From the NCBI GenBank assembly GCA_001603955.1, contig LVAA01000019.1, forward strand, positions 36,569-100,568: a stretch of DNA of 64,000 nucleotides, written 5' to 3'. The translations under genes were made by a program, and so were the position numbers. Below, piece by piece: positions 1-64,000 of this stretch (positions are counted from its first letter, which is position 1; each line of letters opens with the position of its first letter). Source of the DNA: Syntrophobacterales bacterium Delta_02 (GTDB taxonomy: Bacteria > Desulfobacterota > Syntrophorhabdia > Syntrophorhabdales > Syntrophorhabdaceae). The notes under the pieces are model-generated. The model searched no databases and was not told the origin of the DNA. It saw only the letters and a list, made by a program, of their open reading frames with translations.

Positions 1-228
1 ACCGCCGACATGGACGTGATACGGGAAAGGCTGAAGGTACGGGGCATGGCCCCCGACGACATAGAGAAGCGGATATCCAATCAGATACCGCTGAAAGAAA
101 AGGAAGAGGCGGCGGACTATGTGCTACTCAATAATGGAACGAGAAAGGACCTCGAGAGGAACGTCGAGGCCCTTCTGGAAAGGATCAATGAATGGGAGGT
201 AAGAACTCGATGCACCTCAACGACCTAA
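1..228 (+). CDS. coaE: Dephospho-CoA kinase, C-terminal fragment (gene begins before the window)
   Basis: Open frame from the window edge; C-terminal sequence [23 protein letters not shown] resembles CoaE. Confidence 0.7.
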
Positions 229-1463
229 AAAGCAAGAAAATCGGCGAATTAACACAGATCGCGCGGGATCTCAACATCGAGAACGCCTCGGGACTGAGAA
301 AACAGGAGCTCATCTTCTCCATCCTGCAGGCATATGTCGACAAGAACGAGAACGTATATGGAGAAGGGGTCCTCGAGATACTTTCCGAGGGCTTCGGGTT
401 CTTACGGTCCACGGACTCCAACTATCTTCCCGGTCCCGACGACATATACGTTTCGCCCTCGCAGATAAAGAAGTTCGGCTTAAGGACGGGGGACACGACC
501 TCGGGCCAGATACGGCCGCCAAAGGACAACGAGAAGTATTTCGCCCTTCTCAAGGTGGAGTCCATAAACTTCGACGACCCCAGCGTGGTGCGCGACAAGA
601 TCATCTTCGACAACCTGACGCCCATATATCCCAACGAGAGGGCGAAGCTCGAGACCGTGCACGACAACCTCTCGACGAGGGTCATGGACCTGTTCACCCC
701 CATAGGCAAAGGGCAGCGCGGGCTCATCGTCGCACCCCCGAGAACGGGCAAAACGATGCTCCTCCAGTCCATCGCCAACAGCCTGACGAAGAACCACAAG
801 GAGATATACCTCATCGTCCTGCTCATCGACGAGCGGCCCGAGGAGGTGACGGACATGATGCGCTCCGTCAAGGGCGAGGTCATAAGCTCGACCTTCGACG
901 AACCCGCAACGAGGCACGTCCAGGTCGCCGAGATCGTCATCGAGAAGGCAAAGAGGCTCGTGGAGCACAAGAAGGACGTCGTCATCCTCCTTGACAGCAT
1001 CACCCGTCTCGCCCGCGCCTATAACACGGTCGTACCCTCGAGCGGCAAGATCCTCTCCGGAGGTATCGACGCGTCCGCCATGCAGAAGCCGAGGCGCTTC
1101 TTCGGCGCCGCGAAGAATATCGAGGAGGGGGGAAGCCTCACCATCATCGCCACCGCCCTGATCGACACGGGCTCACGCATGGACGAGGTTATCTTCGAGG
1201 AGTTCAAGGGAACGGGCAACTGCGAGATCTACCTTGACAGGAAACTGGCCGAGAAGAGGATCTTCCCCGCGATAGACATCAACAAGTCGGGCACCAGGAA
1301 GGAGGAGCTGCTCCTCGAATCGAGCGACCTGCAGCGTATCTGGCTCCTCAGGAAGGTGCTCCAGCCAATGAACACGGTGGAGGCCATGGAATTTCTCCTT
1401 GAAAAATTGGCCGATACGGATTCTAATAAAGACTTTCTCTATTCGATGAGCAAAGGAGGATAA
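210..1463 (+). CDS. rho: Transcription termination factor Rho
   Basis: Full-length; Walker [46 protein letters not shown]. The ORF track start is 192; ATG at 210 gives the canonical [11 protein letters not shown] start. Confidence 0.97.
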
Positions 1464-1468
1464 GAGAC

Positions 1469-1675
1469 ATGAAAAAGGGCATCCACCCGGAATTGAAGAC
1501 CGCGACGGTGAAGTGCGCCTGCGGCCACACCTTTGAGACCCTTTCAGTCAAGGACAAGATCACCGTGGAAATATGCGCCAAGTGCCACCCCATCTTCACG
1601 GGCAAGGAAAAACGCCTTGATTCCGCCGGTCAGGTTGAGAAGTTCGAAAGGAAATACGGAAAGAAACAGAAGTAA
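1469..1675 (+). CDS. rpmE: 50S ribosomal protein L31 (zinc-type cysteines)
   Basis: [22 protein letters not shown]...[13 protein letters not shown]. Confidence 0.96.
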
Positions 1676-2739
1676 TGTTCGGCAAACTCGTTGAGCTCGA
1701 GAAACGCTTCGATGAAATAGAAGCGGAAATGGTGAAGCCCGAGGTCCTCTCCAACATGGAGGAGTACAAGAAGCTCGCCAAGGAGCGCACGGACCTCAAG
1801 GAGGTCGTCGATCCCTACCGCGAATGGAAGGCCGCTAAGGCCGAGCACGAGAAGACATCGGAGCTTCTGAAGCAGGAATCCGACGAGGACATGAAGGTCC
1901 TGGCAAGGGAAGAGCTTGCCAGTCTCCAGAAGGAGATGGAAAGGATCGAGGTGATCCTGACGGACAGCCTCCTGAGGAAGACGGAGAAACAGGCGAAGAG
2001 CATGTTCCTCGAGATACGGGCCGGCACGGGGGGAGAGGAGGCCGCCCTCTTCGCGCGGGATCTTTTCGCCTCGTACATGAAGTTCGCCGAACGCATGAGG
2101 TGGAAGACGGAGATCATGAGCTCGAGCCCCTCCGACCTTGGAGGGTTCAAGGAGGTGATCGTCGTCATCGAGGGGAAGGACGCCTTCAACACCCTGCGCT
2201 ACGAGAGTGGCGTCCACCGCGTCCAGAGGGTCCCCGAGACGGAAGCCCAGGGGAGGATCCACACCTCGACGATCACCGTTGCCGTCCTCCCCGAGCCGGA
2301 AGAGCTGGAGGTCAACATCAGTCCCGACGAGGTGCGCGTCGATCTCTTCCGTTCCAGCGGGCCCGGGGGGCAGCACGTGAACACCACCGATTCAGCGGTA
2401 AGGCTTACCCACATCCCGACGGGCATGGTGGTCACCTGCCAGGACGAGAAGTCCCAGCACAAGAACAAGGCGAAGGCCATGCGGGTCCTCAGGGCCCGGC
2501 TCAAGGAGAAGATGGAAGGGGAGAAAGAGCAGGAGATCTCCGACGAGCGCCGAAAACAGGTGGGTACCGGCGACCGTAGCGAGCGCATCAGGACCTACAA
2601 CTTCCCCCAGGGGCGTGTCACCGATCACAGGATCGGCCTCACCCTGTACAAGCTCCAGGACATTCTCAACGGGAACCTGGAAGAGATAACGGGTCCCGTC
2701 ACCGCGCATTTCCGCTCCGAAGCGCTCAAAAAAGGGTAA
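1675..2739 (+). CDS. prfA: Peptide chain release factor 1
   Basis: GGQ motif [25 protein letters not shown]; full length. Confidence 0.97.
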
Positions 2740-2745
2740 AGGGCA

Positions 2746-3564
2746 TTGAGGATCAGCCAGATCATCGCGGGCGAGAAGGGTCTGTCCAGAACGGACGTCA
2801 TCGCTGCCGTATGCCTTGCCCTGAACCTTTCGAAGGAGCAGCTCTTCTCCCACATGGACCGCGAGATCGGCCGCGATGACCTTGGCGCCGTGCGGAAGGT
2901 CCTCGGCGAGCGCGCCGCAGGCAGGCCCCTCGCATACATGACGGGGACGCGGGAGTTCTTTTCCGAGACCTTCTCCGTTAACGAGGCGGTACTGATACCG
3001 CGACCGGAGACGGAAGTCCTCGTGGAGGAGGCCCTTGCCCTCATCGGCGACAGGCAAGAGCTCACCGTCCTCGACATGGGGACAGGTTCCGGGGCGATCG
3101 GCATCGTTATCGCGAAACACACGGGAAACAGGGTCGTCTGTGCCGACATATCCGAGGCGGCCCTCGCGGTGGCACGCGGGAACGCCCGGTCCATCGGGGT
3201 CGAGGAAAGGACGCGCTTTATCTGTAGCGATCTTTTCGAGGCATTCCGCGTGGGGACGCGATTCGACATGGTCCTGTCGAACCCCCCCTACGTGGCCGAC
3301 GATGAGTGGGACAGCCTCATGGCGGACGTGAGGGATTTCGAACCCTCCCGCGCCCTGCGGGGCGGAAAAGAGGGCCTCGAGGTATACCGGCGCATAGCCG
3401 CCGAGCTACCCCGGCGTCTTGCGCCGGCCGGATCGGTCCTCCTTGAGATCGGCTCCCCGGCGCAGGCCGGGACCGTCGGCGCCATGCTCGAGGAGGCGGG
3501 GCTCAGGGTGAGCGTGAGAAAAGACTATTCAGGCAGGGAAAGGGTGCTCGCGGGACATGGATAA
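2746..3564 (+). CDS. prmC: Release factor glutamine methyltransferase
   Basis: NPPY motif, VLDMGTGSGAIGI; directly after prfA; TTG start. Confidence 0.95.
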   Translation: MRISQIIAGEKGLSRTDVIAAVCLALNLSKEQLFSHMDREIGRDDLGAVRKVLGERAAGRPLAYMTGTREFFSETFSVNEAVLIPRPETEVLVEEALALIGDRQELTVLDMGTGSGAIGIVIAKHTGNRVVCADISEAALAVARGNARSIGVEERTRFICSDLFEAFRVGTRFDMVLSNPPYVADDEWDSLMADVRDFEPSRALRGGKEGLEVYRRIAAELPRRLAPAGSVLLEIGSPAQAGTVGAMLEEAGLRVSVRKDYSGRERVLAGHG

Positions 3565-4831
3565 GTTCATTATAGAAGGTGGAGAGAGACTCAAGGGAAA
3601 GGTCCGGATAAGCGGCTCCAAGAACGCCGTTCTGCCTGTTCTTGCCGCCACGCTGTTGCAGAGGGGCAGCTACAGCATAGGGAACGTGCCCCGTCTCATG
3701 GATGTCACGACGATGATGCAGCTCCTCGACCTTCTCGGCGCCAGGTGCGTGTGGCGGGACGAGCACACCATAGAGGTGGACACCACGGGCGTGGGGAACC
3801 ATGTTGCTCCCTACGAGCTGGTAAAGAAGATGCGGGCCTCCGTCCTCGTCCTCGGGGCGCTCATAGGCGGCCTCAGGAAGGCGACGGTCTCCTATCCCGG
3901 GGGGTGCGCCATAGGGGAGAGGCCCATCGACCTCCACCTCAAGGGCCTTTCGGCACTGGGGTGTGATGTCGCCATCCGGGAGGGTTATGTCGATGTCACG
4001 GCAAAGAAGCTCAAGGGGGCGCGCATCGTCTTCGACAGTGTCACCGTCGGCGGGACGGAGAACCTCCTCATGGCGGCCGTGTTCGCCAAAGGGGAAACGC
4101 TCATAGAGAACGCCGCGCGCGAACCCGAAGTGATCGATCTCGCGCGGATGCTCAAGAAGATGGGGGCGCGCATCGAAGGAGAAGGGACGGCGGTCATACG
4201 GATACTCGGCGTGGGCGAGCTTACCCCCTGCGCCTGGGATGTGATAGAGGACAGGATCGAGGCGGGGACGTTCCTTGCCGCCTGCGGCATGACGCGGGGG
4301 AACATCGTCCTCGAGAACTGCGCCCCCGAACATATCAAGGCCGTCATCGACAAGCTCACGGAAACGGGCATGGAGATACACTGCGACGGGCGGACGGTCA
4401 AGGCGTCCATGTCGAAGAGAAGGCCCCTGGCCGTGGATATCAGGACCGTGCCGTACCCCGGGTTTCCCACGGACATGCAGGCCCAGCTCATGGCGTCCAT
4501 GACGACCTCCAAGGGGGTGAGCGCGATAACGGAGACCATCTTCGAGAACAGGATGATGCACGCGGCGGAGCTTCGCCGGATGGGTGCCGACATCAGGGTC
4601 GTGGGCAACACGGCAATCGTCCACGGGGTCGAATCGATATCGGGCGCGAAGGTGATGGCCACGGACTTAAGGGCCAGCGCGTCGCTCATCATAGCCGGTC
4701 TTGCCGCTTACGGCAAGACGGAGGTCTCGCGCATATATCACATCGACCGGGGCTATGAGCGCATCGAAGAGAAGCTGAAAAACCTCGGCGCCAGGATCGA
4801 AAGGGTGAAAGATGAAAGTATGGGAGCTTGA
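3557..4831 (+). CDS. murA: UDP-N-acetylglucosamine 1-carboxyvinyltransferase
   Basis: SGSKNAVLPVLAATLL, PGGCAIGERPIDLHLKGL; full length. Confidence 0.97.
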   Translation: MDKFIIEGGERLKGKVRISGSKNAVLPVLAATLLQRGSYSIGNVPRLMDVTTMMQLLDLLGARCVWRDEHTIEVDTTGVGNHVAPYELVKKMRASVLVLGALIGGLRKATVSYPGGCAIGERPIDLHLKGLSALGCDVAIREGYVDVTAKKLKGARIVFDSVTVGGTENLLMAAVFAKGETLIENAAREPEVIDLARMLKKMGARIEGEGTAVIRILGVGELTPCAWDVIEDRIEAGTFLAACGMTRGNIVLENCAPEHIKAVIDKLTETGMEIHCDGRTVKASMSKRRPLAVDIRTVPYPGFPTDMQAQLMASMTTSKGVSAITETIFENRMMHAAELRRMGADIRVVGNTAIVHGVESISGAKVMATDLRASASLIIAGLAAYGKTEVSRIYHIDRGYERIEEKLKNLGARIERVKDESMGA

Positions 4832-6092
4832 CCGGGAGTACGAAGGCCTCATATCCTTCGTGAAGACCGGCAGGGAAGGCAAGAAGCGCGATGTCCGCGA
4901 AGCGGTCCTGAAGATACGCGAGGCCGTCCTTTCCCGCGGAGACGGGGCGCTTGTCGACTTCTCCATCGCTTGGGACGGCTGGGAGGCACCGCGCCCCCTG
5001 AAACTGACCTCCCGGGAGATCGACGAGGCTGCGTCGAGGGTCCCCGCCGGGGACATCTCCGTCCTCAAGGGGATGATCAGGAACGTGGCTTCCTACCACA
5101 AGGGACAGAAGATGCCCCAACGGGTCTTCAGGAACAAGGGGCTCGTCGTCGAGGAAGGCCCGGTACCCGTGGAGAGCGTCATGGTCTACGTCCCCGGAGG
5201 AACGGCGTCCTACCCGTCGTCGCTGGTCATGGGGGTGGTGCCGGCACAGATAGCCGGGGTCAGGAGGATCCACGCGGCCACGCCCGGCCGCGGGGGTGCC
5301 ATAAATGACCACGTGGCGGCGGCCGCGAAGCTCCTCGGCATCGACGAGGTCTATCGCGTCGGAGGGGCTCAGGCCATCTATGCCTTCGCATACGGAACGG
5401 ACTCGGTGCCGAAGGTGGACATGATCGTCGGGCCGGGGAACGCCTACGTGGAAGAGGCCAAAAGGGATGTTTACGGCTCCGTCGGCATCGACATGCTCGC
5501 CGGGCCCACGGAACTCGTCGTTCTCTGCACCGAGGCCCACTCGCCGAAGATGGTGGCCCTCGACATGTTCTCTCAGGCCGAGCACGACGAACTGGCGTCG
5601 GTGGGGCTTTTCTCTTCTTCCCGGGGACACCTCGACGACGTCATGAAAAGCATCGAGGAGCTTCTCCACGGTGCCCCGCGCAGGGAGACGATCAAGAAAG
5701 CCCTCGACGACAACGGGTACATGGTGCACTACACCGACCTGGGCCGCGCCGTCGAGGCGATAAACAACATCGCGCCGGAGCATATGCAGCTCCTCGGTGA
5801 CGCGAGCTGCCTGCCCTCGATCCTCTACCCCGGCGTCATCTATGTCGGCCCGAACACGCCTGTTGCCATGGGCGATTACTATATCGGAACGAACCACGTC
5901 CTGCCCACGGCAGGTGCGGGACGGTTCACGGGGGGACTTTCCGTCGACAGGTTTACAAAGCGGAAGGTTGTTGTTACAATAGACCGGACCTTCATAGAAA
6001 GATATGGCGACAGGGCGGAGAGGCTCGCGAGGATAGAGGGCCTGCCTGCCCATGGTGACGCAATAAAGGCACGAAAGGAGTCCCCCAAATGA
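4812..6092 (+). CDS. hisD: Histidinol dehydrogenase
   Basis: Full-length His[31 protein letters not shown]. Confidence 0.97.
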
Positions 6093-6958
6093 AACTGAAG
6101 ATCGGTCTGCCCAAGGGCAGCCTGCAGGAATCCACATTCCGGCTTTTCAAGAACGCCGGCTACACCATCAAGCTCCGGGAGCGCTCTTACGTCCCCGTCA
6201 TAGATGACAATGAGATGGAAGGGCTCGTGATCCGGGCCCAGGAAATGGCGCGCTACGTCGAGGACGGGATCCTCGACATGGGGATAACGGGGGCCGACTG
6301 GGTCCTGGAGCAGGACGCGAAGGTGGTGGAGCTTGTCCGGCTGCGCTACGGCAAGGTGGGCTTCCGCGGCGTCAAGTGGGTAGTGGCCGTACCCGACAGT
6401 TCGCCCATCAAGAAGGTCGGGGACCTTCAAGGGAAGAAGATCGCCACGGAGCTTGTGGCTTTCACGAAGCGGTATCTCAAGAAACAGGGCATCGACGCCT
6501 CGGTGGAGTTCTCCTGGGGCGCCACGGAAGTGAAACCACCCCTTCTCGCAGACGCCATCGTGGAGGTCACGGAGACGGGGGCCTCCCTCGTGGCCAACAA
6601 TTTGAGGATAGTGGAGACCATCCTGGAATCCGAGACGGTCCTGATCGCGAACAAGAGTGCCTGGAAGGACCCCTGGAAGAAGAGGAAGATGGAGAATCTC
6701 ATCATCCTCCTGAAAGGGGCGCTCCTCGCGGAGGAAAAGGTCGGGCTCAAGATGAACATCCCCAGGGGCAAGCTCGGCAGGGTAACGGAAATCCTTCCTT
6801 CGCTGCACACGCCGACAATATCGAACCTTTCCGACGACAAGTGGGTGGCCATTGAGGTCATCATCGACGAAAAGGTTGTCAGGGATATAATCCCCGACCT
6901 GAAAAGGGCGGGGGCGCAGGGGATCGTGGAGTATCCCCTGAACAAGGTGATAATGTAA
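6089..6958 (+). CDS. hisG: ATP phosphoribosyltransferase (long form)
   Basis: [24 protein letters not shown]-terminal regulatory domain [25 protein letters not shown]. Confidence 0.97.
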
Positions 6959-6968
6959 GGGGGGAGAC

Positions 6969-7553
6969 ATGGCGAGGAAGGCCGAAGTGGAAAGGACGAC
7001 GAAAGAGACGTCCATCTCCGTATCCTGGGAACTCGACGGCTCGGGCGAGTACGGCATCTCGACGGGGATACCCTTTTTCGACCATATGCTCGATCTCTTC
7101 GCAAAGCATGGCCTCTTTGACCTCGTCGTGACGGCAAAGGGAGACACCGAGGTGGACAACCACCATACCGTGGAGGATGCGGGGATCGCCATGGGGAAGG
7201 CGTTACGGGATGCCCTCGGGGGTATGGAAGGGATAAAGCGTTACGGCAGCGCGCTCGTGCCCATGGATGAGACGCTCTGCATGACGGTCGTCGACATATC
7301 GGGACGGTCTTCCTTCGTCTTCAAGGGCCGTCTCCAGGGAAGGACGGGAGGATTCGACGTCGACGTGGTGAAGGAATTCCTCCAGGCCTTCGTGAACGAG
7401 GCAAGGCTGACCCTACACGTCAACCTCCTCTATGGAAGCAACCTCCACCACAAGGTGGAGGCCGTGTTCAAGTCCTTCGCCCGGGCCTTGAGGACCGCTG
7501 TGGAGAAGGACGACCGCATAAAAGGCGTGCTCAGCACGAAAGGCGTGCTTTAG
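6969..7553 (+). CDS. hisB: Imidazoleglycerol-phosphate dehydratase
   Basis: TGIPFFDHMLDLFAKHG, DNHHTVEDAGIAMGKAL. Confidence 0.97.
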   Translation: MARKAEVERTTKETSISVSWELDGSGEYGISTGIPFFDHMLDLFAKHGLFDLVVTAKGDTEVDNHHTVEDAGIAMGKALRDALGGMEGIKRYGSALVPMDETLCMTVVDISGRSSFVFKGRLQGRTGGFDVDVVKEFLQAFVNEARLTLHVNLLYGSNLHHKVEAVFKSFARALRTAVEKDDRIKGVLSTKGVL

Positions 7554-8162
7554 ATGATCGTTGTCGTCGATTACGGGATGGGCAACCTGAAGAGTGTCCT
7601 CAACGCATTCGCAAAGCTCGGCGCCCGGGTCACCGTGTCCGGCGACCCCCGGACCGTTGAGGATGCCTCCGCCATAGTCGTGCCGGGGGTGGGCGCCTTC
7701 GGCAGGTGCATGGAGAACCTCGAATCGAGGGGTCTCGCACCGGCCATCAGGGAGCACATCCGCAGGGACAAGCGGTACCTCGGTATATGCCTCGGGATGC
7801 AGGTCCTCTTCGAATCAAGTGAAGAAGCGCCGGGAGTCAAGGGTCTAGGCGTGATCAGGGGAACCGTGCCGCGCTTTACGGGTTCGATGAAGGTCCCCCA
7901 CATGGGATGGAACAGCGTCACCATACGGAAGGAGAGCCCCATCCTCAAAGGAATAGGCTCGGGCGATTTCTTCTACTTCGTGCATTCCTATTACTGCTCC
8001 CCCGACGACGGATCCGTCATTGCCACGACCACGGATTACGAGGGCCCCTTCGCCTCATCCGTTGAGACCGGTTCCCTCTTTGCCTGCCAATTCCACCCGG
8101 AAAAGAGCCAGCGGGTCGGCCTCACGCTCCTCAAGAACTTCCTCGCCCTGGCGGAGGGCTAG
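7554..8162 (+). CDS. hisH: Imidazole glycerol phosphate synthase subunit HisH (glutamine amidotransferase)
   Basis: YLGICLGMQVLFE nucleophile motif, ACQFHPEKS. Confidence 0.97.
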   Translation: MIVVVDYGMGNLKSVLNAFAKLGARVTVSGDPRTVEDASAIVVPGVGAFGRCMENLESRGLAPAIREHIRRDKRYLGICLGMQVLFESSEEAPGVKGLGVIRGTVPRFTGSMKVPHMGWNSVTIRKESPILKGIGSGDFFYFVHSYYCSPDDGSVIATTTDYEGPFASSVETGSLFACQFHPEKSQRVGLTLLKNFLALAEG

Positions 8163-8171
8163 GAAGAAACC

Positions 8172-8288
8172 GTCGCAAGTCGCAGGTCTCATGTCGCAAG
8201 TCTAAAGGCAAAACCAAATTCGCCGTCCGCTCAACGATCATGTTGACAGCCCGTCCCCCTCCACGGTCTCTTTTTGGTGACCTGTGAC
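8172..8288. repeat. Heptamer phrase repeat: GTCGCAA GTCGCAG GTCTCAT GTCGCAA GTCTAAA with a short inverted partner GGTGACCTGTGAC
   Basis: Direct reading of 8172-8206 and 8276-8288. Confidence 0.75.
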
Positions 8289-8295
8289 AAAAAAA

Positions 8296-8322
8296 GGGCT
8301 CCGAAACCGGAGCCCTTTTTTT
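8296..8322. terminator. Bidirectional intrinsic terminator between convergent hisH and the TRAP SBP gene
   Basis: A7-GGGCTCCG-AAAC-CGGAGCCC-T7: 8-bp stem with A-tract and T-tract. Confidence 0.93.
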
Positions 8323-8336
8323 GTCTATCTCTTGCC

Positions 8337-9359
8337 CTACTGGTTCTTTTTCAGGTAATCGACGGCAAACTTGACTGCGTCGGCAGGGAGACCCTTGCTC
8401 TTGAGGTTCTTTACCTGCTCATCGAGGAGGGGCTTGACGGCCTTTGCCCATTTTGCATCCTCTGCGGGGCTCAGCGCGATGACCTTATTGCCTCTGGCCT
8501 TGGAGTATGCGTAGCCTTCCTTGTCGATCTCATCCCATACCTTACCCTGCTTCACTACCCATTCCTTGCTGACTTCCTCGAAGACCTTCTGGACATCGGG
8601 AGGAAGGGCGTTCCATTTGTTCTTGTTCATAACAACGAACATGGCGGTGGTGTAGGCAGCGCCGAAGTCCTGGGTGGTGGACTTGATGACCTCGCCCCAC
8701 TTCCAACCCTGGAGCGATTCAACGGGAGCCATGGCGCCTTCGGCCACGCCGGTGCGGAGCGCATCATAGGTCTCGGGCATCGTCGTTCCGACAGGTGCGG
8801 CACCGAGTGCCATGACGACCTTGGCGGCGAGACCGGTTGCACGGATCTTCATGCCTTTGAGCTGCTCAAGCTTCGTGACGGGCACCTTGCTGTGGAGGAT
8901 GCCGGGGCCGTGGGCGTGGAGCCAGAGCACCTTGACCTCGGAGAGTTCCTTGGGCTGGTACTTCTGATAGAAGGCATTGGTGAGGTTCGTTGCCGCGACG
9001 CCGCTCTTGTAGCCGAGGGGAAGGTCGAGGGTTTCCATCATGGGGAATTTGCCGCGTGTGTAAGCGAAGCAGCTCTCGCCGATGTCCGCGATGCCTTTTA
9101 CCACGTTGTCATAGGTCTGCGCCGCGGGGGTGAGGGTGCCGCCCGGGAAGTAGGTTATCTTGACCTTGCCGCCAGCACGTTTCTCGACTTCCTTGCACCA
9201 CTGCTGCGCAACAATGCTGTTCTTATGCGGCGCCGGGAAGAAGTTGGAATAGTTGAGGGAGATGGCCTTCTGCGCGGATGCCATTGCGGGAAGAAAGGCG
9301 AGACAGGTTGCAGCGAAGAAAACGAAAAGCAAACACTTTACCCCGAAAAACCGTTTCAT
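8337..9359 (-). CDS. TRAP transporter solute-binding protein, DctP family
   Basis: Signal peptide MKRFFGVKCLLFVFFAATCLAFLPAMASA; MKIRATGLAAKVVMALGAAPVGTTMPETYDALRTGVAEG. Confidence 0.92.
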   Translation of the reverse strand: MKRFFGVKCLLFVFFAATCLAFLPAMASAQKAISLNYSNFFPAPHKNSIVAQQWCKEVEKRAGGKVKITYFPGGTLTPAAQTYDNVVKGIADIGESCFAYTRGKFPMMETLDLPLGYKSGVAATNLTNAFYQKYQPKELSEVKVLWLHAHGPGILHSKVPVTKLEQLKGMKIRATGLAAKVVMALGAAPVGTTMPETYDALRTGVAEGAMAPVESLQGWKWGEVIKSTTQDFGAAYTTAMFVVMNKNKWNALPPDVQKVFEEVSKEWVVKQGKVWDEIDKEGYAYSKARGNKVIALSPAEDAKWAKAVKPLLDEQVKNLKSKGLPADAVKFAVDYLKKNQ

Positions 9360-9627
9360 AAAACCCCTCCTGAAATGTGATTTTCTCTCTTTATATAAGA
9401 GGGGACATGGTTTTGTCAACATAATTGCAAAAAAAACCAAAACAGAGGAGCGGTATGTTCATCCAACTGAACAACGATTGTCGCACAAAACCCTGCAATA
9501 TTATGGGATACAGACATATGTTCATTATGGCAAAAAAATAAGCTTGACTTTTGAACAAATATCCGTAATAATTTTGCCTTATGATGCTTTTCAGGCATTA
9601 TCAATCTTTATCTCAGAGGTGTCGCCT

Positions 9628-9891
9628 ATGGCCAAACACAAAATAGTATGTCCATTTTCCGGAAGAGCTTGCGTTGAGTGCGCCGTCTACCGCGGCAGGC
9701 ACTACTATCTCTGTTATTCGGCTGCGTACAGGGGCAGTTCCTTTGATCCCGAACGGATCAAGGAGTTGAAGGACGCAGAGACAAAAGAAGATCGCGGGAA
9801 GACCTTCGGCATGCCTGAATCCGTCGAACTTGGTTCTCAGTGCATAAAGAATGTGGAGGAGTTTACGGTGGAATTGGAGTTCTCCAACTGA
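9628..9891 (+). CDS. Small cysteine-rich hypothetical protein
   Basis: MAKHKIVCPFSGRACVECAVYRGRHYYLCYSAAYRG; ATG at 9628 within the longer ORF 9253-9891. Confidence 0.7.
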   Translation: MAKHKIVCPFSGRACVECAVYRGRHYYLCYSAAYRGSSFDPERIKELKDAETKEDRGKTFGMPESVELGSQCIKNVEEFTVELEFSN

Positions 9892-9956
9892 CGGAATAGT
9901 GCCGAATAACCTCATGCGTTGTGTGAAAGAAAAGAACCAATAGAAAGGAGAGGATT

Positions 9957-10829
9957 ATGATTAACGATTTTCATTATCTGAAACCTGCAAGCGTGAAGGA
10001 AGCGCTTGCCATGTACGCCGAACATGATGATTGCAAGATCATCTGCGGCGGCCAGTCCTTGCTCATCGTCCTGAGGCAGGGCATGCTGGCACCTGAATTT
10101 CTTATCGACATCAAACACTTGAACGAGTTGAAGTACATCAAGTTTGACGATAAGGACGGCCTCAGGCTGGGCGCAACGACAACCCACCGGGAGATCGAGA
10201 AATCGGATATCATCGCGAAGAAATATCCCGCTCTCGTTGCGATGGAAGAGAAGCTCGCATCGATCCAGACCCGCAACTGGGGGACCATAGGCGGGAACCT
10301 TGCTCATGCCGATCCCGCAGGCGACCCCGGGCCCGTGCTCATCGCCCTCAAAGCGGAGATAAAGTTCGGCAATGCCAAGGGCGAAACGACCGTTCCGCTG
10401 GACGAATTCTTCGTTGACTATTTCGAAACGAAGATGGAACACGGCGATCTCGTCCTCGAAGTGCATGTCCCCGCGCCGGATCCGAAGTCCGGTTGCGCTT
10501 ATCAGAAATTCAACCTCCTTGACAGCGACATGGGTATCGTCGCGGCTGCCGCCTCAGTGGCGCTCAATGCCGACGGCACATGCAAAGACGCCCGGATCGT
10601 TCTTGGCAACGCGGGGCCTACACCACTGAGAGTGACGAAGGCCGAAGACCTCTTGAAAGGCAAGAAGCTTGATGACAAGCTCTTCGAAGAGGCGGGAAAG
10701 ATCGCTTCCGAAGAAGCCCAGCCCGTCGCGGACATCCATGCGTCTGAGGAGCACAGAAGGCACGTTCTGGGTGTACTCACGAAGAGGATGCTGAAAAAGG
10801 CCTTTGAAGAAGCCCAGAAAGCTGCTTAA
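9957..10829 (+). CDS. Molybdenum hydroxylase FAD-binding (medium) subunit, xanthine dehydrogenase/CoxM family
   Basis: GGQSLLIVLRQG, GTIGGNLAHADPAGDPGPVLIAL. Confidence 0.94.
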   Translation: MINDFHYLKPASVKEALAMYAEHDDCKIICGGQSLLIVLRQGMLAPEFLIDIKHLNELKYIKFDDKDGLRLGATTTHREIEKSDIIAKKYPALVAMEEKLASIQTRNWGTIGGNLAHADPAGDPGPVLIALKAEIKFGNAKGETTVPLDEFFVDYFETKMEHGDLVLEVHVPAPDPKSGCAYQKFNLLDSDMGIVAAAASVALNADGTCKDARIVLGNAGPTPLRVTKAEDLLKGKKLDDKLFEEAGKIASEEAQPVADIHASEEHRRHVLGVLTKRMLKKAFEEAQKAA

Positions 10830-10840
10830 GGAGGGAAGAC

Positions 10841-11326
10841 ATGGAAAAGCAGGTATTGCGTTTTAAAGTTAACGGTGACGAATACGAAATTTTTATACAT
10901 CCAAAAACATTGCTCGCGGAAGCGATCAGGGACCACCTCGGCCTTACCGGGACAAAAAGGGGTTGCGATACCGTGTCCTGCGGGGCGTGTACCGTGATGG
11001 TCAATGGTTTTTCAGTGAAATCCTGTTCCGTCCTCGCCATTCAGTGCCAGGATATGGAGATCACGACGGTGGAAGGTTTGGAAAAGAACGGCAAATTGAG
11101 CCCCGTTCAGAGGGCGTTTCTTGATCACGGCTCGTATCAGTGTGGATTCTGTACGCCCGGCATGCTCATTTCCTCGACTACCTTCCTTAACGAACTCAAT
11201 GGCAAGGTGCCCTCGGACATGGAGATCCGCGAAGGTATCGAGGGTAACATATGCCGGTGCACGGGCTACAACAGTATCGTAAGGGCCATTGACGCCGTTG
11301 CGCAGGGTAAATATAAGGAGGAGTGA
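10841..11326 (+). CDS. Molybdenum hydroxylase [2Fe-2S] (small) subunit
   Basis: GTKRGCDTVSCGACTVMVNG, YQCGFCTPGM, GNICRCTGYNSIVRAI. Confidence 0.96.
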   Translation: MEKQVLRFKVNGDEYEIFIHPKTLLAEAIRDHLGLTGTKRGCDTVSCGACTVMVNGFSVKSCSVLAIQCQDMEITTVEGLEKNGKLSPVQRAFLDHGSYQCGFCTPGMLISSTTFLNELNGKVPSDMEIREGIEGNICRCTGYNSIVRAIDAVAQGKYKEE

Positions 11327-11327
11327 G

Positions 11328-13613
11328 ATGAGTCATAAGAAATTTTCAGTCATCAATACACCGGTTCACAATATAGATGGCATTGCGAAGGTAACGGGCC
11401 GGGCGACCTACGCATTCGACGTGACACTCCCGGGTATGCTCTATGGCAAGATCCTGCGCAGTCCCCACCCCCACGCGAGGATAATAAGCATCGACACATC
11501 CAAGGCGGAGCAGTTCCCCGGCGTCCGCGGAGTCGTCACGGGCAAGGACACTCTCGGTATCAAGCAGGGTATCTGGAGACGTTACGAGGAACTCTGCGAC
11601 GAGCAGATACTTCCCCTGGAGAAGGTGCGTTACATCGGCGAGCCGGTCGCCGCGGTCGCCGCGGTGACGGAAGAGATCGCCGAGCAGGCCCTCGACCTCA
11701 TCGATGTTGAATACGAAGTTCTTCCTGCCGTTTATGAGCCGCTCGAAGCCATCAAGAAAGAGGCCCCCACGATCCATGAAGGCGTGGAAAGGAACATCAA
11801 TGTCACCCGCCACATCGAATGGGGCGATGTTGATGAGGCCTTCGAAGAAGCTGATTACATAAGGGAAGACTGGTTCAAATGTTCCGGTCAGCACCACATG
11901 TGCATGGAAACACGTTGTGCCGTATCGAATTTCACGCCGGAAGGCAAGCTCACCGTTTACACCGGGACACAGTCGGCATATTATCACCAGGGACTTCTCG
12001 CCGGCGTCCTGGGGCTCCGTGAAGGCGATGTTCGCGTAATAGCACCCTATACCGGCGGCGGTTTTGGCGGCAAGTTCGAGCTGGATGCCGCGCAGTTCTG
12101 CAGCGCCGTCCTCTCCATGAAACTTCACAAGCCCGTCAAGATCGTCTTTACCCGCGAAGAGGATTTCATTGCCTCCAAGAGACGGACTCCCATGTTCTAC
12201 TATGTCAGGACAGGCGTCAAGAAAGACGGCACCTTCTGCGCCCGTGAGTCCCGAATGTTCTCGAACGGTGGCGCCTACACAGGCATGGGTGCAACGGCCC
12301 TTTACCTTACCGGTTTCTTCCATTCCTTCCCGTACAAGTGGAAGGGTTATCGCTACGACGGCTACCGCGTTTACACGAACACGATGCCTTCAACATCGAT
12401 GCGCGGTTTTGGCGCACCGCAGGGAATGTTCTGCTCCGAGACCCAGATCGACTGGATCTGCGCCGACCTCGGCCTCGACCCCTTTGAGGTAAGGAGAAAG
12501 AACGGTCACACCCCGGGCTACGAAGTGCCCGGACAGGCCTTTATTGGAAGCTGTGGCCTTGAAGAGTGCATCGACGAGATCGAGAAATGGGCAAAAGCCA
12601 AAGGCGAGCTTCCTCCCAACAGGGGTATAGGAATTTCCGCCTGCGGTTTCATGACGGGCGGCATCTTCAACTGGTTCGATACGCCCTATTCCTTTTCCTC
12701 CGCCGTGGTGACCATCAATGTTGATGGCACGGTGGAACTCTATGTGGGTTGCCAGGACATCGGCCAGGGCTCCAACACAACGATGGCCATCATCGCGGCG
12801 GAAACGCTCGGCGTGAAGATGGAGGACATCAAGGTCCACTCAGGCGATACCGACCATTGCCCCGCCGACCTCGGCGCGTGGGGTTCAAGACAGACCCTCA
12901 TGACGGGTAATGCGGTGAAAATGGCCTGCGAGGACGCCAAGAAACAGCTCCTCGAGTTTGCCTACGCCGAAATGGGCATCAACATCGTTTATGATCTTGA
13001 CATCAAGGACAGATGGGTACACATCGTGGCCCGCCCCGAGAGGGGAATGAAATACGAAGAGCTCGTTCAGAAGGCGCTCCGCGGCAAAGACGGGCAGCGT
13101 ATCATGGGCCGGGGCTACTATACACCGCACCGGAAAGGCATGATATCCCCTGCTTACAGCTACATGATGCAGGCGGTCGACGCTGAGATCGATCCTGAAA
13201 CGGGAAAGATCAAGATACATGAGGTTATGACGGCGCATGACTGCGGCCAGCCCATTAACCCGCTGGGCCTTGTCGGCCAGCTCGAGGGTGCCGCATCGAT
13301 GGCCCTTGGCTACGCATACCTGGAAGACATGCCTTTTGAAGATGGCAAACTTATGAACCCGAACCTTGTTGACTATAAGGTCATTCGGTCGACGGAAATG
13401 CCACCGAGCCCCAGCATAGAGGTTGATACATATGAAGAGGAAGGGCCTTACGGCGCGAAAGAGGCGGGCGAGGGCCTTACCAACCCGACGGCAGCCGCCC
13501 TGGACAATGCCGTATTTCACGCAATGGGGCTTCAGATCAAAGAGCTTCCCATCACCCCGGAAAGGATCCGCAAGGCTATAGCGGAGAAGAAGGCACAGGA
13601 AGCCCAGAAATAG
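11328..13613 (+). CDS. Molybdenum hydroxylase molybdopterin-binding (large) subunit
   Basis: YTGGGFGGKFELD, SMRGFGAPQG, VGCQDIGQGSNT, GPYGAKEAGEG. ATG at 11328. Confidence 0.96.
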   Translation: MSHKKFSVINTPVHNIDGIAKVTGRATYAFDVTLPGMLYGKILRSPHPHARIISIDTSKAEQFPGVRGVVTGKDTLGIKQGIWRRYEELCDEQILPLEKVRYIGEPVAAVAAVTEEIAEQALDLIDVEYEVLPAVYEPLEAIKKEAPTIHEGVERNINVTRHIEWGDVDEAFEEADYIREDWFKCSGQHHMCMETRCAVSNFTPEGKLTVYTGTQSAYYHQGLLAGVLGLREGDVRVIAPYTGGGFGGKFELDAAQFCSAVLSMKLHKPVKIVFTREEDFIASKRRTPMFYYVRTGVKKDGTFCARESRMFSNGGAYTGMGATALYLTGFFHSFPYKWKGYRYDGYRVYTNTMPSTSMRGFGAPQGMFCSETQIDWICADLGLDPFEVRRKNGHTPGYEVPGQAFIGSCGLEECIDEIEKWAKAKGELPPNRGIGISACGFMTGGIFNWFDTPYSFSSAVVTINVDGTVELYVGCQDIGQGSNTTMAIIAAETLGVKMEDIKVHSGDTDHCPADLGAWGSRQTLMTGNAVKMACEDAKKQLLEFAYAEMGINIVYDLDIKDRWVHIVARPERGMKYEELVQKALRGKDGQRIMGRGYYTPHRKGMISPAYSYMMQAVDAEIDPETGKIKIHEVMTAHDCGQPINPLGLVGQLEGAASMALGYAYLEDMPFEDGKLMNPNLVDYKVIRSTEMPPSPSIEVDTYEEEGPYGAKEAGEGLTNPTAAALDNAVFHAMGLQIKELPITPERIRKAIAEKKAQEAQK

Positions 13614-13643
13614 TTCTGACAAAGACAAATAAGGAGGTATACC

Positions 13644-13859
13644 GTGAGCTTTAAATGTCCCGCATGTAAAAAAGAATGGCCCAACAGCAAACAGGTGGCG
13701 CGCCACATGTTCGGTACCGGCGACAAGGCACACAGGGGATGGATCGAATCCCAGGGTTACTCATACATCGAGCTCCTCCTCGCACAGACGACGGAGCCGG
13801 GGAACAAGAGCTACGAGATCCTGGCGGACCTCATAGAAAAGGCACAGGATAAGCTGTAA
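13644..13859 (+). CDS. Small C2H2-like zinc-finger hypothetical protein
   Basis: GTG start; SFKCPACKKEWPNSKQVARHMFGTGDKAHRG; lies inside the Mo-hydroxylase gene set with a GGAGGT upstream. Confidence 0.7.
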   Translation: MSFKCPACKKEWPNSKQVARHMFGTGDKAHRGWIESQGYSYIELLLAQTTEPGNKSYEILADLIEKAQDKL

Positions 13860-13914
13860 GGATAATTGAGCCCGCGAAAGGCTTGATAATTATTAATATA
13901 AAGGAGGAAGTCCC

Positions 13915-14367
13915 ATGATCATAGAGGGCGGTTTTACCATAAAAGCACCGATCGATAAACTTTTCGATTTTCTGCTGAAACCGGAAACGATCCTCACCTG
14001 CCTTCCGGGCGCAGAGTCGGCAAACATGATCGATGACACGTCATATGAATGCATCGTGAAACAGAAGGTAGGACCCATCAAGGCGAAGCTGAAATTCGTC
14101 AACAAGATGACCGTCGTCAACAAGCCCACGCACATCGAGATCGAAGGCGAGGGCGAAGATATGACCAAGCTCGGCCACTTCAAACAGAAAACGATCGTCG
14201 ACCTTGCAGAGAAAGCCGGCGGCGAGGTAGAGGTCACCTACAAGACAGACGTCAGCATCGTCGGCAAACTCGCGATGTTCGGTGACAGGATCATGAGGGC
14301 AAAGGCAAAGGACACGGAAAAGGAGTTCACCAAGAACCTCCAGGAAAAGCTGAAAAGCATAGCATAG
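13915..14367 (+). CDS. SRPBCC-fold protein, carbon monoxide dehydrogenase subunit G (CoxG) family
   Basis: IEGGFTIKAPIDKLFDFLLKPETILTCLPGAES. Confidence 0.9.
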   Translation: MIIEGGFTIKAPIDKLFDFLLKPETILTCLPGAESANMIDDTSYECIVKQKVGPIKAKLKFVNKMTVVNKPTHIEIEGEGEDMTKLGHFKQKTIVDLAEKAGGEVEVTYKTDVSIVGKLAMFGDRIMRAKAKDTEKEFTKNLQEKLKSIA

Positions 14368-14386
14368 CGAATACTGGCAAGAGAAT

Positions 14387-14418
14387 AAGGGGTTCCCGCG
14401 CGAAGCGGGAACCCCTTT
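14387..14418 (+). terminator. Intrinsic terminator after the CoxG-like gene
   Basis: AAGGGGTTCCCGC-GCGAA-GCGGGAACCCCTTT: 13-bp perfect stem, 5-nt loop. Confidence 0.9.
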
Positions 14419-14510
14419 GTTTGTTCAAGGGTCTCGAGGTCCCGGTCCGGGCCGGCGCGCCAGGGCAGTGGGTTTTGATATTGGACGAAAAAGATGGTAA
14501 TACCTTGTGC

Positions 14511-15095
14511 ATGGAAATAGGTTGCGCGATCCTGGCGGGAGGAAGAAGCGTGCGGATGGGGCGGGACAAGGCGACGGCCGAGTTCCGGGGGGCGCCCCTT
14601 ATCAGGCAGGTCTTCGACACGGTTCGGCAGGTGTTCGACGACATCATGATCGTTTCCTCGGTCCATGAGGCGATCGAAGGCGTGGAGGCGCCGGTCGTAA
14701 GCGACCTTCTGCCCGTTCAGAGCCCCATGGTGGGCATCGCGACGGCACTTATCCATTCCGTCAGGGACCGCGTCTTCGTGGTCGCCTGCGACATGCCCTT
14801 CCTCTGCGTTGAGGCCATTCGGTGCCTTGTCGATGAAGCGGGAGGGGAAGATATCACCATCCCGATGGCCGAAGGCTACTACCAGCCGCTTCACGCGATA
14901 TACGGACGTTCCTGCCTCGCGCCGCTCCTGCGGCTGATAGGCCTTAACCGGCTCAAGGTCTCCGGGGTCCTGCCCTACATGGTGGTGAAGGCCATCAGGG
15001 ACCGCGCGTGCTACTACACGCCCGGGGGAGCCCTCATCTTCTCGAACATCAATACGGCGGAGGAGCTTGCCCGCATCAATAGCGGTGAGAGGTGA
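14511..15095 (+). CDS. mobA: Molybdenum cofactor guanylyltransferase (MobA-like)
   Basis: GCAILAGGRSVRMGRDKA nucleotidyltransferase motif; downstream of a Mo-enzyme operon. Confidence 0.85.
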   Translation: MEIGCAILAGGRSVRMGRDKATAEFRGAPLIRQVFDTVRQVFDDIMIVSSVHEAIEGVEAPVVSDLLPVQSPMVGIATALIHSVRDRVFVVACDMPFLCVEAIRCLVDEAGGEDITIPMAEGYYQPLHAIYGRSCLAPLLRLIGLNRLKVSGVLPYMVVKAIRDRACYYTPGGALIFSNINTAEELARINSGER

Positions 15096-15096
15096 G

Positions 15097-15561
15097 ATGG
15101 GCGGCCGAGGTGAGGTGGTGATGCGGACCATGACCGCCGGTGACATCGACGGGGTTCTGGAGATAGAGAAGGTGTCCTTTGCCGCGCCTTGGACGCGGGG
15201 AATGTTCGAAGAGACCCTCTCGTCGCCCGTGGCTACGAGTCTCATCGTCGAGGAGGAGGGGCGGATCGTCGGGTATCTCATTTTTTACCTAGCGGCCCGG
15301 GAGGTCCACGTGATGAACATAGCGGTCCGCCAGGACCGGCGCGGTTTGGGCCTCGCGTCGTGGATGATGTCCCGCACCATGGAGCTTGCGCGGAGGAACT
15401 CCATGGAGACGTGCTTCCTCGAGGTGAGGGAAAGCAACGTACCCGCCCGGGGTCTTTACGAGAAGCTCGGGTTCAGGCAGGTCGGCAGGCGCAAGGGGTA
15501 CTACCGGGAGACCGGCGAGGACGCCATCGTGATGGAACTGATACTGAGCGACGACACCTGA
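15097..15561 (+). CDS. rimI: Ribosomal protein S18 alanine N-acetyltransferase family (GNAT)
   Basis: VHVMNIAVRQDRRGLGLASWMM, FLEVRESNVPARGLYEKLGFRQVGRRKGYY. Confidence 0.88.
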   Translation: MGGRGEVVMRTMTAGDIDGVLEIEKVSFAAPWTRGMFEETLSSPVATSLIVEEEGRIVGYLIFYLAAREVHVMNIAVRQDRRGLGLASWMMSRTMELARRNSMETCFLEVRESNVPARGLYEKLGFRQVGRRKGYYRETGEDAIVMELILSDDT

Positions 15562-15720
15562 CAGGCAACGGAAGAAGGACCCTGCGCGGGCCCGGCTTCT
15601 TCATCCGGCGCCCGGCATTATTTAGGTTGCGCCCGGCAGGCCTTACAGGTTACAATCGCATACCGAAGACATCGCCCCATAGATAACAAAAATATACTTA
15701 CCGGGGACCGAAGGAAAGCC

Positions 15721-16479
15721 ATGAACGACATTCCGGCCAAGATCACGGGAAACGATCGCGTGACCGGCGGCTACCGCCGTCTCACCGTGAGACTCGAAAG
15801 ACCCCTCGGCAGGGTGTCGCCCGGCCAGTTCGTCATGCTGGAGGTCCCGGACCGGGACATATTCCTGCGCAGGCCCTTCAGCATCTATGGGTCCCGGGGA
15901 CGAACGCTGACGATCGTGTACCGCGTCGTGGGCAAGGGGACGGACGCCCTGAGCGCCGCCGCGAGGGGGACATCCCTCATGGTCCTCGGCCCCCTGGGCC
16001 GCGGTTTCGCGCCGGGAAGGGGGAAGACCCCCATCGTGGTCGCCGGCGGGATCGGGTACGCCGGTATCAGGATGCTGCTCAGGCGACTCGGCGGCAGGGC
16101 GACCCTTTTCTTCGGAGCTGCCGGGGAAGAGGAGCTTCGGCTCGCCGAAGACCTTGAAGGAACGAAGATCTTCGCCTCGACCATGGACGGGACAAGGGGA
16201 TTCGCGGGTGACGTGGTGAGCCTCCTCGGGCAGCGCCTGGGCGAGTGGCGGGGGAAGGACCCGGAGGTTTTCGCCTGCGGCCCTTCGGGTATGTTGAAGA
16301 GCCTGAAGGCCCTTCTCGAACCCGACAGGATCCCCTGTCAGGTTTCCGTTGAAGAGAGGATGGCCTGCGGCATGGGGTTGTGCTTCGGCTGTGTCATCGC
16401 AACCAGGGACGAGACGAATCCCTACAAGCGGGTGTGCAAGGAAGGACCGGTATTCAGCCTATGGGATCTCTCGCTGTAG
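15721..16479 (+). CDS. pyrK: Dihydroorotate dehydrogenase electron transfer subunit
   Basis: FLRRPFSIYG; C-terminal 2Fe-2S ligand segment VSVEERMACGMGLCFGCV; upstream of pyrD. Confidence 0.92.
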   Translation: MNDIPAKITGNDRVTGGYRRLTVRLERPLGRVSPGQFVMLEVPDRDIFLRRPFSIYGSRGRTLTIVYRVVGKGTDALSAAARGTSLMVLGPLGRGFAPGRGKTPIVVAGGIGYAGIRMLLRRLGGRATLFFGAAGEEELRLAEDLEGTKIFASTMDGTRGFAGDVVSLLGQRLGEWRGKDPEVFACGPSGMLKSLKALLEPDRIPCQVSVEERMACGMGLCFGCVIATRDETNPYKRVCKEGPVFSLWDLSL

Positions 16480-17363
16480 ACCTTTTCGGCAAAACGCTGA
16501 AGAACCCCGTCATGAACGCGTCGGGTACGCTGGGCTATGGTGTCGAGATAGAGCCCCTCTGGCCGGTGGAGACCATGGGGGCCTACGTGACGAAGGGCCT
16601 TTCCGCGGCGCCGCATCACGGGAACCCGACACCGCGGGTCTGGGAGGAGCGTTCCGGGATGATAAACTCCATCGGGCTCCAGAACGTGGGCGTCGACCGC
16701 TTCTTCTCGCACTATTTCCCCTTTTTCGTCGAGAGGCGGTGTCCTGTCATCGTCAACTTCTTCGGCTTCAGCGAAGAGGAATATCTCTCCTGCGCGAAGA
16801 GCATAGAACCGCACGATCTCATCGTGGCGCTGGAAATGAACCTTTCCTGCCCCAATATCAAGAAAGGCGGCATCAGCTTCGGTAAAGAGGCCTCGGCGGT
16901 CCACGCCATCGTGCGCGCCGTGCGGGGGGTCACGAAGCTGCCCCTTATCGCGAAGCTGACGCCGGAAGTGAAGAACCTCGTGGAGATCGCCCGTGCCGCT
17001 TACGAGGGGGGAGCGGACGGGCTGACGCTCATAAACACGGTGCCCGCGGCGGCCGTCGACGTGAAGAACCGGAAGGTCCCTCTGAAGGGTGGCCTCTCCG
17101 GGCCCCTCCTGAAACCTGTCGCCCTGCGCGCCGTCCACGAATGCTCGCAGGCGGTCCCAATACCCGTCATCGGGGTCGGGGGGATCATGAATACCGGGGA
17201 CGCCCTGGAGTTCCTGATGGCGGGTGCCCGTGCCGTCCAGGTCGGAACGGCCACCTTCGTGGACCCCTTTGCCATGCCGAAGATCATCGCGGGGCTTGAT
17301 TGCTGGCTCGATGCATCGGGCTGTGCCGACATATCCGCCATCGTGGGGGCCACCCATGGGTGA
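16461..17363 (+). CDS. pyrD: Dihydroorotate dehydrogenase catalytic subunit (class 1B)
   Basis: LKNPVMNASGTLGYG, LEMNLSCPNIKKGG, GVGGIMNTGDALEFLMAGA; ATG at 16461. Confidence 0.94.
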   Translation: MGSLAVDLFGKTLKNPVMNASGTLGYGVEIEPLWPVETMGAYVTKGLSAAPHHGNPTPRVWEERSGMINSIGLQNVGVDRFFSHYFPFFVERRCPVIVNFFGFSEEEYLSCAKSIEPHDLIVALEMNLSCPNIKKGGISFGKEASAVHAIVRAVRGVTKLPLIAKLTPEVKNLVEIARAAYEGGADGLTLINTVPAAAVDVKNRKVPLKGGLSGPLLKPVALRAVHECSQAVPIPVIGVGGIMNTGDALEFLMAGARAVQVGTATFVDPFAMPKIIAGLDCWLDASGCADISAIVGATHG

Positions 17364-19047
17364 CAGTACACCGAGAGGTGTCGCCCTCGAGGGCCTCGGA
17401 GAAGCAGAGGCCGAACGCCTTGCACACGACATAGCGGAGGGTGCCGGCGTACCCCACCTCATCGCGCGCATCCTCGTCGCCCGGGGGGTGAGGACCCCCG
17501 ATGAGGCCGGGGTTTTCCTGAGGCCGCGCCTCGCCGACCTGTCCGATCCCTTTCTCCTGCCGGATATGGACAAGGCTATCGCCCGCCTTGTCGAAGCGGT
17601 CAACAGGGGGGAGCGGATCTGTATATGGGGCGACTACGATGCGGACGGCATCTCGTGCGTTGCCCTGATGTACAACTTTCTGGGCCATCTCGGGGTTACG
17701 CCCGTTGTCCACATACCCACCCGGGAGGAAGGATACGGGCTTCACATGGACAAGGTGGAGGACCTCGCGAAACAGGGCGTGGGCCTCATCGTCTCCCTTG
17801 ACTGTGGCGCCTCGAACGCCGCAGAGATAGCGCATGCCCGCAACCTCGGCGTGGACACCATCGTCATAGACCACCACGAAATGGGGGCCGAGGTGCCTCC
17901 GGCGGTGGCTGTCATAAACCCCAAGCGCCGGGACTCCCGATTCCCCACGAGGGACCTCGCGGCATGCGGCGTCACCTTCTTCTTTCTCCTCGGGCTGCGG
18001 CGGGTAATGCACGGAAAAGGGCTCATCCCGTCACATATCAACCTGAAGAAGGAGCTCGACCTCGTGAGCGTGGGAACCGTGGGCGACATGGTGCCGCTTA
18101 CGGGAGATAACAGGGTGCTTGTTCGCCACGGCATGGAGGTAATGAATGCGATGCCGCGGGCATGGCTCAAGTCGATGCTCGACAGCAGGGCCATATCGAA
18201 GGGGCTCATCAACGAGTTTGCCCTGGGCTTCATTATCGTTCCCCGGATCAACGCCGCCGGAAGGGTCGCGAGCCCCCATCCGGCCCTTGATTTCCTCGTG
18301 GCAAGAGAGACCGGGTCTGCGTCCCGCCTCCTGGTGGACCTCCAGAAGCTGAACAACCTGAGGCAGCAGCGGGAAAAGAAGATCCACGAGGAGATCGTCA
18401 ATTCCATACGCCGCGACGGCCTTTCTGGCAGGAAGACGATCGTCGTTTTCGACGCGAAGTGGCATGCGGGCGTCCTGGGCATCGTTGCCCAGAAGCTCAC
18501 GGAGCAGTTCGAAAAACCGGCCATCGTCATTACCCGGGTGAACGGCATATGGAAGGGCTCGGGCAGGGGAGGCGACGGGCTGGACCTTTTTGAGGTCATA
18601 GGCTCCCTGTCGCATCTCCTTCTGAAGTACGGCGGCCACAAGTACGCATGCGGCATTTCCCTGGAGGAGGAGAACCTGTTCCTCTTTGCGGAGGCCTTCG
18701 AAAAGGCGGTCGAGGGGAATATCACCGCGCGAAAGCGCACGGTGCACGTGGACACAGCCGCGGGATTCGACGAACTGACGGCGGAGGTGATGGAGAGGCT
18801 GGAGCAGCTCGGTCCCTTCGGCATCGGCAATCCCCGCCCGAACCTTGCACTGGAAGCCGCGGGCATCTCGGTCGCGCCAAAGGGATACACGAAGGTGACC
18901 GATGGAGACAACAGGACCTGGGATGGTTTCTACGCAGCGAAAGGAGCCCTCCAGCGGGAAGGCGGCGCAAGGATAATTGCCTCCCCCGTCGTCAGGATGA
19001 AAATGGGAGAGCGCTTCATACACCTCAATATAAAGGAAGTAGAATAA
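17356..19047 (+). CDS. recJ: Single-stranded-DNA-specific exonuclease RecJ
   Basis: GDYDADGISCVALM, VSLDCGASN, IVIDHHEM; ATG at 17356. Confidence 0.95.
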   Translation: MGDSTPRGVALEGLGEAEAERLAHDIAEGAGVPHLIARILVARGVRTPDEAGVFLRPRLADLSDPFLLPDMDKAIARLVEAVNRGERICIWGDYDADGISCVALMYNFLGHLGVTPVVHIPTREEGYGLHMDKVEDLAKQGVGLIVSLDCGASNAAEIAHARNLGVDTIVIDHHEMGAEVPPAVAVINPKRRDSRFPTRDLAACGVTFFFLLGLRRVMHGKGLIPSHINLKKELDLVSVGTVGDMVPLTGDNRVLVRHGMEVMNAMPRAWLKSMLDSRAISKGLINEFALGFIIVPRINAAGRVASPHPALDFLVARETGSASRLLVDLQKLNNLRQQREKKIHEEIVNSIRRDGLSGRKTIVVFDAKWHAGVLGIVAQKLTEQFEKPAIVITRVNGIWKGSGRGGDGLDLFEVIGSLSHLLLKYGGHKYACGISLEEENLFLFAEAFEKAVEGNITARKRTVHVDTAAGFDELTAEVMERLEQLGPFGIGNPRPNLALEAAGISVAPKGYTKVTDGDNRTWDGFYAAKGALQREGGARIIASPVVRMKMGERFIHLNIKEVE

Positions 19048-19145
19048 AGAAGCCGTTTTAAGTTTCAGGCAAAAACAGGGAAGACCGCGTCGGTCTTTTC
19101 TCTTTTGAACTTAACACCTAACACTTAACACTTAAAACGGCTTCT
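19048..19145. repeat. Long palindrome with heptamer arms around an inner hairpin
   Basis: AGAAGCCGTTTTAAGT (19048-19063) and ACTTAAAACGGCTTCT (19130-19145) are a perfect 16-bp inverted repeat; right arm TTAACAC CTAACAC TTAACAC TTAAAAC; inner hairpin AAGACCG-CGT-CGGTCTT (19081-19097). Confidence 0.9.
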
Positions 19146-19187
19146 AAGGTTGTAAGGCCCGCCGGAATAGTGTATAAATAATCAACG

Positions 19188-20129
19188 ATGCGTTTTGTTC
19201 TTGCCCTTTCCCTCCTGGTCTCCCTTCTCTTCCCACCTCTTGCCCTTTGCGCCCAGGGAGAGAACGGCATAACGGCCACGTCCTATATACTTGTCGAGAG
19301 GGACAGCTTCCGCGTCATCACGGGTAAGGACTATCACCGCAGGCTTCCGCCGGCGAGCACGACCAAGGTGATGACGACGCTCGTCGCCATGGAGCACCTC
19401 GACGGCGATGAGACCGTCATCCCCGACAGGCAGGTCCTCCGGATATCCCCGTCCAAGATGAACCTCGTCCCGGGAAAGAAATACCGTTCCGCGGACCTCA
19501 TGAAGGGAACGATGGTAAAATCGGCCAATGATGCGGCGTATGCCCTGGCAACGCACGTCAGCGGCTCTGAAAGCGCCTTTGCCCGGTTGATGACCCAGCG
19601 GGCCCGGGAGGTCGGCGCCATCGACACGAACTTCGAGAACGCCTCGGGCCTTCCGTCGGACAACCAGTACAGCACCCCCTACGACCTCGCCCTCATCTTC
19701 AGGCAGGCCATGGCCAGCGAACGCTTCCTCGAGCTCATCGCGACACGGTACTTTCTTTTCGAGGACTCGGCGCGCAAGGTGCGCTACAAGAACCACAACA
19801 GGCTGCTCTTCTGTTTCGAGCCGGCCATCGGCGGGAAGACGGGGTACACGCGGGCGGCGAGACACTGTTACGTAGGGGCCTTTGAGAAGAACGGCAGGGT
19901 CTATATCGTGGCCCTCCTGGGGAGCCGCAACCTCTGGGGGGACACCGTGGAGATACTGAAGACCATATACGATGACGTTCCCACCGATAAGGAACTCCGC
20001 CGGGCGCGGGCCTCTTCCGCCACACTCTGTTCCACGACGTCTCCGAAGAAGAAATCCGGATCCCGGAAAAAAGTTCTCAAGCACCGTAGCGTGAAATCGA
20101 AGAAGAAGAAGACAGTAAAGAAACAATGA
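19188..20129 (+). CDS. D-alanyl-D-alanine carboxypeptidase (S11 family) with a lysine-rich C-terminal tail
   Basis: SxxK STTKV, SAN motif KSANDAAYAL, KTG motif GGKTGYTRAA; signal peptide. Confidence 0.93.
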   Translation: MRFVLALSLLVSLLFPPLALCAQGENGITATSYILVERDSFRVITGKDYHRRLPPASTTKVMTTLVAMEHLDGDETVIPDRQVLRISPSKMNLVPGKKYRSADLMKGTMVKSANDAAYALATHVSGSESAFARLMTQRAREVGAIDTNFENASGLPSDNQYSTPYDLALIFRQAMASERFLELIATRYFLFEDSARKVRYKNHNRLLFCFEPAIGGKTGYTRAARHCYVGAFEKNGRVYIVALLGSRNLWGDTVEILKTIYDDVPTDKELRRARASSATLCSTTSPKKKSGSRKKVLKHRSVKSKKKKTVKKQ

Positions 20130-21448
20130 AAAGATGCGTCACCATCGTCACGGCATTTTTCTTTCTTGTCGCGTCCGCGGCCGCTTTCGCCCTCACCAAT
20201 GAGGAGGAGCGCAAGTACGGCAAGGAGATCTACCTGGAGATCGCCCGGTCGGCGCCCATCAACAACGATCCTTACATATCCCTCTACCTCAACGACATAC
20301 GCGCGAGGCTCGAAAGCAAGACGACCATGCCTTTCCCCGTGGTCCTCACCGTTATCGATTCTCCAACCATCGACGCCTTTGCAACGATAGGCGGGTACGT
20401 CTATATCGCGGCGGGCCTTATCGCCAATTGTGACAACGAGGAGGAGGTCGCCGGCGTCATGGCCCACGAGTTCGCTCATATCAAGAAGAGGCATATCGCG
20501 AAGAGGATGGACAAACAGAAGTACCTCAACGCCACCGTCATCGCCACGATGCTCGCCGCAATGCTTGTCGGCGATTCGGCACGCGAGGCCGTCCTCGTGA
20601 CGGGCATGGGCACGGCGCAGTCGATGGCCCTGAGGTATTCACGCGAGGATGAAGACGAGGCGGACCGCGAGGGTTCCATCCTTGCCAACGCCGCGGGCTA
20701 TGGCGGTCTCGGCATCGCGGACTTTCTCAAGAAGCTCCGGGCCGGCGGGGGCGACAAGCTCTATCCCCAGTACCTTCTCACCCACCCCTATCACGAAAGC
20801 CGTATCATCAACCTCGAGAAGATGTGGAGGAGGAAGCCCCCTTCCGTGGACACCTCTCTCTTCCCTTACATCATCACGCGGGCGAAGGTGATGCAGAACT
20901 ACCGTTCCCGGGGCCTTGCCGACGATATGTGGGTCAGGCGGTACAATCAGGACCCGAAAGACCCCGTGGCGGCATACGGCGCGGCGCTCTACCACTCCCT
21001 GAAGGGCAATTTCGAAGAGGCGGTGGGGATCGCCCGGGGCATCAACTCTCGTTACAGGAAGGTCTTTCTGGGGGAGATCTGCGTCACCGCCAGCAGGTTT
21101 GCCGAAGCCGCACGGGTGCTGAGAGACACCAATGAAAAGGTGGGTCGCTACTATCTCGCCAGGGCATACGAAGGCATGGGCAGGACCGATCTGGCCACGG
21201 CCGCCTACCAGTCCCTCATCCCCTGTGCCCCCGCGTATCCCGAGATATTCTATCGCCTCGGCATGATAGAGGGCAGGACTGGCGACGAGGCCGGGGGCCA
21301 TGCCAACCTCGGCCGGTACTACATGTACAAGGGGAATTACATGCTGGCGAGGACGAACTTCGAGAAGGCCATCTCCCGCTACGGCATCAACTCCCGCGAG
21401 GGCACGGAGCTCATGAGGCTCATGGACAGCCTGGAGGAGAAGAAGTAG
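20126..21448 (+). CDS. M48 family metalloprotease with C-terminal TPR-like region (BepA-like)
   Basis: VMAHEFAHIKKRH (HExxH), signal peptide, YYLARAYEGMGRTDLA repeats. Confidence 0.9.
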   Translation: MKRCVTIVTAFFFLVASAAAFALTNEEERKYGKEIYLEIARSAPINNDPYISLYLNDIRARLESKTTMPFPVVLTVIDSPTIDAFATIGGYVYIAAGLIANCDNEEEVAGVMAHEFAHIKKRHIAKRMDKQKYLNATVIATMLAAMLVGDSAREAVLVTGMGTAQSMALRYSREDEDEADREGSILANAAGYGGLGIADFLKKLRAGGGDKLYPQYLLTHPYHESRIINLEKMWRRKPPSVDTSLFPYIITRAKVMQNYRSRGLADDMWVRRYNQDPKDPVAAYGAALYHSLKGNFEEAVGIARGINSRYRKVFLGEICVTASRFAEAARVLRDTNEKVGRYYLARAYEGMGRTDLATAAYQSLIPCAPAYPEIFYRLGMIEGRTGDEAGGHANLGRYYMYKGNYMLARTNFEKAISRYGINSREGTELMRLMDSLEEKK

Positions 21449-21469
21449 CACAACAACCGGCGGGAAAGA

Positions 21470-21598
21470 CAAATAACCAATGACCAAATCTCAATAACCA
21501 GGCAAGAAGACAATAACGAATTCTCCAATCCGCCCCTTTCTGTGGTTATTGATGATTGCCTTCCTGTTTGATCATTGGAATTTTGTTGTCATTTGTTT
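21470..21598. repeat. Heptamer phrase palindrome of the ATAACCAATGACC type
   Basis: Left arm CAAATAACCAATGACCAAATCTCAATAACCA; right arm TGGTTATTGATGATTG...GATCATTGGAATTTTGTTGTCATTTG. Confidence 0.75.
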
Positions 21599-22461
21599 TC
21601 CTGGTCCTCGACCGTTTCCCGTATCATCCGGCCCAGTGAAGGAACATCGACCCTGTCTGCCCCGGCCTTGAGCGAGAAGTTCCTCCCCCTGGGATGCCAG
21701 ACGGCGGGGTCGAAGCCGGTAAAGATGGTTATCGTGGTCAGGCCGCAGGCGCCGGCAAGGTGGGCCATGCCGGAATCGTTGGACACGAAGACACCCCCTT
21801 CAGCGAAGAACTCTTTCACATCGGCGAGGTCTTCGAAGAAAAGGGACCCCTCGACGGGAAACGACAGCTCGGGCGACCTCATCAAGCGGACGTCGATGCC
21901 GGCCTTTGCGACCATTTCCCGGAGGATCACGAAGTTCTCCACCGGCCACTTCTCCTTCGAAAAACCCTCGTCGGCGTAGAGGATGACCCGCCGGGCCCCC
22001 TTCGAGACCATCTCCTTCCTTACCGGTTCTATCCCCGCCCGAGAGAGCTGCCGCAACTGGTAGTCTTCGATGTGCACCTTCTCCCCGGGAACGATCATCC
22101 CATCGTTGAAGGGAGGCGCGTCGAACGCCCCCTCGGGATACATGTCGATGAATACCGGCTCCTCGACGGAATGCGCCCTCCAGCGGCTGCGGATGGAACC
22201 CTGGCGGTCCTTGCCGACAAAGACGATCCGTCCCCAGCGCGGCCCCGTAAGCTTCTCGGAAAAAAGGTACAGCCAGTGCCGCGATTCCACCCCGCAGGTT
22301 CTTGTAAAGTAGCCTCCAAAGAGATCGAAAAAGCGTCTGTTGCCCAGGGCCACGAGGCGGTTCCCGAAATGTCCCCGCAGGGAGAGGAAGACGGACTCGG
22401 AGAGGCAGACATCGCCGAGACCGCCGAGATGGACGACAAGGATCTCGTCCTCCGTCGACAT
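21589..22461 (-). CDS. Glycosyltransferase family 9 (heptosyltransferase-like)
   Basis: EILVVHLGGLGDVCLSESVF, FVSNDSGMAHLAGACGLTTITIFTGFDPAVWHPRG; likely start at 22461 within ORF 21589-22572. Confidence 0.85.
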   Translation of the reverse strand: MSTEDEILVVHLGGLGDVCLSESVFLSLRGHFGNRLVALGNRRFFDLFGGYFTRTCGVESRHWLYLFSEKLTGPRWGRIVFVGKDRQGSIRSRWRAHSVEEPVFIDMYPEGAFDAPPFNDGMIVPGEKVHIEDYQLRQLSRAGIEPVRKEMVSKGARRVILYADEGFSKEKWPVENFVILREMVAKAGIDVRLMRSPELSFPVEGSLFFEDLADVKEFFAEGGVFVSNDSGMAHLAGACGLTTITIFTGFDPAVWHPRGRNFSLKAGADRVDVPSLGRMIRETVEDQENK

Positions 22462-22730
22462 TCCCGCGAAAGGTTGCGATCCCGTCCCCGGCATGTCCTT
22501 AACCGACAACCCTCGTAACGCTGTGCTGCATGTCGAGAGTAGAGGTGCTCCGTCCCATAAGATGTGCACCATTGTAACGGAAATGGGGGTGCCGTTAAAG
22601 GAAAAAGATCGCGCAAGACGGGTAAGTCAGACCCGCCTCGCGCATGCCGCGCTCCTCGCACGGGGGTAGTCGGCGCAAGCGACCCTGATTCGACGGAAGA
22701 CCACACCACTCGACAAACCGAAAAGGGAAA

Positions 22731-22772
22731 TCCCCTTATTTCACTTTGACTGCACAAAGCAAAATAAGGGGA
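22731..22772. repeat. REP-like palindrome TCCCCTTATTT...AAATAAGGGGA
   Basis: Perfect 11-bp arms 22731-22741 and 22762-22772 with CTTTG/CAAAG inside. Confidence 0.75.
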
Positions 22773-22827
22773 CCCATAATCTACTTTACTCTCCCGCCAC
22801 TCACCCTGAAATCATTTAGCCTTTAGT

Positions 22828-22871
22828 CGGCTCAAACAGTTCAAACGGCTCAAGCGGTTCAAGCCGTCTTT
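22828..22871. repeat. 9-mer tandem repeat CGGCTCAAA CAGTTCAAA CGGCTCAAG CGGTTCAAG
   Basis: Four 9-nt units, followed by CCGTCTTTT. Confidence 0.8.
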
Positions 22872-23788
22872 TACAGGCTTATGTCCCCGAACTGCATGCA
22901 CCCCTTCAGGGCATGGTAGCGTTCCTTGATCTCAGGCATGGTGAGCCGTTTGATCCGGTTGATGCTGAAATCCTCCACGTTGAACGAGGCCATGACGGTA
23001 CCCATGATGATCGCCTGTTTCACTGTCTCCGAGGTTGCCTCGCCGACGTTGGAGAGGTAGCCCATGAAGCCGCCGGCAAAGGTGTCGCCGGCGCCGGTAG
23101 GGTCGAAGACGTCTTCCAGCGGATAGGCGGGGGCGAGAAAGACCTCGTCGCGGTTCATCATGAAGACGCCATACTCCCCGCGTTTGACGACGATGCACAC
23201 GGGGCCGAGGTCGATGAGCTTCCGGGCGCCCTTGACGAGGTTGTGTTCCTTTGTTATCTCTCTGAGCTCCGCCTCATTGATGACGAGCATGTCCACCCGG
23301 GCTATCACCTTCATGAGGGCCTCGTACTTGTTCTCGATCCAGAAGTTCATGGTATCGAGGACGAGGGCGACGGGCTTGTTGACCTGTTCGATCACGTGGA
23401 GCTGGAGGTCGGGATCGATGTTCGCGAGGAAGAGGAATTCCGCATTCCTGTAATCCTCCGGGACCTTCGGTTTGAAGGCCTCTATGACATTGAGCTCGGT
23501 CTTGAGCGTTATGGCCTGATTGAGGTCGTATCCGTACCTGCCTTCCCAGCGGAAGGTCTTCCCGTGGTCCACCTCTATCCCGGACATGTCGACGCTGCGT
23601 TCCTTGAGGAAGGATATATCCTCCATATCGAAATCGCTGCCCACCGTGGCCACAACGCCGACGTCGGTGAAGAAGCTTGCGGCATTGGTGAAGTGCAGGG
23701 CCGACCCCCCGAGGACGTTGTCCGCCTTCCCGAAGGGGGTCTCTATGGAGTCGTAGGCCACCGTTCCCGCGACAAGAAGCTTGATCAT
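22871..23788 (-). CDS. PfkB-family carbohydrate/nucleoside kinase (candidate adenosine kinase)
   Basis: [48 protein letters not shown]; next to ahcY and metK. Confidence 0.88.
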
Positions 23789-25116
23789 GTTCCCATCTCC
23801 CAGGACGCGAGGTATGTCTTCTGTTCGTCCGTCAGGGTATCGATGGTGATACCCGCCGAGGCGAGCTTGAGCAGGGCGACCTGTTCGTCGATCTCTTTCG
23901 GCACGGAATAGACCTTCTTTTCCAGTTTCTTGGCGTTCTTCCACATGTATTCCGAGCAGAGCGCCTGATTGGCGAAGCTCATGTCCATAACGTCGGAGGG
24001 ATGTCCTTCGGCGCAGGCGAGGTTGACAAGCCTGCCCTCACCGAGGACAAATATCTTCTTGCCGTCCTTCAGGGTGTATTCGTCGATGAACTGGCGGATA
24101 CGCCTCTTTGACTTCTTCATCTTTTCCAGGGCGTCGAGGTCGAGCTCGACATTGAAGTGCCCGGAGTTGCAGACCATGGCGCCGTCCTTCATCTTTTCGA
24201 AATGTTCCTTGCGGATGACATGGATGTCGCCGGTCGTGGTGACGAAGATGTCCCCGATGGCCGCCGCCTTATCCATTTCCATGACCTCATAACCGTCCAT
24301 ATGGGCTTCAAGGGCCCGAAGAGGATCCACCTCGGCGACGATGACGTGGGCGCCGAGGCCTTTCGCCCTCATGGTTACGCCCTTGCCGCACCAGCCGTAC
24401 CCGGCGAGCACGAAGGTGGCGCCGGCGAAGAGGACGTTCGTGGCACGCAGGATCCCGTCGATGGTGCTCTGGCCCGTGCCGTAGCGGTTGTCGAACATGT
24501 GTTTCGTCAGCGCGTCGTTCACGGCAACGACGGGGAATTGCAGAACACCTTCCTTTTCCATGCTCTTGAGGCGTATGACGCCCGTTGTCGTTTCCTCCAT
24601 GGAGCCCACCACATCGCCGACCAGGGCCTGCTTCTCCTTCTTGGTCAGCTTTCTGTACCATTTCTTGATGGTATCGTGGAGACCCTCGGTGCGGTCGAAG
24701 GCGATCATGTGGAGAGCGCCGACAAGGTCGGCCCCGTCGTCCATGGTGATATTGGGCATGGATGCGAGGGCCTTCATGATATGCTCGTAGTACTGGCGGT
24801 CCGTCTCGCCCTTGATGCAGAAGGCGGGTATCTTGAAATGCTTCACGATAGCCGCCGCGACGTCATCCTGGGTGCTTAAGGGGTTCGAGGCGCAGACCAC
24901 CACGTCGGCCCCGCCCGCCTTCAGGGTCTTCATGAGGTTCCCCGTCTCCGACGTCACGTGGAGGCAGCAAGCGATCCTCACACCCTTCAAGGGTTTTTTC
25001 TTCGCGAACCTCTTCGCGATCTGGCCGAGGACGGGCATCCTTCTTCCCGCCCACTCTATCTTCTCCAGCCCCGCGTCGGCCAGCTTTATGTCCTTCACAT
25101 CATAATCCATACGCAT
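23785..25116 (-). CDS. ahcY: Adenosylhomocysteinase
   Basis: [40 protein letters not shown]. Confidence 0.96.
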
Positions 25117-25142
25117 TCTCCTTCATTCTTGTTTGGAGAGGC

Positions 25143-26306
25143 CTATATTCCCGCGGCCTTCCTTATCTCTTCAACCATGTCGAGCTTCTCCCAGGTAAAC
25201 TCCGGCTCGTTCCTGCCGAAATGTCCGCAGCAGGCGGTCTTCTTGTAGATGGGTCTCAGGAGGTCGAGCTTCTCGATGATCTTTCTCGGCCTCATGTCGA
25301 AAAGGTCGTTGACTATCTGTGCGATCTTGTCGGGGCTTATCTTCGAGGTGCCCTGGGTGTCTATCATGACGGACACGGGCCGGGCCACGCCGATCGTGTA
25401 GGCTATCTGCAGCTCGAGCCTGTCGGCAAGGCCGGCGGCAACGAGGTTCTTCGCGATGTAGCGGGCCATGTAGGAGGCGCTGCGGTCGACCTTTGAAGGG
25501 TCCTTCCCGGAAAACGCGCCGCCCCCGTGGCTCCCGACCCCGCCATAGGTGTCGACGATGATCTTTCGTCCCGTCACGCCGCAGTCACCCTTGGGGCCGC
25601 CGACCACGAACCTTCCCGTGGAGTTGATGAATATCTTCGTCTTGTCGTCCATGAGCTCCACGGGGATGATCTTCTTGATGACCTCTTCCGTGATACCTTC
25701 GCGTATCTTCTCGATGGTCACGTCGGGGTTATGCTGGGCGGCGATGACGACGGCGTCCACCCTGACGGGCTGCCTGTCGATATACTCTATGGTCACCTGG
25801 CTCTTGCCGTCGGGGCGCAGGAAGGGAAGGGTCCCGTCCTTGCGGACATCGGCGAGTCTCTTGATGAGCTTGTGGGCATACATGATGGACATGGGCATGA
25901 ACTCCGCCGTTTCGTTGCAGGCGTACCCGAACATGAGGCCCTGGTCGCCGGCGCCCTGCTCGTGGTCGGACGTTTCGTTGACGCCCATGGCAATGTCGGG
26001 GGACTGTTCGTCGATGGCCGTGAGGACCGCGCAGGTCTCCCAGTCGAAGCCCATTGACGAGTCGTTGTACCCTATCTCCTTCACCGTTTCCCGGACGATC
26101 TCGGGGACGTTGACGTAGCTCGATGTCGTTATCTCGCCGCCGACAAGGGCAAGACCCGTCGTCACATATGTCTCACAGGCAACCCGGGCTCTCGGGTCAT
26201 CCTTGATGATAGCGTCGAGCACGGCGTCGGATATCTGGTCGGAAACCTTGTCCGGATGTCCTTCGGCAACCGATTCGGACGTGAATAAGAACCTGCTCAT
26301 TCCCAT
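25143..26306 (-). CDS. metK: S-adenosylmethionine synthase
   Basis: [55 protein letters not shown]. Confidence 0.98.
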
Positions 26307-26350
26307 TGTATAATCCTCCTTGATGTTAGTCTTTGGAAAGTTTCATTCTG

Positions 26351-28135
26351 CTATCCCCGGACCTTCGGGAAGTCTCCGGGGAACAATCGTGCCATTTCGT
26401 TCTTCAAAAGAAGCTCCGCCTCCGCTGGCGAATCTTTCTTCATGATCTCCTCGAGGAGTTCCCGGCAGTATCCGTGATCGAGTCCCCGTATGGCCTTCTT
26501 CGCCCGGGGTATGGAATAGGGGTTCATGCTTATCTCGTCGAGGCCGAGGCCGAGGAGCACCGGGACATAGCGCGGTTCTCCCGCCATCTCGCCGCACAGC
26601 GCAATGGTGATCTTGTGGGCATGGGCATCATCGACAGCCTTCTTGATCATTTTCAGGACGGCGGGATGGAGCGGTTCGTACAGGTACGAGACGTACTCGT
26701 TGACCCGGTCTATGGCAAGGGCGTACTGTATGAGATCGTTCGTCCCGATGCTGAAGAAATCCACCTCCGCGGCAAGCATGTCGCTTATCATGCAGGCCGA
26801 GGGCACCTCTATCATGATACCTGTCTTGATGTCCTTGTTGTAGGCGATCCGCTTGCGCGAGAGCTCTTCCATGCACTCGGCAATGATCGCCTTTGCCTTT
26901 CGCACCTCCTCGATGCCCGAGACCATCGGGATGAGGATGCGAAGGGGCCCGTACTCGCTGGCCCTCAGTATCCCCTTCAGCTGTGCCTTGAAAAGGGGGA
27001 CCTCCTTGATGCACAGCCGTATGGCCCTGAGGCCCATCGCCGGGTTTATCTCCTTGGGCATCTCGATCTCGGAGACGAACTTGTCGCCGCCGATGTCGAG
27101 GGTCCGGATGGTGATGTACTCGAGTGTCTTGCTCTGGGCCAGCTTGCGATAGATGTGGTAGTGGTCCATCTCCGTCGGAAGGTCGTGCTTCCGCGAAAGG
27201 TAGATGTACTCCGTCCGGTAGAGGCCTATGCCGGTGGCGCCGTATTTCTCGACGATGTCCATCTCCGCGAGAAGCTCGATGTTGGCACCCACCCTCATCC
27301 GGAAACCGTCCTTCGTCTCCGCCTTGAGCCGCGCCACCTTGAGGTGCTCCTTCTTCTGGTTCCTCAGGTGGATCTGTTTCGCGATGTACTCCTTCTGGAC
27401 CTCCTTGACGGGGTTGATGATGACGACACCCTCATCGCCGTCTATGATGACGAGGTCGTTGTTCCTGGCGAGGCTCGTCGCGTTGCCCACGCCGACCACG
27501 GCAGGGATCTCGAGGGCCCGCGCCACGATGGATGTATGGGAGGTCCTGCCGCCTACGTCGGTTGCGAACCCGGAGACGCGGTTGAGGTTGAGCTGGATCG
27601 TGTCCGCGGGCGAAAGGTCGTGGGCGATGATGATGGACTTGCCCTTCACCGTCATCGATTCTATGCGCGGTTTCTTTCCCACGACGAGGATCCTGGCGAG
27701 CCTCTCGTAGGTGTACTTGATGTCCTGGCCCCTCTCCCTGAGATAGGGGTCCTCCACCTTGTCGAAGCTGGCGAGGAACCGGGAAACCACCACGTCGAGG
27801 GCCCATTCCGCGTTTATGTGTTCGCTGCGGATCACGTCGATGATGGAGTTGACGAAGAAGGGGTCCTGGAGGATGAGTATGTGGGCATCAATGATGAAGG
27901 CGTGCTTCCTGACATCATCATCGGGGATGGAATCCTTGATGTGGCTGAGCTGGTCGATCGCGCTCTGAACGGCGCTCCTGATGCGGTTCACCTCGCGCTC
28001 CACCTGGTGCAGGGATACGGAGCGCTTCGTTATCGCCACCTTGTCCCTATCGATGAGGCGTACCCTCCCCATGGTTATTCCCGAGGAGACGCCGATCCCT
28101 TTCAGGGTCTGATTGACGAGAATCTCTTCCTTCAT
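26351..28135 (-). CDS. ptsI: Phosphoenolpyruvate-protein phosphotransferase (PTS enzyme I)
   Basis: GGRTSHTSIVARALEIPAVVG phosphohistidine motif, GTNDLIQYALAIDR. Confidence 0.96.
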   Translation of the reverse strand: MKEEILVNQTLKGIGVSSGITMGRVRLIDRDKVAITKRSVSLHQVEREVNRIRSAVQSAIDQLSHIKDSIPDDDVRKHAFIIDAHILILQDPFFVNSIIDVIRSEHINAEWALDVVVSRFLASFDKVEDPYLRERGQDIKYTYERLARILVVGKKPRIESMTVKGKSIIIAHDLSPADTIQLNLNRVSGFATDVGGRTSHTSIVARALEIPAVVGVGNATSLARNNDLVIIDGDEGVVIINPVKEVQKEYIAKQIHLRNQKKEHLKVARLKAETKDGFRMRVGANIELLAEMDIVEKYGATGIGLYRTEYIYLSRKHDLPTEMDHYHIYRKLAQSKTLEYITIRTLDIGGDKFVSEIEMPKEINPAMGLRAIRLCIKEVPLFKAQLKGILRASEYGPLRILIPMVSGIEEVRKAKAIIAECMEELSRKRIAYNKDIKTGIMIEVPSACMISDMLAAEVDFFSIGTNDLIQYALAIDRVNEYVSYLYEPLHPAVLKMIKKAVDDAHAHKITIALCGEMAGEPRYVPVLLGLGLDEISMNPYSIPRAKKAIRGLDHGYCRELLEEIMKKDSPAEAELLLKNEMARLFPGDFPKVRG

Positions 28136-28398
28136 TCCTCGTTGAACCCGTCGTCTATGAGGCCTCCCAGTTCCCTGAAGGCCTTTTCCTCGTCCTCCCC
28201 TTCGGTCTTGAGGACGATCTTGCTTCCCAGGGGGCAGGCGAGCATCAAAAGCCCCATGATACTTTTACCGTTCACTTCCATCCCATCCTTTTCGACCATC
28301 ACGATGGAGTTGAACTTCGCCGCCGCCTTGACGAACATCGCAGCCGCCCGCGCATGAAGGCCGAGCCTGTTCCTGATCGTAAATATTCCTTCCTGCAT
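28132..28398 (-). CDS. ptsH: HPr phosphocarrier protein
   Basis: GLHARAAAMFV (His site) and NGKSIMGLLML (Ser site). Confidence 0.95.
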   Translation of the reverse strand: MQEGIFTIRNRLGLHARAAAMFVKAAAKFNSIVMVEKDGMEVNGKSIMGLLMLACPLGSKIVLKTEGEDEEKAFRELGGLIDDGFNEE

Positions 28399-28404
28399 CG
28401 CTCC

Positions 28405-28815
28405 CTAGTCCTTCTTTCTGGCCTTCAACACGTCCGTGGCGAGATATATGTTCTTCTGGCCGTACTGCGTGATGAAACTGGCCAGCTCGTCGAGTGTCTT
28501 GCCCTCCCGGTACGTCACGAGCTTGATGAGCATGGGAAGGTTGACGCCGGCCACCACCTCGACCCGGCCCTCCTCCAGGAAGGAAAGGCTGATGTTCGAA
28601 GGGGTGCCGCCGAACATGTCCGTGAGGACGATGACCCCGTCACCGGTATCCGAACCCTTCAGGGCCGAAACGATCTTCTCCTTGGTCTTTTCCACCGGAT
28701 CGCTGGGGAATATGTCGACGGCGACGAACTGTTCCTGTTGCCCCACGATCAGTTCAGTGGCGGCCACCATTTCCCGGGCGAGATTGAAGTGCGCCACCAC
28801 TACAAGACCCGTCAT
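28405..28815 (-). CDS. PTS mannose-family EIIA component
   Basis: GLVVVAHFNLAREMV, VIVLTDMFGGTPSNISLSFL. Confidence 0.92.
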   Translation of the reverse strand: MTGLVVVAHFNLAREMVAATELIVGQQEQFVAVDIFPSDPVEKTKEKIVSALKGSDTGDGVIVLTDMFGGTPSNISLSFLEEGRVEVVAGVNLPMLIKLVTYREGKTLDELASFITQYGQKNIYLATDVLKARKKD

Positions 28816-28824
28816 TTCGCCTCC

Positions 28825-29676
28825 TTACCTCTTATCTATATCCCGATGGACGGTGGACACGCTGTAACCCATTGTATTGAGCTGTTCCGCCAGCTCTCCG
28901 GCGATGAAAACCGACCGATGCTTTCCGCCCGTGCAGCCGAAACAGACAGTGAGGTAACTCTTCCCTTCTTTCTCAAATAACGGTATAAGGTACACCAAAA
29001 ACTCCGAAAGAAAAAGGAAATATTTCCTGAACACTTCCTGCGATCTGATGAATTCCCTGACCTCCTCATCGAGCCCTGTCTGGTCCCGGAGCTCTTCGAT
29101 GAAAAAGGGATTCGGCAGGAACCTCACGTCGAGGACGATGTCGGCCTCGAGGGGAAGGCCAAAGGCGTACCCGAAGGACATGACGTTGATCTTCATCCGC
29201 TGCTCGTGAGCACCGTATCTCTCAAGCGCCAGGCGGCGCAGCTCGTGAGGGGTCAGATGGGTCGTGTCTATAACCTGGTCGGCCATGTTTCTGAGCCAGG
29301 TCATCAGTTTGCGCTCCTCCTTCAGGGCGTCCTTGACGTTCGACGAATCGAAGAGAGGATGGGACCGTCTCGTTTCGCGGTATCTCCGGATGAGGCTCTC
29401 CTCGGAGCTCTCCAGGAAAAGGACCCTGGCGCCGAAATCCTTCTTGGCTTTTTCCACAATGTCCTGGCCGTTCTCGAAGAAATCCCTGAGACGAACGTCA
29501 ATGACGAAGGCGCACTGCGTGATCTTCTCCCCCTCGTCGCGGTTGAGCTCAAGGAACTTGAGAAGGAGAAGGATGGGAAAGTTGTCGACGCAGAAGAAGC
29601 CCGTGTCCTCGAGGGCCCGTAAGAACGTCGTCTTGCCCGAGCCGGATATGCCGCTGACGATGAGGATGTCCTTCAT
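28825..29676 (-). CDS. rapZ: RNase adapter protein / nucleotide-binding protein RapZ
   Basis: VSGISGSGKTTFLRALEDTGFFCVDNFP, GCTGGKHRSVFIAGEL; likely start at 29676. Confidence 0.95.
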   Translation of the reverse strand: MKDILIVSGISGSGKTTFLRALEDTGFFCVDNFPILLLLKFLELNRDEGEKITQCAFVIDVRLRDFFENGQDIVEKAKKDFGARVLFLESSEESLIRRYRETRRSHPLFDSSNVKDALKEERKLMTWLRNMADQVIDTTHLTPHELRRLALERYGAHEQRMKINVMSFGYAFGLPLEADIVLDVRFLPNPFFIEELRDQTGLDEEVREFIRSQEVFRKYFLFLSEFLVYLIPLFEKEGKSYLTVCFGCTGGKHRSVFIAGELAEQLNTMGYSVSTVHRDIDKR

Positions 29677-30611
29677 TCGGTCCCGCCTTCCATTGATCTC
29701 TGCATTCTCTTTTCCAGTTCCACGGCAGTGTTGATGCCCTGCCTGCGGAGGATGAAGTTGCGGCACGCCAGTTCGATGATCGCCGAAACGTTCTTCCCGG
29801 AGCTTATGGGTATCTTGATGAAGGGCAGATCGACACTGAGCACTTTGAACTTCTCTTCCCTCAAGCCCACGCGCTCGCACTCGAGAGAGGTGTCCCAGTC
29901 GAAGAGCTCGATGACGAGATCTATCTTCTTCTTGTCGAGGACCGCCGACACTCCGAAGAGATGGCGGATATCGACAATGCCCACGCCGCGTATCTCGAGC
30001 AGGCTTTTTATCATCTCCGGTGCCTCGCCGTAAAGGTCGATGGCCCCGATCTTCTTGACATGAACGGCGTCATCCACGACGAGGCGATGGCCCCGCATGA
30101 TGAGCTCGAGGGCGTTCTCGCTCTTGCCGATGCCCGGTCTTCCCATGATGAGGGCACCCACGCCCAGGATGTCCATGAGCACGCCGTGGACGGTGGTCGA
30201 CGGGGCAAGCCTTTCCTCGAGGAGCTTTGTTATCCTCTCGATAAATATGGAAGTGACGAGTTTCGTCCGCAGAAGGGGAATGCCCTTCTGCTCCGCGGAG
30301 ACGACGAAGAACTCGGGGACCTTCAGGTTCCGGGAGACGATGAAGCACACCACGTTGTTCTTGCAGAGCTCCCTGATGATGCGCTTGCTCTCGGCCTCCG
30401 ACAGCGACCTCAGGTAAGAGATCTCGATGTTCCCCAGTATCTGGACCCTGTGGGGGTGAAGGTAGACCATGTGCCCCGTTATAACGAGGCCGAGCTTCTG
30501 GATCCTCGGGTTGTAGATCTTCCGCGCAAGCCCCTTCTTCCCGGCAAGGACCTCCAGTTCCAATCCGTAAAGCTCGTCGTCTACGAGCTGTTGAACCTCT
30601 ATTCCCTTCAT
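29673..30611 (-). CDS. hprK: HPr kinase/phosphorylase
   Basis: [30 protein letters not shown]-like Walker segment ([32 protein letters not shown]), [15 protein letters not shown]. Confidence 0.96.
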   Translation of the reverse strand: [312 protein letters not shown]

Positions 30612-30627
30612 CCACCTCTTCCGCGGG

Positions 30628-30655
30628 GTCGCTCCCCCTCAAGGCGGGGAGCGAC
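30628..30655. other. Perfect 10-bp hairpin between ptsN and hprK
   Basis: GTCGCTCCCC-CTCAAGGC-GGGGAGCGAC; no evident T-tract. Confidence 0.7.
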
Positions 30656-30685
30656 TCTCCCGGCCCGTTTCCCTGGAGCAGGCCC

Positions 30686-31147
30686 CTACAGCTTTTCGTC
30701 CTCCTCCACGATGCTCTCATACAGGGAATGGGCATCGGGAAGTTTCAGCAGTTTCTTTCTGAAGGAAGGGTCGCGGAGGATCTTCGATATCCGCGACAGG
30801 ACCTTCAGGTGCAGGCTCGCCGATTCCTCGGGGGCGAGCACGAGAAAGAAGATGTGCACCGGCTGCCCGTCGACGGCATCGAAATTGACACCCTGCCGTG
30901 ACCGGCCGAATACGACGAGCACCCCGCCGGAACCCTTCATCTTGCCGTGGGGGATGGCGACACCGTCGCCTATGCCCGTGCTCCCCAAGGCCTCCCGTTC
31001 CATGATGATCCTGACGATGGGCTCGACGTCCTTTATGAGCCCCGCAACCTTCAATTGTCCCGCAAGCTCGGTGAGCACCTCCTGTTTGGTGGTGCCATTG
31101 ATAGCGGAGATGACCGAGGATTCTTTCAGTATGTCCGCAAGCCTCAC
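30686..31147 (-). CDS. ptsN: PTS EIIA-Ntr-family protein
   Basis: GDGVAIPHGKMKG phosphohistidine motif. Confidence 0.9.
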   Translation of the reverse strand: MRLADILKESSVISAINGTTKQEVLTELAGQLKVAGLIKDVEPIVRIIMEREALGSTGIGDGVAIPHGKMKGSGGVLVVFGRSRQGVNFDAVDGQPVHIFFLVLAPEESASLHLKVLSRISKILRDPSFRKKLLKLPDAHSLYESIVEEDEKL

Positions 31148-31668
31148 GGTCCCTTCCCTGCCGTCTCTATGAGACTGAACTTTCCATCCCTGCGTTTGTA
31201 GACGATGCAGACGTTGTCGCGCTCCCTTTCACGAAATACCATGAACATGTCCCCCGAGGCCTTAAGCTGCATAACGGCCTCCTCGGGATCCATTGGCTTG
31301 GCGTCGACGGTCCTCGATACGATGATCCCCGCCTCTTCGCCCGTAGGCGCCGCGGCAACCCGTTTCGACTTGTTCTCGCGATACTCCTTCATCTTGTCGC
31401 GGTACTTCGTGAGCCTTCGTTCCAGCTTGTCAAGGATCTTGTCGACCGCCGCATAGATATCATCCATGACCTCATGGGCATTAATGACGACCCCGTTGAT
31501 GGTGAACATGACATCGATACGCTGGCGGTATTTCCGCTCCAATGAGATGACCACGTGGATATCGAGGGGCGTCTCCACGTATTTCTGCAGACGGGAGAGC
31601 TTTTCTTCGACATAACGCCTTACATCTTCGCTCGTATCAATGTGCCTGAAGCTGGTTGTGATATCCAT
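31144..31668 (-). CDS. hpf: Ribosome hibernation-promoting factor (long form)
   Basis: DITTSFRHIDTSEDVRRYVEEKLSRLQKY, C-terminal KPMDPEEAVMQLKASGDMFMVFRE. Confidence 0.93.
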   Translation of the reverse strand: MDITTSFRHIDTSEDVRRYVEEKLSRLQKYVETPLDIHVVISLERKYRQRIDVMFTINGVVINAHEVMDDIYAAVDKILDKLERRLTKYRDKMKEYRENKSKRVAAAPTGEEAGIIVSRTVDAKPMDPEEAVMQLKASGDMFMVFRERERDNVCIVYKRRDGKFSLIETAGKGP

Positions 31669-31830
31669 AATGCCTCCGCTTACAAAAATAAGGTTGGCGT
31701 GCACCAACCTTGGAGCTTATTAATAACAGATATGCCGGATGGTGTCAATCCAATTCCCCGAAAGTATTACGTTAATCGATAAGGAGCCTTTCGACTCCGC
31801 CGAGGCCTCCCGTATCCGGAATCTGTTCTT

Positions 31831-33222
31831 TTAGTCTATCACCGTCCTTTCCCTTGAGGAGCGAATGTTGAGTATCTCCCTGTATTTCGCGACCGTACGG
31901 CGCGCTATGTTGATATCCTGGCGCGATTTAAGGATATGGGCTATCTCGTCGTCGGTGAGGGGCTTCTTCTTGTCTTCCTTCTTGACGAGTTCCGCTATGA
32001 GGTCCATGACGACATTCGTCGAAAGAGGGTCCCCCACTCCCTTGTTGATGCTCGTCGGAAAGAAGAACTTCATCTCGTACACGCCATGAGGTGTGCTCAT
32101 GTACTTGCTCGTCGTTATGCGGCTTACCGTCGATTCATGGACCCCCACGTCCTGGGCGACGTCCTTCAGGATAAGGGGTTTCAAGCTCCTCAGGCCGTTC
32201 TCGAAGAACTCGCGCTGGAAGTTCACGATGCTCCGCGCGACGAGAAAGAGCGTCCTTTGCCTCTGCTGGATGCTCTTGATGAACCACTCCGCCTGTTTCA
32301 TCTTGTTCTTTATGTATCTTTTCGTTTCGCCGCTCACCTTTCTGTCTGTCGCGAGCTCCAGGTAGTAGCGGCTCATCCTGAGTTCGGGGATGTCGTCGTT
32401 GTTGAGGGCGATGTCAAACCCTTCCTCGCCCTTGGCTACGTAAACGTCGGGGACGATATAGGATATGAAATCGTCGCTGAAGTTCCTTCCCGGCTTGGGG
32501 TCGAAGGACTTGATCTTCTCGAAGACCCCCTTGATCCTCTCTATGGGGAAACCGGTCGCCTTTGCTATCCCCTTGAGGTTGTTGTGCTGGAAGAGGTCGA
32601 AGTGGTTGGCGACGACGTTCTCGAAGACGGGGTCCCTCTCACCCGACACCTCGTACTGGATGAGGATGCATTCCTTCAGGTCCCTGGCGCCCACCCCGGC
32701 GGGTTCCAGTCTCTGCACCTTCTTGAGGACCGGCTCGAGGACATCCACGGGGAAGCCGGAATCCCGCGATATCTCCTCAAGGCCGTATATGAGATATCCG
32801 TTGTCGTCGATATTCTCTATGATCCATTCCGCTATCACCCGTTCCCGCGGGCTGAAGTCCGAAAGGCCGACCTGCCACCTCAGGTGGTCCCTGAGGTTGT
32901 ACGTCTTCCTAACCATGTTTTCGTAGTCGGGGGCCTCTTTTTCCTCGCCCGGGAAGAAGTCCTCCGAGGGCGAATACCGCTCCAGGAGCTCCTCCATCTC
33001 TCTTTTCTCGTCCTGGCTTTCCTTCTCCTCGGTCTCCTGCCGCGGCTCTTCGTCGGTGATCTCAAGGATGGGGTTCTCCTTCATTTCCAGCTCGATCGCC
33101 TCGACAAGCTCCAGCTTGGAGAGCTGGAGGAGCCTGATGGCCTGCTGCAGCTGCTGGGTCAGGACGGGTGAGAGTTTCTGTGTCTGTTTAAGCTCCAACA
33201 TCGATGTTGAATTCCTCACCAA
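31831..33222 (-). CDS. rpoN: RNA polymerase sigma-54 factor
   Basis: LKQTQKLSPVLTQQLQQAIRLLQLS; C-terminal RRTVAKYREILNI RpoN box. Confidence 0.98.
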   Translation of the reverse strand: MVRNSTSMLELKQTQKLSPVLTQQLQQAIRLLQLSKLELVEAIELEMKENPILEITDEEPRQETEEKESQDEKREMEELLERYSPSEDFFPGEEKEAPDYENMVRKTYNLRDHLRWQVGLSDFSPRERVIAEWIIENIDDNGYLIYGLEEISRDSGFPVDVLEPVLKKVQRLEPAGVGARDLKECILIQYEVSGERDPVFENVVANHFDLFQHNNLKGIAKATGFPIERIKGVFEKIKSFDPKPGRNFSDDFISYIVPDVYVAKGEEGFDIALNNDDIPELRMSRYYLELATDRKVSGETKRYIKNKMKQAEWFIKSIQQRQRTLFLVARSIVNFQREFFENGLRSLKPLILKDVAQDVGVHESTVSRITTSKYMSTPHGVYEMKFFFPTSINKGVGDPLSTNVVMDLIAELVKKEDKKKPLTDDEIAHILKSRQDINIARRTVAKYREILNIRSSRERTVID

Positions 33223-33925
33223 GGTATACTTCGCGGACTATCCGGTCCTGGGCGACGCTCTCCGGCGTGCCCTCAAGAAGGACCTTTCCCGCGTTGACCA
33301 CGTACGCCCTGTCGCATATAGGCAGCGACTCCCGGACGTTGTGGTCGGACAGCAGTATGCCGATGCCTCTTTGCCTGAGGCCGAAGATTATCTTTTTCAG
33401 GTCCGAGACGGATATGGGGTCTATGCCGGAGAAAGGCTCGTCGAGGAGCATGAAGTGCGGTGACGTCATGAGCGCCCGCGCTATCTCGAGGCGCCTTCTC
33501 TCTCCTCCCGAGAGGGAATCGGCGCTGTTGTTCGCCAGGTGTTCCAGCTTGAAGGACTCGAGTATCTCCATGACGCGGTGGTTTATGAGGTCGCTCTCCT
33601 CGCCGAGGAACTCGAGGATCGCCTTGAGGTTGTCCCTGACGGACATCTTCTTGAAGACCGAAGGCTCCTGGGGAAGGTAGGTTATTCCCTTGCGCGCCCT
33701 CATGAACATGGGCAGGTCGGTGATGTCCTCGCCGTCGAGGAGGATCTTGCCACCGTTGGGTTTTATGAAGCCGATGATCATGTAGAACGATGTCGTTTTC
33801 CCGGCTCCATTGGGGCCGAAGAGCCCGACGATCTCACTTGTCTCCATGTACATGCTGATGCCGTCAACGACCTTTCGCCCGTTGTATGTCTTCAGGAGAC
33901 CCTGGGCGGACAGAGTTGCTTTCAT
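33188..33925 (-). CDS. lptB: LPS export ABC transporter ATP-binding protein
   Basis: GLFGPNGAGKTTSFYMI, LSGGERRRLEIARAL; next to rpoN. Confidence 0.96.
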   Translation of the reverse strand: MKATLSAQGLLKTYNGRKVVDGISMYMETSEIVGLFGPNGAGKTTSFYMIIGFIKPNGGKILLDGEDITDLPMFMRARKGITYLPQEPSVFKKMSVRDNLKAILEFLGEESDLINHRVMEILESFKLEHLANNSADSLSGGERRRLEIARALMTSPHFMLLDEPFSGIDPISVSDLKKIIFGLRQRGIGILLSDHNVRESLPICDRAYVVNAGKVLLEGTPESVAQDRIVREVYLGEEFNIDVGA

Positions 33926-33930
33926 TCCTG

Positions 33931-34848
33931 CTATTTTCCCCTCTCCATTCTTATCTTTGGCTTCTCGACGGACAACTTGCCGTCATTCGTCGTGTAGATC
34001 ACACGCTCCCCCTTCATTTCCACATTGTCCTTGAATACCCTCGGAGATTGGGTGAACACTATCCTGCCTTCCCTAAAATGATATACCGCCTTTTCGCTTT
34101 TAGCAACAGTGCCCTTGGATATGACGCGGACGTTGCCGTCGGCCTCGATGCGGTCCACTTCGTTGTCGGCGCTGTATATGTGGACGAGGTCGCATACCAT
34201 GTTGAGGTCTTCTCCCTTGAGAACGACCTTTCCCTCGAGGACGTAGGTGGCCTTCTGAAAGTAGTAGAGGAGCGTGTCCGACCGGAAGTGATATTTCGCC
34301 TTTTCCGTCGCTATGATGCCCCCGACGTCGGACAGGAGCCGCAAGGTCTCCTCGTTGGTGTTCGCAAGAAGCCCGACCCCGCGCATATCGATCTTTTCTC
34401 CCTTGATGTCCACCTCATCCTTTGTTGTTGTGACCCCGTTCTTGAAATCGAAGTCCATGTAAGGGCTCTCCAGGGTGTACTCGCCCTTGTAGAAGACCAC
34501 CACGTTGTCGACCCTGCCCGACTCGTTCTGGGTATCCATGGAGCCTTTCGTGCCGGTGAACTCTATGGAGACATCCGGCTTCGGCTTGTACAACCCCTTG
34601 AGGTCTTCGAGCTCGATGAGGGGCTTGTCTATGTACTTGCGGGCGATCTTCGCCGTGAGCTCCCAATCCACTACGCCGCGGCGCTCGCCCGTGTACTTCA
34701 CGTTCTTGAAGACGACGGCCTTGTTGCTGTCCTCCGCTATGGGGACCGGTTGCCTTTCAGGCTTGCTTACGAAGAAATAGAGGGCAAGCAGGAGGCTTGC
34801 CGCGATGCAGCCGAAAGAGACGAAGATGATGATCTTTCTGTTGCTCAT
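33931..34848 (-). CDS. LPS transport protein with an LptC-like N-terminus and LptA/OstA-like C-terminus
   Basis: N-terminal TM segment; beta-rich LESPYMDFDFKNGVTTTKDEVDIKGEKIDMRGVGLL followed by LEGKVVLKGEDLNMVCDLVHIYSADNEVDRIEADGNVRV. Confidence 0.8.
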   Translation of the reverse strand: MSNRKIIIFVSFGCIAASLLLALYFFVSKPERQPVPIAEDSNKAVVFKNVKYTGERRGVVDWELTAKIARKYIDKPLIELEDLKGLYKPKPDVSIEFTGTKGSMDTQNESGRVDNVVVFYKGEYTLESPYMDFDFKNGVTTTKDEVDIKGEKIDMRGVGLLANTNEETLRLLSDVGGIIATEKAKYHFRSDTLLYYFQKATYVLEGKVVLKGEDLNMVCDLVHIYSADNEVDRIEADGNVRVISKGTVAKSEKAVYHFREGRIVFTQSPRVFKDNVEMKGERVIYTTNDGKLSVEKPKIRMERGK

Positions 34849-34865
34849 GTATCCTCATATGCCAT

Positions 34866-35821
34866 TCACACGACCTTGGCCCTGAGAAGGTCGTGGATGT
34901 GTATAATGCCCACGGGCCGGGCGTTGCTTTCGTCATCGACGACGAAGAGAGAGGTGATTGAGAATTCCTCCATCTTCTTGAGGGCATAGGCGGCAAGGGC
35001 GTCCCTGCGGACAACCTTGGGCCTCATGGTCATCACGTCGCCCGCCGTCTTCGCCAGGAGCGAATCGTCGTATCGTTCGATGGCGCGCCTCAGGTCGCCG
35101 TCCGTTATGATCCCCGCGAGACGCCCCTCGCCGTCGTAGACCCCAGTGACGCCGAGCCTCTTTGACGTTATCTCAAGGATGGCATCCTTCATGGACGTCT
35201 CCGCGGACACTCCGGGGAGGGCCTGACCGGTGTGCATGAGGTCCTCGACCCTGAGGAAGAGCTTCCTTCCCAGGGAGCCCCCGGGATGGAGGGACGCAAA
35301 GTCCTCCACGTTGAAGGCGCGCCTTTCCATGACGGCGATGGCGAGGGCATCGCCCAGTGCCAGCGTCGCCGTGGTGCTCGACGTGGGCACCACGTTGTAG
35401 GGACAGGCCTCTTCCACGTTCACGACGAGTGCCACGTCACCCAGCCGGGCGATGGTGGACGCGGCGTCTCCCGTTATGGCGACAAGGGGTATGTCGAGGC
35501 GCTTCACCCAGGGTATGATCTTGAGCACCTCTTCCGTCTCCCCGCTGTTGCTGACGACGACAAGCACATCGCCGCGCTGGAGCATTCCCAGGTCACCGTG
35601 GAGGGAATCGGCGGCGTGGACAAAGAGCGCCGGCGTGCCCGTGCTCGACAGCGTGGCGGCGATCTTCTTGCAGACGAGCCCAGATTTGCCCATGCCCGTC
35701 AGGACGACCCTGCCCGTGCAGCCGAATATGATCTCAGCCGCCCTGGCGAAGGAGTCGTCGAGGCCTTCCATCACCTTCATGAGGGCCTGCGCCTCTCTCC
35801 TCAGGATGTCCTTTCCCCTCT

Positions 35822-35834
<13 letters not shown>
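34866..35834 (-). CDS. kdsD: Arabinose-5-phosphate isomerase (SIS + CBS domains)
   Basis: GRVVLTGMGKSGLVCKKIAATLSSTGTPALFVHAADSLHGDLGML; C-terminal CBS pair. Confidence 0.94.
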
Positions 35835-39461
<3,627 letters not shown>

Positions 39462-39501
39462 ATGGCACCGCACCTCGGGCGGTCTTCAGATCCCGGCCCT
39501 T

Positions 39502-40788
39502 TCACAGGTTACCTTCCTCGATCCTTATGTGGACGCTTTCACCTTTCGTGAAGGGCAGGGCGTCTATCTCCTTCCTTGCCTTCATGAGGCCCCCTTCCGG
39601 GGCATCGTGGGTCACCATCACGACGGGGACGTAGCCGCTGAGCTTCCGGCCCTGCTGGGTCACCGCCGATATGCTTATCCTGTATTTCGAGAGGATACCC
39701 GATATCTTCGAAAGCACGCCCGGCATGTCCTTTGCCATCACCCGCAGGTAGTAGGGGACGGAAGAGGCCCTGCCCTCCCTGAACCTGCCTGCCGCGGCGA
39801 GTCCCCGGGCGCCCCTGCCGCTTGCACCGGAGATCCTCTTCGCGATGTCGACGATGTCGCTCACAACGGCGCTTCCCGTCGGGTCGCTTCCCGCACCCTT
39901 TCCGTAGAAGAGATTGGGGCCCGTCATGTCCCCGACTATGTAGATGGCGTTATAGACACCGTTGACGCTGCTCATGGGGTGGTTGACGGGCAGCATCGCG
40001 GGCTCGACGCGGGCCTCGATACCTGCGCCCCGCTTCTTCGCTATGGCGAGGAGCTTTATCTTGTACCCGAAGTCCCGGGCGAAACCGATGTCGACGGGGT
40101 CTATCTTCGCGATGCCCCGTGTCGTAATCCTGTCCATGGTCACGGGTGACGCGAAGGCGAGCCTCACGAGGAGGGAAAGCTTGTGCGCAGCGTCTATCCC
40201 CTCGACGTCGAAGGTTGGATCCTTTTCGGCATAACCTTTCCGCTGGGCGTCCTTGAGGGCCTCGGCGAAGGATATTCCTTCATCCGTCATCCGTGAGAGG
40301 ATGTAGTTGCTCGTCCCGTTGAGGATTCCCAGTATGTAGCTGAAATCGTTGCCGACGAGACCGTCGCGGATCGCCCGGATGACGGGGATGCCTCCGCACA
40401 CGGAGGCCTCGAACCCGATCTCGCACCCTTTCTTCGCGGCGAGCCTGAAAAGTTCGTCGCCTTTCCCCGCCAGGAGGGCCTTGTTTGCCGTCACGACCTG
40501 TTTGCCGAGGCCGAGGGCCGCGCTGATGAAGTCGCTGGCCGGACGCATGCCGCCTATGAGCTCCACGACGATGTCGACCCTCTCATCCCTGATGAGTTCC
40601 ATGGCATCGGAGGTCACGATATCCCGCGGCAGACCCTTCCCTTTGAGCTTGCGCACGTCCACCTCGGCCACCCGGACGACGGTGAGATCGAGGCCCGTCC
40701 TTCTGCGAATGAGCGCGGCGTGTTCCGTCAATATCCGGTACGTGCCGGTTCCTACTGTTCCCAGTCCTATTATTCCTATTCCGATCAT
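39502..40788 (-). CDS. hom: Homoserine dehydrogenase
   Basis: [31 protein letters not shown]-terminal ACT domain. Confidence 0.96.
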
Positions 40789-41096
40789 GATCTTCCCGTA
40801 GGGTGGAGGAGATTCCTGATCCCCTTCACCGCTTGTTTTATTCTGTGTTCGTTCTCCACGAGGGCGAACCTCACGTATCCTTCACCGAACTCACCGAAGC
40901 CGATCCCCGGCGAGGTGGCCACCCTTGCCTCTTTCAGGAGGAGCTTCAAAACGACATGCTTCGATGTGGGCAGGTCGGGATTCCCCATACCAAGGTCGAT
41001 GATATCCTCACCCTTTCTCCGTGCTTCTATAAGAAGGTCCCGGACGATGCCGAACACGTAGGGCGACAGCCGGGATATCCTGTAAAATTCTTCCAT
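40785..41096 (-). pseudogene. Internally deleted PLP aminotransferase (AlaC/DapL-like): N-terminal and C-terminal ends joined in frame
   Basis: 103 aa only: [49 protein letters not shown] joined to [48 protein letters not shown]; the central PLP-lysine region is absent. Confidence 0.8.
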
Positions 41097-41194
41097 TTAT
41101 GTTGAAAATTACCACATCCCCGGGGACACAATCAATACAAAAGCCAAGCAAGAATTGGGCCAAAAAAACCGGGGCGGGGTTTGGAACAGGGAAC

Positions 41195-41335
41195 GGATAG
41201 GACCGATAGGACTTTATAAGACCTATAAGACATATAGGACCTATAGGACGCATTAGAGACGATGCTGGTGATCCTGTCCGGGTTCTTCCCTTGGTCGTGG
41301 TCTTATAGGTCCTATATTTCCTATGCGTCCTATCG
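41195..41335. repeat. Palindrome with 9-mer arms (TATAGGACC type)
   Basis: Left GGATAGGACCGATAGGACTTTATAAGACCTATAAGACATATAGGACCTATAGGACG; right TCTTATAGGTCCTATATTTCCTATGCGTCCTATCG. Confidence 0.88.
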
Positions 41336-41398
41336 AAACCATTCCCTCCGCACTTCCTCGTCCCGGCTGCTCCCCCTGTGCCTACAAACTGCAGCCTG

Positions 41399-41881
41399 CT
41401 ACAGTTTGTAACCGAACTTCCTCAACATCTCCTTCCGGGCCTTCTTGTCCTCGTCCTTCTCTATGCCCGCCGGTCTCGCGCCGTCTATGACGCCCATGAT
41501 GCCGCGGCCGCCCCCGGTCTCGGCCACTACCACCTCGAGGGGGTTCGCGGTGGCGCAGAAGATCCGGCAGACCTCCTGGCATCCCTTGACGGCGTTGAGG
41601 ACGTTGATGGGGAAGCCGTCCTTCATGAAGATGACGAAGGTGTGCCCGCAGGACAGGGTGAAAGACGTCTCGGCGGCAAGCTTCGCCAGGGCCTCGTCAT
41701 TGCCCTCGTACCTCACGAGACAGGGACCGCTCGCCTCGGAGAAGGCGACGCCGAACTTGAGGGACGGTGCGCTCCCGACGAGTATCTCGTAGAGGTCCTC
41801 CACGGTCTTGATGAAGTGTGACTGGCCGATGACGATGTTCAGGCCTTCCGGTATGTCGATCTTTACGGTCTTGAGTTCCAT
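41399..41881 (-). CDS. Adenosine-specific kinase family protein (PF04008-like)
   Basis: ELKTVKIDIPEGLNIVIGQSHFIKTVEDLYE, LKFGVAFSEASGPCLVRYEGND, VVVAETGGGRGIMGVIDG. Confidence 0.8.
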   Translation of the reverse strand: MELKTVKIDIPEGLNIVIGQSHFIKTVEDLYEILVGSAPSLKFGVAFSEASGPCLVRYEGNDEALAKLAAETSFTLSCGHTFVIFMKDGFPINVLNAVKGCQEVCRIFCATANPLEVVVAETGGGRGIMGVIDGARPAGIEKDEDKKARKEMLRKFGYKL

Positions 41882-41920
41882 TATGCCTCCTTTAGTTGGC
41901 AAGAAAGATTAAAAACCCTA

Positions 41921-42217
41921 TCTCACGCCCGTTCGTCGCATGCGCTCCTCTCTCGAGTTCACAGAGATCGCAGAGAGAGGAGAAAAGAGAGAAAAGATTG
42001 CCGCCGGATTTCGGGGCCTACCAAGATCCGGCGGCCTTCTCGTCCCGCCGTCCCGGCGGGAGGCAAAGACAATGCTTTTTCTATTCCGCTCGTCATGAGC
42101 GAAAGGCGGAATCGAAAATGTTCCCTGATCCTGGTAGTCTCCGGGATCAGGGAACCGTCTTTTCTCTCTTTTCTCTCCGTGTGCTCGAGTGAGCCCGAAG
42201 GGTGAACGGGCGTGAGA
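41921..42217. other. Large nested inverted-repeat element with four internal hairpins
   Basis: Outer 14-bp TCTCACGCCCGTTC/GAACGGGCGTGAGA (41921-41934/42204-42217); inner 18-bp arms GAGAAAAGAGAGAAAAGA (41980-41997)/42158-42175; hairpins at 42000-42035, 42044-42060, 42083-42112 and 42121-42154. Confidence 0.88.
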
Positions 42218-42237
42218 CGATCTTTTGGTTTTTTCTG

Positions 42238-43179
42238 TCATTTACTTGCTTCTCCTCCCCCTTCACCGAAGGGCTGTTCCTTGCCGAAGTCCGGCACGTA
42301 GAGGGGGGCGCTTTCGAGGTCCTGGGTGAAGACGTTTTCCATACCATTATTTATAAGGAAGGAAACGACATTGTCGTATTCCTCCTGGCGTATCCGTCGT
42401 GAGAGGATCGGGTGCTCGCCGGAGCGGTGGAGGGGGAGGTACTGGGACATGAGGCCTATGGAGGTCTGTTTGCCCAGGGTTTCGGCGATCCAGCCGAGTG
42501 CCGCACGGGACCCGGCAAGGCCGCCGGGGAGGACGAGATGGCGGACGAGAAGGCCCCTTTTGGCGATGCCGTCCTCGAGGAGAAGGTCGCCCACCTGGCA
42601 CTTCATCTCGATAAGTGCCTCGCGGGCACATTCCGGGTAGGGGGCGTGCGCCGCCGGGCCGGAGAGCCTCTCGGCGATGGCGGGGTTCCAGTACTTGAAG
42701 TCGGGCAGGTAAATATCGATGAGGCCGTCGAGGGACCGAAGGGCGTCGACAGCGTCATAGCCGTTCGTGTTGTACACAAAGGGTATCCCGATCCCTCTTC
42801 TCTTCGCTTCTCCGATTGCCGCGGCGATGAAGGGAACATACGGCGTGGGGCTCACGAGGTTGACATTGTGGCACCCCATGGCCTGGAGGGAGAAGAACAT
42901 CTCCACGAGTCCATCAAGGCTCACCGGGCCTCCCTGACCCTCGTGGCTTATCTGGTAGTTCTGGCAGAAGACACACCGGAGATTGCAAAAGGAAAAGAAT
43001 ATGTTCCCCGACCCGCGCGCTCCCGAGATGGGCGGCTCCTCACCGAAATGGGGCCCGAAATGGGCCACAAGGATGTCCTTCCCCGCACCGCAGAACCCCT
43101 TTTCCCCGGCAAGGCGGTCAACCCCGCACCGACGGGGACACGCGGAACAGGGCGCCAGCATGGAAAGATCGGCTTGCAT
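42238..43179 (-). CDS. Radical SAM protein, COG1313/PflA-like
   Basis: CSACPRRCGVDRLAGEKGFCG; FCNLRCVFCQNYQISHEG CxxxCxxC motif. Confidence 0.88.
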   Translation of the reverse strand: MQADLSMLAPCSACPRRCGVDRLAGEKGFCGAGKDILVAHFGPHFGEEPPISGARGSGNIFFSFCNLRCVFCQNYQISHEGQGGPVSLDGLVEMFFSLQAMGCHNVNLVSPTPYVPFIAAAIGEAKRRGIGIPFVYNTNGYDAVDALRSLDGLIDIYLPDFKYWNPAIAERLSGPAAHAPYPECAREALIEMKCQVGDLLLEDGIAKRGLLVRHLVLPGGLAGSRAALGWIAETLGKQTSIGLMSQYLPLHRSGEHPILSRRIRQEEYDNVVSFLINNGMENVFTQDLESAPLYVPDFGKEQPFGEGGGEASK

Positions 43180-43207
43180 CGGGAATAGTATAGCAGAAAC
43201 CAGAAGT

Positions 43208-43355
43208 AAAGACCGTTCCGTTTCAAGTTTCAGGTTTCAGGCTAAAAGATGCCCGGAAAAGCCCGAGTGGTGCCCGTTTCGGGAAAGGAGTCGGCCACCT
43301 CTTGTTTTCCTGCCGTTAACCTGAAACGTGAAACCTGGAACCTGAAACGGTCTTT
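43208..43355. repeat. Heptamer phrase palindrome, GTTTCAG type
   Basis: Left GTTTCAA GTTTCAG GTTTCAG; right CTGAAAC GTGAAAC CTGGAAC CTGAAAC; outer AAAGACCGTT/AACGGTCTTT-like ends. Confidence 0.88.
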
Positions 43356-43360
43356 TTCTT

Positions 43361-44071
43361 TCAAAGCCCCAGGAACTCGATCATCAGCCCGCAGGCGAGG
43401 ATGGTGAGTCCCGCTATGGCATGGGTGTAGCGCTCGGCCTTGCCCAGCACCTTGAGGCTCAGACCCGCCCGCATGAGCAGCACCACCGCCATCATCGTCG
43501 CGATCGTCACGGCGCCGAAGGCGAGGCTCACCATTGCCACCCCCGTGAAGCTTTTCCGGGCGGCGGGATAGATGAGGAGGGGGATCAAGGGTTCGCAGGG
43601 GCCGAAGACGAATATTATGAAAAGCACCCAGGGCGTGACGGTCTTTCCTTCGTTGTCATGGAAATGGGCGTGGTTGCCGTCGTGTCTGTGTTCGTGCTCG
43701 TGGACGTCTCCGGCGCCGTGGACATGGACGTGCCTGTGGGGTTTGTTGAGGATGGCCCTGCGTATGCCCCAGACGGTGTAGGCAAGGCCGAAGGCGATAA
43801 GGAGCCACGCGGCGATCGTCCCCCGCGTCGATTCTATGAGCTCGAGCCGCTCGAGGGCCACACCGAGGGCCACACCCGCCAGGCCGAGCACGATGGAACT
43901 CCCTATGTGGCCCAGGCCGCAGGCAAAGGTCACCGCCGCGGTCTTCGGCGTCGACCATTTCCTCGACCATGAGAGCATCACGAAGGGCACATAGTGATCG
44001 GGCCCGAAAAGGGTGTGGAAGAACCCGATGGACACGGCGGCGATGAGAAGGGTGGACAGCTCGGGGGACAT
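43361..44071 (-). CDS. Membrane transporter with a His-rich loop (UreH/nickel-cobalt or SafE-like family)
   Basis: SIGFFHTLFGPDHYVPFVML, loop HRHVHVHGAGDVHEHEHRHDGNHAHFHDNEG, multiple TM segments. Confidence 0.8.
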   Translation of the reverse strand: MSPELSTLLIAAVSIGFFHTLFGPDHYVPFVMLSWSRKWSTPKTAAVTFACGLGHIGSSIVLGLAGVALGVALERLELIESTRGTIAAWLLIAFGLAYTVWGIRRAILNKPHRHVHVHGAGDVHEHEHRHDGNHAHFHDNEGKTVTPWVLFIIFVFGPCEPLIPLLIYPAARKSFTGVAMVSLAFGAVTIATMMAVVLLMRAGLSLKVLGKAERYTHAIAGLTILACGLMIEFLGL

Positions 44072-44104
44072 GGTGGTCCTTAGGGTTTGGTCTTAACGGG
44101 GGGA

Positions 44105-44185
44105 ATAGGACCTATAGGAGGGATAGGACATATGAGACGTATGAGACATATAGGACGCATAAGACGTATAGGACGTGTGGCACCT
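44105..44185. repeat. 9-mer tandem array, nine units, consensus ATAGGACRT
   Basis: ATAGGACCT ATAGGAGGG ATAGGACAT ATGAGACGT ATGAGACAT ATAGGACGC ATAAGACGT ATAGGACGT GTGGCACCT. Confidence 0.9.
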
Positions 44186-44268
44186 GTTGTATTTTGGTGT
44201 CATTATAATAATTCTGCAGCCGATTGTCCACATTGACGGTCGCTCCCCATCCCCCGTCTTTCTTTGAA

Positions 44269-44303
44269 CCTGAAACCTGAAACCTGAAACCTGAAACCTG
44301 AAA
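44269..44303. repeat. Five perfect tandem copies of CCTGAAA
   Basis: Direct reading; followed by palindrome GAAACCGGTTTC (44300-44311). Confidence 0.97.
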
Positions 44304-44309
44304 CCGGTT

Positions 44310-44795
44310 TCACTCTATCCCCACCCGCACCAGCCGGGGCTTCAGCGTCTTCACTATGTCGTGGGGGTCCATCGCGATGAGGTAGCCGCGCCTGCCGCCG
44401 TTGATGTAGATCTTCGGCAGGGCGAGGATGGTCTCTTCCATGTAGACGGGCATGGCCTTGCGGGTGCCGAAGGGCGATGTGCCGCCGACCATGTAGCCCG
44501 AGTGCTTCTGCGCGGTCTGCGGTGCACAGGGTCCGACCTTTTTCACGCCCATGACGCGGGCGAGCTCCTTCGTGGAGACCTCCCTGTCGCCATGCATGAG
44601 GATGACGACGGGCCTTCTGTCCTCGTCCTCCATGATGAGGGTCTTCACCACCATGTGCTCGTCGACGTGGTACTGCCTCGCGAAGGTCGCCGTCCCGCCG
44701 TGCTCCACGTACTGATAGGGATGCTCCGAGAACTCCACCTCCCTCTCCCGAAGGAACCGGACGGCAGGGGTGACATAGGTCTTATCCCTGGACAT
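44310..44795 (-). CDS. ybaK: YbaK/EbsC family aminoacyl-tRNA deacylase
   Basis: VKTLIMEDEDRRPVVILMHGDREVSTKELARVMG, YMVGGTSPFGTRKAMPVYMEETIL. Confidence 0.9.
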   Translation of the reverse strand: MSRDKTYVTPAVRFLREREVEFSEHPYQYVEHGGTATFARQYHVDEHMVVKTLIMEDEDRRPVVILMHGDREVSTKELARVMGVKKVGPCAPQTAQKHSGYMVGGTSPFGTRKAMPVYMEETILALPKIYINGGRRGYLIAMDPHDIVKTLKPRLVRVGIE

Positions 44796-44804
44796 AAAAA
44801 TACC

Positions 44805-44946
44805 GTTTTAAGTTTTAAGTGTTAAGTTTTAAGTTAAAAGCAAAAGCGGGAAAGAATCCAGGGCGATGATCTCGTGTAAAGGAAGGCGCAGACCCCCTCT
44901 TCTTTTCTTGTCCTCTACTTAAAACTTGAAACCTAACACTTAACAC
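44805..44946. repeat. Heptamer phrase palindrome, GTTTTAA type
   Basis: Left GTTTTAA GTTTTAA GTGTTAA GTTTTAA GTTAAAA (44805-44839); right TTAAAAC TTGAAAC CTAACAC TTAACAC (44919-44946). Confidence 0.92.
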
Positions 44947-44951
44947 CGTCT

Positions 44952-46166
44952 TTATCCTATCATCTGCACCGTCCCGTCCGGTATTACTGCGGCCCGGACG
45001 GGCCTGCCCGCGTACTGCCTGTCGAGTTCGGCGATGAGGGCGCCGAGGTCGTCGACCCACGTGATGTCCTCCTTCTTCCCGAACCAGTAAGAGCCGGCAT
45101 GGTCCCTGTGGCGGGAGTAGAGGAAGAACCTCCTCACCCGCTCATGGATCGGCCGTTCACCTCTTCCGAGCCTGCCCCAGACGTCCTTCCCGAACCTGCC
45201 CATGAGGTAGTGGATGACCTGTCCCTCCTCGATGTCGTTGAGGATGACGAGGCAGCCTCCGTTCGGGGAAAGGATGCCCTCCGACGTGGAGGCAGCGATG
45301 ACGGCCTCGTTGGCCTTGCCGAAGGTGTTGGCGAAGACGACGTCATATTCCCCGGCCGCCTTCGTCGCGTAGTGCGCGAGCGCCCCCTCTATCATCGCGG
45401 GATAGAGGGAGTCGGGGTGGCCGGCGAAGACGCGCGTGGCACGGGAGGAGCTGTTCACGAAGACATCGATCTTGATATCCAGACGGGCCATCCGTCCCGC
45501 CTCGCGCATATCCGACAGGACGACGTTGCATGAATGGTTGCCGAGGCCCCAGCAGTTGTCCAGGTTTTGCTGGAGGAGAAGGCCGTGGTGGTACTCGATG
45601 GCGTCGATGTGGGCTATGCCGGGAAAGACTATCTTGTATCCGCCGCCGAAACCGCAGAACTGGTGGGGGATGAAGGACCCGATGCCTATCCTGAGATCGC
45701 AGCGGAGGTACTCCTTGTTGATGGTAACGGGTGTCCCCAGGGCCGTCGTTCCCAGCGTTTCGCAATTCTCGTAGCAGTTGTGGTTGTAGACGGGAAAGCG
45801 CCTGAGCACCTCGTCGCCGAGCTTCTTCCGGAAATCCGCGTTGTTGTGGGGGGAATGCGTACCCAGGGCGCAGAGGAACCGCACCCGGGAGTCGTCGATG
45901 CCCGCGCTTGCAAAGGCCTTGAGGAGCGTCGGGACGATCTCGTATGTGCGCGTCGGCCGGGAGAGATCGTCGAAAAGGACGCAAACCTCTTGTCTGCCCT
46001 TCATGAGCGGAACGAGGGGCATGATGGCGGCGCGATACTCCTTTTCGCCGATGGGCTCTGCCGCGTCACCCGCCATGGTAAGGACGTCCACGTCCCAGCG
46101 GGGCGGGAAGTCCGCCTCGAGGGTGCGCTCACCGTTCCAGAGGCCGTGGGGCAAGGATATTTTCAT
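44952..46166 (-). CDS. LarA-family (nickel-dependent lactate racemase-like) protein
   Basis: CVLFDDLSRPTRTYEIVPTLLKAFASAGI, CALGTHSPHNNADFRKKLGDE, GIGSFIPHQFCGFGGGYKIVFPGIA. Confidence 0.85.
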   Translation of the reverse strand: MKISLPHGLWNGERTLEADFPPRWDVDVLTMAGDAAEPIGEKEYRAAIMPLVPLMKGRQEVCVLFDDLSRPTRTYEIVPTLLKAFASAGIDDSRVRFLCALGTHSPHNNADFRKKLGDEVLRRFPVYNHNCYENCETLGTTALGTPVTINKEYLRCDLRIGIGSFIPHQFCGFGGGYKIVFPGIAHIDAIEYHHGLLLQQNLDNCWGLGNHSCNVVLSDMREAGRMARLDIKIDVFVNSSSRATRVFAGHPDSLYPAMIEGALAHYATKAAGEYDVVFANTFGKANEAVIAASTSEGILSPNGGCLVILNDIEEGQVIHYLMGRFGKDVWGRLGRGERPIHERVRRFFLYSRHRDHAGSYWFGKKEDITWVDDLGALIAELDRQYAGRPVRAAVIPDGTVQMIG

Positions 46167-46217
46167 AAATAAAAACTTGTAATGATAACAGCAACTAGGG
46201 TACAGTATACGTTATTA

Positions 46218-46901
46218 ATGAGAAAACTGGTAATAAAAAAAGACAAGACCATACGGCAGAAGGTCTATCATCACATACGCGAGGAGATCCTGAAAGGGGC
46301 CATCGCCCCCCGGGAGAGGCTTATAGAGGCGAAGATCGCCGAAGAGATTGGCACGTCCCGGACGCCCGTGCGCGAGGCGCTCCATAACCTGGAACTGGAA
46401 AAGCTCGTCGTCTCCATCCCCCGGGTCGGCTACGTCGTCAGGGGCATGGACATGGAGGAGGTCGAGCAGATATGCGACATCAGGGCCGCCATAGAAGGCC
46501 TCGCCATCGCATGGGCCACGGCGAAGCAAAGGGACAGGCTCCTCCAGGCCCTGAAGAAGAACATCGAGAACCAGAAAAAGCATATAGCAAAGGGCGACCT
46601 CAATGGCTACGTCGAACTGGACGCGCAGTTCCACGACATCATAGCACGCCTTGCCGGCAGCGACCGCCTGCTGGAACTTACCCAGACACTGCGCAGACAT
46701 ATGCTGAGATACCGCATCCAGTGCATCTACATGACCGAGACCGCGGAGAGATCGATGCACGGCCACGAGAGGATCGTGACCGCCATCGAGAAAGGGGATA
46801 CCGAGGAGATTGCCGCCGCGGTAAAAACACACCTTATCCAGGCGAGGGACGACATCCTCTACTACGTCTTTCGCGAGCCCGACAGTGACACCGGTAGATA
46901 A
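46218..46901 (+). CDS. GntR-family transcriptional regulator, FCD domain
   Basis: LIEAKIAEEIGTSRTPVREALHNLELEKLV HTH; FCD-type C-terminal domain with HGHERIVTAIEKGD. Confidence 0.93.
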   Translation: MRKLVIKKDKTIRQKVYHHIREEILKGAIAPRERLIEAKIAEEIGTSRTPVREALHNLELEKLVVSIPRVGYVVRGMDMEEVEQICDIRAAIEGLAIAWATAKQRDRLLQALKKNIENQKKHIAKGDLNGYVELDAQFHDIIARLAGSDRLLELTQTLRRHMLRYRIQCIYMTETAERSMHGHERIVTAIEKGDTEEIAAAVKTHLIQARDDILYYVFREPDSDTGR

Positions 46902-46987
46902 CCCCCGGAGAGGACTTTTGATTGACAAAAAGGGGGTTTTGGTGCAAAGTTCAGAGTAACGCATAAAAACTTAATGGAGGTGCTGGT

Positions 46988-48205
46988 ATGAAGAGGTATT
47001 CCTGCTTTGCGCTTGCGTTGGTGTTCCTCCTGTCCTTCCTGTGTGTATGTTCCATCTCCCAGGCGGCGAGCACCATAAAAGTGGGTATCGTGGACACATA
47101 CACGGGGCCTGCGACGACCTTTACCAACGACGTCCTCGACGGCTTCAAGCTCGCCGTGCAGAAGATAAACGCCTCTGGCGGCATCCTGGGCAAGAAGATC
47201 GAGTTCACCACGAGGGATGAGAAGTTCAAGCCCGATATCGGCCTTGCCATGGCCAAGGAGCTTGTCCTCAAGGAGAAGGTCGATATCCTCATGGGCACGA
47301 TCAACAGCGCCACGACCCTCGCCATCTCCGACTTCGTCAGGAAGGAGAAGATACCCTTCTTCGTCACCTTCGCGAAGAGCGACAAGATCGTCGCCGAGAA
47401 GGGGCACCGCTATATCTTCAACATGAACGAGAACACCGAGATGGCGGGCAGGGCGGCCGCCATCGCGCTCGCGAAGAAGCCCTACGTCAAGTACTGGATA
47501 GCCGGTGACGATTACGAGTACGGCCACGCTATCGCCGAGGGTGTCTGGGAGAACCTCAAGAAGCTCAAACCTTCCGTCCAGAAGGTCGGAGAGACATGGT
47601 GGAAGGTGGGCGAGGCCGACTTTACCCCCTACATCACCCAGATACTTGCCGCGAAACCGGATTTCATCATCGTCGCCACGGGAGGCTCGGGCATGGTGAA
47701 CTTCCAGAAGGCGGCCAAGGCCACGGGCCTTTCGCAGAAGGTCCCCTTCTACCAGCACACGGCCACGGAGCTTTCCGTTCTCGCGCCCCAGGGCCGGAAT
47801 GCGCCTGAAGGCGTATACGGGACCGCCAACTACTTCTTCTACTATCCCGACACGCCTGAGAACAAGGCCTTTGTGGCCGATTTCAAGAAGGCCTACAACC
47901 GCAATCCCCGGATCGGTGCCCTCTACGGGTACATGACGGCACAGTTCATCGCCGAGGGATACAAGAAGGCCGGCAAGATCGACAAGGAGAAGTTCGTCAC
48001 GGCCCTGGAGGGCATGACCCTCGACAGCCCCGTGGGCAAGCTTGAGATCCGCAAGTGCGACCATCAGCTCCTGCTCCCCATGTACTTCGGCGTCACGAAA
48101 AAGGACGCCAAGTATGAGTTCCTGACCGCCAGCGGCATCGAGACCATCCAGGGCAAGGACTACGTCCCGTCCTGCGAGGAGGTCCTGAAACACCGCAAGA
48201 AATAG
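46988..48205 (+). CDS. livK: Branched-chain amino acid-type ABC transporter substrate-binding protein
   Basis: Signal peptide, VGIVDTYTGPATTFTNDVLDGFKLAVQKINASGGILGKKIEF. Confidence 0.9.
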   Translation: MKRYSCFALALVFLLSFLCVCSISQAASTIKVGIVDTYTGPATTFTNDVLDGFKLAVQKINASGGILGKKIEFTTRDEKFKPDIGLAMAKELVLKEKVDILMGTINSATTLAISDFVRKEKIPFFVTFAKSDKIVAEKGHRYIFNMNENTEMAGRAAAIALAKKPYVKYWIAGDDYEYGHAIAEGVWENLKKLKPSVQKVGETWWKVGEADFTPYITQILAAKPDFIIVATGGSGMVNFQKAAKATGLSQKVPFYQHTATELSVLAPQGRNAPEGVYGTANYFFYYPDTPENKAFVADFKKAYNRNPRIGALYGYMTAQFIAEGYKKAGKIDKEKFVTALEGMTLDSPVGKLEIRKCDHQLLLPMYFGVTKKDAKYEFLTASGIETIQGKDYVPSCEEVLKHRKK

Positions 48206-48224
48206 AAGGGGGAGAGGCGGAAGA

Positions 48225-49124
48225 ATGGAGAGCATCTTTGGCTTTATAAGCCCGAAGATACTGAGCCAGATACTTGTGGGCCTGTCCCGTACGGTCATCC
48301 TTTTCATCGTATCCTCGGGACTGTCCCTCATTCTCGGGGTCCTCAGGATCCCCAACGTGGCGCACGGTTCCCTCTACATGATCGGCGCCTTTATGGCCTA
48401 TACGGTGTCGCACCTCTTCGGAGGGGGCAACATGGGTTTCTGGATGGCCCTTGTGCTGGCCCCCCTCGGTGTGGCGGTGGTCAGCTTCGCCGCTGAGAGG
48501 ACCCTCTTTCAGTTCCTCTATGAGCGCGAACACCTGATGCTCCTTCTCCTGACCTTCGCAATGTCCCTCGTTTTTGGAGACCTTGTCAAGATGGTATGGG
48601 GGGCCGAATACCGTTCGGTCCCCGTACCTTCCGTTTTTCAGGGTTATATAAACCTCTTCGGCGGGCTCCCCTTTCCCATCTACAGCTTCTTCCTCCTCGT
48701 GATGGGGCCCGTGATCGCCATACTGCTGTGGCTCCTCACGAACAAGACGAAGATCGGCAAGATATCGCGCGCGGCCGCCGTGGACCGGGAGATGGTGGGC
48801 GCCGTGGGCATCAACGTGAGCTGGGTCTTCGCCACCGTCTTCATCATCGGCTGCCTTCTGGCCGGTCTTGGTGGTGTCCTCGTCGCCCCCACGGTGAGCG
48901 TCACCCTGGGAATGGACCACACCCTCATAATCGAGGCCTTTCTCATCGTCATCATGGGGGGCCTCGGCAATGTGTGGGGGGCCCTTCTCGGTGCGCTCAT
49001 CTTCGGTCTCACCCAATCCCTGGGCATTCTCGTATGGCCCCAGTTCGGGATCGTCTTTCCCTATTTGGCGGTCGTCATCGTGCTCCTTTTCAGGCCCACG
49101 GGGCTCCTGAGGTCCACATGGTGA
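48225..49124 (+). CDS. livH: Branched-chain amino acid ABC transporter permease LivH
   Basis: Polytopic; LSLILGVLRIPNVAHGSLYMIGAF, GGLGNVWGALLGALIFGL. Confidence 0.93.
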   Translation: MESIFGFISPKILSQILVGLSRTVILFIVSSGLSLILGVLRIPNVAHGSLYMIGAFMAYTVSHLFGGGNMGFWMALVLAPLGVAVVSFAAERTLFQFLYEREHLMLLLLTFAMSLVFGDLVKMVWGAEYRSVPVPSVFQGYINLFGGLPFPIYSFFLLVMGPVIAILLWLLTNKTKIGKISRAAAVDREMVGAVGINVSWVFATVFIIGCLLAGLGGVLVAPTVSVTLGMDHTLIIEAFLIVIMGGLGNVWGALLGALIFGLTQSLGILVWPQFGIVFPYLAVVIVLLFRPTGLLRSTW

Positions 49125-49134
49125 GAGGTCGCCC

Positions 49135-50076
49135 ATGAAGAGCTCCCTTCTACGCGGCAAGATTCCCTGGGTCATCGCCGCCCTCGTCGTCCTTTTCCTC
49201 CTTCCCGTCTTCCTCGACAGGTTCTATGTCTACCTGGCGGCGATCATCCTCCTTACGGGGCTGTGTGCGACGAGTCTCAATTTCGTCCTTGGCTACGGCG
49301 GGGTCTTCCAGTTCCATCATGCCGTCTTCTACGGCGTCGGCGCGTACGGCACGGCGCTCATGATCATCAAGTCCGGCCTTTCGCCCTGGCTGGGGTTCAT
49401 TGTCGGGCCCGTCGCCGCGGGCATAATGGGGTTCGTCATCGGGGCCATCTGCATCCGCCTTTCCAAGCTCTATTTCGGAATGCTCCAGATATCGCTGGGG
49501 TCACTCGTCTGGGCCATCGTTTACCGTTGGTATTCCTTCACCGGAGGCGATGACGGCATCCATGGAGTCTCCCTCCCCGATATCATCTCCTCGCCCAACG
49601 GGGCATATTACTTCACCTTGATCGTCACCGCCGTGTCCATGTTCATCCTTTACAGGATGATACGGTCCCCCTTCGGGAGCGCCCTCCAGGGGATTCGGGA
49701 CAACCCGGTGCGCTCCGAGATGATCGGCGTCAACGTGAGACTCCAGCAACTCCTCGCGCTGACCATCGCCGGTTTCTTCGGGGGCGTGGCGGGGTCTCTC
49801 TTCGTTGTCGTGGACAACACGGTCTTTCCCGACATGATGTTCTGGACACTCTCCCTGGAGCTCATCATCATGTGCCTCCTCGGCGGGTGGTTCTCCTTTC
49901 TCGGCCCCATGGTGGGTGCCGGCATCATAGTTCTCCTGAGGACCTATATCAGCGGCATCACGGGATACTGGGCCCTTATTCTCGGGCTTATCATGATGCT
50001 CGTCATCTTCTTCCTTCCCAACGGTGTCCTCGGGTACCTCGACAGGTTCGTGAAGAAGAAAGTGAGGAGCGGATGA
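49135..50076 (+). CDS. livM: Branched-chain amino acid ABC transporter permease LivM
   Basis: ATSLNFVLGYGGVFQFHHAVFYGVGAY. Confidence 0.93.
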   Translation: MKSSLLRGKIPWVIAALVVLFLLPVFLDRFYVYLAAIILLTGLCATSLNFVLGYGGVFQFHHAVFYGVGAYGTALMIIKSGLSPWLGFIVGPVAAGIMGFVIGAICIRLSKLYFGMLQISLGSLVWAIVYRWYSFTGGDDGIHGVSLPDIISSPNGAYYFTLIVTAVSMFILYRMIRSPFGSALQGIRDNPVRSEMIGVNVRLQQLLALTIAGFFGGVAGSLFVVVDNTVFPDMMFWTLSLELIIMCLLGGWFSFLGPMVGAGIIVLLRTYISGITGYWALILGLIMMLVIFFLPNGVLGYLDRFVKKKVRSG

Positions 50077-50095
50077 TGCGCGCAAGGGGTGTTAC

Positions 50096-50845
50096 GTGCT
50101 GGAAGTGACGTCACTTAAGAAATCCTTCGGCGGCTTCATGGCCGTCAACGGCGCCAGCCTGTCTGTGAAGGAAGGCGAGGTCGTCGCCGTCATAGGGCCG
50201 AACGGGGCCGGCAAGACGACCCTTTTCAACCTGATCACCGGCGTGTTGCGGCCGGACGGAGGAAAGGTCCTCTTCAAGGGGGAGGACATAACCGGGCTTC
50301 CCTCCTACAAGGTCTGCCGCAGGGGTATGTCGCGGTCCTTCCAGGTGGTGAACGTCTTCCCCAGGCTCACCGTCTTCGAGAACGTGCAGGTCTCCGTCCT
50401 CTCGCAGCAGAAGAGGACATGGAGCCTTTTCACCCCTTCGGCGAAGCTTGCCATTAGTGAGACGGAAAGGATCCTCGAGAACGTGGGCCTCATGGATATA
50501 CGGGAGGCAACGAGCGCGGCCCTCTCCCACGGCGAGCGCAAGGTCCTCGAGATCGCCATCGCCCTCGGGGGAAAGCCCGAGTTCCTCATCCTCGACGAAC
50601 CCACGGCGGGGATGTCGCCGGAGGAGACAACGCGCTGCATCGACCTCATCAAGCAGCTCAAGGAGAAACTCGGCATCACTATCCTCTTCTGCGAGCACGA
50701 CATGGAGATCGTCTTCTCCATTTCGGACCGGATCATGGTCATGGTCCGGGGGTCGACGGTCATTGAGGGCACCTGCGACGACGTCAGGTGCTGCCAGGAG
50801 GTGCAGGACGCGTATCTCGGCGGGAGTGACGCATGCTTGATGTGA
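50096..50845 (+). CDS. livG: Branched-chain amino acid ABC transporter ATP-binding protein LivG
   Basis: VIGPNGAGKTTLFNLITG, LSHGERKVLEIAIALG; GTG start. Confidence 0.95.
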   Translation: MLEVTSLKKSFGGFMAVNGASLSVKEGEVVAVIGPNGAGKTTLFNLITGVLRPDGGKVLFKGEDITGLPSYKVCRRGMSRSFQVVNVFPRLTVFENVQVSVLSQQKRTWSLFTPSAKLAISETERILENVGLMDIREATSAALSHGERKVLEIAIALGGKPEFLILDEPTAGMSPEETTRCIDLIKQLKEKLGITILFCEHDMEIVFSISDRIMVMVRGSTVIEGTCDDVRCCQEVQDAYLGGSDACLM

Positions 50846-51522
50846 ACGCCATCGACACCTACTATGGGCTGAGCCATATCCTCTTTGGCGTGACCCTGAA
50901 GGTCAACGCCGGTGAGGTGGTCGGTCTCCTCGGCCGTAACGGGGCGGGGAAGTCGACCACCATGAAGAGCATCATGGGGATCGTTCCGCCGCGGAAGGGC
51001 ACGATCACCTTCAAGGGGGCGCAGATCGCGGGACGCAAACCCTACGTGCTTTTCCGGCAGGGCATCGGTTACGTCCCCGACGACCGCAGGGTCTTTGCCG
51101 ACCTCTGCGTCGACGACAACCTGGAGATAGTCCGCCAGCGCAATGACGAATGGACCAAGGAGAGGGTGTACGGCCTTTTTCCCGCGCTGAAGGAGATACG
51201 GTCGCGCGGCGCCGGGCACCTGAGCGGCGGGGAGCAGCAGATGCTCACCATCGCGAGGGCGCTCATGGGGAGTCCCGAACTCCTGCTCCTCGATGAACCC
51301 ACGGAGGGCCTTGCCCCGCTCATCGTGCGGGACCTGGAAGAGCAGATCCTGAGGCTTAAAGGAGCCGGCATCAGCATTCTCCTGTCGGAGCAGAACGTGC
51401 GCTCCGCCTTGAAAATGATCACCAGGGCCTACGTCATCGACAACGGCAGGATCCGCTTCGAAGGCACCGTGGAGGAGCTCGAGGCGAATGAAGAGGTGAA
51501 ACGGAAGTATCTCATGATCTAG
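50833..51522 (+). CDS. livF: Branched-chain amino acid ABC transporter ATP-binding protein LivF
   Basis: LLGRNGAGKSTTMKSIMG, LSGGEQQMLTIARAL. Confidence 0.95.
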   Translation: MLDVNAIDTYYGLSHILFGVTLKVNAGEVVGLLGRNGAGKSTTMKSIMGIVPPRKGTITFKGAQIAGRKPYVLFRQGIGYVPDDRRVFADLCVDDNLEIVRQRNDEWTKERVYGLFPALKEIRSRGAGHLSGGEQQMLTIARALMGSPELLLLDEPTEGLAPLIVRDLEEQILRLKGAGISILLSEQNVRSALKMITRAYVIDNGRIRFEGTVEELEANEEVKRKYLMI

Positions 51523-51548
51523 TTTTCGCCTTCGCGAAAACCAGATCG

Positions 51549-51681
51549 GTTTTAAGTTTTAGGTTTTAAGTTTTAAGCGAACGACAATAAATACGGTTCC
51601 ACGTTTCAAGTTCCACGTTTCAGGCAAGAACAGAAAAAAAGCGGATATGCTTTCCCGGTCTTTAGTTTGAGACCTGAGACC
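51549..51681. repeat. Compound heptamer array: two different left arms and one right arm
   Basis: GTTTTAA GTTTTAG GTTTTAA GTTTTAA (51549-51576); GTTCCAC GTTTCAA GTTCCAC GTTTCAG (51596-51623); TGAGACC TGAGACC (51668-51681) then CGTCTTTTTTT. Confidence 0.9.
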
Positions 51682-51723
51682 GTCTTTTTTTGTCTTTCTT
51701 TTGTCCCGATTTTCCTATAGAAT

Positions 51724-52296
51724 TTGTACATGTTCATGACTTTGGCAAGAGCGTGGAAGTTCCTTCTGGTTGGGGTTATGTTCCTTGCCTTCGCGGTTTC
51801 GTCCGTCCATGCCGTGGGCGATCTCGGCATTGTCGTGGAGAAGCTCAAGGATCCGGAGAAGACCCTGTTCTGTCCCGTGTGCGGCAGGGCGATCAGCCCC
51901 GGTGTCGTTCATACCGACGCGCCGGCCATCATCAGAGAGAAGCTCAAGGTTGCGCTCACCGACCGGAACGTCGGCTACTCCGACGGGATAAAGCAAGACC
52001 AGCCTTACATCCAGGTCCTTGTGTATCGTTTCCAGGAGCGCAAGGGCGGCAATTTCGCCGTGGAGAAACCCGCCTCGGTCGCCTTCCACATGCACCTCAT
52101 GAAGAACAAGGTTGTGGGCAAGATATTCGTCTACTCAGAGGAGCAGAAGGCCCTCACGCAGAACCTGCTGACGGTGGGGAAGTTCTTTAGCAGGGGAGCG
52201 CGCTGGGTGACGGCGGAAGAGCTTGCCGGCGAAGGCATCAACGCCGGGCTCGACGAGCTTCTCGAGCCGAGGGAGACGACGGAGCCCGCGGAGTGA
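51724..52296 (+). CDS. Predicted secreted/membrane-anchored hypothetical protein with a CxxC motif
   Basis: Signal peptide-like N-terminus, TLFCPVCGRAISPGVVHTDAP; TTG at 51724 or ATG at 51730/51736; stop overlaps the hisA start. Confidence 0.75.
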   Translation: MYMFMTLARAWKFLLVGVMFLAFAVSSVHAVGDLGIVVEKLKDPEKTLFCPVCGRAISPGVVHTDAPAIIREKLKVALTDRNVGYSDGIKQDQPYIQVLVYRFQERKGGNFAVEKPASVAFHMHLMKNKVVGKIFVYSEEQKALTQNLLTVGKFFSRGARWVTAEELAGEGINAGLDELLEPRETTEPAE

Positions 52297-53000
52297 AGGC
52301 GCTCTTTGCGATGGACCTCATGGGCGGCAAGACCGTGCGGCTCAGGAAGGGTGATTTCCGGCAGGTGACGGTCTATAGCGACGACCCGCCGTCCCTGATC
52401 GAGGAGATGGTGGGCCGCGGCGCACGGGATTTCCATATCATCGACCTTGACGGCGCGAGGACGGGCGAGCCCGTCCACGGGCAGATCATCAAGAGGATCC
52501 GGTCCATAGTGAAAGGATACATGGAGGTCGGCGGCGGCATCCGTACCGACGACACGATCAAATATTACAGCGACCTCGGCGTGAACGGTGTCATTGTCGG
52601 CACGCGCGCCCTCGAGGATGAAGACTATTTCGAGGGTCTGTCTCGCTTTTCGAACATCGTCCTCGGCCTCGACCTTCTTGACGGCAAACCGATGTCGCGG
52701 GGTTGGAAGAGCCCCGTCGACAGGGACCCGGCCGCCATTCTCAGGGCGGCGGAGCGCATCGGCATCATGGCGGTCCTGTGTACGAGCATCGAGCGGGACG
52801 GGATGCTCACCGGTCCCGATCTTGCCGGCCTTAAGGCCATATCGGGGATGACGCGGCTCCCCGTCATAGCGAGCGGCGGCGTGTCGAACATAGAGGACGT
52901 CAGGCATCTGAAGGAAATGGATGTCTGGGCGGCGATCATAGGAAAGGCCTTCTACGAGGGGTTCATAGGCATCGAGGAGGCCATGGGTTATGCTGACTAA
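52293..53000 (+). CDS. hisA: Phosphoribosylformimino-5-aminoimidazole carboxamide ribotide isomerase
   Basis: [44 protein letters not shown]. Confidence 0.93.
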
Positions 53001-53748
53001 AAGGATCATTCCCTGCCTTGACGTCATGGAGGGCAGGGTCGTAAAAGGGACCAATTTTCTCGAGCTCAAAGACGCCGGCGACCCCGTGGAGAACGCGAAG
53101 GCATACGAGGAACAGCTGGCGGATGAGCTGTGCTTTCTTGACATCACCGCCTCCCATGAGAAGAGAAGGACCATCATCGATGTCGTTGAGCGGGTCTCTC
53201 ACGAGGTCTTCATGCCCCTCACGGTGGGAGGGGGCATACGCTCCATAGATGATATCCGGGACATCCTGAGGGCCGGTGCGGACAAGGTGACCGTCAACAC
53301 CACGGCGGTGGAGAACCCGGAATTCGTCCGTGAGTCGAGCGGGATCTTCGGGAGCCAGTGCATTTGCGTCGCCATCGACGCAAAGAGGCGCGAAAGCGGA
53401 GGGTTCGAGGTCTATACTTACGGAGGCCGCAGACCGACGGGGGTCGACGCCGTCGGCTGGGCAAGGAAGGTGGAGGAGTTGGGTGCGGGAGAGATACTCC
53501 TTACCAGCATGGACCGGGACGGGACGAGGATCGGTTTCGACATCGAATTGACGCGCACCATCGCCGAGTCGGTGAACATCCCCGTCATAGCCTCGGGAGG
53601 GGTTGGGACCCTGGAGCACCTCTACGACGGGCTTGCTGCGGCAAAGGCGGACGCGGTCCTCGCCGCGTCGATATTCCATTACCGGGAGCACACGGTCGTC
53701 GACGCGAAGCGCTACCTGAGGGACCGCGGTGTGAACGTGAGGCTGTAA
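52990..53748 (+). CDS. hisF: Imidazole glycerol phosphate synthase subunit HisF
   Basis: [47 protein letters not shown]. Confidence 0.97.
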
Positions 53749-53821
53749 ACCGCCGGCGCAAAAATATCGATCGAAAAAACGATCATGATAAGTAATAGAG
53801 GAGAAGAGACAAGGAGTCGCC

Positions 53822-54202
53822 ATGGATGATCTGAAATGGGATGAAAAGGGCCTTATGCCCGCTGTCGTGCAGGATGCGGGCTCAAAGGATGTGCTCATGG
53901 TCGCCTACATGAACAGGGAGGCCCTGGAGCTTACACTGAAGACGAAGACCGCCCATTACTATTCGAGGTCGCGGCAGAAGCTGTGGCTCAAGGGCGAGAC
54001 ATCGGGCCACACGCAGGCTGTGAAGGAGGTTCGCATCGACTGCGACAACGACACCATCCTTCTTATCGTGGACCAGAAGGGCGCGGCCTGCCACACCGGG
54101 TACTGGAGCTGTTTCTACCGTGCCTGGTCGGATGGATGGAAGGTCATCGGAAAGAAGGTCTTTGACGAAAAAGAAGTCTATGGTGAAAAGAAGACCCATT
54201 GA
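53822..54202 (+). CDS. hisI: Phosphoribosyl-AMP cyclohydrolase (HisI only, no fused HisE)
   Basis: [42 protein letters not shown]. Confidence 0.96.
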
Positions 54203-54632
54203 TGCGGTCCTTTCCTTCTTCAATACCTGCTGTTTTGTCGGCCTGATCCCCGGCGCGCCGGGGACCTTCGCTTCACTCCTGGCGGCGGTGCTGATCTGGT
54301 TCTTCCCGTCCGTCTTCGGCAATGCCGTCTTCGCCGTCATCCTCATCGTCTTCGCCGTTGCGACGGTCACCATGGAGCGGTTCGAGGGCGAAGACCCGGG
54401 CCATATCGTCATCGATGAGTTTGCCGGCATGTGCGTGACCATGGTGGGTCACGGGGCGACGCTCCTCAACGTGGCCGTCGGCTTCGTTCTCTTCCGCATC
54501 TTCGACATTCTCAAACCCTTTCCCGTCGGGCGCATGGAAAGGCTTAAGGGGGGCTGGGGCATAGTGGGGGATGATGTGGTCGCCGGCATATTCGCGAACA
54601 TCCTTCTTCTCCTGTGGACGAGGTTCATATGA
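54180..54632 (+). CDS. pgpA: Phosphatidylglycerophosphatase A
   Basis: [57 protein letters not shown]. Confidence 0.92.
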
Positions 54633-55111
54633 AGATCGAGGAGAAACTGGTCAGGACCCTGACGGCGAGGTCCCTTTCCTGGTGCACCGCCGAATCCTGC
54701 ACGGGCGGGCTCATCGCCGGTCGGATAACCGCCGTGCCGGGCGCGTCGGCGTGTTTCGAGGGCGGGTTCGTGACGTACAGCAACAGGGCGAAGACGGTCC
54801 TTCTCGGCGTCCCGGCACAGGTCATCGAAGATCACGGGGCGGTCAGCGAAGAAGCCGCCCGGGCGATGGCCGAGGGGGCGAGGAAAAGGCTCGGCACCGA
54901 TATCGCCGTTGCCGTCACGGGGATAGCGGGGCCCGCCGGCGGCTCACCGGAGAAACCTGTCGGGACCGTCTTCATCTCGCTGGCGGTGCCGGGGATGACC
55001 TCCGTCCGCGGGTTCAATTTTGAGGGGACGAGACGTGAGATACGCAGGCGCTCCGGGGACGAGGCGCTGATCTTCGTCCTCGACCACCTCGAGGGGAGGG
55101 TGAGAGAATGA
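54629..55111 (+). CDS. pncC: CinA C-terminal domain family protein / nicotinamide-nucleotide amidase
   Basis: SLSWCTAESCTGGLIAGRITAVPGASACFEGGFVTYSN, VTGIAGPAGGSPEKPVGTVFI. Confidence 0.93.
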   Translation: MKIEEKLVRTLTARSLSWCTAESCTGGLIAGRITAVPGASACFEGGFVTYSNRAKTVLLGVPAQVIEDHGAVSEEAARAMAEGARKRLGTDIAVAVTGIAGPAGGSPEKPVGTVFISLAVPGMTSVRGFNFEGTRREIRRRSGDEALIFVLDHLEGRVRE

Positions 55112-55656
55112 GGTCCTTTCTTGCCTTTGAGATCCCCCCCGAGGTCAAGGAGTACCTTTCCAGCGTGTCGAAGGCGATGGCACGATCCATCCCCGGCGTG
55201 AGGTGGGTCAGACCCGAGGGGCAGCACATCACCATCAGGTTCTTCGGGGAGATATCGGAGACACGGGCGCGGGAGATAAAGGACATCATCGGGCCGGCCG
55301 GGCCCTACCCGGGCGTCGAAGCGACGCTGAAAGGCATCGACGCCTTTCCCCACAGGCGAAAGGCCCGGGTCATCGTGGCGACCCTCGATGAAGGAGTTGA
55401 CATCATCCGCTTGATATACCATGATATAGAGAACCGACTCACAGCCCTGGGTTACGAACGAGAGAAGCGGGGTTTCACCCCTCATATCACCTTCGGGAGG
55501 ATAAAAGTCCCCGCTCCTCTTCTGGAGAGAGACATCCCTCCCCTGGAATGTCCGCCGTTCGCGATCGAGCGCATCATTCTTTACAAGAGCATCCTCGGAA
55601 GGGAAGGCGCCACGTACGAGCCGCTTTTCGAGAAGAGACTGGGCGGCGTGACCTGA
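55108..55656 (+). CDS. thpR: RNA 2',3'-cyclic phosphodiesterase (LigT-like)
   Basis: HITIRFFGE and HITFGRIK HxTx motifs. Confidence 0.92.
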   Translation: MRSFLAFEIPPEVKEYLSSVSKAMARSIPGVRWVRPEGQHITIRFFGEISETRAREIKDIIGPAGPYPGVEATLKGIDAFPHRRKARVIVATLDEGVDIIRLIYHDIENRLTALGYEREKRGFTPHITFGRIKVPAPLLERDIPPLECPPFAIERIILYKSILGREGATYEPLFEKRLGGVT

Positions 55657-55713
55657 AATGACCGCAGGGAAAACGAAAAGAGACCCGATACCGGGGGGAG
55701 ATAAAGGAGAGAG

Positions 55714-56754
55714 ATGAACCCGAAAACAGTCAAGGGAGGCATCGACGTGAAAGAGGACGATAACAAAGGCAAAGCCATAGACATGGCCGTATCTCAGATA
55801 GAGAAGCTTTTCGGCAAAGGCGCCATCATGAAGCTCGGGGCGAAGGCCCTTGAGGCCGTTCCCGTCGTTTCCACCGGTTCCATCGCCCTCGATCTCGCTC
55901 TTGGCATCGGTGGTATCCCCCGGGGCAGGGTGGTGGAGATCTTCGGGCCCGAGGCCTCAGGCAAGACAACGCTGGCGCTCCAGATCGTCGCCGAGATCCA
56001 GAAGACGGGAGGAAGCGCCGCATTCATCGATGCCGAGCATGCCCTGGATGTAAGCTACGCGAAAAGGATCGGTGTCAACACCGACGACCTCCTCATATCG
56101 CAGCCCGATACGGGTGAACAGGCCCTCGAGATCAGCGAGATACTCGTGCGCAGCGGAGGTGTCGACGTGGTCGTTGTCGATTCCGTCGCCGCCCTGGTGC
56201 CCCGGGCCGAGATCGAAGGGGAAATGGGCGATTCCCACATGGGCCTTCAGGCGCGGCTCATGTCGCAGGCCCTGCGAAAGCTCACGGCGATCACCAGCAA
56301 GTCCATGACCACCGTTGTTTTCATAAACCAGATCCGTCACAAGATCGGGATCATGTTCGGGAATCCCGAGACCACAACGGGCGGGAACGCACTCAAGTTT
56401 TATGCCTCGCTGCGCCTCGACATCCGCAGGATCGCCGCGATAAAGGACGGCCAGGAGGTCATCGGGTCGAGAACGAGGGTGAAGATCGTAAAGAACAAGC
56501 TTGCACCGCCTTTCCGGGAGGTCGAGTTTGACATTATATTCGGCGAAGGCATATCCCGCGAGGGGGATGTCATCGACCTCGCGGTGGAGATGGGCATCGT
56601 GGAAAAAGCGGGGACCTGGTATTCCTACGGGGATGCGCGCATAGGCCAGGGCCGGGAGAACGCCAAGGAGTACTTCAAGACCCACCCGGAGACCATGAAG
56701 GAGGTCGAGGAGAAGATCGCCGCCCAGGCGGGGCTGAAGAAGGGAGAGACGTGA
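55714..56754 (+). CDS. recA: Recombinase RecA
   Basis: [60 protein letters not shown]. Confidence 0.99.
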
Positions 56755-59384
56755 CATCACGAGAGATCAGAAACAAATTCCTTGAGTATTTTGCGAAGAA
56801 CGGACATACGATAGTACCCAGTTCCGGGCTCCTGCCGGAGAAGGACCCGACGCTCCTTTTCGTGAACGCCGGGATGGTCCAGTTCAAGAACCTCTTTCTC
56901 GGCCTCGAGAAGAGACCCTATATACGGGCAACGTCATGCCAGAAGTGCGTGAGGGCCGGCGGCAAGCACAACGACCTCGACAACATCGGCAAGACCCTGA
57001 GGCACCACACCTTTTTCGAGATGCTGGGCAACTTTTCCTTCGGCGACTATTTCAAGAAGGAGGCCATCACCTTTGCGTGGGAGTTCCTGACGAAGGAACT
57101 GGGCCTTGACGCGTCGAAGATGTGGGTGACGGTCTTTCGCGAGGACGACGAGGCGGATGAGCTCTGGAGGAAGACGGGCGTGAGGCCCGAAAGGATAGTG
57201 CGACTCGACGAGAAGGACAACTTCTGGTCCATGGGCGATGAAGGTCCCTGCGGACCCTGCTCGGAGATACTCTATGACCTGGGCGAGAACGTGGGGTGCC
57301 GGCGGCCGACGTGCGCCGTCGGGTGCGACTGCGATCGCTTTCTCGAGATATGGAACCTTGTATTCATGGAGTTCGACCGCAGCGCCGACGGCACGATGAC
57401 GAAGCTGCCGAAACCCTCCATCGATACCGGGATGGGGCTCGAGCGCGTCACGTCCGTCATGCAGGGCAAGATCGGGAACTACGACACGGACCTCTTCGTC
57501 CCCATCATCAGGCGCATCGAGGACATCGCGGGCTGCGCATACGGTGAATCGGAGAAGAACGACATCGCCATCCGCGTCATTGCGGACCACGCGCGCGGTG
57601 CCACCTTTATCATCAACGACGGCATCCTTCCCTCGAAAGAGGGCAGGGGGTATGTGCTGAGGAGGATCATCAGGAGGGCGCTGCGCTACGGCAGGAAACT
57701 GGGCATACAGAAGGAGTTCCTCCACGACCTCTCGAAGAGCGTCGTGGATATCATGGAAGACGCCTATCCCGATGTGAAGAACAACCATTCCTACATCGTG
57801 AGGGTCATACGGGGCGAGGAAGAGCGCTTCATCGAGACCCTGGGCATGGGGATGAGGCTCTACGAGGAGTTCACGGGCGAGCTCAAGAAGAAGGGAAGTA
57901 CCGTCATCCCCGGGGAGCTCGTCTACAAGCTCTACGATACCTACGGTTTCCCCGTCGACATAACGACGGACATGGCCCTGGAGGACGGCCTCGTCCTCGA
58001 CAGGGAGGGCTTCGAGAGGGCCCTCTCGGAACAGAAGGAGCGTTCCAAGACAGGCTCGAAGATCAAGGGCGAGGAATGGAACGAAGGCCACCTTACCATA
58101 CTCGGCCAGGGTCTCGTGAGCAACTTCACCGGCTACGGCACCCTGAAGGATGAAGGCGTCGTCGGGGCCATCCTCGTCGGCAACGGCACCGTGGATGAGA
58201 TATCCGACGGGGAAGAAGGGGAGCTTTTTCTCGATACGACGCCCTTCTACGCGGAAAGCGGCGGCCAGATCGACGATTCGGGGACGGTCACCCTTGCCGG
58301 TGGCGGCGCCACGGCGCGCGTGACCGCCGTTACAAAGGTCAAGGAGGATCTTTTTGCCCACCGTGTCATTGTCGAAGAGGGCACGTTCACCAGGGGGGAC
58401 AGGGTGTTCCTTGCCGTCGATGAGGAGAAACGCAAGGGTACCTCACGCAATCACACGGCGACGCACCTCCTCCAGTATGCATTGAGAAGGGTCCTCGGGG
58501 ACCACGTGAAGCAGTCGGGTTCCCTCGTCGAGGCGGCCAGGATGCGCTTTGACTTCACCCACTTCGAGGCCATGAAAGAGGAGCAGATACGGGCGGTGGA
58601 GGAGATCGTCAACGAAAAGATCATGGAGTGTGTGCCCGTCGTCGTCAATGTGAAGAGCCGCGAGGACGCCATACGGGAGGGAGCGACGGCCCTGTTCGAG
58701 GAGAAATATGGCGAGACGGTGCGTGTCATCACCATCGGCGATTTTTCCCGGGAGCTTTGCGGAGGCACCCACGTCGCGAACACGGGCCAGATCGGCAGCC
58801 TCTACATACTCAGTGAAAGCTCCCTGGCGTCGGGCGTCCGCAGGATCGAGGCAACAACGGGCAAGGGTGCCCTGGCGTACAAGCGCAGGATGGAGGGGAC
58901 CCTGAAGGCCATCGCAAAACGGACGAACACGGAGTTCGACCGCGTCGAGGAGCGCGTCGAGAGTTTGCTTCTGGATGTTGCCCTCAAGGAAAAGGAACTC
59001 GACCACTTCAAACAGGACATCATCGCCCACAGGGTCGACGGTGCCATCGCGGAAGCGATCGACAAGGAGGGGATGAAGATCGTCACCCTCTTCGTTGAGA
59101 ACGCCTCCGCCGACGACCTGAGGAAGGTGACGGACGTCGTCCGGTCGAAGGTGAAGGATTGCATCGTCGTCGTCGGAACGGCAGGGGACGAGGACAAGGG
59201 GCTCATCGTCGCCTCCGTCAGCAAAGACCTCCAGAAACGCTACAACGCGGGGAAGATCATCAAGAGCCTCACCGGGCACTACGGCGGCAAGGGGGGCGGA
59301 GGGCCCAGCATCGCGCAGGGCGGCATACCGGGGGCAAAGGTTCCGGAATCCCTCAAAAAGGTTGAACAATTCATCGACAGTTAG
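56751..59384 (+). CDS. alaS: Alanyl-tRNA synthetase
   Basis: Full-length class II synthetase; [59 protein letters not shown]. Confidence 0.98.
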
Positions 59385-59412
59385 TATCATGTGAAAAAAC
59401 GACGGGGGAGAG

Positions 59413-60084
59413 ATGAAGCGGTACGCGGACAATCTCAAGAGCGTCAACCTCTTTGCGGATCTCAAGGACAACGAACTGGAGACGATCTCCCGGATCCTCT
59501 ACGTCAACACCTATCACCGGGGTCAGCTCATCTTCCAGGAGGGAGAGGACGGTAATGCCCTTTTCGTTGTCCTGAAAGGGCGGGTAAAGGTCTGCCTCTA
59601 TGATGAGGAGGGACGGGAATACGTCCTCGACGTCATAGGAAAGGACGGCTTCTTCGGTGAGCTCGCCCTCATCGACGAGCTGCCCCGTTCGGCGAACGCC
59701 ATTGCCATGGAGGCGTCGGACCTGCTTGTCGTGCGCAGGGCGGATTTCACAAAGCTCCTCATGGAGAACCCATCCATTTCGATCAACATACTGAAGGTCC
59801 TCGCCGGCCGGCTGCGCGTTGCCGACGAAAGGATCAAGTGGCTCGCGTTCCTGAACGTCGAAGGCCGCATCCTCAAGTACCTCCTGGAGATCGGAGCGCG
59901 CCTCGGCATCAAGATGAAGGACTACGTCATCATCGAGAGGGGCCCCTCGCAGATAGAGATAGCCAATTCCTGCGGTTGCTCCCGGGAAACGGTTTCCCGC
60001 ATGGTCTCGTCCCTGGTGAAGAAGGGCGTGATAAGTGTCAGGAGACGGCAGTATACGCTATACCCGGGAACGAGAACGTTTTAG
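59413..60084 (+). CDS. Crp/Fnr family transcriptional regulator
   Basis: cNMP-binding fold FFGELALIDELPRSANAIA; HTH SQIEIANSCGCSRETVSRMVSSLVKKGVI. Confidence 0.94.
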   Translation: MKRYADNLKSVNLFADLKDNELETISRILYVNTYHRGQLIFQEGEDGNALFVVLKGRVKVCLYDEEGREYVLDVIGKDGFFGELALIDELPRSANAIAMEASDLLVVRRADFTKLLMENPSISINILKVLAGRLRVADERIKWLAFLNVEGRILKYLLEIGARLGIKMKDYVIIERGPSQIEIANSCGCSRETVSRMVSSLVKKGVISVRRRQYTLYPGTRTF

Positions 60085-60090
60085 AGGACA

Positions 60091-60187
60091 GGTCATAGGT
60101 CATAGGTTATGGGTCATAGGAAAGACCTTTTTTCTTGACGGGCTTCTTTCTGTTGTTCCCATCACCCATAACCTATCACCTATTACC
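60091..60187. repeat. Heptamer phrase palindrome, GGTCATA type
   Basis: Left GGTCATA GGTCATA GGTTATG GGTCATA (60091-60118); right CATCACC CATAACC TATCACC TATTACC (60160-60187). Confidence 0.95.
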
Positions 60188-60198
60188 CGCCTCTTTTA

Positions 60199-60227
60199 TT
60201 GACAATGGCCCTCTTCTCCTCTAAGAT
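60199..60227 (+). promoter_or_regulatory. Candidate sigma70-type promoter for the GAF-GAF-ANTAR gene
   Basis: TTGACA (60199-60204), N17, TAAGAT (60222-60227), ATG at 60254. Confidence 0.65.
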
Positions 60228-60253
60228 AACATCTAAAAAAAGGTCACCTATTC

Positions 60254-61483
60254 ATGGCTTCCACTGTCAATCAGAAACTCGAGGCGAAGGAACAGGAGCT
60301 GAAGATCCTCCACGAGGTGGCGAAGGATATCAGCGACAACCTCGACCTCTCGGAGCTCCTGCACCGCATCGTCGATACCGTGATGGCCTTTGTGAAGGCG
60401 GATTCCTGCCTGGTCTATCTCTATGACGAAGACCACGATGAACTCGTCCTCTCTGCATCGAGCGACCCGAAGACGAATTCTGTGGGGTCGATAAGCCTGA
60501 AACTCGGTGAAGGCGTCACCGGCTGGGCGGCCAAGGAGAAACAGCCGGTCTGCCTGGCGAAGGAGGCCTACCGGGACAAGCGGTTCAAGGCGTTCACCTC
60601 CCTGAAGGAAGACAGATACGAAGCGCTCCTTTCCATACCCATCCTCGCGAAGAACAGGATCGTGGGTGTCATGAACCTTCAGAACAAAAAGGAGCATGTC
60701 TACCTCGAGGCCCAGATAAAGCTTCTCTTCACCGTTGGCCGGTATCTTGGCAGCGCCATACAGAACGCCATCACCTATGACGAGGTGGTGAAGAAGGCCA
60801 AGCAGCTCGACCTTCTCTCCGAGGTTTCCCGGACGATAGTCTCCGACCATTACATCAAGGAGATCCTCCATCTCATCGTGACCATGACGGCAAAGGTCAT
60901 GGATTCGAAGATCTGTTCCGTTATGCTCCTCGACGAGAAAAAGGAGGAGCTTGTCATTGCCGCCACCCAGAGCCTGAGCAACGAGTACGTGAACAAGCCG
61001 AACCTCAAGGTCGGGCAGTCCATAAGCGGCAAGGTGGTCCTGGAGAAGAGGCCCCTCAAGGTTCTCGACGTGACGAAGGAGCCGGGCTACATGTTCCCCG
61101 ACGTGGCGAGGAAGGAGGGCTTTGTCTCTCTCCTGTCCGTTCCGATGATGATCAAGGACCAGGTCGTGGGTGTCATCAACAGCTACACGACAAGGGAGCA
61201 CGTCTTCACGAAGGAAGAGATCGACATACTTCAGGCGGTGGCGAACCAGGCGGCCGTTGCCATCGAGAACACGAACCTCAGCCATGAGATACTCGCCGCC
61301 AAGGAGGCGCTGGAATCGCGCAAGCTCGTCGAGCGCGCCAAGGGCATATTGATGAGGGAGCTGGGACTCAACGAGGACGAGGCCTACCGGAAGATCCACA
61401 AGAAGAGCATGGATACGCGAAAGACCATGAAGGAAGTCGCGGAGGCGATCATCCTTGCCTTCGATATCCAGAAAAGAACTTGA
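60254..61483 (+). CDS. GAF-GAF-ANTAR domain protein, predicted RNA-binding antiterminator
   Basis: Two GAF-like domains; C-terminal ANTAR ALESRKLVERAKGILMRELGLNEDEAYRKIHKKSMDTRKTMKEVAEAII. Confidence 0.92.
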   Translation: MASTVNQKLEAKEQELKILHEVAKDISDNLDLSELLHRIVDTVMAFVKADSCLVYLYDEDHDELVLSASSDPKTNSVGSISLKLGEGVTGWAAKEKQPVCLAKEAYRDKRFKAFTSLKEDRYEALLSIPILAKNRIVGVMNLQNKKEHVYLEAQIKLLFTVGRYLGSAIQNAITYDEVVKKAKQLDLLSEVSRTIVSDHYIKEILHLIVTMTAKVMDSKICSVMLLDEKKEELVIAATQSLSNEYVNKPNLKVGQSISGKVVLEKRPLKVLDVTKEPGYMFPDVARKEGFVSLLSVPMMIKDQVVGVINSYTTREHVFTKEEIDILQAVANQAAVAIENTNLSHEILAAKEALESRKLVERAKGILMRELGLNEDEAYRKIHKKSMDTRKTMKEVAEAIILAFDIQKRT

Positions 61484-61508
61484 CAACAGTGTGCCCGCAC
61501 ACTATCAT
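61480..61508 (+). promoter_or_regulatory. Candidate sigma70-type promoter upstream of nadE
   Basis: TTGACA (61480-61485), N17, TATCAT (61503-61508); spacer carries the inverted repeat AGTGTG-CCCG-CACACT. Confidence 0.7.
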
Positions 61509-61525
61509 ATTGACAGATTATCTGG

Positions 61526-61569
61526 ATTTTTAGCAGAGCTGCTAAGAATGATTGGACAAGGGCGTCCAG
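61526..61569 (+). ncRNA. Candidate ANTAR target RNA: tandem hexaloop hairpins
   Basis: Hairpin 1 TTAGC-AGAGCT-GCTAA (61530-61545, extendable to 61526-61549); hairpin 2 TGGAC-AAGGGC-GTCCA (61553-61568); both loops fit A1..G4. Confidence 0.82.
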
Positions 61570-61600
61570 GGCGCTTAAAACCGCTTTGGACGCCCTTCTT
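61558..61600 (+). terminator. Candidate regulated terminator overlapping hexaloop hairpin 2
   Basis: AAGGGCGTCCAgggcg (61558-61573) pairs with cgcttTGGACGCCCTT (61582-61597), followed by CTTCTTACATTT. Confidence 0.8.
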
Positions 61601-61623
61601 ACATTTGGAGGGGCGGTGAATAT

Positions 61624-63333
61624 ATGGAAAAGATGCTGAGGATCGGTTTAGGTCAGATGAACTCAACGGTGGGCGACATAACGGGAAACGGTGAAAAGGT
61701 CATTGAGTGGGTGGAGAAGGCGAAGGAGCAGGACGTCGACATCCTTGCGCTCCCGGAGCTCGCCATAACGGGGTATCCCCCGGAGGACCTGCTCCTCAAG
61801 AAGGGTTTTATAGACGCGAACATCAGGGCTGTCAACGAAATGGCATCGCGGATCGACTCTCCGGCCGCGATCGTGGGTTTTGTGGACAGGTCACGATCGG
61901 GCATCTATAACGCGGCTGCCGTCATCTACAAGGGAAAGGTGCGGGGCGTCTTCCGCAAGGAGCTCCTTCCCAACTATGGCGTTTTCGATGAAAAGAGATA
62001 CTTCCTCCCCGGCACCCGCCCCCGGGTGTTCCGCTACGGCAATGTCCTCTTCGGCATCGGGATATGCGAGGATATGTGGTTCAGGGAGGGCCCCGTGCAT
62101 GCCATGACCCGGGCGGGCGCCCGGCTTATCTTCAACATCAATGCGTCGCCCTACCATACGGGGAAGATATACGTTCGGGAGGATGTCGTCAGGAGCAGGA
62201 TCCGGGAAGACCGGGTATGGGTCGCCTACGTCAATCTCGTCGGTGGCCAGGACGAACTGGTATTCGACGGGCAAAGTTTTGTGATGGACCGCTCTGGCAC
62301 GGTCGTCACCTCGGCGGGCGCGTTCCGGGAAGACCTTCTCGTTGTCGATATCCCGGAAAAGGAACTTGCCGGGAAGACCCGGGCGACAGGCACGGCCGGA
62401 CGGGTTACCACCGTAACCGCGCGGCGCCGAGGGACCAGCCCTGCGGCCAGGAGGCCGCTCGGGGTGCGTCCCGTCACGCGCCTCGACGCCGTGGAGGAGG
62501 TTTACGAGGCCCTGAAGCTCGGCCTTGCCGATTATGTGAGGAAGAACGGGTTCAGGGGCACCGTCATCGGGCTCTCCGGAGGGATCGACTCGGCGCTTGT
62601 GGCCGCCCTTGCGGCGGACGCGCTCGGCAAGGACAACATCGTATGCGTCTTCATGCCCTCGGTGTTCACATCGCGGGAATCCTCCGAAGACGCCTTCGAT
62701 CTGGCGAAAAGACTCGGTGTCAGGATCATCGAGGTGCCCATAGACCCCATATTCTCCACCTACAGAACGAGCCTGGAAAAGCTCTTCCACGGTCTCAGGG
62801 AGGATGTCACCGAGGAGAACCTCCAGGCGCGTATCCGGGGCAATATCCTCATGGCGCTGTCGAACAAGTTCGGTTGGCTCGTGCTCACGACGGGCAATAA
62901 ATCGGAGATGAGCGTGGGTTACGCGACCCTTTACGGCGATATGGCCGGCGGGTTCGCCGTTATCAAGGATGTCCCGAAGACGCTTGTTTATAAACTCTGC
63001 ACATGGCGCAATAGTCTCGGTGCGGTCATCCCCGAGAGGATAATATCGAAGGAGCCGACAGCCGAGCTGAGGGCCGATCAGAAGGACCGTGACAGCCTTC
63101 CGCCCTACGACCATCTCGATCAGGTGCTGAAAAGCTACGTTGAAGAGGACAAGGAACCTTCGAGGGCCGATTTTCCCAACATGCCCGCGGAGGAGATCTC
63201 CCGCGTGCTCAGAATGGTGGACTTGAGCGAATACAAGCGCCGCCAGTCCCCGCCGGGGATCAAGATCACACCCAAGGCATTCGGCAAGGACAGGAGGATG
63301 CCTATCACCAACAAGTACAAGGGTTCGCAATGA
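61624..63333 (+). CDS. nadE: Glutamine-dependent NAD+ synthase
   Basis: N-terminal nitrilase domain ILALPELAITGYPPEDLLLKKGF, GIGICEDMW; synthase GLSGGIDSALVAALAADALG. Confidence 0.97.
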   Translation: MEKMLRIGLGQMNSTVGDITGNGEKVIEWVEKAKEQDVDILALPELAITGYPPEDLLLKKGFIDANIRAVNEMASRIDSPAAIVGFVDRSRSGIYNAAAVIYKGKVRGVFRKELLPNYGVFDEKRYFLPGTRPRVFRYGNVLFGIGICEDMWFREGPVHAMTRAGARLIFNINASPYHTGKIYVREDVVRSRIREDRVWVAYVNLVGGQDELVFDGQSFVMDRSGTVVTSAGAFREDLLVVDIPEKELAGKTRATGTAGRVTTVTARRRGTSPAARRPLGVRPVTRLDAVEEVYEALKLGLADYVRKNGFRGTVIGLSGGIDSALVAALAADALGKDNIVCVFMPSVFTSRESSEDAFDLAKRLGVRIIEVPIDPIFSTYRTSLEKLFHGLREDVTEENLQARIRGNILMALSNKFGWLVLTTGNKSEMSVGYATLYGDMAGGFAVIKDVPKTLVYKLCTWRNSLGAVIPERIISKEPTAELRADQKDRDSLPPYDHLDQVLKSYVEEDKEPSRADFPNMPAEEISRVLRMVDLSEYKRRQSPPGIKITPKAFGKDRRMPITNKYKGSQ

Positions 63334-63845
63334 AATTCGAGTTCATGGTAAAACGGCTCTCACCGGTTTTGAAGAGGATAACGAAAAGATTGAACGGCCA
63401 TCACGCGTATTTTGATGAGGAGGACCTTTACCAGGAGGCGTTGACCCACCTGTGGGGCGCATACCACCAGGGTTGCATCGACGACAAGACGGACAGCTAC
63501 ATCCTTCAGGGCTGCTACTATCACCTCAAGAACCATCTCCGGAAAGTGCGGGAGAACGCGGTCTTTGTGAGCCTCAGCGAGCCGGCGGGGGAGGACGGCA
63601 TCTCCTGGGGGGAGATGATAGCCTCCGACGAATCCTCGTCCTTCACGCGCCTCGAGGACAAACTGAAGTTCCAGGCGATCACCGACGCGTGCACTTCGGA
63701 CCGGGACCGCCAGGTCCTGAAGCTTCTCATGGAAGACCTGTCGGTAAGAGAAGTGGGGACACGCCTCGGCATTTCCCATGTCATGGTCCTCAAGATCCGC
63801 AACAGGATACGCGACAGCTACTTTCGAAGGGTAGGGGAAAGATAG
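63330..63845 (+). CDS. Sigma-70-family-like factor
   Basis: Region 2-like YFDEEDLYQEALTHLWGAYHQG; C-terminal HTH LSVREVGTRLGISHVMVLKIRNRIR; ATGA overlap with the nadE stop. Confidence 0.75.
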   Translation: MKFEFMVKRLSPVLKRITKRLNGHHAYFDEEDLYQEALTHLWGAYHQGCIDDKTDSYILQGCYYHLKNHLRKVRENAVFVSLSEPAGEDGISWGEMIASDESSSFTRLEDKLKFQAITDACTSDRDRQVLKLLMEDLSVREVGTRLGISHVMVLKIRNRIRDSYFRRVGER

Positions 63846-63935
63846 TTTCAGGTCTCAAGTCTCAGGTTTCAGGCAGAGGCAAGAGACCCCGGGAAACCAT
63901 GTTCTGCCATCGCCCATGACCTGCGACCCATCACC
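63845..63935. repeat. Chimeric heptamer palindrome followed by a T-tract
   Basis: Left GTTTCAG GTCTCAA GTCTCAG GTTTCAG (63845-63872); right CATGACC TGCGACC CATCACC (63915-63935), then TGTATTTTTTTCT. Confidence 0.88.
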
Positions 63936-64000
63936 TGTATTTTTTTCTATCTTTTATTTCCGACTTGGTTTATATATCTCTCTAATGTTCACAATACAAG

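Follow-up and report, generated by a model that had tools for sequence, protein, structure and literature searches.

The spacer between two minus-strand genes in the window, by which we mean the whole 64,000-nt stretch analysed, holds a 297-bp palindromic segment (41921–42217), which raises the question of whether such a structure is part of a transcript, an RNA in its own right or a mobile repeat. The original prediction described exact 14-bp outer arms, a CTCGAG pair, 18-bp purine/pyrimidine arms and four hairpins, and all of these features were present. The left terminal arm TCTCACGCCCGTTC (41921–41934, plus strand), recognized by sequence reading and repeat search, carries the terminus YCTCWCGCCCG of the repeat family described below; it forms an exact 14-bp pair with the right terminal arm GAACGGGCGTGAGA (42204–42217, minus strand), found by repeat search and by the terminus pattern. 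CTCGAG was read at 41952–41957, where other family copies have CTCAAG, and again at 42184–42189. A 9-nt phrase repeat, TTCACAGAGATCGCAGAGAGAG (41958–41979, plus strand), belongs to the class of phrases seen at GxxExxY genes and includes the phrase CACAGAGAT-CGCAGAGAG (9 nt, 41960–41978); the right-arm phrase, also read from the sequence, is GCACACGGAGAG (42173–42184, minus strand). Sequence reading and repeat search also yielded the purine arm GAGAAAAGAGAGAAAAGA (41980–41997, plus strand), an exact 18-bp pair with the pyrimidine arm TCTTTTCTCTCTTTTCTC (42158–42175, minus strand). Within these arms lie hairpin 1 (42000–42035), a 36-nt hairpin that an alignment identified as the covarying hairpin of the family; hairpin 2 (CCCGCCG/CGGCGGG, 42044–42060) and hairpin 3 (ATTCCGC/GCGGAAT with an inner stem, 42083–42112), both located by sequence and fold; and hairpin 4 (42120–42155), which repeat search and alignment assigned to the 36-nt type of hairpin 1 with another stem sequence, and which is followed by a T-rich stretch. 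Profile searches returned the same neighbours as first named, both on the minus strand: a radical SAM gene upstream (42238–43179), the stop codon of which lies 25 nt before the element, and an adenosine-specific kinase gene (PF04008) downstream (41399–41902).

The repeat search recovered the arms independently, and an exact 14-bp arm in the outer 40 + 40 nt arose in 0 of 2,000 composition shuffles. Folding of both strands, as had been proposed, revealed structure far beyond chance (z = −10.6 for the plus strand as DNA and −11.5 for the minus strand as RNA), with no shuffle folding as well in either case. The ORFs over the element (98 aa on the plus strand and 107 aa on the minus strand) had no match in Pfam, even with the threshold relaxed to E ≤ 1, bearing out the suspicion that they are spurious. 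Because the element constitutes the spacer between a stop and a start codon, its minus-strand transcription as a 3′ UTR or leader is to be expected; a sigma-70-like promoter was looked for at the element and none was found, and an Rfam search returned no family at the gathering threshold. An origin from phage DNA was rejected, as blastn found no match in 50,697 phage records.

A search of the element's own genome (G000), an uncultured draft of 4.03 Mb in 285 contigs that is 98% complete, matched 50 pieces at around 28 places, many of them at the ends of contigs, the points at which repeats interrupt an assembly. Identity between unlinked copies was 81–90%. The element had first been read as a possible 3′ UTR, leader or independent structured RNA, with further genomic copies to be sought as a sign of a mobile element. 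Other copies exist, and the mobile repeat is therefore the supported reading; a dedicated RNA lost ground for want of an Rfam family, and the segment is not a unique RNA but one among ~28 dispersed copies. The terminus pattern YCTCWCGCCCG had 45 matches in this genome versus 0 for a reversed-pattern control, and the family was present in 12 of 12 genomes of the genus (one congener being Deltaproteobacteria bacterium UBA1386) and nearly absent outside it. Reading all copies gave a shared layout: an AAAGAC-like outward stretch and then YCTCWCGCCCG with one of three end versions; next CTC(G/A)AG, a 9-nt phrase (CGCAGAGGACGCAGAGA and variants) and a purine tract; and, innermost, the 36-nt hairpin, a GC-rich hairpin and an optional AT-rich or CCTATAGGT-phrase core, followed by the mirror image. 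These modules occur in several combinations, in composites 80–550 bp long.

The junction of the radical SAM and kinase genes is conserved throughout the family of relatives, and comparison at this orthologous site revealed presence/absence polymorphism. The element occupied it only in G000, G004 and G005, and was absent from G010 and the other congeners examined. G010 carries a short unrelated palindrome there, though its kinase is equally similar; the spacer is 8–27 bp in some congeners without the element, and in G003, G007 and G009 it measures 8–9 bp. We searched the flanks of 14 other sites in seven congeners and retrieved stretches of those genomes for comparison. The same spacers were empty in some species, filled by the window family in others and by unrelated palindromes built of 7-nt phrases (GGTGATGGGTTATGGG, CCGTTAGAACCGTTAG, GGTTCAAGAGTTCAAG, TTGGTCATTGGTCA) in still others; some copies (L016b and L009) were found only in G000 among the genomes compared. 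Inspection of the flanks of filled and empty sites gave no consistent target-site duplication. By its sequence and distribution, the 297-bp segment is one gene-less member of a dispersed, insertion-polymorphic, apparently mobile palindrome family. G010 has a TTGGTCATTGG-type palindrome nested within a GGTGATAGG-type one (L157, G010:C21:19640-20389) at one site that the window family occupies in G000.

The 20 copies scanned for their position relative to genes typically had stop codons on both sides, that is, they lay between convergent genes, and the neighbouring stop codons were mostly 14–25 nt from the element ends. On one side the window copy departs from this pattern: it sits between tandem genes, with the radical SAM stop codon 25 nt before it and the kinase start just beyond it.

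Sequences of the 36-nt hairpin were picked out through their loop, chance loop matches were dropped so as to keep this hairpin type only, and two hairpins whose loops are altered were included manually. In the alignment of 28 distinct sequences 97% of cells were paired, a figure inflated by selection on loop and hairpin type, and 8 of the 12 pairs showed two-sided changes. Covariation was 0.387 compared with 0.131 in shuffled alignments and at most 0.114 when the alignment was slid, and real stem replacements were seen (GCCGCCGGAT, GTTCCCTGAT, GTCCCGTGAT, GCGGCCAGAT). The outer arms behaved differently from this inner hairpin. Arms within one copy were no closer to each other than to the arms of different copies (29.9 versus 28.9), indicating that arm pairing within a given copy is under no visible selection, and on this ground a co-evolving outer stem was rejected. 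In both relatives with the element at the window site, a different version of the family end has replaced the outer arm; given such orthologous swaps, the outer arms behave as family termini and not as a co-evolving stem. Arms not preserved in relatives had been named at the outset as a refuting outcome, and this is half the case: the outer arm has been replaced, and the inner hairpin covaries. Copy number, termini, presence or absence at orthologous sites and hairpin covariation are accordingly matters of direct observation.

A sister copy in the same genome (L032, G000:C200:143080-143697) shares the family's termini and 36-nt hairpin, which enclose an intact 141-aa ORF. This ORF (L032:2152-2577) encodes a full member of the GxxExxY family (TIGR04256, 134.5 bits versus a curated cut-off of 35; PF13366, PDDEXK_3); the window copy, for its part, is gene-less. 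The insertion is shared with G005 at the orthologous site and absent in G010, G002 and G008, and the ORF has a dN/dS of 0.059 over 137 codons between G000 and G005. Across 27 aligned GxxExxY proteins the invariant residues were G, G, E32, Y35, D73, E83-x-K85 and Q97-x3-Y101, of which the E, D, ExK and QxxxY positions form what we take to be the PD-(D/E)XK site, with the motif of the RecB/Cas4/lambda-exonuclease group. An AlphaFold2 model (pLDDT 92) had lambda exonuclease, LHK-Exo and Cas4 as its best Foldseek matches (probability 0.9–1.0), modest ones by E value (1.7e-3 to 1.5e-2) and TM score (~0.45). On this modelling, GxxExxY is a small Cas4/lambda-exonuclease-like PD-(D/E)XK protein and a predicted nuclease. 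Two further features were seen at such loci. In the L032 element (L178), the gene is flanked by 36-nt hairpins left and right in G005 and by the left-hand one alone in G000; and in two loci (L222, 1456–1854; L232, 600–1034) the phrase arms extend into the GxxExxY reading frame and appear in its translation (MNHETHENHEK... and ...NREPHERHEQK).

Degenerate phrase repeats like CCACAGAGGACACAGAGG are widespread in environmental genomes, and examples from two further phyla were observed in this analysis. In 297 sampled genomes of the phylum, GxxExxY-family (PF13366) genes occurred in 111 and four-helix-bundle proteins in 161. For GxxExxY we took the 30 top-scoring loci of this 297-genome draw, a non-random set in which some loci are related, and scored an inverted repeat between the two flanks when it exceeded the 99th percentile of a common null. 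GxxExxY genes lay between inverted repeats at 28 of these 30 loci, compared with 2 of 27 adenosine kinase orthologue controls. A 157-aa PF13366 subgroup, which served as a negative control, had such repeats in 0 of 7 cases and was rejected as a possible carrier. Genes for four-helix-bundle proteins (PF05635) had inverted arms above the same percentile at 23 of 29 phylum loci. The two kinds of arm differed: those at GxxExxY genes were mostly 9–10-nt CACAGAG/CACGAAG-like phrases (ACCACAGAGGCACAGAGGGCACAGAG, ACCACGAAGGGCACGAAGAACACGAAG, CCACGGAACACACGGAA, AACCGCAGACACACGCAGAC), and those at four-helix genes mostly 7-nt phrases with no shared sequence. A CRCRRA phrase stood on both sides of 17 of the 30 GxxExxY loci versus 0 of 29 four-helix loci (Fisher p = 6e-7) and 0 of 34 controls (Fisher p = 9e-8). 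In records from other phyla, GxxExxY with inverted phrase arms was also present in Bacteroides finegoldii, Gemmatirosa and Bernardetia; the arms were weak in Fusobacteria and Treponema, and a Sphingomonas locus (L274) had no matching downstream arm. The same-ended GxxExxY copy and the phylum-wide association of GxxExxY with inverted repeats are, likewise, observed facts. Judged by its CACAGAGAT-CGCAGAGAG phrase, the window element belongs to the 9–10-nt GxxExxY class, so that the tie to phrase-repeat families, noted at the outset, was right and weightier than first thought.

We consider it probable that the window element is a gene-less, non-autonomous palindromic element of a class whose coding form carries GxxExxY. 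The coding form would make a small hairpin- or end-acting nuclease; GxxExxY would move or maintain the elements by working on their hairpin or cruciform form, or on the single strands arising from it, its substrate presumably being single-stranded or cruciform DNA. Gene-less copies, the window element included, would be moved in trans. The genome holds a single GxxExxY copy of this exact family, so that action in trans on ~28 copies is an assumption. The family settles right behind stop codons, where a large hairpin would be tolerated, copies most likely accumulating there because insertions are harmless.

GxxExxY could instead be cargo hitch-hiking in arms made by something else. Under such an explanation, for which we see a real if minor chance, the arms arise and spread by slippage and template switching during host replication, or through another transposase, and small genes are only occasionally found inside. 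Gene-less copies are indeed far more numerous than coding ones, nested palindromes such as that in G010 exist, and template-switch correction could produce the covariation of the internal hairpin. Passive carriage sits poorly, however, with the coupling of gene and phrase types (9–10-nt CRCRRA phrases with GxxExxY, 7-nt phrases with four-helix proteins) and with the purifying selection on the coding copy.

Rather unlikely, in our estimate, is that the palindromes are selected 3′ structures, kept as bidirectional terminators or stabilizers of mRNA 3′ ends, with their spread being secondary. Copies typically lie between convergent genes with a stop codon no more than ~25 nt away, which would suit this role, as would the very stable fold, the T-rich stretch after hairpin 4 and the unrelated palindromes that fill the same spacers in relatives. 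Yet some relatives have no palindrome at the same junctions (the 8–27-bp spacer at the window site), the window copy separates two tandem genes, a T tract is missing from most hairpins, and the 81–90% identity of unlinked copies points to copying, not convergence; the link to GxxExxY would also be left unexplained.

Size, hairpins and location after stop codons also recall REP/BIME repeats moved by a RAYT, a Y1 tyrosine transposase. REP/BIME repeats (PMC2817692) are likewise dispersed, palindromic, mosaic and intergenic near stop codons, with modules variously combined, and Y1_Tnp genes occur in 10 of the 11 other congeners. However, Y1_Tnp (PF01797) had 0 matches in the element's own genome, which is 98% complete and holds many copies, and eight Y1_Tnp loci in congeners had neither the family terminus nor a blastn match to the family. 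A RAYT/IS200 mobilizer was therefore rejected, and we regard this origin as very improbable; the window family further differs from REP/BIME in its composites of 80–550 bp and in a coding relative, GxxExxY, that is a predicted nuclease of another fold. Unrelated repeats, separate from the window family, lie near the Y1_Tnp (RAYT-like) genes of congeners (L102 and L104), for example GTTATTTACTTGTTAACGAACGTCCCC at L102.

The strong fold, together with a minus-strand location ahead of the kinase, might point to a separate structured non-coding RNA or to a riboswitch-like leader for the adenosine kinase gene. Either is hardly credible given the missing Rfam match and sigma-70-like promoter, the same sequence at ~28 unrelated loci, mostly behind convergent genes, and, in most relatives, the absence of the element ahead of the kinase orthologue.

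Among known systems, the window family, here read as a mobile repeat with a GxxExxY-bearing coding form, resembles MITEs in its conserved terminal inverted repeats, gene-less copies, same-ended gene-bearing relative and presence or absence at orthologous sites; unlike in MITEs, the gene of the same-ended copy is no known transposase. 23S rRNA intervening sequences encoding the four-helix-bundle protein S23, PF05635 (PMC4990558), are similar in that their long inverted arms close a loop in which a small ORF may lie, and PF05635 genes in this phylum share the arms-plus-gene layout; the window family differs by its link to GxxExxY and by a phrase period of 9–10 nt, not 7. Flanked by two protein-coding genes and with no Pfam-matching gene inside, the window copy was rejected as a 23S rRNA intervening sequence. 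The functionality and origin of those sequences have been termed unclear (PMC4990558), and the phrase/gene pairing opens a route to their origin. PF05635 genes outside rRNA (L115–L134 and L241–L270) have inverted 7-nt arms in an architecture like that of the 23S rRNA intervening sequences.

The recurrence of GxxExxY between like inverted repeats in many bacteria hints at a joint role for a very common, unexplained protein and an equally common repeat. Because phrase type and gene type are consistently paired, orphan proteins and orphan repeats gain a testable shared function. In the open-access literature searched we found no description of GxxExxY or four-helix proteins as the gene of dispersed palindromes, which does not in itself prove novelty. 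More tentatively, the common intergenic CACAGAG/CACGAAG/CACGGAT-type palindromes of environmental bacteria might constitute one GxxExxY-driven mobile class, parallel to a 7-nt class of four-helix-bundle (S23/IVS) proteins, both moving non-classically by recognition of hairpin arms. Further phrase palindromes lie elsewhere in the window, at 60091–60187, 44798–44953, 41216–41333 and 22832–22962 (GGTCATAGGTCATAGG, AAGTTTTAAGTGTTAAG, ATAGGACCTATAGGAC, TCAAACAGTTCAAACGG).
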